The notes beneath the pieces were generated by a model that ran no database searches, was not told the origin of the DNA, and saw only the letters and a program-made list of their open reading frames with translations. A program made the translations under genes and the position numbers. Source: Thermoproteota archaeon (GTDB lineage Archaea; Thermoproteota; Methanomethylicia; Methanomethylicales; Methanomethylicaceae). Taken from it: DNA of 64,000 nucleotides. The stretch spans positions 1-64,000 of the forward strand of contig JAJHRG010000001.1 in NCBI GenBank assembly GCA_020832905.1, given 5' to 3'. Below are positions 1 through 64,000 of this stretch, one piece after another (position 1 is the first letter of the stretch; every line of letters starts with the position of its first letter).

Positions 1-2465
1 TTTGAATTATCTCTTCTAATGAAGAATATGTATATATTATTTGTATTTGGTTGAATTGTCATTGATATTCTAGTTTCTGCAGTTGCACTTGCTTGATATA
101 TAGTATTTGGAGCTGTACTTGTTCCAGCATAATTATACCAGCTTGATGTTAAAGATGGATCATAATTAGGAAGACACCTAAGAAATAAAACTTTCAATCT
201 GTTAGTACCTGAAGGTGCTTGATAATACCAAGCAATAGCAGGACGTTCATCTTTAGAAGAATATGTACGAAAAGAAAAGTCATATGATAGAATAATCCAT
301 GTATTTCCACCATCATTACTATAAGCAGCAGTTCCATTTGCATAGCTATCACTTGTACTTCTATACCATATCCAGTAATTACTAGATGTGGAATTAGTTG
401 AATAAACTACAATCCAATATGTTTCTGAAGTATTGAGATAAGCTGGTTGTTTGAAAATACAATCATACCATTGTGCTGATGTTACATCATTAACTCTACC
501 AAAATCAATTCTTCCAGATGTAATTATTCCAGATGAAGACATATCAGGATATGAGCCATTACTTTTTCTTATCTCAATATAAAGATGATCACTAGGAGAG
601 CCAACTCTGTATAAATATAACATTACTCCACTTAATACACTAGATGATGGTTTAAAGGATTGAGCATAATAATAATTACCATAAACACTAGAAGAAACAT
701 CTGTAGAATAAAAACTTTGATCTAGAGATGTTAAATATGGATAAAGAGCAATAACAGGTCTTTGTACTGTTACACCACTAGCTGAATAAATAGTAATTGG
801 AGTAGATGATATCCAGCCATACCATCCTGGTATCATAAAGCAGAAATGAGTTGCTGGATATATAGTCCAACTTGTTGTATAATACCAACCACCTAAGCTA
901 CCAATATAAGAAGTTGAAGTATATGCCCAATGGAATATTCCATTAGTACTTAAAACAATAGCATATTGAGAACCTTTAGTAAGATTTGCATTTATTGGTA
1001 CATTTACCCATGTAAAAGAAGTTGGAATATCTGTTAGTGTTGTATTAGCAATAAGTCCAGAAGAACTCATATCAGGAGTTCCATTAGTAAAAACTTTTCT
1101 TATTTCTACTTGTAATATTGATGAGGAAGTACTAGCATTTCTTATATAAAGAGATAATTGAGAAATATTTGAGCTCATAGCAATAAAGTGTGCTACCCAT
1201 TTACCATTACCATCTATTATTTGATAGGATGTAGAAGTTCTAGGATTACCACCATAAGATGAATTATATGAGAAAAGAATGTATTTTATTGCTCTTGGTG
1301 ATGTTGGATCATTCTGATAAGTTATATGAATATTATTATTTATATCAGAGGCTATACTAGGATTATAACCTAATTCATAACCACTACCATTACTTATAAA
1401 CCACTGATCTACAAATGTTATACCATTATCTATACTTAATGAATATCCTAAATAAGTACCATTACTATAAACTACATGAATTGTTTTATTTGGATCATTT
1501 GTTCTTGTTATAGCACGTTGATTTGCAGAAACTAAGCCTGATGATTTGAAAGTTACTGTAGAAGATAATATTGTAGGTGAAAATTCAGAAATATAACCAT
1601 ACCAATTAGAAGTATTATAAGTAAAATTCATATTACTTATTGGATAATAAACAGAAGAAATAAATTTACTAGCAGAAAAGCTCATTCTATTATTATCTAA
1701 ATAATAAGTATCTGATAGAGATCCACTTAATAATGAGCCATTAATTATATTATAATTTGAAGAAAAATAAGTTCTATTTATTTGGGAGAATGGTTGACTT
1801 AAGAAAAACATAGATTGATAATCTTGATTTTGAAGAAGCTCTATAGATCCATTTACATAAGAACCATAATGTACTGTATAACCAGAGGGATAATAATTAA
1901 TACCTACTATTGATGGAGATGAATTCGTGGAAAAATAGTTATCATCAATATATTTAACTGAATCAGGTAATGATCCTCCTATATAGCTTCCTGTACTAAT
2001 AACATATGATAAAGGATAATATGTAAATAGTTTAGGAGTTGGAAGAATCATAGATAATTGAACTAATGTTAAATAAGATGTTAAAGTACCTCTTTGACTT
2101 GCTAATTTGAAAATATAAGGTTTTGTTAAATCAATATCACCTTTAGGTATAGTTATTACAGCTTCTTCATTAGCAGGTATTTCATAATAAACAGAATATC
2201 TTGTTATAAGTTTTCCATTTGCATCTTCTATATACACTGAATCAATAGTAGCATTTATTCCTCCTCTATTAATTACATAAATTCTTAAATAATCTCCTTC
2301 AAGAGATACTTGAACTATTTTAATACTTTCTAAAATATTTGTATATTGAGATGATGGAAGGATAACATATGAGGAAATGGATGAATAAATAATAGCTGCA
2401 GAAGATAGTACTATTAGTATTAATAAAATAGCTGCTATTATGTTAGATATTCCTTTTCTCTTCAT
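1..2465 (-). CDS. large pilin-like surface protein with Asp-box repeats (partial)
   Basis: An open frame runs on the minus strand from ATG at 2465 to the window edge without a stop, giving at least 821 codons; the C-terminus is missing. The start KRKGISNIIAAILLI is a class III (type IV pilin) signal followed by a hydrophobic helix, so the protein is probably processed by archaeal prepilin peptidase and displayed on the surface. The body is rich in Ser, Thr, Tyr and Asn. Two Asp-box (BNR) motifs are visible, SIDNGITF (about 1400-1440) and SNDGGNTW (about 300-320), as in sialidase-type propellers. A module ending in EIRK..NG.PDMSSSG occurs twice (about 1010-1200 and 480-690). An ATG at 2480 is also in frame, but 2465 fits the signal better. 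Adhesin or glycan binding is inference. Confidence 0.75.
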   Translation of the reverse strand, partial: MKRKGISNIIAAILLILIVLSSAAIIYSSISSYVILPSSQYTNILESIKIVQVSLEGDYLRIYVINRGGINATIDSVYIEDANGKLITRYSVYYEIPANEEAVITIPKGDIDLTKPYIFKLASQRGTLTSYLTLVQLSMILPTPKLFTYYPLSYVISTGSYIGGSLPDSVKYIDDNYFSTNSSPSIVGINYYPSGYTVHYGSYVNGSIELLQNQDYQSMFFLSQPFSQINRTYFSSNYNIINGSLLSGSLSDTYYLDNNRMSFSASKFISSVYYPISNMNFTYNTSNWYGYISEFSPTILSSTVTFKSSGLVSANQRAITRTNDPNKTIHVVYSNGTYLGYSLSIDNGITFVDQWFISNGSGYELGYNPSIASDINNNIHITYQNDPTSPRAIKYILFSYNSSYGGNPRTSTSYQIIDGNGKWVAHFIAMSSNISQLSLYIRNASTSSSILQVEIRKVFTNGTPDMSSSGLIANTTLTDIPTSFTWVNVPINANLTKGSQYAIVLSTNGIFHWAYTSTSYIGSLGGWYYTTSWTIYPATHFCFMIPGWYGWISSTPITIYSASGVTVQRPVIALYPYLTSLDQSFYSTDVSSSVYGNYYYAQSFKPSSSVLSGVMLYLYRVGSPSDHLYIEIRKSNGSYPDMSSSGIITSGRIDFGRVNDVTSAQWYDCIFKQPAYLNTSETYWIVVYSTNSTSSNYWIWYRSTSDSYANGTAAYSNDGGNTWIILSYDFSFRTYSSKDERPAIAWYYQAPSGTNRLKVLFLRCLPNYDPSLTSSWYNYAGTSTAPNTIYQASATAETRISMTIQPNTNNIYIFFIRRDNS

Positions 2466-2535
2466 ATGGACATTATTCATTTTGAAATTTTTATATAAAA
2501 ATATTTTTATAAAAAATTAAACAAGATTTTAAATA

Positions 2536-2964
2536 ATGAAAAAAGGCATAAGTGAAATTATAGCAATTTTAGTAATGTTACTTATAGTTTCAAGTATTGG
2601 TGTAATTATTTATACATATGCTACAGGATATTTTTCTTTAATGAGTTCAGCTATTACTGAAAGAAGTAAATTAGATATAAATACAATAAAAGAAAAGTTT
2701 GTAATTGTTGATGTTATTATTAATAGATTAAGCAACAGTACAGAAATTTGTACAGCAGTTTATAATTATGGAAAAACTAGTATTATATTAAAATCAATGT
2801 TTATTAATGGTACTAAAGCAATAACAAATGAAGAAGAAATACTTCCTGGAGAATTTAAATGGTTTAATGGAACTATAAACATAGTAATACCAAGTAATAC
2901 AATTATTAATTTAAAAGTAGTAAGTTCCTTGGGGAATTATTATGAAACAATTATATTCCAATAA
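2536..2964 (+). CDS. archaeal type IV pilin-like protein
   Basis: This 142-residue protein starts MKKGISEIIAILVMLLIV, a charged stub, a Gly/Ser-Glu cleavage-like site and a hydrophobic helix, as in archaellins and archaeal pilins with class III signal peptides. The rest is a small beta-rich domain with several N-x-S/T sites (for example near residues 66 and 91) that could be glycosylated. It diverges from the large pilin-like gene across about 70 bp holding AT-rich promoter sequence, and its end overlaps the next pilin-like gene by 23 bases, so the two are probably co-translated. Assembly into a filament or a pseudopilus is inferred from the N-terminus only. Confidence 0.75.
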   Translation: MKKGISEIIAILVMLLIVSSIGVIIYTYATGYFSLMSSAITERSKLDINTIKEKFVIVDVIINRLSNSTEICTAVYNYGKTSIILKSMFINGTKAITNEEEILPGEFKWFNGTINIVIPSNTIINLKVVSSLGNYYETIIFQ

Positions 2965-3766
2965 AGGTGTAAGTACAATAATAGGTAGTATGATATTTTT
3001 ATCAATATTTATATTAAGTATAACAGCAATAATAATTTGGACTCAAAATTATGTTAATTATGCTGAAAATATAAGAGAAGAATTAGAATTTATGATAGAA
3101 AAATCAAGAGAAAATTTAATAGTAAATTCTATTAATTCATCTGGAAAACTTACTTTAGCTATAAATAATCCAACATCTCAAACTATAATTTTAAAACAAA
3201 TATGGGCTAATCATTCTTTTCAATTAGGAGAATGGATTATTCCTGCAAATAGCTTAGTTTATATTAATACAACACTTGATTATGTAAATACAAGTAAAGT
3301 AGTTACAAGCAAAGGAAATATTTTTTCCGTAATACCTAAATTAGAAGGAATAGAAGAAGGAATAGTGAAAAAAGGAAAGTGGTATGTTCAATGGTATAAT
3401 TTATCTGATAGAAGAGTTTTTGATAAGAATGTTGGTGAAAGTTATTGGTATGATTTATGTATTTCCTTTGATTGGGCTCCTAGTATAACAGATCCAGTAT
3501 GTGGACCTTATACAAAAGTTGGATTTAATGCTACTACACGTATAATAGCACTTAGTTCTAAAATATACATAAATTGGTATGTAGGTGAAGAATGTAGAAT
3601 AATAGTAAAAGAAATTGGATATGATTCTGATTGGCAAAATAATTCAGGATATATAGAATTAAATGTTATACAAAATGCAACTTATACAATAACAGTACTT
3701 TATAGTAGATGGACTGGAAAAGCATTTCTTACATTAAATATTGTAAATGCAGATTTTGCAATTTAG
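2942..3766 (+). CDS. archaeal type IV pilin-like protein with C-terminal domain
   Basis: The protein has 274 residues. It begins with a short polar stretch and then KGVSTIIGSMIFLSIFILS, a class III signal and pilin helix. An aromatic-rich extracellular domain follows with cysteines near residues 173, 187 and 218, which could form a disulfide, and several N-glycosylation sequons. The start ATG lies inside the previous pilin-like gene (23-base overlap), implying translational coupling. The stop codon abuts the 3' end of a tRNA-Ser on the opposite strand. No enzymatic motif is seen. Together with the two neighbours it forms a small cluster of pilin-like surface proteins without visible assembly ATPase or membrane platform genes in the window. 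Confidence 0.75.
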   Translation: MKQLYSNKGVSTIIGSMIFLSIFILSITAIIIWTQNYVNYAENIREELEFMIEKSRENLIVNSINSSGKLTLAINNPTSQTIILKQIWANHSFQLGEWIIPANSLVYINTTLDYVNTSKVVTSKGNIFSVIPKLEGIEEGIVKKGKWYVQWYNLSDRRVFDKNVGESYWYDLCISFDWAPSITDPVCGPYTKVGFNATTRIIALSSKIYINWYVGEECRIIVKEIGYDSDWQNNSGYIELNVIQNATYTITVLYSRWTGKAFLTLNIVNADFAI

Positions 3767-3851
3767 CGCCGGGAGGGGGATTTGAACCCCCGAGCCCATT
3801 ATGGGCACAGGCTTAGCAAGCCTGCCCCTTACCAGGCTAGGGTATCCCGGC
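3767..3851 (-). tRNA. tRNA-Ser(GCT)
   Basis: The minus strand folds as a class II tRNA: acceptor GCCGGGA/TCCCGGC, anticodon stem CAGGC/GCCTG with loop TTGCTAA (anticodon GCT), a long variable arm and T-arm GGGGGTTCAAATCCCCC. The discriminator base is G, usual for serine. There is no intron and no encoded CCA. It is tail-to-tail with the pilin-like gene ending at 3766. Confidence 0.96.
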
Positions 3852-3960
3852 TTTAATTAAAAAGTTATCACTATTTTTATTTAGTACAGAAGTTAAAAAA
3901 TTTTTACTTTATTTATATTTACGTAAAGTATTTAATTTTCCCTTCTCTACTTTTTATAAA

Positions 3961-4035
3961 GGGGCTGTAGGCTAGCTTGGTCTAGACTGCGAGGCTTGGG
4001 CCCTCGTGACCCCGGTTCAAATCCGGGCAGCCCCA
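3961..4035 (+). tRNA. tRNA-Pro(TGG)
   Basis: Acceptor GGGGCTG/CAGCCCC, anticodon stem CGAGG/CCTCG with loop CTTGGGC (anticodon TGG), T-arm CCCGGTTCAAATCCGGG and discriminator A are all visible. CCA is not encoded and there is no intron. An AT-rich promoter (about 3930-3958) precedes it. Confidence 0.96.
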
Positions 4036-4066
4036 TCAATTTTTACAAAAGAAAAAAGAAAAGAAA

Positions 4067-5551
4067 TTACCACCATCTTTGCATTATTACTTTTGCATCT
4101 GTTAAGAAATCAACAATAGCAACTTGTCCAGTTAATGCACCAAAGTGACTTTTCTTTCTTGCAGGAAATGGGAAGAATTGTTGTGGTTGTGCAACTGCCA
4201 TATTTGCTGCTATATTTCCTGCTTTAACACGTTTTGCAAATTCTCTAAACCATTTTCCACTTGAAGTATAAATTGTTCCAGTATTTCCATATTGTCTATT
4301 ATTAGCAATTTCTATTGCTTCATCAAAATTTGAAGCTCTAACAATTGGCATTACTGGACCAAATATTTCTTCTTGTTCAATTTCCATTCCTGGTTTTACA
4401 TCATCTAAAACTGTAGGACCTAAGTAAAATCCATTTTTATATTCATCTGGAACTTCTACTTTTCTTCCATCAATTACAAGTTTTGCACCATCATTAATAG
4501 CTCTTTCTATCATTCCAATAATTCTTTCACGTTCTTTTGCTGAAATTACTGGTCCCATATCTGTAGTATCAAGCATTTGATATCCTACTCTTATTTTCTT
4601 TACTCTTTCAATTATTGGTCCTACAAATTTTTCATAAGCTTCTCCTACAGTTATAAGAACTCCTGGTGCTAAGCAACGTTGTCCAGCCATATCAAAAAAT
4701 CCAGTTACTACATTTTCAACAGTAGGTTCTAAAACAGCATCTGGCATTATTACTACAGGATTTTTAGCTCCACATTGACAAATAGCTCTTTTTCCATGAG
4801 AACAAGCTATTGAATAAATTCTTTCTCCAACAGGTGTAGAACCAACAAAATAAACTCCTTGAATTTCTGGATGTTTTAATAATTCTTCTGATGCTGGACC
4901 AGTTCCATTAACTAAATTTATAACACCTGGTGGATATCCTGCTTCTACAAATAAATTCATTAATAATGTTATTGGTACAGGATCAAGAGAACTTGGTTTT
5001 ACTACAACAGTATCACCTAAAGTTAAAGCCCAAGGAATTACCCACATAGGTATCATTACTGGAAAGTTAAATGGAGATATTATTGCAAATACACCTAATG
5101 GTTCTTTAACAAGCTCCATATCAATTTCTGGTTCAGTTTTTGCTAAGTTCATTACTTTTCTTACATTCATAAATAAATGAGGAGCACCTAAAGCAGCATC
5201 AATTGCTTCAATTGCTCTTCTAACTTCAGCTCTTCCTTCTCTTACTGTTTTTCCTACATTTTGAGAAATTATTCTTGCTAATTCTTCAGTTTTTTGTTCC
5301 ATTAATATCTTAAGTCTTACAAGATATTGTAAACGCTCAAAAATAGGTACATTTGACCATTTATCAAATGCACTTGCAGCTGAACGAATAGCTTTTTCTA
5401 TATCATTTTTTGAAATTGCAGGAACTTCTGCTATAGATGTTCCTTTTCCAGGATCGTATACTGGATAATACTTATCTGTTTCTGGTTCAATAAATTTATT
5501 ATCAATAAAATGTTTTAGTTTTCCATAGTTTTCACTAAATTTTAGCTCCAT
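4067..5551 (-). CDS. methylmalonate-semialdehyde dehydrogenase-like aldehyde dehydrogenase
   Basis: This 494-residue NAD-dependent aldehyde dehydrogenase resembles the CoA-acylating methylmalonate-semialdehyde dehydrogenase family (valine/pyrimidine catabolism). Visible are ISPFNFPVMIPMW with the substrate-binding Asn, VVKPSS of the NAD site, GSTPVG, and the catalytic cysteine in GQRCLAP (about residue 290). Where ordinary aldehyde dehydrogenases have the general base Glu (LELGGK), this protein has CQCGAKN, the pattern of the CoA-dependent subfamily, which supports the call. The C-terminus NMAVAQPQQFFPFPARKKS is also typical. It stands alone between tRNA-Pro and a lipid gene, so the physiological substrate is not shown by context. 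Confidence 0.85.
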   Translation of the reverse strand: MELKFSENYGKLKHFIDNKFIEPETDKYYPVYDPGKGTSIAEVPAISKNDIEKAIRSAASAFDKWSNVPIFERLQYLVRLKILMEQKTEELARIISQNVGKTVREGRAEVRRAIEAIDAALGAPHLFMNVRKVMNLAKTEPEIDMELVKEPLGVFAIISPFNFPVMIPMWVIPWALTLGDTVVVKPSSLDPVPITLLMNLFVEAGYPPGVINLVNGTGPASEELLKHPEIQGVYFVGSTPVGERIYSIACSHGKRAICQCGAKNPVVIMPDAVLEPTVENVVTGFFDMAGQRCLAPGVLITVGEAYEKFVGPIIERVKKIRVGYQMLDTTDMGPVISAKERERIIGMIERAINDGAKLVIDGRKVEVPDEYKNGFYLGPTVLDDVKPGMEIEQEEIFGPVMPIVRASNFDEAIEIANNRQYGNTGTIYTSSGKWFREFAKRVKAGNIAANMAVAQPQQFFPFPARKKSHFGALTGQVAIVDFLTDAKVIMQRWW

Positions 5552-5646
5552 TAATTCCCCCCTTTTAGATAAATTAAATTTATTAAATTTCTTTAAATAT
5601 AAAATTTTCGTTAATAAATATTTTAAAATAATTCTATTAGGAATTT

Positions 5647-6507
5647 TTAAAATCTATTTAAACTATCAATTAAAAAAGCTAAAAGAGCAAGTAACATAAA
5701 AATAAGACTTTTATTTTTTACATCAATAGCTATTATTCTATCCTGATTTCTTAAAATTTTTATAGAACAAAAAATTAATCCCAAATCAACAAATACTATT
5801 ATAAATAAGTAAAATAATCCAACTTCTTTTAAAATTATTGGTAATAATGATAGTATTATAGCACTTAAATAAAATAGTGAAGCAATTATAGCAGCTTTTT
5901 TTACTCCATATACTAAAGCTAAGGTTCTAATATTCTTTATTTTATCACCTTTTATATCTGCAATTCCTTTAATAATTTCTCTTCCAATTGTTGATAGAAA
6001 TGCTAACATAAAAAATGTTAAAATCTTCATATTAATTGAATTTGAAGTAATAATAGCACCAAAAAGAAATGGAATAGCTACACAATATGCAACCATTATA
6101 TTTCCAAGAAGACCTGTTTTCTTTGCTTTTGTATTATATAAAATAGATACAATTAGTGATGAAAAAGCTATTATAATAGCATATATTGAGAAATAAAATG
6201 TAAGTGAAATTCCAATTATTGCTAAAATAATTGAATATATTTTTGCATTATTTATAGAAATTCTTCCTGAAGGTAGTGGACGATTAGGTTCATTTATTCT
6301 ATCTATTTCTATATCCATAATATCATTTAAAACCATAGAAAAAGCAGTTAAAAAAAATCCAATAAGAAAACCAAATATTATATCTTCTAATTTAGGAATA
6401 TTATTTAACATAGTAATTTCTCCAATAATAACTGCTAATCCCATCATTATGGAATTTAATGGTCTTATAATTAATAAATAATCAAGGAATAAATTCCATA
6501 GTTTCAT
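5647..6507 (-). CDS. UbiA-family prenyltransferase, probably DGGGP synthase
   Basis: An integral membrane prenyltransferase with about eight hydrophobic segments. It probably adds the second geranylgeranyl chain to geranylgeranylglyceryl phosphate in archaeal ether-lipid synthesis. The diphosphate/Mg2+ motif NDIMDIEIDRINEPNRPLPS (about residues 57-76 from the chosen start) is the UbiA signature, and a second Asp-rich motif DIKGDKIKN follows. The ATG at 6507 (MKLWNLFLDYLLIIRP) was chosen over 6534 because family members begin just before the IRP motif. It overlaps the upstream endonuclease-like gene by 26 bases, indicating one transcript. Other UbiA lipid-quinone enzymes are possible but less likely in an archaeon with this motif. 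Confidence 0.82.
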   Translation of the reverse strand: MKLWNLFLDYLLIIRPLNSIMMGLAVIIGEITMLNNIPKLEDIIFGFLIGFFLTAFSMVLNDIMDIEIDRINEPNRPLPSGRISINNAKIYSIILAIIGISLTFYFSIYAIIIAFSSLIVSILYNTKAKKTGLLGNIMVAYCVAIPFLFGAIITSNSINMKILTFFMLAFLSTIGREIIKGIADIKGDKIKNIRTLALVYGVKKAAIIASLFYLSAIILSLLPIILKEVGLFYLFIIVFVDLGLIFCSIKILRNQDRIIAIDVKNKSLIFMLLALLAFLIDSLNRF

Positions 6508-7000
6508 AATATGTAATCTCTCCTTGTCTATCAATTACTGCAATTATAAGATTCTTATTAGATAATTTTGCTTTATTTGAAATATTTTTAAGTTCAGAAA
6601 TGCTTATAGTTTTTCCTTCTAAAAGACCATAAACTAAGTATTTTGCAGGTTCTTTTCCTATTTCTGCTCCTCTTCGATATACTCTAAATTCTAAACCTTT
6701 TCCATAACCTTCTTTTACAATATATCCTCTACGTCTTAAATCAGAATATAATAAATATCTAAGCCAAACATTTGGATCATTTTTTGATAATAAATTAACT
6801 AATTCTTGAAAAGTTAGAACTTTATTTGATTCATCTACTACAATTATTTTATTATTATCTAATAAATATAATGCTTCAGCATCAAATAATACAAGCTTAT
6901 TATCTTCCCATTCTCCATAATATCCTTGTTCATGAATTTTTTCTGCACTACTACCAGTTAGTATTATTTTATTACCAATGAGTATAGCTTTTTCTGGCAT
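6482..7000 (-). CDS. endA: tRNA-splicing endonuclease homologue, catalytic His replaced
   Basis: The protein matches archaeal EndA: an N-terminal domain with GYYGEW and an EALYLLD helix, then a C-terminal nuclease fold with YSDLRRRGYIVKEG, EFRVYRRG and LIIAVIDRQGEITYY. The catalytic Tyr (FRVY) and Lys (NKNLIIAVID) positions are kept, but the catalytic His, expected just before the strand AKYLV, is Pro in KEPAKYLV. This suggests a structural subunit partnered with a catalytic paralogue elsewhere, as in heterotetrameric endonucleases of Thermoproteota. The start MPEK at 7000 is preferred; MYF at 7009 is possible. The window contains intron-bearing tRNAs that such an enzyme would process. Confidence 0.8.
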   Translation of the reverse strand: MPEKAILIGNKIILTGSSAEKIHEQGYYGEWEDNKLVLFDAEALYLLDNNKIIVVDESNKVLTFQELVNLLSKNDPNVWLRYLLYSDLRRRGYIVKEGYGKGLEFRVYRRGAEIGKEPAKYLVYGLLEGKTISISELKNISNKAKLSNKNLIIAVIDRQGEITYYETMEFIP

Positions 7001-7042
7001 AAAATACACCTTTTAATACTTAAGACTCTTTTATTAAAAAAT

Positions 7043-7552
7043 ATGACAGTAAAAGAAGACTTATTAGTATTTCTAAAAGATGCTAAAAAACTTCTTTTTG
7101 TTGGAATTGGAAATAAATTAAGAAAAGATGATGGTGCTGGATCAATAATAATTTCAAGATTAAAAAGAAGAGGAATAAAAAGTGTAATAGATTGTGAAAT
7201 TATGCCTGAGAATTTTATTGGAAAAATTAAAAGAATTAATCCTACACATATTATATTTTTTGATGCTATAGATATGGGTGAAAAGCCAGGTACTTATAGA
7301 GTAATAAGTGAAAATGAACTTTGTGAAAGATTTATTTCTACACATAGATTACCTATTAAAATTTTATTTAAAATATTAAAAGAAGAAATACCTAATGTAA
7401 AAATATTACTAATAGGAATTCAGCCAAAAAATATAGAATTTGGAAAAGGATTAAGTAAATCTGTTAATAAGGGAATTAATTCATTAATAGAAGAAATAAT
7501 TGAGGTGATAAAATGCGAACAATTGAATGGAAAGATGATGGAGTTTATATAA
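7043..7552 (+). CDS. hydrogenase maturation protease (HycI/HyaD, M52) family
   Basis: This 169-residue protein shows the M52 pattern: GIGNKLRKDDGAG near the N-terminus with a metal-ligand Asp, a glutamate in CEIMPENF, FFDAIDMG, STHRLPI with a conserved His, and IGIQPKNIEFG. Family members cut a C-terminal tail from the large subunit of NiFe hydrogenases after nickel insertion. No hydrogenase genes lie in the window, so the client is unknown; some archaeal members sit outside hydrogenase clusters. The gene ends 40 bases inside mtnA, which suggests co-transcription. It diverges from the endonuclease gene with only about 40 bp between starts. Confidence 0.82.
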   Translation: MTVKEDLLVFLKDAKKLLFVGIGNKLRKDDGAGSIIISRLKRRGIKSVIDCEIMPENFIGKIKRINPTHIIFFDAIDMGEKPGTYRVISENELCERFISTHRLPIKILFKILKEEIPNVKILLIGIQPKNIEFGKGLSKSVNKGINSLIEEIIEVIKCEQLNGKMMEFI

Positions 7553-8526
7553 TAGATCAAACAAAACTTCCTCATGAGCTTAATTTTATAGTATGTAAAG
7601 ACTATGAGAGAATTGCTTTAGCAATTGAAAAAATGGAAATAAGAGGAGCACCTGCTATTGGTGTAGCAGCAGCAATGGGAATTGCTTTAGCTGCTAAAAA
7701 TTCTAAAGGAAAATCTATAGAAGAAATAAAAAAAGAACTTATAAAAGCAAAAAGAAGATTAGCATCAACAAGACCTACTGCAAAAAATCTATTTTGGGCA
7801 TTAGAAAGAATGGAAAAAGTATGGGAAAATGCAAATTCTTCTGAAGAAATTATTGAAAATGTAATAAAAGAAGCATTAAAAATTGCTCAAGAAGATATTG
7901 ATTCATGTAGAAAAATAAGTGAATATGGTTCTAGTCTTATAGATGATGGAGATAAAATATTAACATATTGTAATGCAGGAGGACTTGCATGTGTAGAACT
8001 TGGAACTGCTTTAGGAATAATAAAAACTGCTTTTAGAAAAGGAAAGAAAATAGAAGTATATGTTCCAGAGACAAGACCTTTACTTCAAGGTGCAAGACTT
8101 ACAGCTTTTGAATTAAAAATGGAAGGAATTCCATATAAGCTAATTACTGATAATATGATTGGATATATAATGCAAAAAGGCTTAGTAAATAAAGTAATTG
8201 TTGGTGCAGATAGAATAACAAGATATGGAGATGTTTTTAATAAAATAGGAACATATCTAATTGCAATTTCAGCATATATTCATAAAATACCATTTTATGT
8301 AGCTGCACCTTTTTCTACAATTGATGCTAATGCACTACCAGAAGATGTTATAATAGAAGAAAGAAATGAAAAAGAAGTTCTTTATATAAACAATATGTTA
8401 ATAGCACCTAGTGGAACAAAAGTATTAAATCCTGCATTTGATTTAACACCAGGAAAGTATGTAAGTGCAATAATTACAGATAAAGGCATAATATGGCCAC
8501 CTTATGATTTTTCAACAATTAAGTAG
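7513..8526 (+). CDS. mtnA: S-methyl-5-thioribose-1-phosphate isomerase (MtnA) family
   Basis: A 337-residue aldose-ketose isomerase of the MtnA/eIF2B-like fold, full length for the family. The N-terminus MRTIEWKDDGVYIIDQTKLP and MEIRGAPAIGVAAAMG are typical. The catalytic Cys lies in YCNAGGLA (the usual motif is CNTGxLA, so Ala replaces Thr) and the catalytic Asp in VGADRI. The family converts methylthioribose-1-P to methylthioribulose-1-P in methionine salvage. Archaeal relatives also act on ribose-1,5-bisphosphate, but the N-terminal IEW motif favours MtnA. The start is preceded by GAGGTGATAAA, a good Shine-Dalgarno match, and lies inside the upstream gene. Polyamine synthesis genes elsewhere in the window would produce methylthioadenosine feeding this salvage route. 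Confidence 0.88.
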   Translation: MRTIEWKDDGVYIIDQTKLPHELNFIVCKDYERIALAIEKMEIRGAPAIGVAAAMGIALAAKNSKGKSIEEIKKELIKAKRRLASTRPTAKNLFWALERMEKVWENANSSEEIIENVIKEALKIAQEDIDSCRKISEYGSSLIDDGDKILTYCNAGGLACVELGTALGIIKTAFRKGKKIEVYVPETRPLLQGARLTAFELKMEGIPYKLITDNMIGYIMQKGLVNKVIVGADRITRYGDVFNKIGTYLIAISAYIHKIPFYVAAPFSTIDANALPEDVIIEERNEKEVLYINNMLIAPSGTKVLNPAFDLTPGKYVSAIITDKGIIWPPYDFSTIK

Positions 8527-9250
8527 GACTTTCAGGTAAATTTACTAAAGAGTATACATGATAATTTCCAAGTTCTTTTTTCCATTTTTCTCCAACTGTT
8601 ATTAAAACAAATATAGCTGCAATATTAGCTCCTACTTTTTTAACCATATTTATAGCTGCTTTTATTTGTTCACCAGATCTTATAATATCATCAGTAATTA
8701 AGATACTATCTTTTTTCTCAATAAGACCTTTTGGTAAATAAAGAGATACTTGAACACCAAAACCAGTTAATGTATATGTTTCCTCAATAAAACTAGAAAC
8801 ACCAACTTCTTTTTCCTTTTTTGCATATACTAATGGAACACCAAAAGCATTTGCAATATGTGTTGCTAAAGGTATTCCATCTACAGCTATTGTAAGAACT
8901 TTACTAATTCTTTTTCCAGCTAATAATCTAACAACATAATTAGCAATATATCTTAAAAGAAGAGTATCACCAATAATTTTAGTATTATCTAAAAGACCAT
9001 CTTCATTAAATTCTATTCTTTCTTTTATATAATTAGAAATATCAAATGCTTTCTCAATAGAATTTAGTATAGCTATTGCTCTTTCTGGATTTGGAAGTAT
9101 ATGTCCTTTAATATATCTATTTAGAACAGTTATAGGAATACCTGTTAAATTCATTAATTCTTGATAACTATACTTTTCTTTTGCTAAACGTAAAAGTTCT
9201 ACTGCTTCAATTTGAATTTTTACTTGATCATATTTATTTTTAAAATTCAA
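8519..9250 (-). CDS. gfcR: phosphoribosyltransferase-like transcription regulator (GfcR type)
   Basis: This 243-residue protein joins an N-terminal helix-turn-helix (YSYQELMNLTGIPITVLNRY, about residues 27-46) to a C-terminal phosphoribosyltransferase domain with the PRPP-binding motif ILITDDIIRSGEQ (about residues 183-195). This is the architecture of archaeal OPRT-like regulators, of which haloarchaeal GfcR controls sugar catabolism genes. It is distinct from the true pyrE of the pyrimidine operon in this window. The gene converges on mtnA with an 8-base overlap. The regulated genes here are unknown. An effector such as a phosphoribosyl compound is inference from the fold. Confidence 0.85.
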   Translation of the reverse strand: MNFKNKYDQVKIQIEAVELLRLAKEKYSYQELMNLTGIPITVLNRYIKGHILPNPERAIAILNSIEKAFDISNYIKERIEFNEDGLLDNTKIIGDTLLLRYIANYVVRLLAGKRISKVLTIAVDGIPLATHIANAFGVPLVYAKKEKEVGVSSFIEETYTLTGFGVQVSLYLPKGLIEKKDSILITDDIIRSGEQIKAAINMVKKVGANIAAIFVLITVGEKWKKELGNYHVYSLVNLPESPT

Positions 9251-9311
9251 ATTTTTACACCAAATATTTTAATTAGAATATTTAAATTTTAAAAATTATC
9301 CTATAATAAGA

Positions 9312-9635
9312 GGGTGCGGCAGCCCCCCAAGGTGGATGGCCCTTTATCTCTTTGAGCTTAGTATAACTGACATCCACCCCGTTATCCCACGAACAGTATC
9401 GTCTGGACTTAGGGCCGCTCCCTTCCGGGCCTAACCCGGTTCGTCCAGTATGCAGGGACTCCATTCCTCCGAATGGAGTTGCCCTGCTCCGATACTCCCG
9501 TGGGGCGAGGTTTCCACGTCAGTTATACTAAGCTCAAAGAGATGGAACCACCGCCCTTGGGGTTACTGGTCCTACCATGACGACCATTTGTAGTTACAGG
9601 GGAGGCCGAGCCCCCCGACCCTCCCTGCCGCACCC
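9312..9635 (-). ncRNA. signal recognition particle 7S RNA
   Basis: The minus strand encodes a GC-rich RNA of about 320 nt whose ends pair (GGGTGCGGCAG with CTGCCGCACCC). It holds the helix 8 signature: GTGGAAACC, then GGAGCAGGGCAACTCC, the loop pairs around TGCATACTGG, and CCGGGTTAGGCCCGGAAGGG-type symmetric loops. Helix 5 is formed by the long complementary arms AACTGACATCC/GGATGTCAGTT and TTGAGCTTAG/CTAAGCTCAA. Both Alu-domain (helices 1-4) and S-domain parts are present, as in archaeal 7S RNA. A TATA-like box (TTTTATAG on the minus strand, about 9649-9656) sits upstream, inside the end of the neighbouring gene region. Confidence 0.95.
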
Positions 9636-9659
9636 ATTATTAGTAACTATAAAAGAGAT

Positions 9660-10580
9660 TTAAGTACTTATTCCTATCATAGACAATATTTCACAAGCTC
9701 TACAAATTTCCTTACCTGAAGGATTTCCACATTTAATACAATAATTTATCTCTCCAATATGATCTTTTAATAATGTAGATAATCTATCAGCAGCTCTAAC
9801 AATAGAGAATTTTGTTCCAGGATGTCTATTTTCTATATCATTTAATATATTTCTTATTTCATCTCTTAATGATGCACGTACATATGGACATTCTTTTTCA
9901 TATAATGGAAATCCCATTAGGTATGCATATATAGCAATTTCTTTTTCAGGTATGTATCTTAATGGCTTAACTCTTGGAACAAATCCTTCTCTTTGCTTAA
10001 CTGGTTTTACTCCAAGTCTTATCATTTTAAGAATATCTCCTCTAATAAGATTTATTAAAATAGTTTGAGCTTCATCATCAAGATTATGACCTGTAGCAAC
10101 TTTTGTTGCTTTAAAGATTATAGCTGCTTTATTTATTAATCTTCTTCTTAATATACCACAAAAAGTACAACCAAGTAGTTTTATTCCTTTTGATGATGCA
10201 ATATTACAAATTTCCTCAAGAGTATATCCATAATGTTCTTTAAATGTTAATATATGATGTTCTATACCTAAAGATTGAGTAATTTTCTTTGAAATATTAA
10301 TTCCTTCTTCTCTATATCCTGATACACCCTCATCAATTGTTACAGCAAATATTTCACAACCATATTTTCTTTCTATTTTATTAAGTATATAAAGAAGAAC
10401 AAGACTATCTTTTCCTCCTGATAATGCTACCATAATTCTATCATTAGGTTCAAATAATTTTTCTCTCTTAATAGTTTTAAATACTGTTCGCTCAATACTT
10501 TTCATAAAGCATTTCTTACATAGTATTTCTCCTGAGTGTCTTCTAAAGTAAAAACCTTCTTTTCCACATTTACAGTACAT
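9660..10580 (-). CDS. tRNA 2-thiouridine synthase, TtuA/NcsA (Ctu1) family
   Basis: A 306-residue PP-loop ATPase that thiolates tRNA. An N-terminal zinc finger (CKCG...CKKC), the PP-loop SGGKDS (about residues 55-60), the catalytic-cluster cysteines in GCTFCG, a further Cys in KECPY, ATGHNLDDEAQT and a C-terminal zinc finger (CIKCG...CRAC) are all present. The three internal cysteines match the [4Fe-4S] ligands of TtuA/NcsA enzymes. Whether it modifies U34 (NcsA) or U54 (TtuA) cannot be told from sequence. TtuA would fit a thermophile because s2U54 stabilises tRNA. The site-2 protease gene lies 18 bp upstream in the same direction, so they may be one transcript. Confidence 0.9.
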   Translation of the reverse strand: MYCKCGKEGFYFRRHSGEILCKKCFMKSIERTVFKTIKREKLFEPNDRIMVALSGGKDSLVLLYILNKIERKYGCEIFAVTIDEGVSGYREEGINISKKITQSLGIEHHILTFKEHYGYTLEEICNIASSKGIKLLGCTFCGILRRRLINKAAIIFKATKVATGHNLDDEAQTILINLIRGDILKMIRLGVKPVKQREGFVPRVKPLRYIPEKEIAIYAYLMGFPLYEKECPYVRASLRDEIRNILNDIENRHPGTKFSIVRAADRLSTLLKDHIGEINYCIKCGNPSGKEICRACEILSMIGIST

Positions 10581-10598
10581 ATTACATACCCCAAATTA

Positions 10599-11771
10599 TT
10601 ATTCAAATTTAAATGATGGAAATACTATAAAACTCATAGAGATATTAAGTAATAATATCATTAAGCATATAAATCTTATTACTTGAGATATCTTTAAACT
10701 AAAACCATTTTTGAAAATAAATCTAAGAATAACATTTAATAATTTATCTCCATCTAGACCAGGAATAGGCATTAAATTTATTAAACCAACATTAAGAGAT
10801 AAGAAGTATATCCAATTAAGAGATCCTGAAAGATAAAATGGAATAAAAGAAGGAATAAAAGAAAACTTAGGCTTAAAATAAGGATATATATAAACTCCAA
10901 TATAAGATGATTCTGATGTTGGAGATTTTCCAAGAATAATTGATATATCTTTAATTTCATTTCCTCTAATTATAGTTATATTTACCATAGATTTTGGTGG
11001 TATTGTCTTTAAAATACTACTTAAATCATTAATATTATTTATTTTTTGATTATTAATCTTAATTATTACATCCCAATTATTTAAATTTCCATCTGCAGGA
11101 GAATTAGGAACAATTCCAGTTATTATTACACCAGAAGGTGTTGTTTCATATAATGGAGAGATAATTAATGGAAAATTAGATAATAATGCTAAAGCAATTA
11201 ATGCAGTAATTATATTAGCAGTAGAACCAGCAGCATATACTCTTGCTTGAGATAATTTTCTAGCATTATTTAAATCATTTTCATCAGGTTCAATAAATGC
11301 ACCTGGAATTATGGCTAATAATATTAAGCCTGTACTTTTTATTTTTATTCCTTCTATTCTAGCAATAATTCCATGAGATAACTCATGAAGAACAACTATT
11401 ACAATAATAGCAATACTAAAGAAAAGTAAAGTATTTAGAGTTGGAGAAAGAGTAATACCTGGTATAAGAAGAGAAACTGGAGAAGCTTCTTCTGCTTTAA
11501 AAAATAGTAAGAATAGATTTCTAGTTAATATGTAAGTAATATAAATTGAGCCACCTATACTCATAGCAATACCTATATTGAAAATTATTTTCCAAATAGA
11601 AGACCACTTATTTGCCATATTATCTATAAACTTATTAAATCTAGTTGTTCTCCAAATCATAAAGAAAGGTTTAACTTCTATACTTTTTGGAAGAAAATCT
11701 CTAGCCATAATTATAAGAGACCAAAATGATATCATTATTATAATGAAGATTATCCATTCATTCATTAGCAT
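10599..11771 (-). CDS. site-2 protease (M50) family membrane metalloprotease
   Basis: A 390-residue multi-pass membrane protein. The zinc-binding HELSHGI (about residues 129-135) is followed by transmembrane helices, a PDZ domain (GVIITGIVPNSPADGNLNNW to INDLSSIL, about residues 218-255), and the third ligand motif NLMPIPGLDGD (about residues 332-342). Family members cut transmembrane anchors of regulators or signal peptides within the membrane. The protein has an N-terminal membrane helix (IIFIIIMISFWSLIIMA) and about six more hydrophobic segments. The substrate is unknown. It precedes the tRNA thiolase gene with 18 bp spacing. Confidence 0.9.
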   Translation of the reverse strand: MLMNEWIIFIIIMISFWSLIIMARDFLPKSIEVKPFFMIWRTTRFNKFIDNMANKWSSIWKIIFNIGIAMSIGGSIYITYILTRNLFLLFFKAEEASPVSLLIPGITLSPTLNTLLFFSIAIIVIVVLHELSHGIIARIEGIKIKSTGLILLAIIPGAFIEPDENDLNNARKLSQARVYAAGSTANIITALIALALLSNFPLIISPLYETTPSGVIITGIVPNSPADGNLNNWDVIIKINNQKINNINDLSSILKTIPPKSMVNITIIRGNEIKDISIILGKSPTSESSYIGVYIYPYFKPKFSFIPSFIPFYLSGSLNWIYFLSLNVGLINLMPIPGLDGDKLLNVILRFIFKNGFSLKISQVIRFICLMILLLNISMSFIVFPSFKFE

Positions 11772-11875
11772 CCCATTATACTTTTTGATATAATCTTACT
11801 TTTTTCTATTTATACTTTTACTAGATGAAATAAAAGTATTTTAATTAATCTTTATAGTAATAATTTAGATTAAAG

Positions 11876-12187
11876 ATGTACTCAATAGTTTTTATAACTG
11901 TAAGTAATGAAGAAGAAGGAAGAAAAATTGCAAATAAATTATTAGAAGAAAGACTTGCAGCATGTGTAAATATAATAAAAGATGTAAAATCATATTTTTG
12001 GTGGAAAGGAAAAATTGATAATGCTGAAGAGTGTTTATTAATTATTAAGACTATTACAAATAAGATCAATGAGCTTATAAAGAAAGTAAAAGAAATTCAT
12101 AGTTATCAAGTACCAGAAATCATATGGATAAATTTAAGTGGAGGATCTGAAGATTATCTCAATTGGCTAAGTGAAGAATTGAGATAA
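11876..12187 (+). CDS. cutA: CutA family protein (CutA1)
   Basis: A 103-residue protein matching CutA along its full length: ITVSNEEEGRKIANKLLEERLAAC, then SYFWWKGKI, ECLLIIKT and HSYQVPEI. CutA forms a very stable trimer, is linked to divalent metal tolerance in bacteria, and is conserved in many archaea with an unclear role. A TATA-like box (TTTTAATTAATC, about 11838-11850) lies at leaderless distance from the ATG. The nucleotidyltransferase gene follows with a 2-bp gap, forming an operon with the radical SAM gene beyond it. Confidence 0.93.
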   Translation: MYSIVFITVSNEEEGRKIANKLLEERLAACVNIIKDVKSYFWWKGKIDNAEECLLIIKTITNKINELIKKVKEIHSYQVPEIIWINLSGGSEDYLNWLSEELR

Positions 12188-12189
12188 TT

Positions 12190-12912
12190 ATGGTAAAGAA
12201 AATAGAACCAGTATATTCAGTAAGAGAAGTTATTTATGATCAAGAAAGATGGAAACTACTTGAGGATTTAAGAAATAAAGCAATAGAAATAATGACAATA
12301 CTTAAGAAAGCAGGAGTAGAACCAATAGTTCATGGAAGTATTGCTCGTGGTGATGTAAATAAAAAAAGTGATATTGATATATTTATTCCTGAGATTATAC
12401 CTTCTTATATTGTAGAAAAAGCAATACTTGATGGAAACTATCAAATAGTAAAAAGAGAAATTACACAAGCTACACCTAATCATACAGTAAAAGCAATTAT
12501 ACATATTGATGAGAAAATAAGAATAACATTTCCTCTTATTCCTTTAAGACAAAGAGAATTAGAATTTTATAAATTTGGAGGACAAGTAACACTTGAAGAA
12601 TTAAAATTAAAGAAAAGAGTACCAGGTATTGATAAAAGATTAATGTTAATAATACCTACAAATTATGGTCATTATGAATATTCTGTAATTTATAATGCTT
12701 TAGAAGCTGCAAAAATCTTAAATATTAGCTTAGAAACCATAATGGAAAGAATAAGAGTATTAAAAAGAAGAGATGAAATAGGAAGAAGTGGAATATACTT
12801 TAGAAAAGAATTAAGTGATAATGAAACTTTTGAAGAAGTATTAAAGAATAGAATAGAAAGAGATCCAAGTTTAAAAAGATTAATTTCAAAAAGAGGTTTT
12901 ACACTTGTATAG
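12190..12912 (+). CDS. nucleotidyltransferase-fold protein
   Basis: A 240-residue archaeal protein with the pol-beta nucleotidyltransferase signature HGSIARGDVNKKSDIDIFI (about residues 49-67), including the GSxxRGD loop and the paired acidic residues DID. The substrate is unknown. The C-terminal half is helical and basic with a conserved-looking GHYEYSV segment. It is likely the archaeal stand-alone nucleotidyltransferase group rather than CCA-adding enzyme, which is longer. It sits 2 bp after cutA and overlaps the radical SAM gene by 8 bases, so the latter two are probably coupled functionally as well as translationally. Confidence 0.8.
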   Translation: MVKKIEPVYSVREVIYDQERWKLLEDLRNKAIEIMTILKKAGVEPIVHGSIARGDVNKKSDIDIFIPEIIPSYIVEKAILDGNYQIVKREITQATPNHTVKAIIHIDEKIRITFPLIPLRQRELEFYKFGGQVTLEELKLKKRVPGIDKRLMLIIPTNYGHYEYSVIYNALEAAKILNISLETIMERIRVLKRRDEIGRSGIYFRKELSDNETFEEVLKNRIERDPSLKRLISKRGFTLV

Positions 12913-13936
12913 TGATGTTCATGGAAAACTACCAAAAGGATGTGAAATTTGTCTTAGAGGAGGAAAGCTTGTATTATTTATAACAGGATTATGTGAAGGA
13001 AAATGTTATTATTGTCCTTTAAGTATTGATAAAAAAGGAAAAGATGTTATTTATGCAGATGAAGTTTTAGTAAAAAATGAATTAGAGATAATATTAGAAG
13101 CAAAAGCAATTAATGCAGAAGGAACTGGTATAACAGGAGGAGATCCATTATTAAAATTAAATAGAACATTAAAGTATATAAAATTACTAAAAGATTATTT
13201 TGGAAAAAATCATCATATTCACTTATATACAAATGGAATATATGCAAGTAAGGATGTTTTAATAGAATTAAAAAATAAAGGATTAGATGAAATAAGATTT
13301 CATACATTTAAAATAATAAAAGGAATAGAAAATGCATTAAGTATTGGTATTTCTACAGGTGTAGAAATACCAGCAATACCTAATAGTGAAAATGAAATAA
13401 AGAATTTAATTCTTAATTTAGAAAAATTGAAAATTGATTTTTTAAATATAAATCAGCTTGAATTTACTCCAACTAATGCATTACAATTAAAAGAAAGAGG
13501 ATTTGAATATGAAAAATCTATGAGAGAAAGTGAAGAACTTGCATTAAGAATAATAGAATGGGCAAAAAATCAAGGAATAGAATTGAATATTCATTACTGT
13601 TCTACTATTAAAAAAGATAGATATCAATTTAAAATGAGAATGTTAAGAAGAAGAGAAAATATCATAAAAGCTTATGAAGAAAAAGCTGAAGATGGTCTAA
13701 TTGGAAAATTTATGATAAAATGTAATAATTCATATGAATTAAGAAGAAAATTATTAAAAGAATTAAATATATCACCAATAATGATAGGAATTTCTAATGA
13801 TGGAAAATACTTAGAAGTCCCTAGAAAATATTTAAAGAAAATACTAGAGAAAATACCAAAATGTGAAGTAATATATGTAAAAGAATTACCAACAGCATAT
13901 AGAGAAAAAATTACATCTGAAATTATTACTTTATGA
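12905..13936 (+). CDS. radical SAM protein (COG2108-like)
   Basis: This 343-residue protein carries a radical SAM motif in the form LCEGKCYYCPL (about residues 28-38), with the cluster ligands as C-x3-C-x2-C, preceded by CEICLRGGKLVLFITG. Also visible are the GGDP motif (ITGGDPLL) and a TIM-barrel pattern with HLYTNGIY. It resembles archaeal proteins related to pyruvate formate-lyase activating enzyme (COG2108) whose reaction is unknown. The start used is TTG at 12905, overlapping the nucleotidyltransferase stop by 8 bases; no earlier ATG or GTG is in frame close by. Pairing with a nucleotidyltransferase suggests RNA or nucleotide modification, but this is inference. Confidence 0.82.
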   Translation: MYSDVHGKLPKGCEICLRGGKLVLFITGLCEGKCYYCPLSIDKKGKDVIYADEVLVKNELEIILEAKAINAEGTGITGGDPLLKLNRTLKYIKLLKDYFGKNHHIHLYTNGIYASKDVLIELKNKGLDEIRFHTFKIIKGIENALSIGISTGVEIPAIPNSENEIKNLILNLEKLKIDFLNINQLEFTPTNALQLKERGFEYEKSMRESEELALRIIEWAKNQGIELNIHYCSTIKKDRYQFKMRMLRRRENIIKAYEEKAEDGLIGKFMIKCNNSYELRRKLLKELNISPIMIGISNDGKYLEVPRKYLKKILEKIPKCEVIYVKELPTAYREKITSEIITL

Positions 13937-13948
13937 AAATTAAAATAG

Positions 13949-15016
13949 TTAAGCTATAGGAAATCTTAAAAATGCAGCAATTCCACCTAAATTAAGAAAT
14001 TGAATTCCTTTTTCATGTTCACTACCTATGAAGTAAACTTTTCCTCCATAATTTTCTACTTTTTTACAAATTTCCTCTATAACAAGTTTTTCATTTATAT
14101 TTAGATTTTTAAATAATTTATCAGAAATTAAAAGAGAATCTACTGCTCCTTGTTCTACTGCTTTTTTTACTTCTTCTATACCATATGTAACTAAATTTGG
14201 TTTTTTTGCTAATCTAAAAAGTAATTCATCTATAAGCTTTATATCTCTTAGTAATCTAGATTCTTTGAAAATTCTTAAAAGAGCTCCACGTTTTAATATT
14301 TCTCTTGCACCAGATGGACCTATTGATGATGCTTCTTCAATAATTACTTTTATGTTTTTATCTTTTAATATTGAAAATAAATCATTTTTTGTAAATCCAG
14401 GACCTCCTATTATGACGTAATACTCTTCTTTTTCTAATAATCTCATAATCTCTTTTGCAATATTATTTAAGTATTTTATTCTCTCAGATGATCTTTTATT
14501 ATCTTCTACATACTTTCCAGAAATATGAGAAGAAATACTCATATAGTGATGTAAGTAATAATTCTTTACTAAGAAAATTTCAGCATTTTCTTCATCAATA
14601 GTAACAATAATTGCATTTTTTCTTTCTTTTCTTTCTGCAAGAGATAATCTTTCTTCATGAAAAGAAAGCCAAGTTTTCTTTATAATCTTTAATTTATCTC
14701 CTACTTTTACTGAAAAAGTATGATATGAACCTTTAGCAAATACATCATCTGGACATGAAATTATTTTTCCATGAATTCTTAGATTTTCAGTAAAACTTTG
14801 AAAATAAATATCTTCTACTTCAATACATAAGTAAATTCTTTTTCTTCCACAACGCTCTTCAGTTCCATTACCTTTAGCTATTCTTATTTCTCTTGTAGTA
14901 TATCCACAAACATAATCTCCTATATCTATTAAATTATATAAATGCCACATATCTTCAGTATCTTCTACTTCAATTTCAATTGTTTTATTCTTAAGATCTT
15001 TCTCTATTATGCGCAT
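13949..15016 (-). CDS. pelA: mRNA surveillance protein pelota
   Basis: A 355-residue protein full length for archaeal pelota (Dom34). It has an Sm-like N-terminal domain (MRIIEKDLKNKTIEIEVEDT...DMWHLYNLI), then eRF1-like central (AIIVTIDEENAEIFLV) and C-terminal (YGIEEVKKAVEQGAVDSLLI) domains. It has no GGQ motif, as expected for pelota as opposed to aRF1. It rescues ribosomes stalled on mRNA together with archaeal EF-1 alpha and ABCE1; the EF-1 alpha gene is in this window at 57777-59087. The gene converges with the radical SAM gene and diverges from rimI across a 39-bp gap. Confidence 0.95.
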   Translation of the reverse strand: MRIIEKDLKNKTIEIEVEDTEDMWHLYNLIDIGDYVCGYTTREIRIAKGNGTEERCGRKRIYLCIEVEDIYFQSFTENLRIHGKIISCPDDVFAKGSYHTFSVKVGDKLKIIKKTWLSFHEERLSLAERKERKNAIIVTIDEENAEIFLVKNYYLHHYMSISSHISGKYVEDNKRSSERIKYLNNIAKEIMRLLEKEEYYVIIGGPGFTKNDLFSILKDKNIKVIIEEASSIGPSGAREILKRGALLRIFKESRLLRDIKLIDELLFRLAKKPNLVTYGIEEVKKAVEQGAVDSLLISDKLFKNLNINEKLVIEEICKKVENYGGKVYFIGSEHEKGIQFLNLGGIAAFLRFPIA

Positions 15017-15055
15017 TATTAAAAAGAAATTAATTTCTTCTACTTAAACTTAAAT

Positions 15056-15505
15056 ATGATAAAAATAAGAAGAGCAAATATTGATGATTTAAAAGAAATT
15101 TATAGAATAGAAAAAGAAAGTTTTCCTGATCCTTATCCTTATGGACTTTTAAAAGCATTTTTATTTCATCCAGGAGTTTATTTAGTAGCTACAATAAATG
15201 AGAAAATTATTGGATATTGTATTGGAATTATAAGAAATGAAAATATTGGTCATATTATATCTATTGCAGTAGATAAAGATTATAGAAGAAGAGGTGTTGG
15301 AACTATTTTATTAAAGACTACTATTAATGAACTTATGAAATTAGGTGCAAAAAAATTTAGAATTGAAGTTAGAGAATCTAATATAATTGCTATAAAATTA
15401 TATGAAAAAATAGGATTTAAAGAAAAAGAGAGAATTCCTAATTATTATTCTGATGGAGAAACTGCTATTGTGATGTTTCTTGAGCAAGAAAATCATCAAA
15501 AGTAA
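15056..15505 (+). CDS. rimI: ribosomal protein S18-alanine N-acetyltransferase-like (RimI/Ard1)
   Basis: A 149-residue GNAT acetyltransferase. The acetyl-CoA binding motif RRRGVGT (about residues 80-86), the preceding strand HIISIAVDKDY and the C-terminal NIIAIKLYEKIGF are the RimI/Ard1 signature. In archaea such enzymes acetylate protein N-termini, with broad specificity. The 3' end overlaps the convergent dnaG gene by 41 bases, so the two share coding sequence on opposite strands. The start ATG at 15056 lies about 40 bp from the divergent pelota start, close enough to suggest shared promoter sequence and leaderless transcripts. Confidence 0.9.
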   Translation: MIKIRRANIDDLKEIYRIEKESFPDPYPYGLLKAFLFHPGVYLVATINEKIIGYCIGIIRNENIGHIISIAVDKDYRRRGVGTILLKTTINELMKLGAKKFRIEVRESNIIAIKLYEKIGFKEKERIPNYYSDGETAIVMFLEQENHQK

Positions 15506-16709
15506 AAACTAGTAATGATTGAGGTTTTTTAGCAATATTTCCTATTCTTGCTCCTACTAGTAATGATATACCCTTATTACTAGATATATCTAGTAATCTC
15601 TGTGTAATAACACCATCAAATATTACTCCATATATTTTTTCATTAGTATTTTGTAGTACATCTGCAAGTTCTCTAACTGCTACTTTTTGCTTTATCTCTA
15701 GATTTTCATCTACAATATTTGCTTCAAGAGTACCTTGAAGCTTACTTATCATTTCTTTTATTTTATTTACATTAATATTAGGAGGAATAGATGTTTCTAA
15801 TTTTACTTCTTGTTTTACTTCTTGCTTACTTACCTCTTTAGTTACTTCTTTTACTACTTCTTGACGTTTTTCTGAAATAGTAGATAAATACTGTTCAACA
15901 GGAATTTTATTGCGAAGAGCTTTTGCAATTTCTTTTGCAGTAAGTTCTTCAACTTCTTTTCCTGGAGGTGCTCTAGCAATATAATCAATATCAGCTACTT
16001 GTAGTAATTCTCTTAGTACTAGCTCTCCACCTCTATCACCATCAACAAATGCAATTACTGTTTTCTTTTTACTTAATTCCTTTATTGTTTCTGGAACAGA
16101 AGTACCTTCCATTCCTATTACATTTTTATAACCATGTTTAAGTAAATTAATAACATCAGCTCTTCCTTCTGTTACAATTATTGTATCTGATGAATCAATT
16201 TCTGGTCCTGCTGGTAGACCTTCAGGTCCATATTTTATAATTTCACGTGCTCTAACAGACTTTAAAATTTCTTCAGTTAATTCTTTTACTTCAATTGCAT
16301 TTTCAGTTTCCCATTGTAATAATATTTCTTTTGCTCTTTCTACTATTCTCTTTCTCTTTTCTTCACGAACATCTTCTATTTTCTTTATGTATACTCTTGC
16401 AGAACATGGTCCAACTTTATCAATAGTTTCTATAGCAGCAGCAATTATTGCAGTTTCAACTCTATCCATACTTGATGGAATTATTATTTCACCAAAAGAT
16501 TTTCCACCTTTTGATTCTAACTCAACTTGAATTCTTCCAATTCTTCCAGTTTTTTGAAGTTCTCTTAAATCTAATTCTTCACCAAGTAATCCTTCTGTTT
16601 GTCCAAATATTGCACCAATTACATCTGGTTTATCAACTACACCATCTATTTCTATTACTGCATATATAATATATTTTGCAGTAGTTGGAGTACCACCCAA
16701 ATTTATCAC
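15465..16709 (-). CDS. dnaG: DnaG-type primase (archaeal)
   Basis: A 414-residue archaeal DnaG homologue. The N-terminal region AKYIIYAVIEIDGVVDKPDVIGAIFGQTEGLLG is the archaeal signature, followed by a TOPRIM domain with IIVTEGRADVINLL (catalytic Glu, about residue 180) and AFVDGDRGGE (DxD). In archaea this protein is linked to the exosome and RNA metabolism and can have primase activity. The C-terminal part has a Lys/Glu/Val-rich linker (about residues 290-320). Translation appears to start with GTG at 16709 within AAGGTGATAAAT. The gene overlaps rimI at its 3' end. Confidence 0.95.
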   Translation of the reverse strand: MINLGGTPTTAKYIIYAVIEIDGVVDKPDVIGAIFGQTEGLLGEELDLRELQKTGRIGRIQVELESKGGKSFGEIIIPSSMDRVETAIIAAAIETIDKVGPCSARVYIKKIEDVREEKRKRIVERAKEILLQWETENAIEVKELTEEILKSVRAREIIKYGPEGLPAGPEIDSSDTIIVTEGRADVINLLKHGYKNVIGMEGTSVPETIKELSKKKTVIAFVDGDRGGELVLRELLQVADIDYIARAPPGKEVEELTAKEIAKALRNKIPVEQYLSTISEKRQEVVKEVTKEVSKQEVKQEVKLETSIPPNINVNKIKEMISKLQGTLEANIVDENLEIKQKVAVRELADVLQNTNEKIYGVIFDGVITQRLLDISSNKGISLLVGARIGNIAKKPQSLLVFTFDDFLAQETSQ

Positions 16710-16764
16710 CTTGAATATAGTAAGTATATATTATATACCAACTAAGAAATTAAGGAATAAGATA

Positions 16765-17820
16765 TTAAAAAATTAATTGGTTTAATAAATATTTTGCATT
16801 TTCATTTTTTTCAAAATACTCTCTTACATTAGATAACATTTTTATTAATTCAATTGCTACAAAATTCTTTAAATCTAATGGATGTAATTCTCCCTTAGAA
16901 TACATAGATATTAATTCATTTACTGATCCTATTGTTATATCTCCTCCATATTTCTTAGGTCGTTCTATTACTACTTCTTTATTTTCATAAAAAATAATTT
17001 TTCTTGCAATTTCCATTACTGGATTTCCTTCAACTTCTTTTGGAGGACAATATGCTTTATTTATTTTATTTTTTATTTCCTCTGGAGAATCATGAATAAA
17101 AATACAAGTTTCAGGTTTTGATTTACTCATTTTATATTCTACTATTTTTTCTTCAGAATCCATTCTTCCAGAACCTTGTAGACTAGGTAATATAGGTGTA
17201 TGAATTGCAATTGGTTTTTTGTAATGATATTTTTCTGCTATTTCTCTAGCTAATACATGTGCTCTTCTTTGATCCATTCCACCAAGACAAATATCTAAAT
17301 CTAAATAGAAAATATCTTCAACTTGCATACAAGGATAAATAAGTTTTGAAAAATCCATAATTGTTTCATCTTCTTTTCTTCCCATTATTGTAACAGCTCT
17401 TTTTACTCTTGAAAGAGTTAAAGATTTTGCAATTCTTAATACTCCTTCCCAATACTTCCTATCTTCTATAAGAGAATCTGCTTTAATAAAAGTAATTTTT
17501 GAAATATCTACATTTAATGCTTTAAGACAATGCTCTATATATTCAGCACACATATTGATTTTTTTGATATCTCCATTAAATTTATCATTTATCCAAGCAT
17601 GCCATGTAGCTTCTAAAAATATCATTTTTACTCCTACATTCATTAAATCTTTTAGTTTATTTACCCATATAATCCAACCAATATGAAATAATCCTGATGG
17701 TTCAACACCTATATATCCTTTTGGTGATGAGTTTGTTTCAAATAATACTTTAAGATCTTCTTTTGTTATTATTTCTTCAGTATTTCTTGTTACAATATCT
17801 AATTTTGTCATTAAGTCCAA
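16765..17820 (-). CDS. tyrS: tyrosyl-tRNA synthetase
   Basis: A 351-residue class I synthetase of the archaeal/eukaryal TyrRS type. The HIGH-like motif is HIGW (about residue 42, within EPSGLFHIGWI), and the KMSKS motif is YKMSKSKPE (about residues 228-236). Active-site features LGGMDQRRAHVLAREIAEKY and YPCMQVEDIF are characteristic of TyrRS rather than TrpRS. It charges tRNA-Tyr with tyrosine. The start at 17820 (MDLMTKLDIV) could also be the ATG at 17811. Upstream lies the long RNA-containing gap. Confidence 0.93.
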   Translation of the reverse strand: MDLMTKLDIVTRNTEEIITKEDLKVLFETNSSPKGYIGVEPSGLFHIGWIIWVNKLKDLMNVGVKMIFLEATWHAWINDKFNGDIKKINMCAEYIEHCLKALNVDISKITFIKADSLIEDRKYWEGVLRIAKSLTLSRVKRAVTIMGRKEDETIMDFSKLIYPCMQVEDIFYLDLDICLGGMDQRRAHVLAREIAEKYHYKKPIAIHTPILPSLQGSGRMDSEEKIVEYKMSKSKPETCIFIHDSPEEIKNKINKAYCPPKEVEGNPVMEIARKIIFYENKEVVIERPKKYGGDITIGSVNELISMYSKGELHPLDLKNFVAIELIKMLSNVREYFEKNENAKYLLNQLIF

Positions 17821-18243
17821 TTTTTAACCACCATGAGTTTCATCTTTTATATAGATTCATATAGTTTTATATTTTTATAACTTTTATTTATGATGTATTT
17901 TTCATTGCTTATTCTTATCTTTTTGACTTATCTTAGTTACTAATGACTTTAACTTAACCTCATAGTTGTTGTATAATTTAATTTTTTAATAATTAAAAAT
18001 TAAATTATCAAGGTCTAATTCGTACTACATTATATTATAACTTCAGGAGCCCATAAGCTTATTACTTCTTTTAATATTATTTAATGACTAATGATTGCTT
18101 TGAGTATTTAATACGGGATTGCAATTACTTAAACAAATTAAGATGTAAGAGTTTTGATTGCATGAATATTTTGAAAAATGATAAATACAAATCCAATTAT
18201 TGTAATAAGAAGTAATATTAATTATAAAATTCAAAATAATAAA
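17821..18243. other. AT-rich intergenic stretch without a convincing gene
   Basis: About 420 bp between tyrS and the H/ACA RNA contain no open frame with codon use or motifs like the neighbours. The only frame of note (18088-18273, minus, 61 codons) is low-complexity and runs into the structured RNA, so it is not supported. Promoter sequence for tyrS is expected at the left end. No box C/D sRNA with both boxes could be made out. Confidence 0.6.
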
Positions 18244-18345
18244 GCAGACTGCTGTGTATCCCGATGCTAACACTCAACATCATCGAAGGACATTTCGTCC
18301 TACTCTGTTGAGCTCTCTCCCATCGGGAATTATCCAGCAGTCTGC
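18244..18345 (-). ncRNA. H/ACA guide sRNA with an extra outer helix
   Basis: The minus strand folds into a single-hairpin archaeal H/ACA RNA. Lower stem TCCCGATG/CATCGGGA (18328-18321 with 18266-18259) encloses a pocket with arms GGAGAGAG and TGTTAG. Upper stem CTCAACA/TGTTGAG is topped by a k-turn: tandem GA/GA, three-base bulge GAT, and C-stem GTAGGAC/GTCCTTC with one U-U mismatch. The box ACA (18257-18255) lies exactly 15 nt after the upper stem, matching the known 14-16 nt rule. Unusually, the unit sits inside a perfect 11-bp helix GCAGACTGCTG/CAGCAGTCTGC. A TATA-like TTTAAATA lies about 34 nt upstream. The arms predict a target CUAACA-UN-CUCUCUCC or part of it. Confidence 0.82.
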
Positions 18346-18420
18346 CAATAATATTAATAAATAAGAAGTAATATTTAAATATAAATTCATTAGTTGATTT
18401 TTTATCTAAAAATTATTGTT

Positions 18421-18489
18421 GCGGGTGTGGGTTAAGCCTTGTTCATTGCTAAGCTTACGCCTTTGCTCACTCGGCCCCTGAGCACCCGC
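18421..18489 (-). ncRNA. structured RNA of unknown class (three-stem fold)
   Basis: A GC-rich island of 69 bp in AT-rich DNA. Ends GCGGGTG and CACCCGC pair, an internal TAAGC/GCTTA pairing (18433-18437 with 18453-18457) and a hairpin GCTCA/TGAGC (18465-18469 with 18479-18483) give a three-stem shape on either strand. The minus strand is favoured: it follows pheT by 20 bp, ends with ACA three bases beyond the closing stem, and is followed by TTTTT. An H/ACA-like pocket can be drawn but no k-turn is seen. It could instead be the 3' end structure of the pheST transcript. No known family was recognised. Confidence 0.5.
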
Positions 18490-18509
18490 AATAATTTATA
18501 TTTAATTAG

Positions 18510-20156
18510 CTAGTAAATAAGCTTACTTATATTACACTCAAAAGCACCTACTGGAAATTCTAGTCCAAAGTTTACTAAAACTCTAGGAGAAATTTCACCT
18601 ACAACACCAATTGATTCATTATTTAAAATTATTTCAGCAGCTCTACCTTCTATAAATGGAGGTCTATTATATGGTTTAAAACTTATACTTTTTGAAAGTG
18701 CCTTAAATAAAGCTACAACTATTGCTTGTATATCTTCATAACTTACTTTGTAATCACTAATAGCAGCAGCTAAATGAGTAGAAATTTTTGCAATTCCATT
18801 TTCTACATATACAACATCACCATATTCAAATATTTTCTGTGGATATGGCTCATGTATATTATAGCTTAAAAACTGTAATAATTTTGGTAATAAACAATCT
18901 CTTAAAATCTCATATTCTGATGATACTGGATTTACTAATTCTACAAATTCTCTTTTTCCTAGTAAAGATTTTTCCTCCATTACTGATTTGCTACTTAACA
19001 TATATGTAATAACTTCTTGAAAGCCCATTCCTATCATGATATCTCTAATTAACTTTCTTACTTTACTTTCTTTAAGTAATTTTCCTGTAGTAAAAATCTT
19101 TGGTATTTCTGGTTTAATATTATCTAAGCCAATTGCCATAGCAATATCTTCAACTAAATCAATTTCATGAAGTATATCTACTCTATATGGAGGAGAAATA
19201 ACAATAATTTCATTATTATTTATCTCCTTAACTTCATGACCCATTTTATTTAAAAGAAATATAGCATCATTTAAATTAATATTTATTCCAAGAACATTAT
19301 TAATTGTTGATAATTTAAGAGAAGTAATAGTATAATTAAGTTTTGGTGTTCTTTCTATTCTATTATTATAATGAATATCAACATATTGAAAATCTCCTCC
19401 TCTTTCTAATATTGAAGTTACTATTACATTTAAACAAATATTTATAGTATTTTCATCAGTTCCTGTAATATCTATAAATAAATTTCTTGTATTTGTAGTA
19501 ATCTTTGTATTTTCACTATTTATAATTGGAGGCATAGAAAGAACAGTATTGTTAGAATCATAAAGTAATGGGAATTTATTTTTATCCTTTATTATCCATC
19601 CATACTCTTTTCCCTTAGTAGTTTTACTTAGTATTTCATAACCATTCATTACTTCAGAATATCCTAATGGTATGAATTTTATATCATTTGGATGAAAAGC
19701 TGAATAATAAATAGGAGGAGAAATCTTATCTAAATCATATATACCAATAGATGCTTTTCTTCTATTAGATCCATAAGTATTATGAAGTTTTTCTTGAAGT
19801 TGCATTATTTGTACTATTGCCTCTTCATCTAATTCAATATTTCTTATAATTGCACCTACAATATATGGTCTAATTGATTCTACAGATGAATCTACAAATA
19901 ATTTAATAGATCCAGGTAATGGATCTTTTAATTTCCATTTATTACCATAGTAAATTCTTATTCCACGTGCAATTCCTTCACTACTAAAGAAATCAGCTCT
20001 ATCAGATGTTATTTCTAGTGTTATTCTATCTCCAATTACTTCTTCTATTTCACACTTTAATTTAGGTAATACATCTATTATTTCTTCATTACTTATATTC
20101 ATTTTTAATATTTTCCTTAAATCACTAATACTTATGTTAATCTTTGGCAATCTCAT
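18510..20156 (-). CDS. pheT: phenylalanyl-tRNA synthetase beta subunit
   Basis: The beta chain of heterotetrameric PheRS, 548 residues from the chosen start, the size of the archaeal type. It has a B1-like start (LPKINISISDLRKIL), a B3/B4 editing region (YGSNRRKASIGIYDLDKI), a B5 DNA-binding-like domain (INLNDAIFLLNKMGHEV, PPYRVDILHEIDLVEDIAMA) and the C-terminal catalytic-like fold. ATG at 20156 (MRLPKIN) was chosen because it follows GGGGGT and matches family starts; the frame stays open to 20219. It overlaps pheS by 20 bases, so the two subunits are translationally coupled. Confidence 0.95.
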   Translation of the reverse strand: MRLPKINISISDLRKILKMNISNEEIIDVLPKLKCEIEEVIGDRITLEITSDRADFFSSEGIARGIRIYYGNKWKLKDPLPGSIKLFVDSSVESIRPYIVGAIIRNIELDEEAIVQIMQLQEKLHNTYGSNRRKASIGIYDLDKISPPIYYSAFHPNDIKFIPLGYSEVMNGYEILSKTTKGKEYGWIIKDKNKFPLLYDSNNTVLSMPPIINSENTKITTNTRNLFIDITGTDENTINICLNVIVTSILERGGDFQYVDIHYNNRIERTPKLNYTITSLKLSTINNVLGININLNDAIFLLNKMGHEVKEINNNEIIVISPPYRVDILHEIDLVEDIAMAIGLDNIKPEIPKIFTTGKLLKESKVRKLIRDIMIGMGFQEVITYMLSSKSVMEEKSLLGKREFVELVNPVSSEYEILRDCLLPKLLQFLSYNIHEPYPQKIFEYGDVVYVENGIAKISTHLAAAISDYKVSYEDIQAIVVALFKALSKSISFKPYNRPPFIEGRAAEIILNNESIGVVGEISPRVLVNFGLEFPVGAFECNISKLIY

Positions 20157-21600
20157 ACCCCCATTCTCTAAGTTTTTTAAGACTATGTGTATGAAGCTCT
20201 CTAATATCATCAATTCCAAGTTTTATCATAGCTAATCTATCTATTCCAAATGCCCATGCAATTACAGGAAAATCTATTCCTAATGGCTTAGTTACTTCAG
20301 GTCTAAAAAGACCTGCTCCTAGACATTCTATCCATCCTAATTTTGGATGTTTAATATAAGCTTCTATACTTGGTTCTGTAAATGGAAAATAACTAGGCTT
20401 GAATTTTATTTCTTTAAATCCAAGTTGATTTGCAAACTCAATAAGAATACCAAGTAAATGTCTAATATTAATTCCATAATCTCCTATTATTCCTTCTAAT
20501 TGACAAAATTCAATCATATGTTTTGAATCAATAACATCTGGTCTAAAAACTTTAGATAAACAAAACATCTTTACAGGAGGATTTTTTCTATTATAAAGAA
20601 ATCTTACAGAAACAGCTGTTGTTTGACTTCTTAATATTGGACGACTTGCTATTTCTCTACTCCAATTATATCTCCATCCTCTTGATCCAGTAGATCCACC
20701 ATTTTCATGAGTTCTTTTTACATTTAATATTAATTCTTCTGGTGCATCTATTACTGGTAATACTCCTTTTACTTGAAAACTATCATGAAGTGTTCTTGCT
20801 GGATGATCCTGAGCTTGAAAAAGTACGTCAAAATTCCAAAATTCACTTTCAACATAAGGACCTTTTGCTTCCTCAAAACCCATACTTACTAATATTTCCT
20901 TTACTTCTTCTAAAAATTCTAAATATGGATGTTTTTTTCCAATAAAAATTACTGGTGGAGAAGCTGTTACATCATAAGGAGGAATTAAAACTTCTTTCCA
21001 TTTTCCACTTTTTATTATATCAGATGTTAGAACTTTTACTACTTGATAAGAAGGTGTATAATCCTTTATTAATTCAATAAAAAGAGATTTTGTTACTTTC
21101 TTTTTAATTAATCCTCTTTTTTCTAATTCAGGTAATTTATTTAATTCATCTGGTGTTAATGAGGTTCCTTCATATAATTTTTTTAATATTAAATCTAAAG
21201 TTGGAGGTTCTTTCTTTTTTAATATTATTTTTCTTGATTTTTTATCAATTTCAAAAACACCAGTTTGTTTTCCCCATCCTATTGCAGCTGCAATTTCTTT
21301 TTCACTTAAAAATTTCTTAATATAATCAATATCTATAGCTTCTGAAGAAAGAAGCATTTTATAAATTCTTGTTTCTGGAAGTCCATTTATTAAGCAATTT
21401 TTACCTTCTTCTGTTAATTCATAAGATTCTCTTATCAATTCTTTTGTAATAACATAACCTTTTTCCTCTAATAGTTTAGATATTGGAAAAATAGAAGAAA
21501 TTGGTTCATTTAACTTATTTGATATGGTTTCTGCATCTGCTTTTCCTCCTAATTTCTTTAAAGCTTCAATAAGCTTAATTTCTGATTGACTTAAAGCCAT
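20137..21600 (-). CDS. pheS: phenylalanyl-tRNA synthetase alpha subunit
   Basis: A 487-residue archaeal/eukaryal-type PheRS alpha subunit. The N-terminal ~220 residues hold winged-helix DNA/RNA-binding domains (EIKLIEALKKLGGKADAETI, EKGYVITKEL). The class II catalytic core shows motif 2-like VFRPDVIDSKHMIEFCQLEG and motif 3 GIDRLAMIKLGIDDIR near the C-terminus. It activates phenylalanine with the PheT partner. Spacing to coaD upstream is 10 bp; AGGTGATAC precedes its ATG. The order coaD-pheS-pheT suggests a single transcript. Confidence 0.96.
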   Translation of the reverse strand: MALSQSEIKLIEALKKLGGKADAETISNKLNEPISSIFPISKLLEEKGYVITKELIRESYELTEEGKNCLINGLPETRIYKMLLSSEAIDIDYIKKFLSEKEIAAAIGWGKQTGVFEIDKKSRKIILKKKEPPTLDLILKKLYEGTSLTPDELNKLPELEKRGLIKKKVTKSLFIELIKDYTPSYQVVKVLTSDIIKSGKWKEVLIPPYDVTASPPVIFIGKKHPYLEFLEEVKEILVSMGFEEAKGPYVESEFWNFDVLFQAQDHPARTLHDSFQVKGVLPVIDAPEELILNVKRTHENGGSTGSRGWRYNWSREIASRPILRSQTTAVSVRFLYNRKNPPVKMFCLSKVFRPDVIDSKHMIEFCQLEGIIGDYGINIRHLLGILIEFANQLGFKEIKFKPSYFPFTEPSIEAYIKHPKLGWIECLGAGLFRPEVTKPLGIDFPVIAWAFGIDRLAMIKLGIDDIRELHTHSLKKLREWGYEIAKD

Positions 21601-21610
21601 AGTATCACCT

Positions 21611-22072
21611 TTACTTAATTAAATTTCCCTCTTCATCTATTTCTTTATTTCTTATTCTTGTAGATGATATTGGAAGACCATCAGCAGCTAATTCATATTC
21701 TATTACATAAATATTCATTTTTGACATACCAAGACTTTCTCTTATTTTATTTGCTTCTTCAGCTCTATGAAGTGTTTCTTTTGTGACAATAATACCCTCA
21801 ATAAAATTATTTCTTATTATTGGTCCATATGGATCATTTAGAATAACAAAATATGCTCTTTCAATAAGATTTTTCTCAATTAGAAATTTTACAATATTAC
21901 AAATTCTTTTACATAAATTTTCATCATGAGGTTTATTAATTTTTTTTAAGAATTCATCTGAAGTTACTCCAATAATAACAAATTCACCTTTATCAAAAGC
22001 AGTTAATATTAATTTCTTATGTCCTTTATGAAAATGATCAAATGTTCCACCTACTGCAACAAACTTGTGCAT
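21611..22072 (-). CDS. coaD: phosphopantetheine adenylyltransferase (archaeal type)
   Basis: This 153-residue nucleotidyltransferase begins HKFVAVGGTFDHFHKGHKKL, the archaeal/eukaryal PPAT pattern with the HxGH-like motif as HKGH. Also visible is ISSTRIRN near the C-terminus (ISSTxIR motif). It transfers AMP from ATP to 4'-phosphopantetheine, the penultimate step of coenzyme A synthesis. Three other CoA enzymes are encoded at 40358-43253, so the pathway is split between two loci. It is 10 bp from pheS and 5 bp from the membrane zinc-ribbon gene, consistent with one operon. Confidence 0.93.
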   Translation of the reverse strand: MHKFVAVGGTFDHFHKGHKKLILTAFDKGEFVIIGVTSDEFLKKINKPHDENLCKRICNIVKFLIEKNLIERAYFVILNDPYGPIIRNNFIEGIIVTKETLHRAEEANKIRESLGMSKMNIYVIEYELAADGLPISSTRIRNKEIDEEGNLIK

Positions 22073-22077
22073 AATTA

Positions 22078-22449
22078 TTATTTTTTAACAGGAACTAAAT
22101 AAATTGCGTAAATATAAGATGTACCTGAACATTTTTTACATTTACCTATTTCCTTAAATACATAATCTCCTTCCATAAATGGTCTTTCTTCTCTATAATC
22201 ACAATTTTTACAAGCTATTACTGTAATTACATTTTCTGTAGTTTGAGGTTTAATTTGTTTTAATCCCATAAAGTAAATAGCCCATGATATTATTAAAAGT
22301 ATTAAACCAGTAAATGTTATAACTTTACTAATCATTGTATACTGAAAAAGATATTGATCTAAAAATGTTGATAATAGAAATAATATGAATGCTATTATTA
22401 CTAATAAGATAGAAATTAATGTAAATTTATTAGATTTATTAGAGTTCAT
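22078..22449 (-). CDS. two-helix membrane protein with zinc ribbon
   Basis: A 123-residue protein not recognised by name. Two transmembrane helices (about residues 10-30 and 40-62) are followed by a cytosolic zinc ribbon with CKNCDY and CKKCSG pairs (about residues 80-83 and 103-106). The start AGGTGATAC-like context and spacing (5 bp from coaD, 10 bp from the DUF1512 gene) place it in the same operon. The zinc ribbon could bind nucleic acid or a protein partner near the membrane. The DUF1512 neighbour also has an N-terminal membrane anchor, so they may work together; this is inference. Confidence 0.7.
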   Translation of the reverse strand: MNSNKSNKFTLISILLVIIAFILFLLSTFLDQYLFQYTMISKVITFTGLILLIISWAIYFMGLKQIKPQTTENVITVIACKNCDYREERPFMEGDYVFKEIGKCKKCSGTSYIYAIYLVPVKK

Positions 22450-22459
22450 AGTATCACCT

Positions 22460-23587
22460 TTATTGTCCTATTCCAATTGTATTTCCAATACCTGCTACTA
22501 TAACAATATCACCTTCTTTTGTTCTTTCAATTATAGCTTTCTTTATTTTATTTACTATTAAATCTGCAGCTTCTGCTATTTCTTTTTTCATTGTAGTTAA
22601 TGCTTCTTCAATATCCATTTTACAAATAATAGCATCTAAAGGTATCTTGTATTTTGTAGCTACTTCTTCTATTTTATATTTCTCTGGACCAGGATCACCT
22701 ATTGCAGCTCCTACACCTTCTACTACTTCTCCTGTAGTTTCACCTTCAAGTTTTGAAGCAGCATCTATCATAAATATTCTAGCAATTTTTCCTCCATGTA
22801 ATTCTACAAGTCTTTTTACAGCTTCTCCTGGCTTTCCAACAACACCACCAGGACCTTCTGCTTTTATAACATATACTTTTCTATTTTCTATATTTACTTC
22901 TGAACAAACAATATCTTCAGCTATAACTTGTTTTGGATATCCAAACATTAATCTTGAAGCTACAAGTGGACCTAAACCATCACCAATTGGTTTTCCAGAG
23001 GAAAATGTTTTTAATGCTTTAAAATATGCTTCAGCTATTTTCATTATTAATGGAAGTTGCATATCTAATTGAATAAATATCATTAAGCTTTTTGTTTTCT
23101 TTCCTAGTAATAAATAATGTCTAACTATTTTAAATATGAAATTTAAAGCAATAGCAGCTTCCATAATATCTTCAACATTTGCAGCTTCTACTTTTCCTGC
23201 TTTTGGAGCAATTTGTGATATAAATAATTTTATTCTATCTCTTCTATTATCAAGTATATGTTCTAATCTATTTAAAACTCCAAAAGGATCTTTATCTACA
23301 GGTTCTATAGTAAAGAAATCTAAAAATGAAGTTACTTGTGATTTTATATCTATATTTTCAGGAGCAAAATTTTTTATACTTTTAAGAGCTTCTTCTTTAC
23401 CTTTTTCTGCTAAAAATTGTAATTTCATAGTTGCTTTTTCAGCATTTCTTTGATATACCCATATTTGAATTTTTTGATTAAAGAATAATAAAATAGAGAA
23501 GAATAAGAATAACCATATTAAATTCATTAATATTGAAGATATATCATTTCCACTTGGAAATAGCTGATTAATCATCATTTTTACCAA
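22460..23587 (-). CDS. DUF1512 family membrane-anchored protein
   Basis: A 375-residue archaeal protein matching the size and layout of DUF1512: an N-terminal helix (IWLLFLFFSILLFF-like segment, about residues 23-38), a charged coiled region, and a long soluble domain. Notable are glycine-rich stretches GPGGVVGKPGEAVKRLVEL, EGVGAAIGDPGPEKYKIE and the end VIVAGIGNTIGIGQ, which look like nucleotide or phosphate loops. The function is unknown. It heads the probable operon DUF1512 - zinc-ribbon membrane protein - coaD - pheS - pheT, downstream of the 5S rRNA gene on the same strand. Confidence 0.78.
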   Translation of the reverse strand: MVKMMINQLFPSGNDISSILMNLIWLFLFFSILLFFNQKIQIWVYQRNAEKATMKLQFLAEKGKEEALKSIKNFAPENIDIKSQVTSFLDFFTIEPVDKDPFGVLNRLEHILDNRRDRIKLFISQIAPKAGKVEAANVEDIMEAAIALNFIFKIVRHYLLLGKKTKSLMIFIQLDMQLPLIMKIAEAYFKALKTFSSGKPIGDGLGPLVASRLMFGYPKQVIAEDIVCSEVNIENRKVYVIKAEGPGGVVGKPGEAVKRLVELHGGKIARIFMIDAASKLEGETTGEVVEGVGAAIGDPGPEKYKIEEVATKYKIPLDAIICKMDIEEALTTMKKEIAEAADLIVNKIKKAIIERTKEGDIVIVAGIGNTIGIGQ

Positions 23588-23623
23588 GAAAAAATTAGAA
23601 TAAGGAAGATATATTTATTTTTA

Positions 23624-23640
23624 TTAAAAAAGAAAGAAAA
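23624..23640 (-). terminator. T-rich terminator after 5S rRNA
   Basis: Immediately after the 3' end of 5S on the minus strand the sequence is TTTTCTTTCTTTTTT, the oligo-T signal at which archaeal RNA polymerase stops. Confidence 0.65.
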
Positions 23641-23766
<126 letters not shown>

Positions 23767-23799
23767 AAGAAAAATAATAAGAAACAGAGTTTTTTAAGT

Positions 23800-24033
23800 T
23801 TATTGCTCCATTACTATCATAGTCATAGTTGATCTAACTTTATCCATTTGTCTAATTTTCCTTGTTACACATTCTCTTAATTTCTCAAGAGTTTCAGCTT
23901 CTAGTATAGCAACAATATCATATACTCCATAGACCATATATGCTTGCTTAACTTCAGGTATTTTTCTTATGTTTTCAAGTACTTCTTTATCTGCTCCAGC
24001 TTCTACATTTATTAATATAAATGCCATAGGCAT
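23800..24033 (-). CDS. stand-alone Lrp/AsnC ligand-binding (RAM) domain protein
   Basis: A 77-residue protein made only of the alpha/beta RAM domain found at the C-terminus of Lrp/AsnC regulators: AFILINVEAGADKEVLENI, IPEVKQAYMVYGVYDIVAILEA and MDKVRSTMTMIVMEQ. No helix-turn-helix is present, and the upstream sequence does not extend the frame to one. Stand-alone RAM proteins in archaea form rings that bind amino acids and may modulate Lrp regulators. It sits alone between 5S rRNA and tRNA-Trp on the same strand, so it could be co-transcribed with neither. Confidence 0.88.
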   Translation of the reverse strand: MPMAFILINVEAGADKEVLENIRKIPEVKQAYMVYGVYDIVAILEAETLEKLRECVTRKIRQMDKVRSTMTMIVMEQ

Positions 24034-24104
24034 ACTAATTACCTAAGTAAGAAAGTGTATTAACCTCTATTTAATTTAATTGGTAAGATTTTTCATATAA
24101 GTGG

Positions 24105-24258
24105 TGGGGCTGGTGGGACTTGAACCCACGACCTGCGGGTTTCTCCAAACTCCAGAAGTATATCATCCCATATGGTCATAACAAATATCTTCTGGAGCCC
24201 TTAACGAGGTGAGGATTACCCCTCACCTTGCCGTCATACCTTGCTAGACTACAGCCCC
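24105..24258 (-). tRNA. tRNA-Trp(CCA) with two introns
   Basis: Acceptor GGGGCTG/CAGCCCC, discriminator A and encoded CCA (24104-24102) frame a 154-bp gene. Removing two introns gives a 74-nt tRNA with anticodon stem GCGGG/CCCGC and loop CTCCAGA (anticodon CCA). Intron 1 (24229-24201, 29 nt) interrupts the 5' strand of the anticodon stem between positions 28 and 29; its BHB uses helix GACG/CGTT with bulges GCA and AAG. Intron 2 (24191-24141, 51 nt) is at the canonical 37/38 site; its BHB uses helix CTCC/GGAG with bulges AGA and AAA. All four cut sites fall after the second bulge base. Confidence 0.93.
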
Positions 24259-24340
24259 ACCTCTAAAAACAGAATAAAGAATCAAAGCTATAACTTTTAC
24301 GATTATTTAAATGATTATTCAAGTTTTAATATATAATAGG

Positions 24341-24427
24341 AAGCCCCAGGCGGGATTTGAACCCACGACCCCCGCCTTTTTGGAAGATTACCAAGGCGGT
24401 GCTCTACCAGGCTGAGCCACTGGGGCT
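24341..24427 (-). tRNA. tRNA-Thr(GGT) with an 11-nt intron
   Basis: Acceptor AGCCCCA/TGGGGCT and anticodon stem CCGCC/GGCGG are clear. The loop is 18 nt, 11 too many. An intron at 24388-24378 between positions 37 and 38 leaves loop TTGGTAA (anticodon GGT). The splice motif is helix TTGG/CCAA with bulges TAA and AAA and only a four-base intron loop, a relaxed bulge-helix-loop form. The discriminator is T, as common for archaeal tRNA-Thr; CCA is not encoded (CCT follows). Confidence 0.93.
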
Positions 24428-24481
24428 CAGAAAAATTATGATTGTAAAAGAGTTATTAATTTATCGCTCTTTCTATTAATT

Positions 24482-24874
24482 ATGAATATTATAAATAAGA
24501 TCATAATATTTTTAGCAAAAAGTATATTTTTTATTTATGGATTTTTATGGACAATTAAACCTAGAAAATATAATTCAATAAAAGATATTATTAATGATTT
24601 TTATATTAATTTCTTAAGAATTGATAAGAAGTATATACATATTATAAAAATTAATGAAAAAGAAGCAATAGTAAGATGTGATAATCCATGTCCAATTTTA
24701 AAATTATCTATGATTTTAAATCTTGATACTAAGTTTGTTTGTAAATATATCTCTGAACCTGTTTGTAATTATGTATTAAAAAGAATGAATGAAAAAATTA
24801 TTTTTGAAAGAAATTATGAACATATAAGACCTTATAAAGAAAGTTGTGAAGAGCATATATACTTTAAAAATTAA
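24482..24874 (+). CDS. cysteine-containing protein of unknown function
   Basis: A 130-residue protein that was not recognised. The first 30 residues are hydrophobic (IINKIIIFLAKSIFFIYGFLW), possibly a membrane anchor. The rest carries five cysteines in a pattern suggestive of metal binding: RCDNPCPI, FVCKYI, EPVCNYVL and a final ESCEEHIYF. The AATTATG context gives a likely leaderless start. Its 3' end overlaps the convergent radical SAM gene by 4 bases. No neighbour explains a role. Confidence 0.62.
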   Translation: MNIINKIIIFLAKSIFFIYGFLWTIKPRKYNSIKDIINDFYINFLRIDKKYIHIIKINEKEAIVRCDNPCPILKLSMILNLDTKFVCKYISEPVCNYVLKRMNEKIIFERNYEHIRPYKESCEEHIYFKN

Positions 24875-25746
24875 TAACTAGGTATTAAATGAGATCCATC
24901 ACATGTTTTTGATGTGTGTAAATATTTAAATCCTTCACGACATGTAGAAAATGTTAATCCAAATTCATCAGCTAACTCTTTAATCATTTTCATATAATTA
25001 AGTCTAATTTTTTCATTCAAGTATCTTATTCTACCAATTTTAATACCTTCATCAATATACAATGTCTTTAAGATTTTACTTTTTTCAGGAAAAGTTATTA
25101 AAAGACGCTTAAAATTATCTGATTTTGCTTTATAAGTAGAAGAAACTATATGACTTACACCAATTTTAGCAACTAAGGAAACTATTTCCTTAATAGAATT
25201 ATAATCATCATTAATTTCTGGTATTATTGGATCAATTCTAATAGAACATGGAATTTTTTCTTCACATAATATCTTTAATGCATTAATTCTCATATATGGT
25301 AATGAAGCATAAGGTTCTAGTCTTTGAGAAAGCTCATTATTTAGAGTAGTAATACTTATGCTTACTGTAAATCTTCCCTTTTTTAAAATATCTAAATCTC
25401 TAATTACAAGACTTGATTTAGTTATAATTATGGTTTTAGCATTAAAAGAAGAAATTAATTTTAATGTTTCACGTGTTAATTGAATTTTATCTTCAGGAGG
25501 AGTATAAGGATCTGAACTATTAGAAATTGATATAGGAATTGAAAGATCTGCTTTAGCTAAATCCTTTTTTAAATAATATAAAAAATTTCTCTTAATTCTA
25601 GGATTAAAAGCATTACGAATATATGAAGTTATATAGCAATATCTACATGCATGTCCACAACCTGTATAAGGTGATAGTGAATATTTAGTTGGACAAGTAC
25701 AAAGAGGAGATTTCCAAGGATCAAAAATATGTAAAACATATGGCAT
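24871..25746 (-). CDS. radical SAM protein, spore photoproduct lyase-like (COG1533)
   Basis: A 291-residue protein with the radical SAM motif CGHACRYCYI (C-x3-C-x2-C, about residues 31-40) preceded by YSLSPYTG, the COG1533 pattern. SNSSDPYTPPEDKIQLTRET and ITKSSLVIRDLDIL follow as in SplB-like proteins. Archaeal members are called DNA repair photolyases by homology, but their reaction is not established. A CTCPTKYS segment upstream supplies one more cysteine. It converges on the small cysteine-containing gene and is followed on its upstream side by tRNA-Leu. Confidence 0.85.
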   Translation of the reverse strand: MPYVLHIFDPWKSPLCTCPTKYSLSPYTGCGHACRYCYITSYIRNAFNPRIKRNFLYYLKKDLAKADLSIPISISNSSDPYTPPEDKIQLTRETLKLISSFNAKTIIITKSSLVIRDLDILKKGRFTVSISITTLNNELSQRLEPYASLPYMRINALKILCEEKIPCSIRIDPIIPEINDDYNSIKEIVSLVAKIGVSHIVSSTYKAKSDNFKRLLITFPEKSKILKTLYIDEGIKIGRIRYLNEKIRLNYMKMIKELADEFGLTFSTCREGFKYLHTSKTCDGSHLIPSY

Positions 25747-25787
25747 AACAATAATAATAATTATATGAGGATTATTTCAATTTTTGG

Positions 25788-25872
25788 TGCGGGGAGTGGG
25801 ATTTGAACCCACGAAGGCCTACGCCACAAGGTTCTGAGCCTTGCGCCTTTGACCTGGCTTGGCTATCCCCGC
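25788..25872 (-). tRNA. tRNA-Leu(CAG)
   Basis: Class II tRNA: acceptor GCGGGGA/TCCCCGC, anticodon stem CAAGG/CCTTG with loop CTCAGAA (anticodon CAG), long variable arm GTGGCGTAGGCCTTC and T-arm GTGGGTTCAAATCCCAC. Discriminator A is followed by an encoded CCA (25787-25785). No intron. Confidence 0.96.
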
Positions 25873-25917
25873 ACTTATTCTATATAAAATTAATATTTGA
25901 CTTCTTAATTTAAATTT

Positions 25918-26721
25918 ATGAGTTTAAAGCTACTTGAGGAAATTTGTAAAATAGAAATAGATGCAATATCAAAAATTCCAGAAAAAGAATATTCAAAATT
26001 TATTAAAATTGGTGCTGGAGGTGATAAAACAAAATTTATAGATTTAGTAGCAGAAGAAGCTACAATTTCTTACTTAGAAAAAATTGGATATGAAGGAAGA
26101 ATTATAAGTGAAGAAATTGGTGAAAAAAGATTTGGTAATAAAGATTATCCAATAATAATATTAGATCCAATAGATGGTACAACAAATGCCATAAGAGGTA
26201 TGATTCCATATTCTATATCAGTGGCTATTTCTAATGGTCCAATGTTATCTGATGTATATGCTGGAGTAGTATTAGAGATTCCATCAAATAGAATTTTTAA
26301 AGCTGAAAAAAATAAAGGAGCATATTTAAATGATAGAAGAATTTATGTTAGTAATACTACATCATTAAAAAATGCTATTATTGGAGTTGATATGAAAGTA
26401 AGAGGAAAAAGATATTGTATAAGAGAATTACTACCATTAATTTTCTTAGTAAAACAAATAAGAATTCTTGGATCAGCTTCATTAGAACTTTGTTATGTAG
26501 CAAGTGGCTCATTAGATCTTTACATAGATAATAGAGGATTATTAAGAATTACAGATATTGCTGCTCCTTATATTATTATAAAAGAAGCTGGAGGAAAAAT
26601 ATTGAAAATTGATGGTTCTGAATTAGATTGTCCAATTAGTTTAAAGGAAAGAATTTCACTAATTGCAGGAAACAGTGAAATATGTAAAGAAGTCTTATTG
26701 AAAATAAGGAGAAATTTTTAA
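25918..26721 (+). CDS. inositol monophosphatase / fructose-1,6-bisphosphatase family protein
   Basis: A 267-residue Mg2+-dependent sugar-phosphate phosphatase. Metal-binding motifs are GGDKTKFIDLVAEEA (about residues 38-52), ISEEIG (about residue 68) and LDPIDGTTNA (about residues 81-90), with the C-terminal LRITDIAAPYII containing the third metal-site Asp. Archaeal members often act on both inositol-1-phosphate and fructose-1,6-bisphosphate; the substrate cannot be decided here. A leaderless start is likely. The gene ends 24 bp before pyrB but seems unrelated to the pyrimidine operon. Confidence 0.9.
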   Translation: MSLKLLEEICKIEIDAISKIPEKEYSKFIKIGAGGDKTKFIDLVAEEATISYLEKIGYEGRIISEEIGEKRFGNKDYPIIILDPIDGTTNAIRGMIPYSISVAISNGPMLSDVYAGVVLEIPSNRIFKAEKNKGAYLNDRRIYVSNTTSLKNAIIGVDMKVRGKRYCIRELLPLIFLVKQIRILGSASLELCYVASGSLDLYIDNRGLLRITDIAAPYIIIKEAGGKILKIDGSELDCPISLKERISLIAGNSEICKEVLLKIRRNF

Positions 26722-26745
26722 ATATTCAAATTTATCTAGTTGATA

Positions 26746-27724
26746 GTGGGTTTTTCTGAACGACTTAAGAAGAAGATTTATAAAAAGAGATATAATATCA
26801 ATAAGAGATTTTACAAGAGAAGAATTAGATTTCATTATTGAAACTACTGAAAGAATAGAAAAAGAAGGACATAATAGAAATTTATTAAAAGATAAATGCA
26901 TAGGTCTATTATTTTATGAGCCTAGTACAAGAACAAGATTAAGTTTTGATGCTGCAGCACAATTACTTGGAGCTACTACTATATGGTTTGCAGGAATTGA
27001 AGGAACATCTGTAATGAAAGGAGAAACATTAAAAGATACCATAGAGACTGTAGCAAATTATGTAGATTTAATAGTATTAAGACATCCATATGATGGTGCT
27101 GCAAGATGGGCTGCAGATGTTACAACAAATAGAATGAAAAGAGGTCATAAAAAAGTTCCTATAATTAATGGAGGTGATGGAAAAAATGAGCATCCAACAC
27201 AAGCAATGCTAGACTTATATAGTATAAAGAAAACACAAAAAAGAATTGATGGCTTAGATATAGCAATTGTAGGAGATTTAAAATATGGTAGAACTGTACA
27301 TTCTTTAGCTTATGCATTAGCATTATATGATTGTAGAATAAGATTTGTTGCACCAGAAATTCTACAAATTCCTGAACATATAGAAGCATATTTAAAAAGA
27401 AGAAATGTAAAATATACGAAACATTCAAAAATAGAAGAAGTAATTTCTGATGTTGATATAATATATATGACAAGAATACAAAAAGAAAGATTTCCTGATG
27501 AAAATGAATATAATAAAGTAAGAGGAATATTCAAATTAAATAGAAGTATGTTATCTAAAGCAAAAACAACTATGCGAGTATTACATCCTCTTCCTAGAGT
27601 TGATGAAATTTCAGTAGATGTTGATGAGGATATAAGAGCTTATTATTTTGAACAAGCAGGAAATGGAATTCCAGTAAGAATGGCTTTACTTTCATTAATA
27701 TTAGGAGGTGAAGAAAATGAGTGA
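26746..27724 (+). CDS. pyrB: aspartate carbamoyltransferase catalytic subunit, start region disrupted
   Basis: The product transfers carbamoyl phosphate to aspartate. FYEPSTRTRLSFDAAA (carbamoyl-phosphate loop), GDGKNEHPTQAMLDLYS and HPLPRVDEIS are diagnostic. The frame holding the conserved N-terminus (RDIISIRDFTREEL) is open back to 26747 but contains no ATG, GTG or TTG before 27014, which lies inside the enzyme. A GTG at 26746, about 26 bp after TTTAAATA, starts VGFSERLKKKIYK in another frame; losing one base of the A-run at 26782-26786 would join it to the enzyme. Alternatives are an ATA start at 26780 or CTG at 26756. It overlaps pyrI by 8 bases. Confidence 0.85.
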
Positions 27725-28208
27725 ATATACAGCTAATGTAAAATTAAATACTACAAAGAAGGGATTAATAGTTAGATTAATAAAAGATGGTACTGTAATA
27801 GATCATATTCCACCAGGAAAAGGAATTAAGATAGCAGAATTATTAAATTTATTTAATCAAGATTCTGTTGTAATAATAGGTCAAAATTTAGAAAGTACAA
27901 AATATGGTAAGAAAGATATAATAAAAGTTGAAAATAGATTTCTAAAAAGTGAAGAATATAATAAGATTTCACTAATTGCTCCATATGCTACAATAAATAT
28001 AATTAAAAATTATGAAATTGTAGAAAAGAAGAAAGTAGTAATACCAGATGTACTTGAAGATGTTGCATTATGTAATAATGCAAATTGTATATCAAATAAA
28101 GAACCTGTACCATCTAAGTTATATGTTATAAGTAAAGAACCACTTATAGTTATGTGTCATTATTGTGGATATGAATTTTCAGGAGAAAATATTAGATTAA
28201 AAACATGA
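27717..28208 (+). CDS. pyrI: aspartate carbamoyltransferase regulatory subunit
   Basis: This 163-residue subunit has the nucleotide-binding N-terminal domain (LIVRLIKDGTVIDHIPPGKGIKIAELL) and a C-terminal zinc domain with four cysteines in CNNANC and CHYCGYEF. It carries allosteric CTP/ATP control of PyrB. ATG at 27717 follows GGAGGTGAAGAAA, and the preceding GTG at 27708 in the same frame is less likely. The start lies inside the pyrB stop region, so subunits are made in coupled fashion. Presence of PyrI supports feedback regulation of the operon's first step. Confidence 0.95.
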   Translation: MSEYTANVKLNTTKKGLIVRLIKDGTVIDHIPPGKGIKIAELLNLFNQDSVVIIGQNLESTKYGKKDIIKVENRFLKSEEYNKISLIAPYATINIIKNYEIVEKKKVVIPDVLEDVALCNNANCISNKEPVPSKLYVISKEPLIVMCHYCGYEFSGENIRLKT

Positions 28209-28209
28209 G

Positions 28210-29463
28210 ATGAGAATTTTGTCAATACTAATAAAAAATGGAATAGTAATTACTCATAAGGAAATTTTTAATGCAAATATATTCATAAAGAATGGAAAAA
28301 TTCATAGTATAACAAAAGATGAAGTAAAAGCAGATATTATAATAAATGCAGAAGATAAAATAGTAATGCCAGGTGTTATAGATGCACATGTACATTTTAG
28401 ACAGCCAGGGGGAAAATCTGAAGATTGGGAAAGTGGTTCTAAAGCTGCAGTTGCAGGTGGAGTAACTACAGTAATCGATATGCCAAATAATATACCACCT
28501 ACAATTACAATTAATAATTTAATAAAAAAGAAAGAAATCATAGAGAAAAGTAATACCTTAGTAAACTATGGACTTCATTTTGGAGTAACAGAAGATAATT
28601 TAGAAGAAGTAAAAAAGGTAATTGGAAGAGATTTAAAAAGACCTTTAGTTGCTTCTGCTAAAATATTCATGGCAAAATCTACTGGAAATTTATTAGTAAG
28701 AAATTTAAATGTAATAGAGAATGTAGTAAGAAGTTCAAAGTTAGTTACTGTTCATGCTGAAGATGAAGAAATTATAGAAAAGTTTCCTTCAAGACCAAAA
28801 TTAGCAGCTATATCAGCAATAAGTAAATTGCTACCTTTTGCTAATCTTGGAAAGATTTGTATACTTCATATAACTTCAATTGAAGAAGCTAAATTAGCAT
28901 CTCCTTTTTATAAAGAAGTTACTCCACATCATTTATTCTTAAATTCTTCAATTTTAAGTAAATTAGGAAATTATGCTAAAGTTAATCCTCCATTAAGAGA
29001 TGAAAAAGATAGATTATCTCTATGGGAGGCTTTAAATAATAATCTAATTGATTATATTGCATCAGATCATGCTCCTCATTTAAAAGAAGATAAAGAAAAA
29101 GAAGATGCACCATCAGGTGTACCAGGTGTAGAAACAATGCTACCATTAATGATGAATGCAGCTTTAAATAAATTAATTTCACTTCAAAAATTAGTAGAAT
29201 TAATGTGTTATAATCCATCAAGAATTTTTGGATTAAAAAATAAGGGAGTAATAGAAGTTGGTGCTGATGCAGATATTGTAATAGTAGATAGAAAGCTTGA
29301 AAGAAAAGTAAGTGCTGATGAATTACATTATAAATGTAAATGGACTCCATATGAAGGTATGTATTTAAAAGGATGGCCTGTTATAACAATAGTTAATGGA
29401 AAAATAGCATATAAAGATGGAGAATTCTTTCAAATTAAAGGAAATGAGGTTATATATGAATGA
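28210..29463 (+). CDS. pyrC: dihydroorotase
   Basis: A 417-residue amidohydrolase cyclising carbamoyl-aspartate to dihydroorotate. The metal motif DAHVHFRQPG (about residues 58-67), the Lys/His ligands (ASAKIFM about residue 155, TVHAEDE), ITSIEEA, and the catalytic Asp in IASDHAPH (about residues 283-290) are all present. C-terminal GADADIVIVD and the SADELHYKCKWTPYEGM pattern are usual for dihydroorotases and separate it from hydantoinases. It starts one base after the pyrI stop and overlaps pyrD by 4 bases (ATGA). Confidence 0.95.
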   Translation: MRILSILIKNGIVITHKEIFNANIFIKNGKIHSITKDEVKADIIINAEDKIVMPGVIDAHVHFRQPGGKSEDWESGSKAAVAGGVTTVIDMPNNIPPTITINNLIKKKEIIEKSNTLVNYGLHFGVTEDNLEEVKKVIGRDLKRPLVASAKIFMAKSTGNLLVRNLNVIENVVRSSKLVTVHAEDEEIIEKFPSRPKLAAISAISKLLPFANLGKICILHITSIEEAKLASPFYKEVTPHHLFLNSSILSKLGNYAKVNPPLRDEKDRLSLWEALNNNLIDYIASDHAPHLKEDKEKEDAPSGVPGVETMLPLMMNAALNKLISLQKLVELMCYNPSRIFGLKNKGVIEVGADADIVIVDRKLERKVSADELHYKCKWTPYEGMYLKGWPVITIVNGKIAYKDGEFFQIKGNEVIYE

Positions 29464-31073
29464 AATTTGAACTTCCTAATGAAAAATTAGTAATTCCATC
29501 AGGTATTGTAGCTACTACACCTGATATAATAAAGACATTAGAAGATACTGAAGGATTAGGAGTAATTACTACTAAAAGTATTGGATTATTTGAAAGAGAA
29601 GGTTATAAAGAACCGGTTATAGCAGGAGTAAGTGGATCTTTAGTAAATGCAATAGGATTAGCAAATCCTGGTATTGATGAGTATATTAAAGAAATAAAAG
29701 AAATATATCCAATTAAGAAAATCTTAATGACATCTATTTTTGGTTCTTCAGCTGAAGAATTTGTAGAAATTACTATAAAATTAGAAAAGTATACTGATTG
29801 GATAGAATTAAATTTATCATGTCCAAATGTAAAAGGTTATGGAATTGCAATTGGAAGTTCTCCTAAATTAGTTAAAGAAATTGTTTCTTCAGTAAGAGAA
29901 ACTACAGATTTACCAATATTTGTTAAGTTACCACCTATACCAGGATATATAGGACATATTGCAAAAATAGCAGTAAAAGCAGGTGCTAATGGAATAACTG
30001 CAATAAATACCGTAGGACCATTAGTATTCCTAGATTCATTAACTGGAAAACCTATACTTTCAAATATTTATGGAGGATTATCTGGTATTGCTATAAAAGA
30101 AATAGCATTAATGTGCATTAGAGAAATAAGAGAGAAAGTAAATGTTCCAATAATTGGTATGGGAGGAATTACAACACCACAAGATATTGAGGAATTCAAA
30201 AAAGCTGGAGCTAATCTCTTTGGTATAGGAACTGTATTAATGGGTATGAATACAAGTAAATTAAAATCATTTATAAAAGAACTTTCATTAGGAAGAATAT
30301 CTGATAGACCTAAAGTACCTTTAGAATATAAAGAATATGAAATTAAAGAAGTTTGGGGATCAGATACAACAAAAGTCTTAGTACTAAATGGTTCTATAAA
30401 AGCATTACCTGGTCAATTTGTATTTGTATGGATTCCAAATATTGGTGAAAAACCATTTTCTTTAGCATATAGTAATCCTATAACATTACTAGTAAAGAAA
30501 GTAGGACCTGTTACTTCTTATATAACATCATTAAAAGAAGGAGATAAATTACTAATAAGAGGACCATATGGTAATTTCTATATTCCAAATTCAAATGTAA
30601 ATTTAGTTGCAGGAGGAACAGGAATTGCACCAATTTATTTTATAGCAAAAGTTTTCAAAGATAAAGTTTCATCAATTTGTATAGGAGGTAAAAGTATTTC
30701 AGAGATTCCACTTTATGATGAATTAAGAGAAATTACAGATGTAAAAGTTGCAACAGAAGATGGAAGTCTTGGAATTAAAGGATTAGTTACAGACATAATA
30801 GAATTAAATAATGGAGAGTATTTTAATTGTGGTCCTGAAAAAATGCTTATTAAAGCTTCAGAAATAGAATCAAAAGCTGTTAATCCATCTAAAATATTTT
30901 GTTCAGTAGAAAGATATATGAAATGTGGAATAGGAATTTGTGGAAGTTGTGCATTAGATGGACTTAGAACTTGTGTAGATGGTCCTATTATTCCTTATTC
31001 TATATTAAAAGCTGGAAGAGATTTTGGTAATTATAAGAGAAGTCCAAGTGGAAGGAGAATTAGAATTGAGTGA
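29460..31073 (+). CDS. pyrDK: fused dihydroorotate dehydrogenase PyrD - electron transfer subunit PyrK
   Basis: One 537-residue frame joins two proteins that are usually separate. Residues 1 to about 285 are a class 1B dihydroorotate dehydrogenase: LNLSCPNVKGYG with the catalytic-base Cys, VKLPP, INTVGPL and IIGMGGITTPQDI at the FMN phosphate site. Residues about 286-537 are PyrK: FAD motif KPFSLAYS, NAD-binding VAGGTGIAPIYF, and [2Fe-2S] cysteines 489, 494, 497 and 505 in KCGIGICGSC and LRTC. The fusion would channel electrons from dihydroorotate through FMN, Fe-S and FAD to NAD+. Overlaps of 4 bases with pyrC and 8 bases with pyrE mark tight coupling. Confidence 0.93.
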   Translation: MKFELPNEKLVIPSGIVATTPDIIKTLEDTEGLGVITTKSIGLFEREGYKEPVIAGVSGSLVNAIGLANPGIDEYIKEIKEIYPIKKILMTSIFGSSAEEFVEITIKLEKYTDWIELNLSCPNVKGYGIAIGSSPKLVKEIVSSVRETTDLPIFVKLPPIPGYIGHIAKIAVKAGANGITAINTVGPLVFLDSLTGKPILSNIYGGLSGIAIKEIALMCIREIREKVNVPIIGMGGITTPQDIEEFKKAGANLFGIGTVLMGMNTSKLKSFIKELSLGRISDRPKVPLEYKEYEIKEVWGSDTTKVLVLNGSIKALPGQFVFVWIPNIGEKPFSLAYSNPITLLVKKVGPVTSYITSLKEGDKLLIRGPYGNFYIPNSNVNLVAGGTGIAPIYFIAKVFKDKVSSICIGGKSISEIPLYDELREITDVKVATEDGSLGIKGLVTDIIELNNGEYFNCGPEKMLIKASEIESKAVNPSKIFCSVERYMKCGIGICGSCALDGLRTCVDGPIIPYSILKAGRDFGNYKRSPSGRRIRIE

Positions 31074-31722
31074 ATTAAAAAAAGAATTTGCAAAATTCTT
31101 ACTTGAAACAAAAGCAGTAAAATTTGGAGAATTTAAATTAAAAAGTGGAAGAATTTCACCATATTTTATTAATATTGGAGAAATAATAGATGGAAAAAGT
31201 ATATCAAAACTTGGAGAATTCTATGCAAAAGCAATAGTAGAATACAATATTATTAATGAAATTGATGTATTATTTGGTCCTTCATATAAAGGAATTCCTA
31301 TTGTTGTATCTACAGCAATTGCATTAAATAATATGTTTGGAATTTGTAAGAGATTTGCATTTAATAGAAAGGAAGAGAAAAAATATGGAGAAAAAGGTAT
31401 TATAATTGGTGAGATAAGAGAAGGAGATAGAGTATTAATACTTGATGATGTTATAACTACTGGAGAAACAAAAGAAGAAATTCTAAAAATAATATCTTCT
31501 TTTAATGCAAAAGTATGTTTTATTATTATTGCAGTAGATAGATTAGAAAGAGGAAAAACAAATTTAACAGCAATAAAGGAATTTGAGATAAAATATGGTA
31601 TACCTATAAGAGCAATAGTTACTATAGAAGATATAATAAAAACTGCTTTGGAAATGAATTATATTAGAGAAGAAGATCTAGAAAAAATTGTGAAATATTT
31701 AAAAGAATATGGAGGAAAATAA
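31066..31722 (+). CDS. pyrE: orotate phosphoribosyltransferase
   Basis: It converts orotate and PRPP to OMP. The PRPP-binding motif VLILDDVITTGET (about residues 123-135) and FKLKSGRISPYFIN near the N-terminus are diagnostic, and FGPSYKGIPI forms the other substrate loop. TTG at 31066 (SELKKEFAKFL) was chosen because family members begin there and GGAAGGAG lies upstream; a TTG at 31024 in the same frame would add 14 residues read from within pyrDK. The gene overlaps pyrDK by 8 bases and is 2 bp before pyrF. Confidence 0.92.
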   Translation: MSELKKEFAKFLLETKAVKFGEFKLKSGRISPYFINIGEIIDGKSISKLGEFYAKAIVEYNIINEIDVLFGPSYKGIPIVVSTAIALNNMFGICKRFAFNRKEEKKYGEKGIIIGEIREGDRVLILDDVITTGETKEEILKIISSFNAKVCFIIIAVDRLERGKTNLTAIKEFEIKYGIPIRAIVTIEDIIKTALEMNYIREEDLEKIVKYLKEYGGK

Positions 31723-31724
31723 TT

Positions 31725-32429
31725 ATGAAAATAAAAAGAGATAAAAGTATAATAATTTCATGTGATATTGAATCAATAAATGACTTAATAAGAATAGTTT
31801 CTCAAACATATGATATTGAAGAAGTTAGTGGTTACAAAATAGGACTTAGTTTAGCTTTACGTTATGGTCTTCCTTATGTAGTTTCAGAAATTAGAAAAAT
31901 TACAGAAAAGTCAATTATATATGATCATCAAAAAGGAGGAACTGATGTACATCATATATCAAAAATTTTTTCAAATATATTAAAAACTAGTAATATAGAT
32001 TATGCAATACTATTTCCATTATGTGGACCTTCTTCTGAAACTTCATGGATAGAAGCACTTAAAGAAGTAGGAATTACACCAATAGTTGGTGCTATAATGA
32101 CAATAAGTGATTTCTTAAGTAGTAATGGAGGATTTATAGATGATGATGCACCTTTAAAAATTTTTAAAATTGCTGCTCAATTAGGAGTAAAAGACTTTGT
32201 TCTTCCAGGGAATAATTATCAAATACTTGAAAAATATAAAAAAGAAATTGATACAATAGTAGATTCACCAATATATTATATTCCAGGAATAGGAGAACAA
32301 GGTGGAGAAATAACTATATGTTCAAAAATAATGAAAAAAAGATGGCATGCAATAATTGGAAGAAGTATCTATAAATCAGAGGATATAAGAAGTACAGTAA
32401 TAAATTTCACTAAGTTAATTCAAGCTTAA
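31725..32429 (+). CDS. pyrF: orotidine 5'-phosphate decarboxylase
   Basis: A 234-residue TIM-barrel enzyme that makes UMP from OMP, the final gene of the operon. The catalytic region is IIYDHQKGGTDVHHI, in which Asp, Lys and Asp fall as D-H-Q-K-G-G-T-D, the archaeal subgroup pattern differing from the usual DxKxxD spacing. The phosphate-binding end VLPGNNYQILEKYK and IPGIGEQGGEI are present. The start has GGAGGAAAATAATTATG upstream. It converges with the UPF0147 gene 10 bp downstream. Confidence 0.92.
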   Translation: MKIKRDKSIIISCDIESINDLIRIVSQTYDIEEVSGYKIGLSLALRYGLPYVVSEIRKITEKSIIYDHQKGGTDVHHISKIFSNILKTSNIDYAILFPLCGPSSETSWIEALKEVGITPIVGAIMTISDFLSSNGGFIDDDAPLKIFKIAAQLGVKDFVLPGNNYQILEKYKKEIDTIVDSPIYYIPGIGEQGGEITICSKIMKKRWHAIIGRSIYKSEDIRSTVINFTKLIQA

Positions 32430-32439
32430 TAAGTTATAA

Positions 32440-32697
32440 TTAGTCTGTAACTTGTTCAAGTAAACTAATTGCTTGCCATATAGCAGTTCTAGCAAATAAT
32501 GGAATATTAGGATCCTGAGTACATTCTTCTAAAATACTTATAGCATTAGCTGCTCTAACTGCATTACTATATGTAGTACCTTGAAGTATTTTAATAGCTT
32601 CAGAAGCTGCTCTTCTTATATTTCTTGGAATACCAGTATCTTCTGCAACTCTTTGTAATATAGTAATTGCTTGATTCATTTTTTCAATACTACTCAT
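32440..32697 (-). CDS. UPF0147 family protein
   Basis: An 85-residue helical protein matching archaeal UPF0147: EKMNQAITILQRVAEDTGIP, NIRRAASEAIKIL and NAISILEECTQDPNIP. The sequence looks like tandem short helical pairs, each ending in a D-x-x-IP turn, so it may be a small HEAT-like repeat. Function unknown, broadly conserved in archaea. The reverse strand upstream carries GGTGAGAATTT before the ATG. Confidence 0.9.
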   Translation of the reverse strand: MSSIEKMNQAITILQRVAEDTGIPRNIRRAASEAIKILQGTTYSNAVRAANAISILEECTQDPNIPLFARTAIWQAISLLEQVTD

Positions 32698-32879
32698 AAA
32701 TTCTCACCAATTATTAAATTCAAATAGTTTAGTTTTTATTCTTTTATTTTTCTAGTTTATTTCCTCTATTTAAATATATACATAAAATTATTCCATTAAA
32801 AAAGTAAATAAAGAAGATCTAGTTTAGAAAGTAAAGTAATAATAATTTTGAATTAGAATTATAAAAATGGTGAATAAAG

Positions 32880-33233
32880 TTGGTAATTCGTAATGAAGTA
32901 ATTAAGAGAAGTGCAGAATTATTGAGAGCAGGAGCAACAATGTTAAATGAATGTTGTCCTGAATGTAAGATTCCTTTATTTAAATTAAAAGGTGGAGAAG
33001 TAATATGTCCTTCTTGTGAAAGAAAAGTCATATTTGTAAAAACTGATGAAGAAGAAAAAGAACTATTAGAAGTCTTAAAGAGTAGTCAACTTGAAGAAGA
33101 AATAAGTAAAAAAATAGAAGATATAAGAAGAAAAATAGTAAATAGTAATGATCCTGAAGAAATTGAAAGATTAGCTAAGACACTTTCAACTTTGATTGAT
33201 TTAAAGGAGAAAATACGTCGGAAGAAGACTTAG
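32880..33233 (+). CDS. UPF0148 / SSSCA1-like zinc ribbon protein
   Basis: A 117-residue protein whose N-terminus [36 protein letters not shown] is the Sjogren's syndrome autoantigen-1-like zinc ribbon, with CCPEC and CPSC supplying ligands. The C-terminal half is a charged coiled coil. The likely start is TTG at 32880, because an in-frame stop lies three codons upstream and no ATG precedes the conserved helix. Its end overlaps the convergent XPF nuclease gene by 59 bases. The function in archaea is unknown. Confidence 0.85.
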
Positions 33234-33894
33234 AACCATATTTTCCTGAAACTATAGTCTTTATTAATTTTGCTTTCTTTGGTCCTATTCCATCAACCAT
33301 CATTAATGCTCTTTCACTTGCAGTAAATATTTTTTCAATACTACCAAAGAAAGAAAGTAATTTTTTTGCAGTTTTTAATTCAATCATAGGAAGACTTGCA
33401 ACAACATATTCTCTTACTTCATCTAGTGTTTTAGGCTTTCTTCTTCTATCCTTTAGAGAAATAGTCTTTAGCTCTTCTTTTTTTCCTTCTCTTTTTGCCA
33501 AAGCAATTATAAATTTAGCTGCTTCTTCAGTATTTTCTGCCATTAAAATAGGTACACCATAATCTAAAATTAATGAAATCATTGCTCCTCGTATTGCTTC
33601 TATACTTATATCTCTTATAATTGGACCTTTTCCTTCAATTATTATAATAGGCTTTTCATAATATTTTCTTAAGTAACTAGCTTGTTCAAATAGTCGTTTA
33701 TCTATAATAGAATTTGCAAAATCTTCAAATGTTTTTCTTTCTACTACTAATCTTTCAGATAATAAATAATCTCCAATAGGAAGATTTGCAAAATTTATTT
33801 TTGCACCCAATTTTATTAATTCATTAATAATTTTTGATTCCTTTTCTCTATAATCAGCAACTATTAAGATTTCACTATTAACTAATTTTGTCAT
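33175..33894 (-). CDS. xpf: XPF/ERCC4-type 3'-flap endonuclease
   Basis: A 239-residue nuclease of the short crenarchaeal XPF form, without the helicase domain of Hef. The nuclease motif [12 protein letters not shown] (ERKxxxD, about residues 51-62) with upstream VADYREKES and PIGDY is followed by a tandem helix-hairpin-helix domain ([28 protein letters not shown]). It cuts branched DNA in repair and recombination, usually with PCNA; no clear PIP box is visible in the tail. The last 59 bases overlap the UPF0148 gene on the other strand. Confidence 0.93.
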
Positions 33895-33945
33895 ACATAA
33901 CTATTAAGATAAAAAGAGATATAATTGCTTAACGATTTAAAAATT

Positions 33946-34539
33946 ATGAAGGGATATTTTATTACAATAGATGGAATTGATGGAGCTGGTTCATCTACTC
34001 AAACAAAATTATTAGTAGAAAAATTAAGAGAATTAGGATATGATAGTATTGGAACAAAAGAGCCTAATCCTGATGGTCCAATAGAGCCAATAATAAGATC
34101 AATAATAAAAAAACCTTGTATTTCTCCTGAATTAGAAGCATTATTATTTGCTGCTGATAGAATTTATCATGTTGAATTTTTCATAAAGCCATGGCTTAAA
34201 GAAGGAAAAATTGTTGTAAGTGATAGATATTTAGAATCTTCAATAGCTTATCAAACATCTCAAGGATTGGATGAGGATTGGATATTATCAATAAATAGAG
34301 GAGCTCTTATTCCAGATATTTCTATAATTCTTGATGTTGATCCTGAAATTTCACTTAAAAGAAAAACAGTTCTAGTAGATAGATATGAAAAACTAGAGTT
34401 CTTAAAAAAGGTAAGATTAAAATTTTTAGAAAGAGCAAAAAGAAAGAACTATTATGTAATTGATGCAAGTAAATCTATAATTGAAGTTCATAGGGAAATA
34501 CTTGATTTAGTACTAAATTACATTAGTAAGAAATCTTAG
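33946..34539 (+). CDS. tmk: thymidylate kinase
   Basis: It phosphorylates dTMP to dTDP. The P-loop IDGIDGAGSSTQTK replaces the usual GxxGxGKST lysine with Ser, a variation seen in several archaeal Tmk proteins. The DR motif VSDRYLESSIAYQ and EPNPDGPI are present. ATG at 33946 (MKGYFITIDG) was chosen; the frame is open to a TTG at 33925, but the AT-rich sequence upstream fits a leaderless ATG. The 3' end overlaps the convergent HD-domain gene by 17 bases. Confidence 0.9.
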   Translation: MKGYFITIDGIDGAGSSTQTKLLVEKLRELGYDSIGTKEPNPDGPIEPIIRSIIKKPCISPELEALLFAADRIYHVEFFIKPWLKEGKIVVSDRYLESSIAYQTSQGLDEDWILSINRGALIPDISIILDVDPEISLKRKTVLVDRYEKLEFLKKVRLKFLERAKRKNYYVIDASKSIIEVHREILDLVLNYISKKS

Positions 34540-35779
34540 CTGAATTTGGTAGCTCACCTAGTACTTTAGAAGCAGCTTCTCTTACTTTTTCTCTATATTG
34601 TTGATAAGTATAAACTCTAACTATATTAAGAAAACCTCTTAGTACATCAATAGTTTTTGATGCTTGTGTTGCTTTTATTATTTTTTTCTTATCTTCTCTA
34701 ACATCAATAATAGGTATATCCATAGGATCAAAATCTAAAGAATGTCTATATGGTATTGAAGGAAGAGAAGGAGTATCAATAAATACATCTTCTTCGCTAA
34801 TTCCTGCAATTCTAGCTATTTCTTCTTCAACTCTTTTTCTTACACTTTCTAAATTTAATAAATTAACAATAGCTCTATCTTCAATTTTTAATTCACATTC
34901 ATAAGCACATTTAGGAAGTTGTCTTCTCTCAATAGCTTTAATTAAATCTCTTGATTTTTCACAATGTTTTAATAAATACCATACACTATAATCATCCATT
35001 TCTATGTATTCTTCTGGAGTACTAAATTTACAAATATTAAGTTCTTCATCAGCTCTCTCTAAAGCTTTAACCAATAGAATTTGAGCTGCTCTTGCAGTCT
35101 TATGGTAGTATATAGCTTTAAATGATTCCAATCTAGCAATTAGAAATGCTTCTAATGTTGGAAGAGCTGAAATATCTAATACTAAATTATCATCAATAAT
35201 ATTCATAGTATATACAAGTCTATGAATATCTACTTTTCCATATTCTGCTCCTGTATGATGTGTATCTCTAACTATGAAATCCATTTTATCAACATCAATT
35301 GCACTACTTAATATTTGATTGAAAAATGGTTTGTATTTCTTTGATCTACCAATAGCTAAATCTGCAATATCATTCGAAGAAAAGCCATTTGCTTCAAGTA
35401 TATCTCTTATTTCTGTTCCTTTAATTATCCAAGGTGTAAGATCTTCATGAGTTTTATTTAATTTCTTTATCAATATACTTTCAAATGTATGAGAAAAAGG
35501 ACCATGACCAAGATCATGAAAAAGTGCAGCAAGTCTTACTATTTGTGTATCTTCATCACTCATCTCAAGAGCCTTACATAAAATTCCTGCTAAATGCATT
35601 GTACCAATAGAATGTTCAAATCTAGTATGATTTGCACCTGGATATACAAGATCTGCAAAAACAAGTTGTTTTATTCTTCTTAATCTCTGAAGAGGTAAAG
35701 TATCAATAACATCCTTTTCTATTTTCGATATGTGAACATAACCATGAACTGGATCTTTTATCATTCCCCATGGCTTCAT
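34523..35779 (-). CDS. HD-domain phosphohydrolase (dGTPase/SAMHD1-like)
   Basis: A 418-residue protein with metal-binding HD motifs HTRFEHSIGTMHLAG (His at about 53 and 57) and LAALFHDLGHGPFSHTFE (HD at about 88-89), followed by SAIDVDKMDFIVRD. The N-terminal DPVHGYVHI is typical of SAMHD1/dGTPase-like proteins that hydrolyse dNTPs. The neighbouring tmk also serves dNTP metabolism, though in the opposite direction. Its start overlaps the phosphomevalonate dehydratase small-subunit gene by 77 bases, unusually long. A shorter start at 35764 (MIKDPVHG) reduces but does not remove the overlap. Confidence 0.88.
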   Translation of the reverse strand: MKPWGMIKDPVHGYVHISKIEKDVIDTLPLQRLRRIKQLVFADLVYPGANHTRFEHSIGTMHLAGILCKALEMSDEDTQIVRLAALFHDLGHGPFSHTFESILIKKLNKTHEDLTPWIIKGTEIRDILEANGFSSNDIADLAIGRSKKYKPFFNQILSSAIDVDKMDFIVRDTHHTGAEYGKVDIHRLVYTMNIIDDNLVLDISALPTLEAFLIARLESFKAIYYHKTARAAQILLVKALERADEELNICKFSTPEEYIEMDDYSVWYLLKHCEKSRDLIKAIERRQLPKCAYECELKIEDRAIVNLLNLESVRKRVEEEIARIAGISEEDVFIDTPSLPSIPYRHSLDFDPMDIPIIDVREDKKKIIKATQASKTIDVLRGFLNIVRVYTYQQYREKVREAASKVLGELPNSAKISY

Positions 35780-36188
35780 TTTTTATTATCCTCCTTACAA
35801 TTCCATTAATACCATCTACAATTAAGTAATCTCCATTTTTAATATTAGAAATAGGATCTACTTCAAGTTTATCTACTAGTGGTATTTCAGCAATAATACA
35901 TCCAATTGCAATAATAGGTTCACTCTCCTTGTTTATTATTGCACTTGGATGTTTTTTATTCTTTTTTAATTGATATATTATATATGATCCAACAGTACTT
36001 CCCTTTCCTTTTGGAAAAATGAAAACTTTTCCTACTATACTTTCTCCATATAAATCATGATTTTTATCTATAATTATTCCTGTTTTTGGATCTACACCAC
36101 CAAAAAAAGAAAATGGCTTTTTTGATACAATTGCTTCTCCTTCTCCTATAAACTTTGAAATTCCTCTTCCCTTATAAATAAATTCCAT
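35703..36188 (-). CDS. phosphomevalonate dehydratase small subunit (DUF126, AcnX type)
   Basis: A 161-residue protein of the swivelling-domain family that partners with the AcnX large subunit. GRGISKFIGEGEAIVSKKP, FFGGVDPKTGIIID, KGKGSTVGSYIIYQL and DYLIVDGINGIV are family features. Together the subunits dehydrate mevalonate-5-phosphate to trans-anhydromevalonate-5-phosphate in the archaeal mevalonate pathway. It is 9 bp after the large subunit. About 25 C-terminal residues beyond the usual end of the family overlap the start of the HD-domain gene and look unstructured. Confidence 0.9.
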   Translation of the reverse strand: MEFIYKGRGISKFIGEGEAIVSKKPFSFFGGVDPKTGIIIDKNHDLYGESIVGKVFIFPKGKGSTVGSYIIYQLKKNKKHPSAIINKESEPIIAIGCIIAEIPLVDKLEVDPISNIKNGDYLIVDGINGIVRRIIKNEAMGNDKRSSSWLCSHIENRKGCY

Positions 36189-36197
36189 ATTTTCACC

Positions 36198-37373
36198 TTA
36201 TTCAAAAAATTTACTAAATACATCTGAAAGCTCAATTAAAGAAGCTTTTAATCCTGATATAGATGCTACATAATTTACTGCTTTACAAGAATTTGATGCC
36301 ATATGTTTATATCCAGATAATTTTATGGGGTAAACAACCATACATGTATCTTTAAATACTTTACATCCAGCATTTTCTAGTATTTTTACATGTTTGTAAG
36401 CTCTTAAGAATACTCCCTTAGAAGTCCAAATCCATAATCCATAATTTTTCTTTAACTTTTTCTTCTTTACAGCTTTTGCTAGATAAAGTATTTCATTATA
36501 ACTACAATGAGGACATCCTATACATATTAAATCTGGCTCACCATTCATAGAAAGCATTTCTCTAGATATTTCTAATTCCTTCTTATCAATAGTTAATTTT
36601 TCAAGTTTATCTTTTATTTTTCCCTTAAAATGGAACATAGAAATATTTCCTGAAGTGGCTAAAGCAGCTGATAATGCTTTTAACTTATCTACATCATAAT
36701 TCTTAAGACCATAAATATAGGGAATTGATGATGGAATTAATCTTCCTATAGTATATCCTAATAAACTAAAATCAAGATTTGTTTTTAAATTAGTTTCAAT
36801 TTTTACAAGAAAATTAGGAAGTCTATTTTCATCTTTATGAAGACCATAATAAGGTGTTTTTCCAATAATAGCAGAGGCTAATGCAGAAGGTCCTCCTTCT
36901 CTATTTGTTTTAGCATTTAATACTGAATTTGCAAAGACAACTGCTGAAGATTCTGACCATGCAATATGAGAACCTGATCTTGGTATATTTCCTACAAAAT
37001 AAGGAGTACATGTGCATGTAATTTCTACACCCATTTTCTCAAAAGCTTTAATTATCCTCATTTGCTTTTCATAATATTCTTGATCTATTCCCATTTCTCT
37101 CCATCTATCAAGATCCATTCCACATGGATTTAAAGTAGATTTCACTACTACTTTTGCATTTAAATTAGAAAATTCTTCTAAAAATTCTAAACCAGCATCT
37201 CCAATATTATAATATGAAACACCTGAAATTTGAGCACTCTCTATATTAATTAAGTATTCAGCTTCAAAAATATCTCCAATAGCTACTAAAATTTGTATTG
37301 CTTTTTGAATTGCTAAACCATATTCACCATCTAACATTTTTTCTTCTTCTTTAGTTAAGTACATTATTTTCAC
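36198..37373 (-). CDS. phosphomevalonate dehydratase large subunit (AcnX type)
   Basis: A 391-residue aconitase-X catalytic subunit: TKEEEKMLDGEYGLAIQKAI at the start, then STLNPCGMD, CTPYFVGNIPRSGSHIAWSESSA and CIGCPHCSYNEIL, which include cysteines suited to hold the catalytic iron-sulfur cluster. In archaea with the modified mevalonate pathway (established in Aeropyrum) it acts on phosphomevalonate. The start overlaps the UbiD-type decarboxylase by 23 bases. The trio decarboxylase - large - small subunit forms one operon, a clear functional cluster. Confidence 0.93.
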   Translation of the reverse strand: MKIMYLTKEEEKMLDGEYGLAIQKAIQILVAIGDIFEAEYLINIESAQISGVSYYNIGDAGLEFLEEFSNLNAKVVVKSTLNPCGMDLDRWREMGIDQEYYEKQMRIIKAFEKMGVEITCTCTPYFVGNIPRSGSHIAWSESSAVVFANSVLNAKTNREGGPSALASAIIGKTPYYGLHKDENRLPNFLVKIETNLKTNLDFSLLGYTIGRLIPSSIPYIYGLKNYDVDKLKALSAALATSGNISMFHFKGKIKDKLEKLTIDKKELEISREMLSMNGEPDLICIGCPHCSYNEILYLAKAVKKKKLKKNYGLWIWTSKGVFLRAYKHVKILENAGCKVFKDTCMVVYPIKLSGYKHMASNSCKAVNYVASISGLKASLIELSDVFSKFFE

Positions 37374-38655
37374 CAGGGATTTTTGCTTTTAGAAATTTTT
37401 CTCTTGGCTTATCCCATGGAATTGTAGCATCAATTCCAACTTTACATGTTGTCATTTTTTCCATATCTGATGAAGGATCTAGAGAAGATCCTCTTGCTTT
37501 CTTAATTATAATAAGATCTTCATCACCTTGAAATCTTGTAGCAATTGCCCATTCAACTTCTAGCATATTATCTATATCAATATCATCATCTACAACAATT
37601 ACATGCTTAAGACTTGGATGTGCACCAAAAGCAGCAAGTATAGCATTTTTACCATCACCTTCTGCTTGTTTCTTTATTGAAATAACTGCATGGAACCAAC
37701 AACAACCTCCCATAGTAAGACGAACTCCCTTAACTTCAGGTATAATTTTTGATATGGAATCATATATCTTGGCTTCTTTAGGAAGTCCCATTAGTAGTTT
37801 ATGCTCATATCCTCCAGGAAGAATTGCATGATAAAATGCATTTTTTCTCATTACTACTTTATTAATCTCAATAACAGGTTGTTTTCTTACTATATCATAA
37901 CAACCAGTAAGATCTACAAAAGGACCTTCATCTACTAATTCATCTTTTTTAATAACACCTTCAATAATAATTTCAGAATCAATAGGAACTTCAACATTAA
38001 CAGTTTCACACTTAGTTAATCTCAATTTTCCATTTAGAAGAGAATTTGCTATCCATAATTCATCAATTCCATATTTTGGGCTTGTATTAACTCCTAAAAG
38101 TACTGCTGGATGTAAGCCTATAGCTATGGCTATTTCTAAGTCTTTTCCTAATTCTTTTGCTTCTTGATACATAGAATATAAGTGTCTTGGAACAATTCTT
38201 ATTGCCATTCTTTTTTTATCTAATACTAATAAACGATGTATTGAAGAATTTTGAAAATTTTTTATTGGATGTTTTGCTATAACAACACCTGATGTTATAT
38301 ATGGACCAGGATCTTTTTCATAATATGTTAATACTGGTAAACAGCTAATATCATTTTTTTCAATATCAAAATTAAATTTTTCAACTTTTGGTTTAATTGG
38401 ATTATTAATTGCATTTATTATTTTTTCATAGTAATTATTCTTATTTGCATTAATACTTCTTAGAAGTCTTTCTCTTGTTCCACAAACTCCAGTAATTATA
38501 CGAATACCACTAGTATTATCTTTAATATTATTAAAAATAAGAATTGGCCCACCATCATATTTTTTCATAATTAATGGAATTTCATATTTAGTAGAAAAAG
38601 ATTCATTAAATTCTATTATGTCTTTTTCTTCTTTAAGAAAATCTCTTAAACTCAA
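37351..38655 (-). CDS. UbiD-family decarboxylase, anhydromevalonate phosphate decarboxylase
   Basis: A 434-residue prenylated-FMN-dependent decarboxylase. Visible are MAIRIVPRHLY with the conserved Arg, GLHPAVLLG, and EGPFVDLTGCYD, carrying the acidic residues of the active site. Because it overlaps the phosphomevalonate dehydratase genes, the substrate is probably trans-anhydromevalonate-5-phosphate, giving isopentenyl phosphate. This replaces the phosphomevalonate kinase and diphosphomevalonate decarboxylase of eukaryotes. The UbiX flavin prenyltransferase needed for its cofactor is not in the window. AATTAAAC and AATTTAA-like promoter sequence lies in the 88-bp gap to the divergent RadB-like gene. 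Confidence 0.92.
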   Translation of the reverse strand: MSLRDFLKEEKDIIEFNESFSTKYEIPLIMKKYDGGPILIFNNIKDNTSGIRIITGVCGTRERLLRSINANKNNYYEKIINAINNPIKPKVEKFNFDIEKNDISCLPVLTYYEKDPGPYITSGVVIAKHPIKNFQNSSIHRLLVLDKKRMAIRIVPRHLYSMYQEAKELGKDLEIAIAIGLHPAVLLGVNTSPKYGIDELWIANSLLNGKLRLTKCETVNVEVPIDSEIIIEGVIKKDELVDEGPFVDLTGCYDIVRKQPVIEINKVVMRKNAFYHAILPGGYEHKLLMGLPKEAKIYDSISKIIPEVKGVRLTMGGCCWFHAVISIKKQAEGDGKNAILAAFGAHPSLKHVIVVDDDIDIDNMLEVEWAIATRFQGDEDLIIIKKARGSSLDPSSDMEKMTTCKVGIDATIPWDKPREKFLKAKIPGENNVLN

Positions 38656-38743
38656 GAATTAAACCTCCATGATATTTATTAATACTTTTATATTAACTTT
38701 TATTTTCTGATAATAAAAACTATTTTATTATGAGGAGAGATAA

Positions 38744-39415
38744 TTGTATGAAAAATTAAGTACTGGTTGTAGAAGTATAGATAATATAATTGATGGAGGA
38801 ATTTCGCCAGGAGAATTACTACTTATATATGGAGTAAGAGGAAGTGGTAGAACTACACTTGCTTTTCAAATAATAATAAATAATACACTACAAGGAAGAA
38901 AATCATTATTAATTTTTACTGGTGGAAGTGCATCTCTTATGAGATTAAAGATTTTAGCAAAAGATAAATGGTCAGAAATAAGTGAAAATATATTAGTAGT
39001 TAATATTAATGATTTTAAAGAGCAAGATGATTTAATAGATAATTTAGAACTTATTCTTCCTGAAAATTTAAACTTAATAGTTTTTGATTCAATAACATCA
39101 TTTTATCGATTAGCATTAAAAGGAAAAGAAAATGAAGATATAGCATTAAATAAACAATTAAATAGAGAATTAGCAATATTAAAGTATACTTCAATAAAAA
39201 GAGGATTATATGTAGTATTAACAAGTGATATTACTATTCGTCCTGGAGAGATTACTCCAATACCAATTGCATCTCAAATACTTACATATTGGTGTGATAA
39301 AATAATTAGATTAGATAGATTACAAGAGAATATAAGAAGAGTAGTATTAATAAAGCCTCAATTAGATATAAGTTGTTTAGTAAGAATAAGTGAAAATGGA
39401 ATAGAAGATATATGA
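38744..39415 (+). CDS. RadB/KaiC-like RecA-family ATPase
   Basis: A 223-residue RecA-fold core protein: TGCRSIDNIIDGGISPGELLLIYG, Walker A GVRGSGRTT, and Walker B LNLIVFDSIT. It resembles archaeal RadB, a recombinase paralogue without the N-terminal DNA-binding domain. The Walker A lysine is replaced by Arg (GRTT rather than GKTT), which may weaken ATP hydrolysis. The start is TTG at 38744 behind GAGGAGA. It overlaps carS by 4 bases, but the pair has no evident shared task. Confidence 0.82.
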   Translation: MYEKLSTGCRSIDNIIDGGISPGELLLIYGVRGSGRTTLAFQIIINNTLQGRKSLLIFTGGSASLMRLKILAKDKWSEISENILVVNINDFKEQDDLIDNLELILPENLNLIVFDSITSFYRLALKGKENEDIALNKQLNRELAILKYTSIKRGLYVVLTSDITIRPGEITPIPIASQILTYWCDKIIRLDRLQENIRRVVLIKPQLDISCLVRISENGIEDI

Positions 39416-39894
39416 TAGATATTTATCAATTATTAGTAAATTCACTTAATCTAATATTACCAGCATATATTGCAAATGCTACACCAGTAATATTTAAAGG
39501 AAAGAAACCAATAGACTTTGGAAAAAATTTTATAGATGGAAAAAGAATATTTGGAGATGGAAAAACTTTTGAAGGTTTTTTATCAGGATTATTCTTTGGA
39601 ACATTAACTGGAATCATAATGGGTTTTCCTTTTAGAGGTTTTATACTATCATTTGGAGCTTTAGTTGGAGATCTTATAGGAGCTTTTATAAAAAGAAGAC
39701 TTGGAATTCCAAGAGGAAGACCTGCACCATTATTAGATCAATTAGATTTTGTATTTGGTGCATTATTATTATCATCAATATTCTATCCAATAGAATTAGA
39801 AATAGCATTATTTATTATAATAATAACACCTCCAATACATTTGATATCAAATATATTTGCTTATTTATTAAAATTAAAGGATTATCCTTTTTAA
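39412..39894 (+). CDS. carS: CDP-archaeol synthase
   Basis: A 160-residue membrane protein of the DUF46/CarS family with about four transmembrane segments. NATPVIFKGKKPIDFGKNF, GDGKTFEGFLSG, GDLIGAFIKRRLGIPRGRPAP and LLDQLDFVFGAL are the conserved loops, the last carrying the metal-binding Asp. It activates digeranylgeranylglyceryl phosphate with CTP, the step after DGGGP synthase encoded at 5647-6507. The start ATG overlaps the end of the RadB-like gene by 4 bases. The 3' end overlaps the convergent membrane protein gene by 4 bases. Confidence 0.93.
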   Translation: MIDIYQLLVNSLNLILPAYIANATPVIFKGKKPIDFGKNFIDGKRIFGDGKTFEGFLSGLFFGTLTGIIMGFPFRGFILSFGALVGDLIGAFIKRRLGIPRGRPAPLLDQLDFVFGALLLSSIFYPIELEIALFIIIITPPIHLISNIFAYLLKLKDYPF

Positions 39895-40223
39895 TATTTA
39901 AGCCATAATAAAACCTCCATTAGTATTAAAGATGTTATTAATAGTGTTATACCAACTATGAATCTTATTTTAGCAGTAGAAATATCAAAAGTTTTTCTCA
40001 TTGATTTTTCTAAGAATATTAATCCAATAACACCTGTAATTAATAATATAGCTGATGTAAAAAACTCTAAAAGACTTTGTGCAGTTAGTGATTTATATAT
40101 ACCCATAGTACTTGGTTTATTTAATATAGTATAAATTCCACCACTTAATAGAAAAATCATTGATATTAAAGCTATTATTGCTAATATACTTTTAGAAAAT
40201 ATCTTATCAATATTTTTTAACAT
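39891..40223 (-). CDS. small three-helix membrane protein, unknown
   Basis: A 110-residue protein not recognised. Three hydrophobic segments are visible (about residues 13-33, 50-70 and 86-106) with a short basic loop KSMRKTFDISTAKIR between the second and third. The N-terminus MLKNIDKIFSKS is basic and suggests a cytosolic amino end. No domain or partner is evident; it is convergent with carS and divergent from coaBC, with a 134-bp shared upstream region. Confidence 0.6.
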   Translation of the reverse strand: MLKNIDKIFSKSILAIIALISMIFLLSGGIYTILNKPSTMGIYKSLTAQSLLEFFTSAILLITGVIGLIFLEKSMRKTFDISTAKIRFIVGITLLITSLILMEVLLWLKY

Positions 40224-40357
40224 AAATTTAATAAAATTAGGAAAATTATTTATTTCTTTAATACATAAAATACGTTTTCTATGTATATGTCAATAAGAAA
40301 TATATAATATATTGTTTAATAACGTAAAATACATAAATATAAGAAAGAAAATGTATT

Positions 40358-41590
40358 ATGACTATGATACATCCATCAAAAGATATAATGTTTAAGAAAA
40401 GTAGAAGATTAGAAGGTAAAAAAATTGCTCTTTGTTTATGTGGAAGTGTAGGTGTAATTAAATCACCTGAACTTGCTCGTGAACTAATGAGAAATGGTGC
40501 TGAAGTTTTTACTGTTATGTCACCTTCTTCTCAAAAATTAATATCACCTACCATTATGGAATGGGCAACAGGAAACCCTGTTGTTACAAAATTAACTGGA
40601 AAAGTAGAACATATATTATTAGGAAAAAATGTAGATCTTGTATTAGTTGCTCCAGCAACTTCAAATACTATTGGTAAAATAGTTTCAGGAATTGATGATA
40701 CTCCTGTAACATCATTAGTAATTTCAGCTATAGGCTATGGAGTACCAGTTATTATTGTTCCTGTTATGCATGCTAGTATGTATAACAACCCAGTAGTACA
40801 AGAAAATATTAAAAAATTAAATTCTATGGGAGTAAAAATTATTGAGCCACAAATTACTGAAGATAAAGCAAAATTCCCTGATATTGAATTAATTGTTGAA
40901 GAAGTTATTTATACTTTTACAAAAAAAGATCTTAAAGGAGTATCAGTATTAGTAACAGCAGGACCAACTAGATCATATATAGATTCTATAAGATATATTA
41001 CAAATGGAAGTTCTGGAAAAATGGGATATGCTTTTGCAAAAGAAGCATATTTAAGAGGAGCACATGTTACCTTAATTTCTGGTCCTACAAATATTCCTCA
41101 ACCAAGGAATATTAAAGTAATAAATATTGAAACAACTGAAGAAATGTTAAAAACTATTGAAGAACTTCTTTCTAAAGATAAATATGATTTATTTATAATG
41201 GCAGCAGCACCACTAGACTTTAAAGTAGAGAATAAGTATGAAGGAAAAATTTCAAGTAATAATAAATTTAGTATTCAATTATCACCTTTACCAAAAATAA
41301 TAAATATTGTAAAGGAAAAATCAAAAAATACTTTTGTAATTGGATTTAAAGCAGAATATGGATTATCAAAAGAAGAACTTATTTCTAAAGCTATAGAGAA
41401 GCTTAAAGAATCTCAAGCAGATCTTATAGTTGCAAATAGTTTATCTAATCCACTAACTGGTTTTAATTCAGATTATAATGAAGTTTATGTAGTCAATAAG
41501 AAGGGTGATGTAATACATATTCCACTTTCTTCAAAGCAAGAAATTGCAAATAAAATATTAGATATTTATTTAGAGGCTAGGAGAAGATGA
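40358..41590 (+). CDS. coaBC: CoaBC: phosphopantothenoylcysteine synthetase/decarboxylase
   Basis: A 410-residue bifunctional enzyme. The N-terminal flavoprotein (CoaC) half has ALCLCGSVGVIKSPELAREL, APATSNTIGKIVSGI and PVIIVPVMHASMYNNP; the C-terminal CoaB half has VLVTAGPTRSYIDSIRYITNGSSGKMG and DLIVANSLSNP. It adds cysteine to phosphopantothenate using CTP and then decarboxylates. A TATA-like ACATAAATATA (about 40330-40341) sits at leaderless distance from the ATG. It begins the CoA operon, and its stop overlaps the pantoate kinase start by 4 bases. Confidence 0.95.
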   Translation: MTMIHPSKDIMFKKSRRLEGKKIALCLCGSVGVIKSPELARELMRNGAEVFTVMSPSSQKLISPTIMEWATGNPVVTKLTGKVEHILLGKNVDLVLVAPATSNTIGKIVSGIDDTPVTSLVISAIGYGVPVIIVPVMHASMYNNPVVQENIKKLNSMGVKIIEPQITEDKAKFPDIELIVEEVIYTFTKKDLKGVSVLVTAGPTRSYIDSIRYITNGSSGKMGYAFAKEAYLRGAHVTLISGPTNIPQPRNIKVINIETTEEMLKTIEELLSKDKYDLFIMAAAPLDFKVENKYEGKISSNNKFSIQLSPLPKIINIVKEKSKNTFVIGFKAEYGLSKEELISKAIEKLKESQADLIVANSLSNPLTGFNSDYNEVYVVNKKGDVIHIPLSSKQEIANKILDIYLEARRR

Positions 41591-42477
41591 TTGGAGAGTC
41601 CTATGTACCAGCTCATATAACTGGATTTTTTAGAGTTCATTTATTCAAAGATTACTTAACTACAGGTTCTACAGGTGCAGGAATATGTTTAGAAGCAGGA
41701 GTTACAACTTATGTAAATATTAGTAAAAGTAATAAAATGAAAATAAAATTTTTATGGAATGATAAAGAAGTAAATAATGATGTCATATATCCAATACTAG
41801 GTTTTTTAGTAAAAAGTCCTATTGAAATTACTATTAGGCAAAAATCATTATTACCTATAGGCTATGGTTATGGTATAAGTGGAGCATCTACATTAGGTCT
41901 TATCTTAGCAATTAATAAAGCATTAGGATTTCCTATTAAAAAAGAAGAAGCTTATAATATTGCACATATTTTAGAGGTAAGAAGAAGAACAGGATTAGGA
42001 GATGTAGCTGCACAAGTAGTAGGAGGATTTGAATTTAGAAAAAAACCAGGAGCTCCTACTTTTGGAGAAGTTATAAGACTACCTGATCCTAATGGATGGA
42101 TAGTAGTAACAACACCAGTTAAGATTTTAAAAACAAGTAAGATAATTAATCATAAAATTAATGAAATAAATGAGTTTGGATTAATTTGTGAAAAGGAGTT
42201 TTTAAAAAAACCAACAATAGAAAATTTTATGAAAATTTCTAGAAGATTTTGGGAAAATTTAGGATTAATTGATAATAAGATGAAGAGTATTATTAAGATT
42301 TATGAAGATCTTGGATTTCCTTACATTTCAGTAAAAAAAGGAGCTGTTTATGGAATTATAGATGAAGATCAGTGTAAAAAAGTATTTCAATTAAAAGATT
42401 TAGAAAATCCAGTTTTAATCAATAGAAATGAAGTAATTTTTATAATATCTAAATTATCAAGAAGAGGTGCATATTAG
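41587..42477 (+). CDS. pantoate kinase (GHMP family)
   Basis: A 296-residue GHMP kinase of the archaeal pantoate kinase type. [33 protein letters not shown] (the glycine-rich ATP loop, about residues 93-114) and [20 protein letters not shown] are characteristic. With the next gene it replaces bacterial pantothenate synthetase and kinase: pantoate is phosphorylated first, then joined to beta-alanine. The coupled order coaBC - pantoate kinase - phosphopantothenate synthetase supports the call strongly. Overlaps of 4 bases before and 1 base after indicate one transcript. Confidence 0.94.
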
Positions 42478-43253
42478 TGAGCTATTATTTTAAAATTCCA
42501 AAAAATCATCCAAGAGCAGAATCATTAAAAATAAGAATTAAACTAATAAAAGCTGAAAGAAGAAATATTGTAGCAAAAGCAGGATTAATTGCTCATGGAA
42601 GAGGAGAAGCATTTGATTATTTAATAGGAGAAAAAACAATACCACCTGCATTATCTGCAACAAAAGCAGCTATTGCTGCTATGTTACTAGCAAATAAACC
42701 TGTTATATCTGTAAATGGAAATACAGCAGCATTAGTCCCAAAGGAAATAGTTAAACTTTCAAAATTACTTAATGCTCCACTAGAAATTAATTTATTCTTC
42801 AGAACAAGAAAAAGAGAAGAAGCTATTAAGAAATGGCTTTTAAAACATGGAGCAAATGAAGTTCTTGGTGTAGGTGAAAATGCTAGTATGATAATACCAG
42901 AATTATTTAGTGAAAGAAGAAGAGTTGATCCAAGAGGAATATACTCAGCAGATGTAGTATTAGTACCTTTAGAAGATGGAGATAGAACCTTAGCATTAAA
43001 GAAGATGGGAAAGTTTGTAATTGCTATTGATCTTAATCCATTATCAAGAACTGCTCAAACAGCAGATATAACAATTGTTGATAATATAGTAAGAGTAATT
43101 CCAAATATGATAAAACTTACAAAAAAAATGAAAAAACTTCCTAGAGAGAAATTAAAGGAAATTGTTATTAATTTTAACAATAAAAAGAATCTTTCTTCTG
43201 TACTTTCATACATAATGAATAGATTAAGAGGTATGATAAATGAGAATAAATAA
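42477..43253 (+). CDS. 4-phosphopantoate-beta-alanine ligase (phosphopantothenate synthetase)
   Basis: A 258-residue archaeal enzyme (formerly DUF137). [40 protein letters not shown] and [10 protein letters not shown] are conserved features, with [23 protein letters not shown] following. It ligates phosphopantoate and beta-alanine with ATP. The start is GTG at 42477, overlapping the pantoate kinase stop. A 14-base overlap with the ECF S component gene follows. Confidence 0.94.
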
Positions 43254-43806
43254 AAACATACCTTATATAGCTATATTTGGAGCATTATCAATAATAATGA
43301 GTGCAATAAGAGTTTCCTTTCCATTAGGTAATCCTAATTTAGGATCAACACCTGTTTCCATATCAGCTACTATTCTTAATGCTTATTCTGCTTTTATTAT
43401 TGGAATAATTAAAGGAATAGGTGTATCATTATGGACTGGACAAGTATTATTAGAAATGTCTGCAGGAATAGGTGATGGAATTATGGGAGCTTTTACTAGT
43501 TTTCTAAGTAAAAGATTAGGACCTATAATTGCAGTTATCATAGGGCAATTTTCTCGCTATATATTCACATCAGGAATGATAGCTTTAGTATTAGGAATTA
43601 CTTCAGTAATCTCTCCTGAAATTTCATATCCCTTAGTTGGAAAATTCTTACCTACAAGTACTTCATTAAATCTAATTAATGTAATATCTCTAATATGGAT
43701 TGCTATGATACCAGCAATTACTACATCTATTATAGTAAATACAATAATTTCTACTATTGTAGTAATTACATTAGTGAAAAGTAAAATCATAAAACAATTA
43801 ATATAA
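43240..43806 (+). CDS. ECF transporter S component-like membrane protein
   Basis: A 188-residue protein with about six membrane helices. The start [20 protein letters not shown], the loop [15 protein letters not shown], and [13 protein letters not shown] resemble substrate-binding S components of energy-coupling-factor vitamin transporters. It overlaps the CoA operon by 14 bases, so the cargo may be pantothenate or a precursor, though this is inference from position. No ECF ATPase or T component genes are in the window, as expected if they are shared by several S components elsewhere. Confidence 0.75.
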
Positions 43807-43846
43807 GTTTTTATTATATTTGTTATATAATTTGGAGGAATAATTT

Positions 43847-45271
43847 TTGAAAGCAGATACTGGAATTCAATTATTAGAAAACTTCATAAAAATACCAGGG
43901 ATAAGAAGTATAATCAAAAGTTTTGTAAATTATTGTGAAAAAGATAAAAAATCAAGAATTGAAGTGGCTTTAGAATTATATCTTGGATTAAGAAAAAATG
44001 CTTGTTATAAATGTAAATTAGCTAAAAAAGTAATATCAAATTTAATTGAAGTAGGAGGAAAATCTTTTGGTGTAGATGAGGAAACTATAAAGGGAAGATT
44101 TAAGGATGTATATTGGAGAAGAGGTTTAGCTAATGTAATAAAAGGAATTGCATATTTTGGTGTTAATAGACCATTTACACCAGGAGCACCATTCCAAGTT
44201 GTTTGGAATATAACATATAGATGTAATTTAAAGTGTAAGCATTGTTATGCAGATGCAGGAATACCAGGTTATTATGAAGTAAATACTGAAGAGGCAAAAA
44301 AGTGTATAAGTAAACTAGCAGAATGGGGAGTTGTAATTTTAGCTTTTTCAGGTGGTGAGCCTTTAGTTCGTAAGGATATTTATGAGCTTACAAAATATGC
44401 AAAAGATAATGATTTATATGTAGCTATTGCTACAAATGGAATATTACTTACAAAAGAAAATTGTAAGAAATTAAAAGAATCTGGTGTAGAATATTTACAA
44501 ATAAGTTTAGATGGTGCAAAACCAGAAACTCATGAATCCTTTAGAGGTGTGAAAGGAATATTTGAAAAAACTATACAAGGAATAAAAAATGCAGTAGAAG
44601 AAGGATTCTTTGTAAATGTTGCAACTACAGTTACTCATTACAATATAAATGAAATCCCAGAGATAATAAACTTATGTGAATCTTTAGGAGTAAATTGGTT
44701 TATGATGTATAATTTTGTTCCTACAGGAAGAGGAAAGTCCATACTAGAAACAGATTTAACACCTGATGAGCGTGAAGATTTATTAAAAATACTTTGGGAG
44801 AAACTTAAGAAAAGTAAGATGAGTGTACTTTCTACAGCTCCACAATTTGCTAGAATTGCTATTCAAACTGAAGGTGTTTCTTGTAATGTAGTACCTACAC
44901 ATTTCTATAATCCTGAACTTCCTGGTAAGTTAAAATCACTATCAGAATTTATTGGAGGATGTGGAGCTGGTAGATTTTATATTGCTATAAATCCAAATGG
45001 AGATATTACACCTTGTGTATTTCTTCCACTAGTTGTTGGTAATATACTTAAGGATGATATTGAGAATTTATGGATTAACTTAAAAGAATTTAGAGAATTA
45101 AGAAATAGAGATATCTTAAAAGAACATTGTGGTATTTGTGAATATAGATATATATGTGGAGGATGTAGAGCTAGAGCATATGGATACTTTGGAGATTATA
45201 CTGCACCAGATCCCGGCTGTTTATTAAATAAACATCATTTTATAAATCTTAAAAATAATAGTAAAAATTAA
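43847..45271 (+). CDS. radical SAM/SPASM domain protein
   Basis: A 474-residue protein. An N-terminal region of about 115 residues with YKCKLAKKV precedes the radical SAM domain with CNLKCKHCYADAG (about residues 128-140) and FSGGEPLVRKDI. The C-terminal SPASM domain has its auxiliary-cluster cysteines in GGCGAGRF, NPNGDITPCVFLP and HCGICEYRYICGGCRARA. Relatives include heme-pathway AhbD and peptide-modifying enzymes; the substrate is not clear and no precursor peptide gene was seen nearby. The start used is TTG at 43847, behind TTGGAGGAATAA. Confidence 0.85.
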   Translation: MKADTGIQLLENFIKIPGIRSIIKSFVNYCEKDKKSRIEVALELYLGLRKNACYKCKLAKKVISNLIEVGGKSFGVDEETIKGRFKDVYWRRGLANVIKGIAYFGVNRPFTPGAPFQVVWNITYRCNLKCKHCYADAGIPGYYEVNTEEAKKCISKLAEWGVVILAFSGGEPLVRKDIYELTKYAKDNDLYVAIATNGILLTKENCKKLKESGVEYLQISLDGAKPETHESFRGVKGIFEKTIQGIKNAVEEGFFVNVATTVTHYNINEIPEIINLCESLGVNWFMMYNFVPTGRGKSILETDLTPDEREDLLKILWEKLKKSKMSVLSTAPQFARIAIQTEGVSCNVVPTHFYNPELPGKLKSLSEFIGGCGAGRFYIAINPNGDITPCVFLPLVVGNILKDDIENLWINLKEFRELRNRDILKEHCGICEYRYICGGCRARAYGYFGDYTAPDPGCLLNKHHFINLKNNSKN

Positions 45272-45310
45272 TCATAAAAAATATATAATAAAAAATTTCT
45301 TTCGATAATT

Positions 45311-46498
45311 ATGAAAATAGTTTTAGCTTATTCAGGTGGTTTAGATACTTCAGTAGCAATAAAATGGTTAAATGAAAAATATAATGCTGAGATAATTACA
45401 CTTACTCTTGATGTTGGACAAAAAGAAGATTTTAAAAGTATAGAAGAAAAAGCATACAAAATAGGAGCTATTAAGCATTATACTATTGATGCTAAAGAAG
45501 AATTTGTAAGAGATTATATTTTTCCTGCAATAAAAGCAAATGCTATGTATGAAGAAAAGTATCCACTTTCTACTGCACTTAGTAGACCATTAATAGCAAA
45601 AAAATTAGTAGAAATTGCACATAAAGAAGGTGCAGATGCAGTAGCACATGGATGTACTGGAAAAGGAAATGATCAATTAAGAATAGAAATTACAGTAAGA
45701 GCATTAGATCCATCTCTTAAGGTATTAGCACCTACTAGAGACTGGGGAATGAGTAGAGATCAAGAAATAAAATATGCAGAAAAACATAATATCCCTATTT
45801 CAAAGATTTCAAAAAAATATAGTATAGATCAAAATTTATGGGGAAGATCTATAGAAGGAGGACCATTAGAAGATCCTTGGAATATACCAGAAGAAGATGT
45901 TTGGGAATGGACAGTTTCACCAGAAAAAGCACCAAATGAACCTAAAATAATTGAAATTGAATTTAAAGATGGAGTTCCTATAAAAATTGATGGAAAAGCC
46001 ATGGATCCTCTTTCATTAATAAATTACTTAAATGAGATTGCAGGTAGTCATGGTGTAGGAAGAATAGATCATATGGAAGATAGAATTGTAGGAATAAAAT
46101 CTAGAGAAGTGTATGAATGCCCAGCAGCAATTACAATAATAGAAGCTCATAAAGATTTAGAGAAATTAGTATTAAATAGAAGAGAAATTGCTTTTAAGAG
46201 AATAGTTGATAATGAATGGGCTTTTCTTGTTTATGCTGGATTATGGGAAGATCCTTTACGTTATGATCTTGATGCATTTATAAATAAAGTAAATGAAAGA
46301 GTTGAAGGTATTGTTCGTGTTAAGTTATATAAAGGATCAGTAATGGTTGTAGGAAGACAATCTCCATATTCCATTTATGATATAAAAACAGCAACATATG
46401 AATCTATATCAACATTTGATCAAACATTATCAAAAGGATTTGTATCATTATGGGGTTTACAAACTGTCTTTTCAAGAAGTAAAATGAAAAAGGTGTAA
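45311..46498 (+). CDS. argG: argininosuccinate synthase
   Basis: A 395-residue ATP-dependent ligase joining citrulline and aspartate. The N-terminus [19 protein letters not shown] has the PP-loop SGGLDTS, followed by [31 protein letters not shown] and [12 protein letters not shown]. Length and motifs are complete. A likely leaderless start follows AT-rich sequence (about 45270-45290). It is 3 bp before argH, forming a two-gene operon for the last two arginine steps. Confidence 0.97.
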
Positions 46499-46501
46499 GT
46501 A

Positions 46502-47956
46502 GTGAAAATAGTAAGAGGAGGAAGATTATCAGAAATAAAATCAAAAGATATTATTGAATTTATATCATCTTATCGTCATGATAATTATATTGTAGATGAA
46601 GTAATAGAAATTAATATTGCATATTTACTTTGTTTATTAGATGCAGGAATAATAAAAAAAGAAGAAGCAAGAGTCATTGCTAATGTATTAAAAGAAATGA
46701 AGATTGATAATATTCCACCTGAAATGGAAGATATACATATGGTAATTGAAAGTAAAATAATAGAAAAATTAGGAGAAGAAATAGGAGGAAAAATACATAC
46801 TGGAAAAAGTAGAAATGATCAAGTAGCTACAGCCTTACGAATGAGATTACGTAAATTTATAATAGAAATTTGTAAGGAAATAATAAAATTACAAGAATGT
46901 TTAATCAGGAAAAGTATTAATTATAAAAATTCTATAATGCCAGGATTTACTCATCTTCAACATGCTCAACCTACTACTATTTCTCATTACTTAATGGCAT
47001 ATTTCTATATGTTTAATAGACATTTTAATCGTCTTATTTCTTGTTATAAAAGAGTTAATTTATCTCCAATGGGAGCAGCTGCTTTAGCTGGAACTGGTTA
47101 TCCTATAGATAGAAAAAAACTTGCAGAATACTTAGGATTTGATGATATAATAGAAAATACTTTAGATGCAGTATCCACAAGAGATTTTATTCTTGAAACT
47201 ATTTCATCCTTAGCAATAATGATGATTGATTTAAGTAGAATTGCTGAAGAAATTATAATATGGACATCAAGTGAATTTAACTATATAGAATTACCAGATG
47301 AGCACTCATCAACAAGTAGTATTATGCCTCAAAAAAAGAATCCAGTTACAGCAGAAATAATAAGAGCAAAATGTGGAGATATTATTGGAGATATGATTTC
47401 AGTATTTACCATAATGAAAGGACTTCCTCTTGCTTATAATTTAGATATGCAAGAACTTAATCCACATTTATGGAATACTTGTGAAATATCTAAAAAATCA
47501 TTAAGAATTATGTCAGATCTAATAGATAAAATTATTTTTAATGAAAAAAGATTAAGAGAATCTTTAGAAAAAGGATATTCAGTAGCAACAGAATTAGCAG
47601 ATACGTTAGTGAGAAATTACAATATAGCATTTAGAAAAGCACATTATATAATTGGAGAAACTATAAAAGAGATATATCCATTGTCTTTTTCTGAAGTAGG
47701 AGAGAAAAGAATAGCTGAAATAATAAGTAGTAAAATAGGTAAAAGTGTAGATATAGAATTAGTTAAAAAAGCAATTAATCCAGAATACAACGTAAATATA
47801 AGAAAGACCATAGGAGGACCTTCTACTGAAGAAATTGAAAGAATGATAAATAAGGGAATGGAAATATTAGAGAAAAATAAAGATATAGTTAATAATTTAG
47901 AAAAGAAAATTAAAGAAGCAAAAGAAAAAATGATGATATTGATAAATTCATTATAA
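46502..47956 (+). CDS. argH: argininosuccinate lyase
   Basis: A 484-residue member of the fumarase/aspartase superfamily. HTGKSRNDQVATALRMRLR, PGFTHLQHAQPTT (with the catalytic His), and the signature loop SSTSSIMPQKKNP (with the catalytic Ser) are intact. The start is GTG at 46502, three bases after argG. It releases arginine and fumarate. A tail of charged helices (KKIKEAKEKMMILINSL) extends slightly beyond bacterial lengths. Confidence 0.97.
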   Translation: MKIVRGGRLSEIKSKDIIEFISSYRHDNYIVDEVIEINIAYLLCLLDAGIIKKEEARVIANVLKEMKIDNIPPEMEDIHMVIESKIIEKLGEEIGGKIHTGKSRNDQVATALRMRLRKFIIEICKEIIKLQECLIRKSINYKNSIMPGFTHLQHAQPTTISHYLMAYFYMFNRHFNRLISCYKRVNLSPMGAAALAGTGYPIDRKKLAEYLGFDDIIENTLDAVSTRDFILETISSLAIMMIDLSRIAEEIIIWTSSEFNYIELPDEHSSTSSIMPQKKNPVTAEIIRAKCGDIIGDMISVFTIMKGLPLAYNLDMQELNPHLWNTCEISKKSLRIMSDLIDKIIFNEKRLRESLEKGYSVATELADTLVRNYNIAFRKAHYIIGETIKEIYPLSFSEVGEKRIAEIISSKIGKSVDIELVKKAINPEYNVNIRKTIGGPSTEEIERMINKGMEILEKNKDIVNNLEKKIKEAKEKMMILINSL

Positions 47957-47958
47957 AA

Positions 47959-48822
47959 TTACTTTAAAATTTTTCCAGTCATTAAGTACCAAATATAAAG
48001 ATCTAATTCTGCTAATGTTATATTTAATTTATCTGCAATACCAGAAAGCAAATTTTCAATTTCTAAATATCTTTTTCTTGTTAAATTCTTGAAATCTTCT
48101 ATTATTAACCCTTTATTTTTAAGAAATCTAAGAATATGACGATCTATTATTGCTACATCTTTAAAACCTATATTTCTTAAAAAATGACTTGCTTCTTTAT
48201 AACCAATACCCTTTATATTTTTAACAAGCCATTCTCTTAATGATTTTGTATTTGAAAAACTCTTAATTATTTTTAATAAATTTCCATAGTATTTTCTAGC
48301 TTCAATAACATATTCTGCTCTATTTGGATATCTATATCTTAATTTTATTAATTCATTATAAAGTTCTTCTTTTGAAAGATTAATAAAACCATTATTGATA
48401 GTATTTTGTATTATAATTCCTTTTTCTGCAGAAAAATTTGCTGTTAAAATACAAAAACAAAGTTCTTTAAAAATTAGATCTTCATCAGTACCAATATTTT
48501 CAAATTCTTTAATCTTTTTTTCTACAATATCTTTGCATTTCTCTATTATTTTCTTTAATTCTTCAATAAAATCTATTATTCCAATTTTAACTTTGAATCT
48601 ATCAGATAAATTTTCAACTGAAAAAACAATATGAGGGAAGCCACTGAGCTCCTCTAATAATAAAGCAAAGTCTTCAAAATAGTCTACACTACAACAACTA
48701 TAAATTACATTTCCTCCAAATTCTACTATTATAACATTCATAAGCTTATTTAATGAAAGAATTTTACTTTCTATACCAAATCTATCTTCATATATTAATT
48801 TTGCCTTATCAATATATTCCAT
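47959..48822 (-). CDS. ogg: 8-oxoguanine DNA glycosylase/lyase (Ogg2-like) with N-terminal extension
   Basis: The C-terminal ~210 residues match archaeal Ogg2: a helix-hairpin-helix with the catalytic Lys in [20 protein letters not shown], the catalytic Asp in [12 protein letters not shown], and the C-terminal [15 protein letters not shown]. It would remove 8-oxoguanine and nick the strand. At 287 residues it is about 75 longer than known Ogg2 proteins; the extra N-terminal part ([33 protein letters not shown]) is not recognised and contains a CC pair. The gene converges on argH with a 2-bp gap. Confidence 0.87.
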
Positions 48823-48871
48823 AATTAATTTGATAGTAATTTATTTAAATAAATATTTCCAAAAGTCTATT

Positions 48872-49255
48872 ATGACAAAAAAATTAGAAGTGTATAAATG
48901 CAGTATATGTGGAAACATTGTAATAGTAATGCATCCAGGAGTAGGAACATTAGTATGTTGTGGAAAACCTATGCAATTATTGGAGGAAAAAACAAAGGAT
49001 GTTGGTATGGAAAAACATGTACCAGTAGTTGAAAAAACAGATAAAGGTATAAAAGTAAAAGTTGGAAGTATTCCTCATCCTATGGTAAATGAGCATTATA
49101 TTGAATGGATTGAAATAAGTAAAGATGAAGATGAAGTATATATAAAATTCTTAAAGCCAGGAATGAATCCAGAAGCAAAATTTGAAGGAATTGAAAAAGT
49201 AGATAAAGCAAGAGAATATTGTAATATTCATGGACTTTGGTCTTATAAGCAATAA
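48872..49255 (+). CDS. desulfoferrodoxin-type superoxide reductase
   Basis: A 127-residue protein with an N-terminal desulforedoxin domain ([10 protein letters not shown] and LVCCGKPM, four Cys for one Fe) and the catalytic superoxide reductase domain with [23 protein letters not shown] and [10 protein letters not shown], which supply the His4Cys iron centre. It reduces superoxide without making oxygen, typical of anaerobes. ATG at 48872 was chosen over the frame start at 48830, because TTTAAATAAATA lies about 26 bp upstream (leaderless) and family proteins begin there. Confidence 0.95.
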
Positions 49256-49319
49256 CATAATTTTTTAATAAAAAATTTATATTTTTTCTTAGTTTCAATC
49301 TATAGATCTGAGCATTATT

Positions 49320-49859
49320 TTGAGGAATTTTAAAGATGTAAAATGGAAAGAAGAAGTTACTAAGGTAGTACAAGAAGTTCAAGAAAAACAAATAAAATAT
49401 GTAAAACTTCAATTTACTGATATAAATGGAATAATAAAAAGTGTTACTATTTCTTCTAAAGAATAGAATTTGTATTTGATTATGAACAATCGTTTATATT
49501 GCATGGGCTTATAAGAATAGATCACCATTAATAAGAGTACCAAATTTTAGTGGTGGAAAAATGTTGCTAGATTTGAAATAAGATATCCAGATCTTACTGG
49601 TAATCTATATCTTCAATTAGCAGTTTTATGCCATGCAACTCTTGATGGAATAAAAAAGAAAATAGATCCTGGACCACCTACTGAATTAAATGTCTATACT
49701 ATGAGTTATGAAGAAAGAAAAGCTAGAGGAATAATATCATTACCTGAATCATTGAAAGAAGCATTTAATAACTTCTTATCAGTAAAAAGAAAAGAATGGG
49801 ATGTATATAGAATGCAAGTAACTACATGGGAAGTTGAAAGATATATGAGAAAGCTTTAA
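49320..49859 (+). pseudogene. decayed glutamine synthetase gene (glnA remnant)
   Basis: Two pieces of a GlnA homologue remain. The first (49320-49466, TTG start) reads 48 codons with YVKLQFTDINGIIKSVTI, the GS beta-grasp start, then a stop. The second (from 49501) reads AWAYKNRSPLIRVP, then after a one-base shift near 49556-49561 continues RFEIRYPDLTGNLYLQLAVL, DGIKKKIDPGPPTELNVY, SLPESLKEAFNNF, KRKEWDVYRMQVTTWEVERY and a stop at 49857. About two thirds of the gene, including the ATP and metal core, is gone. The identity is firm because these GS segments are distinctive. Whether another glnA exists lies outside the window. Confidence 0.93.
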
Positions 49860-49909
49860 CCGATTAAATTATATACTTTAATTACTTCTTATATTTTTGT
49901 GATATAAAA

Positions 49910-50179
49910 ATGAAAAGAAAATTATTAGATATACTTGCATGTCCTATTTGTAAGTATTATCCATTGGAATTAATAGTATTTGAAGAAAAAGAAGAAATTG
50001 AGGAAGGATTGTTAATCTGTAATAAGTGTAATAGATGGTATCCAATAATGGAAAGTATACCTCATATGTTACCAGATGATTTAAGAGATAAAGAAGAAGA
50101 TTTAAGTTTTTTAAGAAAGTGGAAGGAAAAAATTCCAGAAAATGTACTAAAAGAAGGAAGACCATTTAATTTATCTTAA
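49910..50179 (+). CDS. Trm112-like methyltransferase activator
   Basis: An 89-residue protein with a Trm112/zinc-ribbon N-terminus: KLLDILACPICKYYPLEL, then LLICNKCNRWYPIMESIPHMLPDDLR. CPIC and CNKC bind zinc. Archaeal Trm112 is a small partner that activates several methyltransferases acting on tRNA, rRNA and release factor. A short helical tail (KWKEKIPENVLKEGRPFNLS) follows. It is 22 bp before the nitrilase gene and may share its transcript. Confidence 0.9.
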   Translation: MKRKLLDILACPICKYYPLELIVFEEKEEIEEGLLICNKCNRWYPIMESIPHMLPDDLRDKEEDLSFLRKWKEKIPENVLKEGRPFNLS

Positions 50180-50201
50180 TAATTTTAACTTATGTGAAAG
50201 C

Positions 50202-51005
50202 ATGATAATAGGAATTATTCAAATTGGTAGTATTGAAAATAAGAATGAAAATTTAAGAAAAGCTTTAGAATTATCAGAAAGAGCTTTAGAAGAAGGTTCT
50301 GAAGTAATAGTATTACCTGAATTATTTAATTTTATTTCATCAAAAAGTAGTAAAGATGATTACTTAAAAAATGCAGAAACTGATAGTGGAATAACAGTAA
50401 GTAGTATGTTGAAATTAGCAAAATCATATAATGCACTTATCGTTGCTGGAAGTATTACGGAAATAGAAAATGGAAAACTTTACAATACTTCTTATGTTTT
50501 ATCAAGTAATGGAGTATTAGGAAAGTATAGAAAAATACATTTATTTAGATACAAAAATATTGATGAAACAAAAATCTTTAATGCTGGAAAAGATCCTTTA
50601 GTAGTAAATTATAATGATAGAAAAATTGGTGTAACAATTTGTTTTGATTTAAGATTTCCTGAGATATTTAGATTAGAAACAATAATGGGAGCAGAAATAA
50701 TATTTAATATTTCAGCTTTTCTAGAAGAAACTGGAAGAAAACATTGGATTCCTTTATTAAAAGCAAGAGCCATAGAAAATCAAATATTTTTAATAGCTGC
50801 AAATCAAGCATCAACAGGTATAAGAAGATATTATGGTCATAGTTGTATTATAGATCCTTGGGGAAAAATTCTCTGTAAAGCGAGTAATAAAGAAGAAATA
50901 ATTGTACAGAAAATTGATATTAATAAAATATATGACATAAGAAAGAATATGCCAATTAGAATTAATAAGGATTTATATAAAAAAATAGAGGAATATTTGG
51001 TTTAA
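50202..51005 (+). CDS. carbon-nitrogen hydrolase (nitrilase superfamily)
   Basis: A 267-residue amidase-fold enzyme with the Glu-Lys-Cys triad visible: E in VIVLPELFNF (about residue 42), K in YRKIHLF (about residue 110) and C in GVTICFDLRFPE (about residue 147). KARAIENQIFLIAANQAS and HSCIIDPWGKIL are also standard. The nearest named activities are omega-amidase or deaminated-glutathione amidase; the substrate cannot be inferred here. Confidence 0.9.
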   Translation: MIIGIIQIGSIENKNENLRKALELSERALEEGSEVIVLPELFNFISSKSSKDDYLKNAETDSGITVSSMLKLAKSYNALIVAGSITEIENGKLYNTSYVLSSNGVLGKYRKIHLFRYKNIDETKIFNAGKDPLVVNYNDRKIGVTICFDLRFPEIFRLETIMGAEIIFNISAFLEETGRKHWIPLLKARAIENQIFLIAANQASTGIRRYYGHSCIIDPWGKILCKASNKEEIIVQKIDINKIYDIRKNMPIRINKDLYKKIEEYLV

Positions 51006-51025
51006 TGTATTTTTGCTTTAACTGC

Positions 51026-51169
51026 TTATTTTATTCCAGCTCTGAAGTAAGCACCACAATTTGGGCATTTGAATAATCCAATAGTAACTGCTTTTCTTCC
51101 TTTTGGAGCTAATGTCCATGTTTTTGTTGGAGAGGCTACTTCAGTTCCACATTTTGGACATTTTGCCAT
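51026..51169 (-). CDS. 47-residue zinc ribbon protein
   Basis: A short gene on the minus strand starts at ATG 51169 behind GGTGAAATAA and stops at 51026. It encodes [31 protein letters not shown] and [14 protein letters not shown], a complete two-knuckle zinc ribbon with a basic middle. It resembles small archaeal zinc-ribbon proteins of unknown role, possibly nucleic-acid binding. It converges on the nitrilase gene with a 20-bp gap and its promoter faces the iteron region. Confidence 0.85.
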
Positions 51170-51245
51170 TTATTTCACCCTCAATATTTATTTGAATAAA
51201 AAATTATTTAAAAACTTTATGGTAGGAGTCAATGTAAAAAATTTA

Positions 51246-51306
51246 ACCAAAAATTGTTTCTCATAAGACCAAAAATTGTTTATTGTGGGGTCAAAAACTG
51301 TTTCTT
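51246..51306. repeat. three 22-bp-spaced direct repeats upstream of orc1/cdc6
   Basis: Three copies of a 15-bp element, ACCAAAAATTGTTTC, ACCAAAAATTGTTTA and GTCAAAAACTGTTTC-like, begin at 51246, 51268 and 51290. The spacing is exactly 22 bp, two turns of DNA, so all would face the same side. They lie in an AT-rich gap between the zinc-ribbon gene and tRNA-Gln, about 280 bp before orc1/cdc6. They look like protein-binding iterons, possibly for Orc1/Cdc6 or for a regulator of the zinc-ribbon gene. Confidence 0.7.
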
Positions 51307-51410
51307 AGAGTATCATTAAGTAATAAAAAAATCCTATCCTCTTTTTACTTATTAAATAGGAATTTAAAAGCACGAAAAATTTAAAGCACCAGTACTAATA
51401 ATATAATATT

Positions 51411-51483
51411 AGCCCGGTGGTGTAGCGGCCAAGCATGGCGGGCTTTGGCCCCGCCGACAGGAGTTCGAATCTCCTCCGGGCTA
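51411..51483 (+). tRNA. tRNA-Gln(TTG)
   Basis: Acceptor AGCCCGG/CCGGGCT, anticodon stem GCGGG/CCCGC with loop CTTTGGC (anticodon TTG), T-arm GGAGTTCGAATCTCC, discriminator A and encoded CCA (51484-51486). A TATA-like AAAATTTAAAG (51376-51386) stands about 25 bp upstream and T-rich sequence follows as terminator. No intron. Confidence 0.96.
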
Positions 51484-51588
51484 CCATTTTTTATAAAAAA
51501 CTATGAGATTTAGTAAAAAATATTGACTAAGTTTCTATGATGCTTTATTAACTCTATACTTCTGTTATATAATTGTGAGGATTAAACT

Positions 51589-52785
51589 ATGAAAGATTCA
51601 TTAGATGAATTATTTGAAAAAATCATGAAGGCAAGAATATTTGTAAATAGAGATATTTTAAGACCTGATTACATACCAGATGATCTTCCTCATAGAGAAA
51701 ATCAAATATTAAGATTAGCAGAAACTCTTGTTCCTGTATTAAAGAAATCAAGACCTTCAAATGTATTTATTTATGGTATGACTGGGACTGGTAAAACTGC
51801 AGTTACTAAATATGTGTTAAATAGAATTAATAATGAAGGAAGAAAAAAAGGTATTCCTTTAAGTATTGCTTATATAAATTGTAGACATGATGATACTAAT
51901 TATAGAGTTTTAGCAAATTTATGTGAAACAATTAATATAAAAGTTCCATTTACTGGATTATCTGTTTCTGAGCTATTTAGAAGATTTGTAAAAGCTCTTG
52001 ATGCTAGTGATAAAATTATGTTTGTTGTTCTTGATGAAGTAGATGCTCTTGTAAAAAAATCTGGAGATAGAGTTTTATATGATCTTACTAGAATTAATAA
52101 TCAACTTAATAATGCAAAAGTAGCTATAATAGGAATTACAAATGATCTAAATTTTACAGAATATCTTGATCCAAGAGTTAGAAGTAGCTTAGGAGAGGAA
52201 GAACTTGTTTTTCCACCATATAATGCAGTAGAACTTGAAGATATACTTAAGCAAAGAGCTGAGAAAGCATTTGTTGAAGGAGCAATTAGTCCAGAAGTCA
52301 TAAAGCTTTGTGCTGCAATTGCAGCAAAAGAACATGGAGATGCTAGAAGAGCTTTAGATTTATTAAGAGTAGCAGGAGAAATTGCTGAAAGAGAAGGAGC
52401 TGATAAAGTAGTAGAAGAGCATGTAAGGAAAGCACAAAAAGAAATTGAGAAAGATAGAGTAGTAGAAGTTATAAGAAGTATGCCATTTCATTCAAAAATT
52501 CTTGTACTAAGCATTTACTTACTTGAAAAAGAAAAAGGAAAAGGACATACAACTGGAGAAATATATGATGTTTATTCTAGACTTGTAAAAAATTTTGGTC
52601 TTGAGCCATTAACACAAAGAAGAATTAGTGATTTAATAAATGAGCTTGATATGCTTGGAATAGTAAATACAAAAATTGTAAGTAGAGGAAGATATGGAAG
52701 AAGTAAAGTAGCTAGTTTAACTGTACCATATACACATTTAAAGGAAGGTTTAAAAGAAGATCCGAGAATGAGTCATATTCTTTGA
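51589..52785 (+). CDS. cdc6: Orc1/Cdc6 replication initiator
   Basis: A 398-residue AAA+ initiator. Walker A is YGMTGTGKTAVTKY (about residues 63-76), Walker B is VVLDEVDALV (about residues 144-153), sensor 1 GITNDLNF, sensor 2 GDARRALDLLR, and the C-terminal winged helix ends with RRISDLINELDMLGIV and the beta-wing RGRYGRS. It recognises origins and loads MCM. Archaeal origins often lie next to such genes, and iterons are found upstream. The ATG follows GTGAGGATTAAACT. Confidence 0.96.
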   Translation: MKDSLDELFEKIMKARIFVNRDILRPDYIPDDLPHRENQILRLAETLVPVLKKSRPSNVFIYGMTGTGKTAVTKYVLNRINNEGRKKGIPLSIAYINCRHDDTNYRVLANLCETINIKVPFTGLSVSELFRRFVKALDASDKIMFVVLDEVDALVKKSGDRVLYDLTRINNQLNNAKVAIIGITNDLNFTEYLDPRVRSSLGEEELVFPPYNAVELEDILKQRAEKAFVEGAISPEVIKLCAAIAAKEHGDARRALDLLRVAGEIAEREGADKVVEEHVRKAQKEIEKDRVVEVIRSMPFHSKILVLSIYLLEKEKGKGHTTGEIYDVYSRLVKNFGLEPLTQRRISDLINELDMLGIVNTKIVSRGRYGRSKVASLTVPYTHLKEGLKEDPRMSHIL

Positions 52786-52795
52786 GGTTAATTAA

Positions 52796-53344
52796 ATGAA
52801 TATAGGAATAGGATGTTGTGGTTTTAAAAAAGGAATAGATAGATTTGTTCCATTAGTAATGATGATTACTAAAGGAATAATACCATTTGAATTAGTAATA
52901 AAAAATATAGAAGTTGATGGAATTGATGCTACAGATAAGATAATTGAAATATTAAGTGAAAGAAAAATAGATAAAGGTGTAATTATGGCAAGAAGTGTAC
53001 CTATAGCAGGTTTTAATATTATAGATGCTAATAGAATTTTCAATGAAGTTCATATTCCTACAATTTTTATCCTAGAAAGAAAACCTAATATGGATTTAGT
53101 AAGATCAGCTCTACAAAAACATTTTCAAGATTGGAAAGAAAGACTTACAGTACTAGAAAGTATTAAAATAGAGGAAATAGAAACATTAAAAGGTAAGTTT
53201 ATAATAGGATATGTTGGAATTAGCATAAGTGATGTAAAGAAAATAATAGAAACTACAACAATTTTTGGAAAGATACCAGAACCATTAAGATTAGCTAGAA
53301 TAATAGCAAAAAGTCTTACAAATATTATAAGAAATTCAATGTAA
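52796..53344 (+). CDS. DUF99 (UPF0215) family protein
   Basis: A 182-residue archaeal protein: IGIGCCGFKKG at the start, then VDGIDATDKIIEIL, KGVIMARSVPIAGFNIIDANRI, PTIFILERKPN and ALQKHFQDWKERLTVL, matching DUF99. The family is remotely related to endonuclease V but the usual acidic IGIDDGPF start is IGIGCCGF here, so nuclease-type residues may be missing. It is 10 bp after orc1/cdc6 and its 3' end overlaps the convergent PolD small-subunit gene by 20 bases. Confidence 0.85.
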   Translation: MNIGIGCCGFKKGIDRFVPLVMMITKGIIPFELVIKNIEVDGIDATDKIIEILSERKIDKGVIMARSVPIAGFNIIDANRIFNEVHIPTIFILERKPNMDLVRSALQKHFQDWKERLTVLESIKIEEIETLKGKFIIGYVGISISDVKKIIETTTIFGKIPEPLRLARIIAKSLTNIIRNSM

Positions 53345-54758
53345 TAATTTTGAAATTTGATAAGTCAATTACTGGAACAATACCTGGAGCAGGTTCTATT
53401 CCTATTGATTGTTGATACTTAGTTTGTTTTTGCCAAGTTCCAGAATTTATTACAAATATTCCTTGATATTCTGAAACACCCCATACATGAACATGTCCTG
53501 CATGAAATATATCTGGAATAATATCGATTACAAGTACATCTTCTGGCTCAGGAGCAATAGGTGTTTTTTCTCCATAGATAGGTGCTAAATGTCTAGATTT
53601 TAAAAGCTCAATCATTGCTTTTTGTGGTTCTTTAAATGTACAATTAGGAATTATTGGAATAATATCATCCAAACTTCTTCCATGTGTTACTAGAAATATT
53701 AAATTTTCAATCTCTATAAAGGATGGATCTCCAAGCATTATTACATTTTTTAGTGAATAAAGAGGTGCACCAATATCTTTATATATAGGAGGTGTTGGTA
53801 ATGTTTGTCTACATGCATCATGATTTCCAGGTATTATTATTATTTTTATGTCTTCAGGTATCATTGATAAATAATATGCAGCTTCTTCATATTGCTTATA
53901 TATATCTTTTATTATTAGTTCTTCTTCTTGATTTGGATAAACACCAACTCCATCAACAATATCACCTGCAATTATAAGATATTTTACTTTAGAAGCAATT
54001 TCTTTTTCATTATTTTCTCCTCTTAACCACTTTATAAAAGATTCAAATTGTTGCTTCATAAAGAATTTACTACCTATATGAATATCAGAAGTAAAAACAA
54101 CATAACCTTCTCTCTTAATATTTTGTCTTGTTTTAGGTAACACATCAGGCCATATGATATCTTCACCAATTATAATATTTTTATCTTTTTCTATGATAGT
54201 ACCAAAAACACATATTACTTCATCTAGCATTATTCTAACAGCTTTTTTCCTTACATCTTTATCTTTAAATATTACCTTTGTTATTCCTTTTTCGTCTTCT
54301 AACTCAATTAATATTTTATCTTTTGTTTCTTTTTTGGAATTAACTATTCCAACTACTTTTACTTTCTTATTGCTATTATTAAATGCTTTTACATCAGCTC
54401 TTAGATTTAATATTGATTTTAATTTTTTAAAACGATCTAAAAAATACAATCTAAAAGCTTCTGGAGAGCTGTCTACAGAATATTTTCCTCCACTTCTCAA
54501 TATCTTAATGTGAGATTCATATCTCTCTTTTTTCTTTTCTAATTGTGTAGAAATAGTAATTTTTTTAGAAATTAATGGCTCAATATGATAAGGTTCAATA
54601 ACTATTGGTTTAACTTTCATAGATTCAAGCTTCTTAATTAATTCAGATACTAAAGTCTCTGGGTTTTCACTCTCCTTTATAAGTTTAAAAGCTTCAGGAG
54701 ATATTTGATAGCCTAGATTTAATAAAGTAGAATATATGGACTTTAAAGTACTTTCCAT
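53325..54758 (-). CDS. polB: DNA polymerase D small subunit (DP1)
   Basis: A 477-residue protein with an OB-fold region (KVVGIVNSKKETKDKILIELED) and a C-terminal calcineurin-like phosphoesterase domain carrying the exonuclease metal motifs: FTSDIHIGS, AGDIVDGVGVYP, PGNHDACR, VTHGRSLDDI and HAGHVHVWG, all intact. DP1 proofreads for the large polymerase subunit DP2, which is not in the window. PolD is absent from Thermoprotei but found in other archaea, so it helps place the host. ATG at 54758 was chosen because GGGGGC precedes it; a TTG at 54770 is in frame. Confidence 0.94.
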   Translation of the reverse strand: MESTLKSIYSTLLNLGYQISPEAFKLIKESENPETLVSELIKKLESMKVKPIVIEPYHIEPLISKKITISTQLEKKKERYESHIKILRSGGKYSVDSSPEAFRLYFLDRFKKLKSILNLRADVKAFNNSNKKVKVVGIVNSKKETKDKILIELEDEKGITKVIFKDKDVRKKAVRIMLDEVICVFGTIIEKDKNIIIGEDIIWPDVLPKTRQNIKREGYVVFTSDIHIGSKFFMKQQFESFIKWLRGENNEKEIASKVKYLIIAGDIVDGVGVYPNQEEELIIKDIYKQYEEAAYYLSMIPEDIKIIIIPGNHDACRQTLPTPPIYKDIGAPLYSLKNVIMLGDPSFIEIENLIFLVTHGRSLDDIIPIIPNCTFKEPQKAMIELLKSRHLAPIYGEKTPIAPEPEDVLVIDIIPDIFHAGHVHVWGVSEYQGIFVINSGTWQKQTKYQQSIGIEPAPGIVPVIDLSNFKIITLNFL

Positions 54759-54836
54759 AATAGCCCCCAATTATGTTAATTTTAGAATAAAAGTATTTTA
54801 ATAAAACTTATGTATAATTAATGAGAAATTTTAAAT

Positions 54837-55814
54837 ATGGAATATAGAAAATTACAAAAAAGTAAAAGTGGTTCATTTTTAATATCAATTCCAAAAGAGT
54901 GGGTTAAGAAAAAAGGATTAGATTCAGGATCATTAATAAAGTTGATAGAAAGTGAAGAAGGTGGTTTAGTATTATTACCTGAAGGTGAAGAAGAAAAAGA
55001 AGAAAATATAGCAATAATAAAAACTATTGAAAATCTTGAGAAGCAAATACGTACTCAATATTTATTAGGTGCTAATACAATAATAGTTGATCTAGGTAAG
55101 AAGATATCATCAACAATTAGAGAAGAAATTAAAAATGCTATAAGTAAACTTATAGGACTTGAAATTATAGAAGAAGGAATAAATTCTATTACTATTCAGT
55201 GTCTTTTACAACCAACCTCTATACCAGTAAAAAGTGTACTAAAAAGATCATATTCTCTTGCTGCTAGTATGCATAGAGATGCTGAGATTGCTTTATTAGA
55301 AGGAGATATAGAACTTGCTGAAGTAATAAGTAAGAGAGATGAAGAAGTTGATAGACTTTATTTTTTAATAGTTAGACAATTAAGATCTGCAATAAGAAAC
55401 TATAGTATAGCAGAAAAATTAGGAGTAAAACCAATTGAGTGTTTAGATTTGAGAATGGCTGCTAAATACATAGAAGGTATTGCAGATCAATCTGAAATTA
55501 TTGCTAAAAATGTAGTAAAAATTCATAATGAGAAAATTGATATCGATAAAGAAATTATTAATGAGTTATTAGAAATAAGTCATATGGCTTATAATTTACA
55601 TGAAGAAGCTTCACAAGCATTATTTAAAAGAGATGTAAAGTTAGCAAATAAAGTTATTTCCAAAAATAATGAATTTAAAAATAAAGTTTTTAAATTTAAT
55701 GAATTGTTACTTGTTAAGCAATCAAAATTTTCAACAATAATAAACTCTATTACTATGCACATTTATCAAATAGGAGAATATGGAATAGATTTAGCTGAAC
55801 TTGTTAGTTTTTAA
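54837..55814 (+). CDS. PhoU-domain regulator with AbrB-type N-terminus
   Basis: A 325-residue protein. Residues 1-45 are a SpoVT/AbrB-like DNA-binding swapped-hairpin (YRKLQKSKSGSFLISIPKEWV, GLDSGSLIKLIE) and the rest holds two PhoU helical bundles (LAASMHRDAEIALLEGDIELAEVISKRDEEVDRL; MAYNLHEEASQALFKRDV). This layout is common in archaeal phosphate-uptake regulators. No Pst transporter genes lie nearby, so the targets are unknown. ATG start behind AT-rich sequence; possibly leaderless. Confidence 0.9.
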   Translation: MEYRKLQKSKSGSFLISIPKEWVKKKGLDSGSLIKLIESEEGGLVLLPEGEEEKEENIAIIKTIENLEKQIRTQYLLGANTIIVDLGKKISSTIREEIKNAISKLIGLEIIEEGINSITIQCLLQPTSIPVKSVLKRSYSLAASMHRDAEIALLEGDIELAEVISKRDEEVDRLYFLIVRQLRSAIRNYSIAEKLGVKPIECLDLRMAAKYIEGIADQSEIIAKNVVKIHNEKIDIDKEIINELLEISHMAYNLHEEASQALFKRDVKLANKVISKNNEFKNKVFKFNELLLVKQSKFSTIINSITMHIYQIGEYGIDLAELVSF

Positions 55815-55892
55815 TATTTTCATAGGGAAAAAGAGTTAGATATTTATATTTTTTTGATTTCATAACCTTGTGGGTTTGGGGTGGGCAATAAA

Positions 55893-56255
55893 ATGAGAGA
55901 AATAGGAAGACATCTAATAATTGAATTATTTGGCTGTGATGCAAAAGCTTTAAACGACATAAAAACAATAGAAGAAAACTTTAAGAGAAGCCTAGAAGAA
56001 GCAGGTGCAAAAATTATTGGAGAAGTATTTCATAAATTCAATCCACAAGGAGTTACTGGAGTTATTATTATAGCAGAATCTCACTTTTCCATACACACAT
56101 GGCCTGAAATAGGATATGCTGCTATTGATTTATTTACATGTGGTACAAAAGTAGATCCTACAAAAGTTCTAAATAAATTAACAGAGATATTTAAACCAAC
56201 TACAATGAATGTAATGGAGCTTAAAAGGGGGATACTAGTGAGGGATAGGATTTAG
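55893..56255 (+). CDS. speH: S-adenosylmethionine decarboxylase proenzyme
   Basis: A pyruvoyl enzyme that cleaves itself at Ser in AESHFSIHTWPE (about residues 63-74 from the chosen start); the new N-terminal pyruvoyl is the cofactor. Also visible are MREIGRHLIIELFGCD and AIDLFTCGTK, with the conserved Cys. Related archaeal proteins are arginine decarboxylases, but the adjacent spermidine synthase favours AdoMet decarboxylation. ATG at 55893 is preferred over GTG at 55881, which lies in a G-rich Shine-Dalgarno-like run. Confidence 0.88.
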   Translation: MREIGRHLIIELFGCDAKALNDIKTIEENFKRSLEEAGAKIIGEVFHKFNPQGVTGVIIIAESHFSIHTWPEIGYAAIDLFTCGTKVDPTKVLNKLTEIFKPTTMNVMELKRGILVRDRI

Positions 56256-56298
56256 CTGGCGTTGGTTTATAGAATTACAAACACCTCATAGTGCTCAT

Positions 56299-57153
56299 AT
56301 GCATGGAATAAAAAGGATAATATTTAGTAAGAAAAGTAGGGTACAGTATATAGATGTTGTTGAAACTTATGATTATGGTATTATGTTAATCTTAGATGGA
56401 AAAGTTCAATCAACTGTAAGAGATGAATATTTCTATCATGAGTCTTTAGTTCATCCCATAATGGTTGCTCACCCCAAACCAGAAAAAGTTCTCATAATTG
56501 GAGGAGGAGAAGGAGCAACTTTAAGAGAAGTTCTTCGTCATTCTACAGTTAAAGAAGTAATTATGGTAGATATTGATATTGATGTAATAAAATGCTCTAA
56601 GAAATATATACCTCAATTATCTAATGGTGCTTTTGAAGATAAAAGAACTAATTTAATTATATCAGATGGGCGAAGATTTGTAGAAAGCTGTAGAGAAAAA
56701 TTTGATGTAATAGTTATTGATGTGACTGATCCACTAGAAGAAGGACCAGGACAATTCTTATATACACTTGAATTTTATGAAGCTGTTAAAAATATATTAA
56801 ATGATAATGGAATAATGGTAACACAAGCAACATCAATATATTATAGTACATATTGTTTTACTACAATATATAGAACAATTAAGAAAGTTTTTGAAAAAGC
56901 AGGTTGTTATAGTACATGGACTCCTTCATATGATTCCATGTGGGGTTTTGTTTATGGAAGTAAAGGACCAGATCCTAAGTTATTAAGTAAAAATGATGTT
57001 GATTATATTTTAAATCAAAGAGGTATTACAAATACTAAATATTACAATGGAAAAATTCATGAAAAATTATTTATATTACCAAAAGAGATTGAAGAACAAC
57101 TTGAGAAAGGAGGAATTGCTACAGACAAATCTCCAACTTTTATGCCTGCTTAA
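56299..57153 (+). CDS. speE: spermidine synthase (aminopropyltransferase), start uncertain
   Basis: The enzyme moves the aminopropyl group of decarboxylated AdoMet to putrescine or a related amine. LILDGKVQSTVRDEYFYHESLVHP, VLIIGGGEGATLREVLRH, DVTDPLEEGP and the Asp-Asp region are intact. The coordinates use the first ATG, 56299. The frame upstream still codes for conserved family sequence (SWRWFIELQTPHSAHM) back to about 56245, directly after the speH stop, but holds no ATG, GTG or TTG; ATA at 56245 sits at the expected start position after GTGAGGG. The frame is closed by TGA at 56239. Confidence 0.88.
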   Translation: MHGIKRIIFSKKSRVQYIDVVETYDYGIMLILDGKVQSTVRDEYFYHESLVHPIMVAHPKPEKVLIIGGGEGATLREVLRHSTVKEVIMVDIDIDVIKCSKKYIPQLSNGAFEDKRTNLIISDGRRFVESCREKFDVIVIDVTDPLEEGPGQFLYTLEFYEAVKNILNDNGIMVTQATSIYYSTYCFTTIYRTIKKVFEKAGCYSTWTPSYDSMWGFVYGSKGPDPKLLSKNDVDYILNQRGITNTKYYNGKIHEKLFILPKEIEEQLEKGGIATDKSPTFMPA

Positions 57154-57258
57154 TATATTTATCTTTTTTCTATTCTAAAGAAATTGACTTAAAAAAATGA
57201 AATAATATTGAATATTATAATAAAAAATTTATGTCTGAAAATTTTAATAGATAATTAA

Positions 57259-57362
57259 GCCGGGGTGGCCGAGTGGTTAAGGCGCCGGCCTTGAGATTCT
57301 AAAGGAGAATAAGAAAGCCGGTTCCCTTCTGGGGATCAAGGGTTCGAATCCCTTCCCCGGCG
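57259..57362 (+). tRNA. tRNA-Ser(TGA) with a 20-nt intron
   Basis: Acceptor GCCGGGG/CCCCGGC, long variable arm TCCCTTCTGGGGA, T-arm AGGGTTCGAATCCCT, discriminator G and encoded CCA (57363-57365) fit serine. The 27-nt anticodon loop shrinks to CTTGAGA (anticodon TGA) if an intron at 57296-57315 is removed from the 37/38 site. The BHB is perfect: helix CTTG/TAAG (one G-U), bulges AGA and AAA, and intron stem TTCT/AGAA. Confidence 0.95.
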
Positions 57363-57428
57363 CCATAAATTCTATCTACTGTAATTCTTTTCTAAGCTAT
57401 AATATCAATTTGAAAAATAAATAAGAAT

Positions 57429-57737
57429 TTAAATTAATTCAATTTCAATATAAACATTCTCAGGTATTTGAATACGCATCATTTGACGTAAAGCACGCTC
57501 ATCAGCATCTATATCAATTAAACGTTTATGAATACGCATTTCCCATTTTTCCCAAGTTTTTGACCCTTCACCTGCAGTTGGTCTAAATGCAGGTACTATA
57601 AGTCTTTTTGTAGGAAGAGGAATAGGTCCTGACATTCTAACTCCAGTTTTTTCTGCTATCTTTTTTATTTGTAAACATACCTCTTCTAGTTTCTTATAAT
57701 CAGTACTACTTAATCTTATTCTTGCTTTTTGAGGCAT
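57429..57737 (-). CDS. rpsJ: 30S ribosomal protein S10
   Basis: A 102-residue protein matching archaeal S10: [38 protein letters not shown] and [23 protein letters not shown]. Binds the 30S head and is paired with tuf in many archaea. It lies 39 bp after tuf in the same direction and was probably co-transcribed. Confidence 0.97.
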
Positions 57738-57776
57738 TTTTTACACCTTAAAACAAAAAACTAAGAAAAAATAAAT

Positions 57777-59087
57777 TTATTTAGATATTTTTGCTGGAGT
57801 TACTTCAATAACAATACCAGCAGCAATTGTTCTACCCATATCTCTAATAGCAAATCTTCCAAGCTGTGGAATATTCTGATATACTTCTAATGCTACTGGC
57901 TTTAGTGGTTTGAATTTTACAATTGCACTATCTCCTTGCTTTAAGAAAGCAGGCTTCTCTTCTATTACTGCACCAGTTTTTGGATCAATTTTCTTTTCAA
58001 TTTCTAAGAATTGAGTAGCAACTGTAGCAGTATGAATATGTAATACTGGTGTATAACCAGCAGCAATAGCAGTTGGATGATATAATACAAATATTCTTCC
58101 TTTGAATGTTTCTGCAACAGTTGGAGGATTATTTAAGTCACCACATACATCTCCTCTCTTTATATCTGTTTTTGATATACCCTTAACGTTGAATCCTATA
58201 TTATCACCAGGATATGCTTCTTCTATTCTTACATGATGAGTTTCAATAGATTTTACTTCACCAACTTTATTTGCTGGCATAAATATAACATTCATACCAA
58301 CTCTCATTACTCCTGTTTCTACTCTTCCTACTGGAACTGTTCCTACACCTGTAATTGAGTAAACATCTTGTATTGGTACACGTAATGGTTTATCAATTGG
58401 CTTTTCTGGTGGAACGAATGTATCTAATGCTTCAAATAATGTTAAACCTTTATACCATGGAGTATTAGGACTTAATTTCATTATGTTATCTCCTTTCCAA
58501 GCAGATATAGGAATAACATGAATTTTTGATGTATCATAACCTACCATTTTAAGGAATTTAAGTACACCATCTTTAACTTCATTAAATCTTTGTTCACTAT
58601 AGTTTACAGTTGGATCATCCATTTTATTTACAGCAACAATTAATTGGTTTATTCCTAATGTTTTTGCTAAGAAAGCATGTTCTCTTGTTTGTCCTCCAGC
58701 ACTCATACCAGCTTCATATTCTCCTTTCTTTGCAGATATTACAAGTATAGCACAATCAGCTTGTGAAGCTCCAGTTATCATATTCTTTACGAAGTCTCTA
58801 TGACCAGGTGCATCAATTATAGTGAAGAAATATTTTGGTGTTTCAAACTTCCAAAATGATAAGTCAATAGTCATATCACGTTCTCTTTCTTCTTTTAATT
58901 TGTCACCAAGCCATGCAAACTTAGCAAATTCCTTACCTGCTTTTTTTGCTTCTTCTTCTAATGTAGCTAAATATCGAGGATCAAGGTTTCCTGCTAAGTA
59001 TAATAAGTGTCCTACTAGAGTACTTTTACCATGGTCTACATGTCCTATTACGATTAAATTTAGGTGTTCTTTCTTTTGAGAGGACAT
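57777..59087 (-). CDS. tuf: translation elongation factor EF-1 alpha
   Basis: A 436-residue GTPase delivering aminoacyl-tRNA. G1 GHVDHGKST (about residues 14-22), G3 DAPGHRDF, G4 NKMD and the tail [34 protein letters not shown] are intact. [12 protein letters not shown] is typical of archaeal/eukaryal factors. A strong AAGGTGAT Shine-Dalgarno (59091-59098) precedes the ATG and a TATA box lies farther upstream, so it has its own promoter despite being downstream of rpsG. Confidence 0.98.
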
Positions 59088-59130
59088 AATATCACCTTTT
59101 TATTATCAATTTCAACTTAGAATAAAGTAG

Positions 59131-59144
59131 TAATATATAAATTT
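59131..59144 (-). promoter_or_regulatory. TATA box for tuf
   Basis: On the minus strand TTTATATATTA lies about 45-55 bp before the tuf ATG, preceded by an A-rich BRE-like stretch. This leaves a short leader with the AAGGTGAT ribosome site. The 116-bp rpsG-tuf gap is the largest within this ribosomal cluster, consistent with a separate promoter. Confidence 0.6.
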
Positions 59145-59203
59145 TAATTAAACTTTTCTATTTTAAAAATAATAATTAATTTGATGAGTCTTAATTGTAA
59201 TAT

Positions 59204-59797
59204 TTATCTTGCTGATGCTGCAATACGTTCTAACTCTTCTTTCTTTTGTATAGCATAACTCTTTGGATCATTATTTGCTGCCATAATGATTTCATCAGCT
59301 AAGCATTCATCTATAGGTTTAGTTTTTCCAAATGCTGCTAATCTTGCACCTTCAGTTAAAAATCTTAAAGCAAGATCTACTCTTCGCTGAGGAGAAGGAT
59401 CTACAGATTGTGGATAAATTATTCCACCATAAGTTATTCTTGTTATTTCTTCTTTTGGTGCAGCATTCTCTATAGCTCTTACCAATACTTGAATAGGATT
59501 TTCTCCTGTTTTTAAGTGTATAATTTCAAAAGCATTCTCAACAATACTTGTAGCAAGAGCTTTTTTACCACAATTTTTACCAGGACGCATCATTTTATTA
59601 ATTAATCTTTCAACAATATTTACTTTAGCTTTACCAAATTGTCTATGTTCATGTCTACCACAAGAATGAGGTAAATAAACTGGTTTAAGACATATATAAG
59701 CTTTTAATCCTAAATCTCTTACCTGAACAGATGAAAAATCCCATTTTCCAAAAAGCTTTATTTCAGATTTTGTTTCAGAAGTTTTTTCTTCAGACAT
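59204..59797 (-). CDS. rpsG: 30S ribosomal protein S7
   Basis: A 197-residue archaeal S7: [47 protein letters not shown] and [20 protein letters not shown]. It binds 16S rRNA in the head. It follows rpsL by 4 bp and ends the rpoA1 transcript part; ATG behind AGGTGATTAAAT. Confidence 0.98.
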
Positions 59798-59801
59798 TTA
59801 A

Positions 59802-60245
59802 TCACCTTACAGGTTTCTGTTTCTTTCCTGTCATAAGAGCATGAAGTGAAACACCATTAACTTTAACAACTTTCCATCTTACACCAGGAAGATCACCAAA
59901 TGCTCTACCCATAGGTCCACCTATTCCTTCAACAATAACTTCATCGTGTTCATCTACAAAGTTTAAAGCACCATCACCTGGTAAGAATGCAGTTATTTGT
60001 TTTCCATTTTTAATTAATTGTACTCTTACACATTTTCTAACAGCACTATTTGGTTGTCTACTTTCAATTCCAACTTTTTCAAGTACAATACCTCTTGCTT
60101 GTGGAGCTCCTTCTAAAGGATCTGCTTTTTCATCTAATCTTAACATTCTTCTCTTATATTGTCTTAATGACCATCTAAATTTCTTTCTTTTTAAAGCTAA
60201 CTTCCTTCCAGCAAATAGACCCTTTGGTGATTTTGATCCTGGCAT
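59802..60245 (-). CDS. rpsL: 30S ribosomal protein S12
   Basis: A 147-residue archaeal S12: [60 protein letters not shown] and [18 protein letters not shown]. The decoding-centre loop PNSAVRK is intact. It is 50 bp after the KH-domain nusA gene and 4 bp before rpsG. Confidence 0.98.
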
Positions 60246-60295
60246 CTCTTCACCTTCTCTCTTTTCTTTTTAGAGTATTATTTAACCTTATCGAT

Positions 60296-60730
60296 TCATA
60301 ATACTACTACATTATCTATATCAAAATAACGCTTCATTAATAATTTTGCTCTTGCAATATTTCTTCCATTTTTTCCAATTGCTATTCCTTTATCTTTAGG
60401 ATCAACAATAACTTGAGCACATGAAGTTCCATCACTATTATTTATTATTTTTACAGCTCTTACTTTAGCAGGAAAAAATAGATTTTTTAAAAATTCTTCA
60501 GATGTTTCAGCATATTCTACAACTTCAACATTTTTACCAAGAATTTTCTTTAATCTCTCTATATTTACACCATTCTTTCCAATAGCAAGACCCATATCTC
60601 CTCTACGTATTACAAAAATAATTCTATTTTCTTTTTGATCATAGACACAATCCTTAGCAACAGCACCAGTTAATGTCTCTAATAATGTTATGTATCTCAT
60701 TTCATCTGCTGTTAATTTTATATTCGGCAA
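60296..60730 (-). CDS. nusA: archaeal NusA-like KH-domain protein
   Basis: A 144-residue protein consisting of two KH domains with GXXG loops GLAIGKNGVNIERLKK (about residues 52-67) and GIAIGKNGRNIARAK (about residues 114-128). Archaeal NusA lacks the N-terminal domain of bacterial NusA and is thought to bind RNA during transcription. Its position between rpl30e and rpsL is the standard archaeal order. Confidence 0.96.
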   Translation of the reverse strand: MPNIKLTADEMRYITLLETLTGAVAKDCVYDQKENRIIFVIRRGDMGLAIGKNGVNIERLKKILGKNVEVVEYAETSEEFLKNLFFPAKVRAVKIINNSDGTSCAQVIVDPKDKGIAIGKNGRNIARAKLLMKRYFDIDNVVVL

Positions 60731-60733
60731 TTT

Positions 60734-61030
60734 CTATCCCTCCTTAATTTTTAGTATTGAAGATTCTCCTGGATCTATTATTGCTACTGTACTAACCATA
60801 TGAGGTCTACCACAAGCACTTCCTAAATCCCAACTTGTACCTGGAAATATATAAATTGGAATCTCACTACCACATTTAGCTTTTATTTTTGATTTCATTT
60901 CCTCTGGTATATTAGAAGCAATTATAATAAGTTTTGCTTTCTTCTTATCAATAGCTTTAAGACTTGTTTTAAATCCTATTTCTACTTTTCCTGTATCTAT
61001 TGCTATTTTTAATTCCTTAGCTATATCCAT
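60734..61030 (-). CDS. rpl30e: 50S ribosomal protein L30e
   Basis: A 98-residue member of the L7Ae/L30e family: ELKIAIDTGKVEIGFKTSLKAI, AKLIIIASNIPEEMKSKI and YIFPGTSWDLGSACGRPHMVSTVAI. It sits 2 bp after rpoA2 and 3 bp before nusA, as in other archaea. Confidence 0.96.
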   Translation of the reverse strand: MDIAKELKIAIDTGKVEIGFKTSLKAIDKKKAKLIIIASNIPEEMKSKIKAKCGSEIPIYIFPGTSWDLGSACGRPHMVSTVAIIDPGESSILKIKEG

Positions 61031-61032
61031 AA

Positions 61033-62193
<1,161 letters not shown>

Positions 62194-62199
62194 CTACAC

Positions 62200-64000
62200 C
62201 TACTTATTTAATACTTCTTCAATAATTTTATCAACATTTACTGTTTTTCCATGATAACTTTTAGATGGATCAACACCATCATCACCATATTTAAATTGTA
62301 CTATAGAACCATTTGGTAATCTAACTGTACCATCATATTCTACTCTTAAGTCTTGTAAAGCATTTATAAGTCTTCTTTGCATATATCCACTTTGACTTGT
62401 TCTAACAGCTGTATCTACAAGTCCTTCTCTTCCACCCATAGCATGGAAGAAGAATTCTACTGGATTAAGTCTATCCTTATAGCTACTATAAACAAATCCA
62501 TGTGCTTTTGCTCCTAAATCTCCTGGCTTAAAGTGAGGGAGTGTTCTATTAAGATAACCTCTTGTTACTCTTTCTCCTCTTATTGATTGCTGTCCTACAC
62601 AAGCAACCATATGTGCAAGATTCATTAAGCTTCCTCTAGCTCCAGTTTTTGCCATAATAAGAGCAGAATTTGAAGACTTTAAGTACTTACTTGCAATTTC
62701 ACCAGCTTTTTCTCTTGCATCTTCTAATACTTGCATTATTTTTGTTTCTAATGTTTCTTCTAATGTTCTACCTGGAAGACATTCTAATAAACCTTCATTA
62801 TACATTTCTATAAGCTTCATAGTATTTTCTTCTGCTTCTCTAATAACTTCTCTTATCATTTCTTTTGCTTCTTTTGGTAATTCCTCTTCGTCTATTCCTA
62901 ATGAAAATCCTCTACTATCAATATAAGCTAAGAATAATCTAAAAGCTTTATCCATAAATTCTCTAGCTACATCAGTACCATAATCTTTTACAATTCTATG
63001 AAGTAAACTTTCAGGCTGACCAGCACCTATAGATTTCTTATCAAGAACACCTGATATTAAAACACCATTTCTTATAACTACATAAGCATCATATGGACAT
63101 TGTTCTTTCTTACAAACATCACATTTATTACATATACTTGCTTTTCCTGTATAATTGAGATCCTTTGGAAGGAATAATGATACTAATTGCTTACCAGTCC
63201 AAAGTTCTTTTGGTTCTTTAATAGCAGGAGGAGGTAAATCACCTTCATATCCAGCAGCTATTAAAAGTTGTGATGCTTCTTCTCTTGTTAATAATGTATC
63301 TTTCTTAGTTAGTAAATATGCTCCAGTAATATAGTCTTGAATTGCTCCAATAATTGGACCACCATATCTTGGAGATAATATTTGCTCTTGTACTAACATT
63401 AAAATTAGAGCTTCTGCTCTTGCTTCTTCACTTTGAGGTACATGTAAATTCATTTCATCTCCATCAAAATCTGCATTATATGGAGGACATACACATAAAT
63501 TAAGTCTAAATGTCTTATATGGAAGAACTCTAACTTTATGTGCCATTATTGACATTCTATGAAGTGATGGTTGTCTATTAAATAATACAATATCACCATC
63601 TCTTATATGTCTTTCAACTATATAACCCACATCTAGAGAATTTGCAATTGCTTTTCTATCCTTTGGAAATCTTAGATCTATTCTTCTTCCATCAGGTCTT
63701 ATAATATAGTTTGCACCAGGATGTACATCAGGTCCATTTTCAACAAGACGTCTCATTTCCTCAATATTCATTTTAGTAACTCTCTCAGGAATAGTTAATA
63801 CCTTAGCAATTTCAATTGGAACACCTACTTCATTTATACTAAGGAAGGGATCGGGAGAAATTACAGTTCTAGCAGAGAAATCTACTCTTTTTCCTGAAAG
63901 ATTAGAACGAAATCTTCCTTCTTTACCTTTTAATCTTTGAGTTAAAGTTCTTAGTGGTCTTCCAGATCTATGTCTAGCTGGAGGAATACCTGATGTTTCA
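62200..64000 (-). CDS. rpoA1: DNA-directed RNA polymerase subunit A' (partial)
   Basis: The C-terminal 600 residues of the largest RNA polymerase subunit; the N-terminus lies beyond the window. The frame is open through position 64000. The catalytic motif [12 protein letters not shown] (near 63440-63475) binds Mg2+, and [19 protein letters not shown] and [28 protein letters not shown] flank the active centre. [12 protein letters not shown] at about 63070-63130 is a cysteine cluster expected to bind a metal ion. ATG at 63771 is internal: the preceding sequence ([37 protein letters not shown]) is clearly rpoA1. It heads the operon to rpsG. Confidence 0.97.

Follow-up and report, generated by a model that had tools for sequence, protein, structure and literature searches.

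The usual description of H/ACA RNAs has them end just past the ACA box. Among described systems, the closest to the RNA considered here (RNA2) is the third hairpin of HgcG, known also as Pab40 and Pf7 (Rfam RF00064, with Af4.3 and Haloferax Hvo2), which guides U1915 of helix 69 in 23S rRNA (E. coli numbering throughout; P. abyssi L2016) (PMC2584109, PMC4652768); in the HgcG consensus we read the arm GGGUUA as pairing with UGACCC and the arm GUUAC with UAAC, both around that residue. Orthologs of RNA2 match the profile of this hairpin, and RNA2 shares with it the 3′ arm GUUA, the k-turn and helix 69 as predicted target region, but RNA2 is a separate RNA, whereas Pab40.3 shares one RNA with two further hairpins; the 5′ arm of Pab40.3, GGGUUA, fits U1915, while that of RNA2, GAGA, fits U1921; and the RF00064 model has no helix past the ACA, whereas RNA2 is enclosed in an outer helix. 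Pyrobac-1 (RF01722), listed as a candidate structured RNA of Pyrobaculum (PMC2864571), has the same upper stem and k-turn region, a Baldrarchaeum ortholog of RNA2 scoring 36.1 bits (cut-off 40), but its 60-nt model stops within the hairpin and lacks the outer helix. Nanoarchaeum equitans likewise has two H/ACA hairpins near its tyrosyl-tRNA synthetase gene, but both lie in one RNA with only ACA between them, and the text covered describes no enclosing helix (PMC3491384). Yeast snR3 resembles RNA2 by predicted target position: it guides 25S Ψ2264 in helix 69, the positional equivalent of the U1921 predicted for RNA2 (PMC8307265), but is a two-hairpin eukaryotic snoRNA without a k-turn. No earlier account of the outer helix came to light in the literature covered, which is partial, the papers on Pyrobaculum sR201–sR210, in subscription journals, lying outside it.

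The minus strand of the window (the whole 64,000-nucleotide stretch analysed) carries at 18345–18244 a canonical archaeal H/ACA hairpin with k-turn and ACA, of fold type 10/5/9, set inside this outer helix (Table 1); the kind to which this RNA belongs is already known. The predicted minimum free energy is −53.1 kcal/mol, against −25.3 (s.d. 3.25) for shuffled sequences (z = −8.6; 0 of 200 as good). Lower stem, pocket and upper stem follow one another in the usual order, and the k-turn, built from GA at 18305–18304, GA at 18281–18280 and the three-base bulge GAU at 18284–18282, places its GA/GA pairs 10 layers from the pocket: GCUCAACA plus GA makes up the 10 layers, the G·U closing pair included, invariant in 17 sequences, with a 3′ guide of 5 nt, which by the published layer-count rule is the productive 10/5/9 fold (PMC4652768). 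The distance from the pocket-closing G·U pair to the ACA is 14 nt, or 15 nt, the figure given in the preliminary description, if that pair is left uncounted; both values fall inside the published range of 14–16 nt. Around the hairpin, GCAGACUGCUG and CAGCAGUCUGC form 11 perfect base pairs, a twelfth, G·U, being possible, and between this helix and the lower stem a junction loop sets GAUAAUU against AUACA, with the ACA box within the latter. The earlier proposal of an archaeal H/ACA guide RNA on this strand is thus borne out by fold, k-turn, ACA and covariation, its guide role being predicted from sequence, and the extra 11-bp helix that it placed around the hairpin, with the 3′ strand directly after the ACA, is exact in the sequence.

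Table 1. Features of RNA2 and its surroundings (positions in the window unless another genome is named)
Feature	Position	Strand	Remarks
TATA-like TTAAATA	18372..18378	-	~26 nt upstream of outer helix start; putative promoter
Outer helix, 5′ strand GCAGACUGCUG	18335..18345	-	perfect pairing with 18244–18254; near predicted transcript start
Junction loop, 5′ side GAUAAUU	18328..18334	-	GAYAnnn in Methanomethylicaceae (alignment A1)
Lower stem, 5′ strand CCCGAUG	18321..18327	-	fold and covariation
5′ guide arm GGAGAGA	18314..18320	-	AGA and next G pair with 23S U1923–U1926
Upper stem, 5′ strand GCUCAACA	18306..18313	-	fold and covariation
k-turn and apical stem-loop	18280..18305	-	fold; alignments A1, A4
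Upper stem, 3′ strand UGUUGAGU	18272..18279	-	fold and covariation
3′ guide arm GUUAG	18267..18271	-	pairs with 23S C1916–C1920, CUGAC
Lower stem, 3′ strand CAUCGGG	18260..18266	-	fold and covariation
ACA box	18255..18257	-	invariant in alignment A1
Outer helix, 3′ strand CAGCAGUCUGC	18244..18254	-	first base directly after ACA
RNA1, second H/ACA RNA	18411..18497	-	lower stem GCGGGUG/CACCCGC; ACA 18419–18417; short A-U outer helix
pheT, phenylalanine–tRNA ligase beta	18510..20219	-	upstream neighbour; NCBIfam TIGR00471, E 1.4e-168
tyrS, tyrosine–tRNA ligase	16765..17820	-	downstream neighbour; NCBIfam NF006330, E 1.7e-140
Helix-69 guide copies in genome G157	G157:C1:204626-204696 (L339); G157:C1:1066759-1066829 (L365)		AAGAGA and GGGUCA types of 5′ arm

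The gene order is pheS–pheT–RNA1–RNA2–tyrS–dnaG, with genes assigned by NCBIfam. The best relatives of RNA2 come from Candidatus Methanomethylicota (Verstraetearchaeota) genomes, the closest being 95% identical across the RNA, and tyrS, pheT or dnaG adjoin its orthologs in several distant families too, which argues for deep orthology. Since the element stands close to the tyrS start in most of Methanomethylicaceae, and mRNAs can be regulated by L7Ae via their k-turns (PMC5539422), it might be read as a structured, cis-regulatory tyrS leader, perhaps acting via L7Ae on the k-turn, and not as a guide RNA. We consider this very improbable: dnaG is the downstream gene at one locus (L010), near many distant orthologs there is neither a tyrS nor a pheT match, and conservation is among the highest in the guide arms, which match helix 69, and in the ACA.

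At curated Rfam thresholds neither RNA1 nor RNA2 is detected in the window, and the low-threshold matches there look like chance. Orthologs of RNA2 do match hairpin III of RF00064 (model positions 199–268), below the gathering score, with E values from 2.4e-10 (L206) to 0.2, while the window's own copy gives no match. Judged by these profile similarities, the inner hairpin probably belongs with HgcG/Pab40 hairpin III as its ortholog, resembling Pyrobac-1 as well, and is not a new hairpin.

The outer helix bears the marks of selection. Across 17 Methanomethylicota sequences (alignment A1), 98.9% of its cells are paired, and eight of its 11 pairs have changed on both sides, one pair never varying; when the strands are slid against each other, 35–51% of the whole structure pairs, against 95% in register. 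Compensatory change in the stems and conservation of the ACA and k-turn across relatives, both named beforehand as tests of the proposal, were accordingly looked for and found. For a wider survey we used a model of the inner hairpin only (R2), with no flank modelled, to lessen search bias toward the outer helix, although some of the 23 sequences from which it was built had first been found with a helix-containing model. R2 gave a match in 162 of 398 Thermoproteota genomes. Taking the best uninterrupted helix near the ACA, with per-locus shuffles as the null, at least 7 perfect base pairs were present in 60% of the 114 R2 matches outside Methanomethylicaceae, against 7% of shuffles, and at least 9 in 33%, against 1%. 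Cross-family pairing of flanks was dropped as a null, because lineages share GC-rich flanks and the comparison is uninformative.

Counting Methanomethylicaceae, 28 of 40 families have at least one outer helix of 7 bp or longer, and Asgard loci (L169 and L171 from Baldrarchaeota, L172 from Odinarchaeota) carry one of 10–12 bp. Families f20, f22 and f17 and part of f11 lack the helix or have a short one, so H/ACA function does not need it everywhere: it is common, not universal, and present in most of the Thermoproteota and Asgard orthologs examined. Nor is it peculiar to RNA2, for the neighbouring RNA1 is enclosed likewise. In the window's genome the outer helix of RNA1 has about six A-U pairs, but in most relatives it has about 10 bp and is richer in G-C, and eight of the nine pairs of its main run are doubly changed; by inspection, the loop between outer helix and lower stem follows, across much of the family, one pattern in both RNAs (5′ GAYAnn, 3′ ACA), and a Baldrarchaeum locus appears to hold both RNAs, each enclosed. 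A functionless inverted repeat, arisen by chance or terminator-like, is hardly a credible reading of the helix: UUUAUUAUUUU does come after its 3′ strand in the window, but that U-run is missing from most relatives, the helix is found across Thermoproteota and Asgard archaea, and the strong covariation in both neighbouring RNAs contradicts the reading. On this comparative evidence we regard the outer helix as real, ancient and conserved under selection.

What the helix does can be approached from where it begins. TTAAATA or a close variant stands 22–26 nt before it in nearly all Methanomethylicaceae, the intervening sequence being poorly conserved, so transcription is predicted to start at or near the helix, and the 5′ strand of the helix would form the transcript's 5′ end. 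The helix would then join that end to the sequence directly 3′ of the ACA and act as a constitutive terminal stem, fixing and shielding both RNA ends, while the junction loop would present the ACA to the PUA domain of Cbf5. Holding and protecting the ends is most likely its role, and its conservation suggests that the mature RNA does not end shortly after the ACA.

The preliminary description had left open whether the helix is a processing stem or part of a larger RNA; the helix itself has stood, and the first of these readings is kept as a rival. An endonuclease cutting in or beside a transient stem could free the guide from an RNA2–tyrS transcript, leaving a mature end just after the ACA. 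In most Methanomethylicaceae the tyrS start follows shortly after RNA2 with no terminator visible, so that a 3′ end has to be made, and archaeal pre-rRNAs employ such stems. Yet the outer helix, an uninterrupted 11 bp, contains by inspection no bulge-helix-bulge motif (two 3-nt bulges around 4 bp), the U-rich run after its 3′ strand makes termination possible in the window, and a helix that starts at the predicted transcription start leaves a 5′ trimming stem unnecessary. That last point leads us to prefer the constitutive terminal stem; a processing stem seems unlikely, though worth keeping in mind.

We turn to what RNA2 might modify. The target first proposed from its arms, CUAACA-UN-CUCUCUCC, is absent from the organism's own 16S, 23S and 5S rRNA and was dropped, but in the corrected 10/5/9 register the arms GUUAG and GGAGAGA fit CUGAC-U1921-C-UCUU in 23S helix 69, which here reads GUAACUCUGACUCUCUUAAGG. 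GUUAG pairs with CUGAC (1916–1920, one G·U) and GAGA with UCUU (1923–1926, one G·U), 5 + 4 bp in total, and U1921-C1922 supplies the UN, so that RNA2, with Cbf5, Nop10, L7Ae and Gar1, would guide pseudouridylation of U1921. Among 94 orthologs parsed by script (a further 36 were unparsed, 24 of them from f10 and f32, where C1926 is seen), 88 pair unbroken on both sides of U1921, with 4–5 bp on the 3′ arm and 3–6 bp on the 5′ arm.

Three signs of co-evolution point the same way. The 3′ arm base facing G1918 is only ever U or C, both able to pair with G; genomes with C1926 carry G opposite it, where others have mostly G or A, and arms of the Desulfurococcales-like type, UUAAGA, match UCUUAA over their full length; and 54 of 131 U1921 genomes have the RNA but none of 41 C1921 genomes does (p = 1.5e-8, a value that ignores relatedness). 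Family f11 repeats the pattern on a smaller scale, with the RNA in 13 of 13 genomes outside genus g85 and in none of five within it, C1921 being seen in three. The C1921 genomes thus offer a case of a guide missing wherever its target uridine is missing.

Three observations weigh against U1921. In the window's genome the 5′ duplex has just 4 bp, one of them a wobble, and is weaker than productive Pyrococcus duplexes; the 3′ arm GAUCG of families f4, f8 and f9 misfits the site; and for the orthologous Pab40.3 the target that has been validated is U1915, 6 nt away. RNA2 might guide U1915, and perhaps U1917, as Pab40.3 and the second Haloferax hairpin do, with bulged bases in the target duplex: the orthology favours this, the 3′ arm GUUA pairs with UAAC 1911–1914, and extra unpaired target residues are allowed in the Haloferax models (PMC4652768). 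By complementarity alone, however, U1915 is disfavoured as the main target, since in each of the 94 parsed orthologs the 5′ duplex in that register stops at a single pair. GUCAG arms would moreover lose the A1912 pair, the absence of the RNA from C1921 genomes would go unexplained, and genome G157 holds two paralogous helix-69 guides, one with a 5′ arm of AAGAGA type (U1921) and one of GGGUCA type (U1915). We therefore think U1915 improbable. U1921, a target not previously assigned to this RNA, is the most likely on complementarity and co-occurrence, and its modification is predicted. Taken whole, RNA2 is probably a single-hairpin H/ACA sRNA, orthologous to HgcG/Pab40 hairpin III, that guides U1921 and has the outer helix as a constitutive terminal stem.

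In the families with the GAUCG arm (f4, f8 and f9; L155–L160 and L162), the lower stem extends into the pocket; the target may have changed there, or the pocket may be closed without a substrate.

More tentatively, the TACK and Asgard archaea may possess an H/ACA class with a terminal helix closing directly after the ACA, together with a helix-69 guide that fits U1921 and not U1915. If so, Cbf5 would read the ACA inside a two-stem junction and not from a free 3′ end, and the helix-69 guide of these archaea would fit a position that eukaryotes also modify, unlike the U1915 of Pyrococcus. A helix that starts at the base after the ACA in both Thermoproteota and Asgard archaea raises the question of how Cbf5 recognises the ACA, and its conservation that of how archaeal guide RNAs acquire their ends; the predicted Ψ at U1921 is a concrete, testable site in TACK and Asgard ribosomes.

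For RNA1, whose 3′ guide UAACCCA is invariant, a scan of the 16S, 23S and 5S rRNAs of five genomes gave no consistent target site; an early, strong-looking 5S match was dropped, as its arms were unsupported by the alignment and it did not recur. The organism's own 16S rRNA (L115 1501–3184) is 1684 nt long against about 1498 in relatives, through an AT-rich insertion of about 186 nt that is probably an intron. At Bathyarchaeia-like loci (L183, L184, L188 and others), a sequence ending in GGGACA stands immediately 5′ of the RNA2 outer helix and looks like a second H/ACA hairpin abutting RNA2. In most Methanomethylicaceae (L003–L009 and L011), though not in the window's genus, a conserved GUGCGAUGAAGUGGGAGCUGAGC stands before RNA1 and resembles a box C/D-type k-turn with which the RNA1 transcript would begin.
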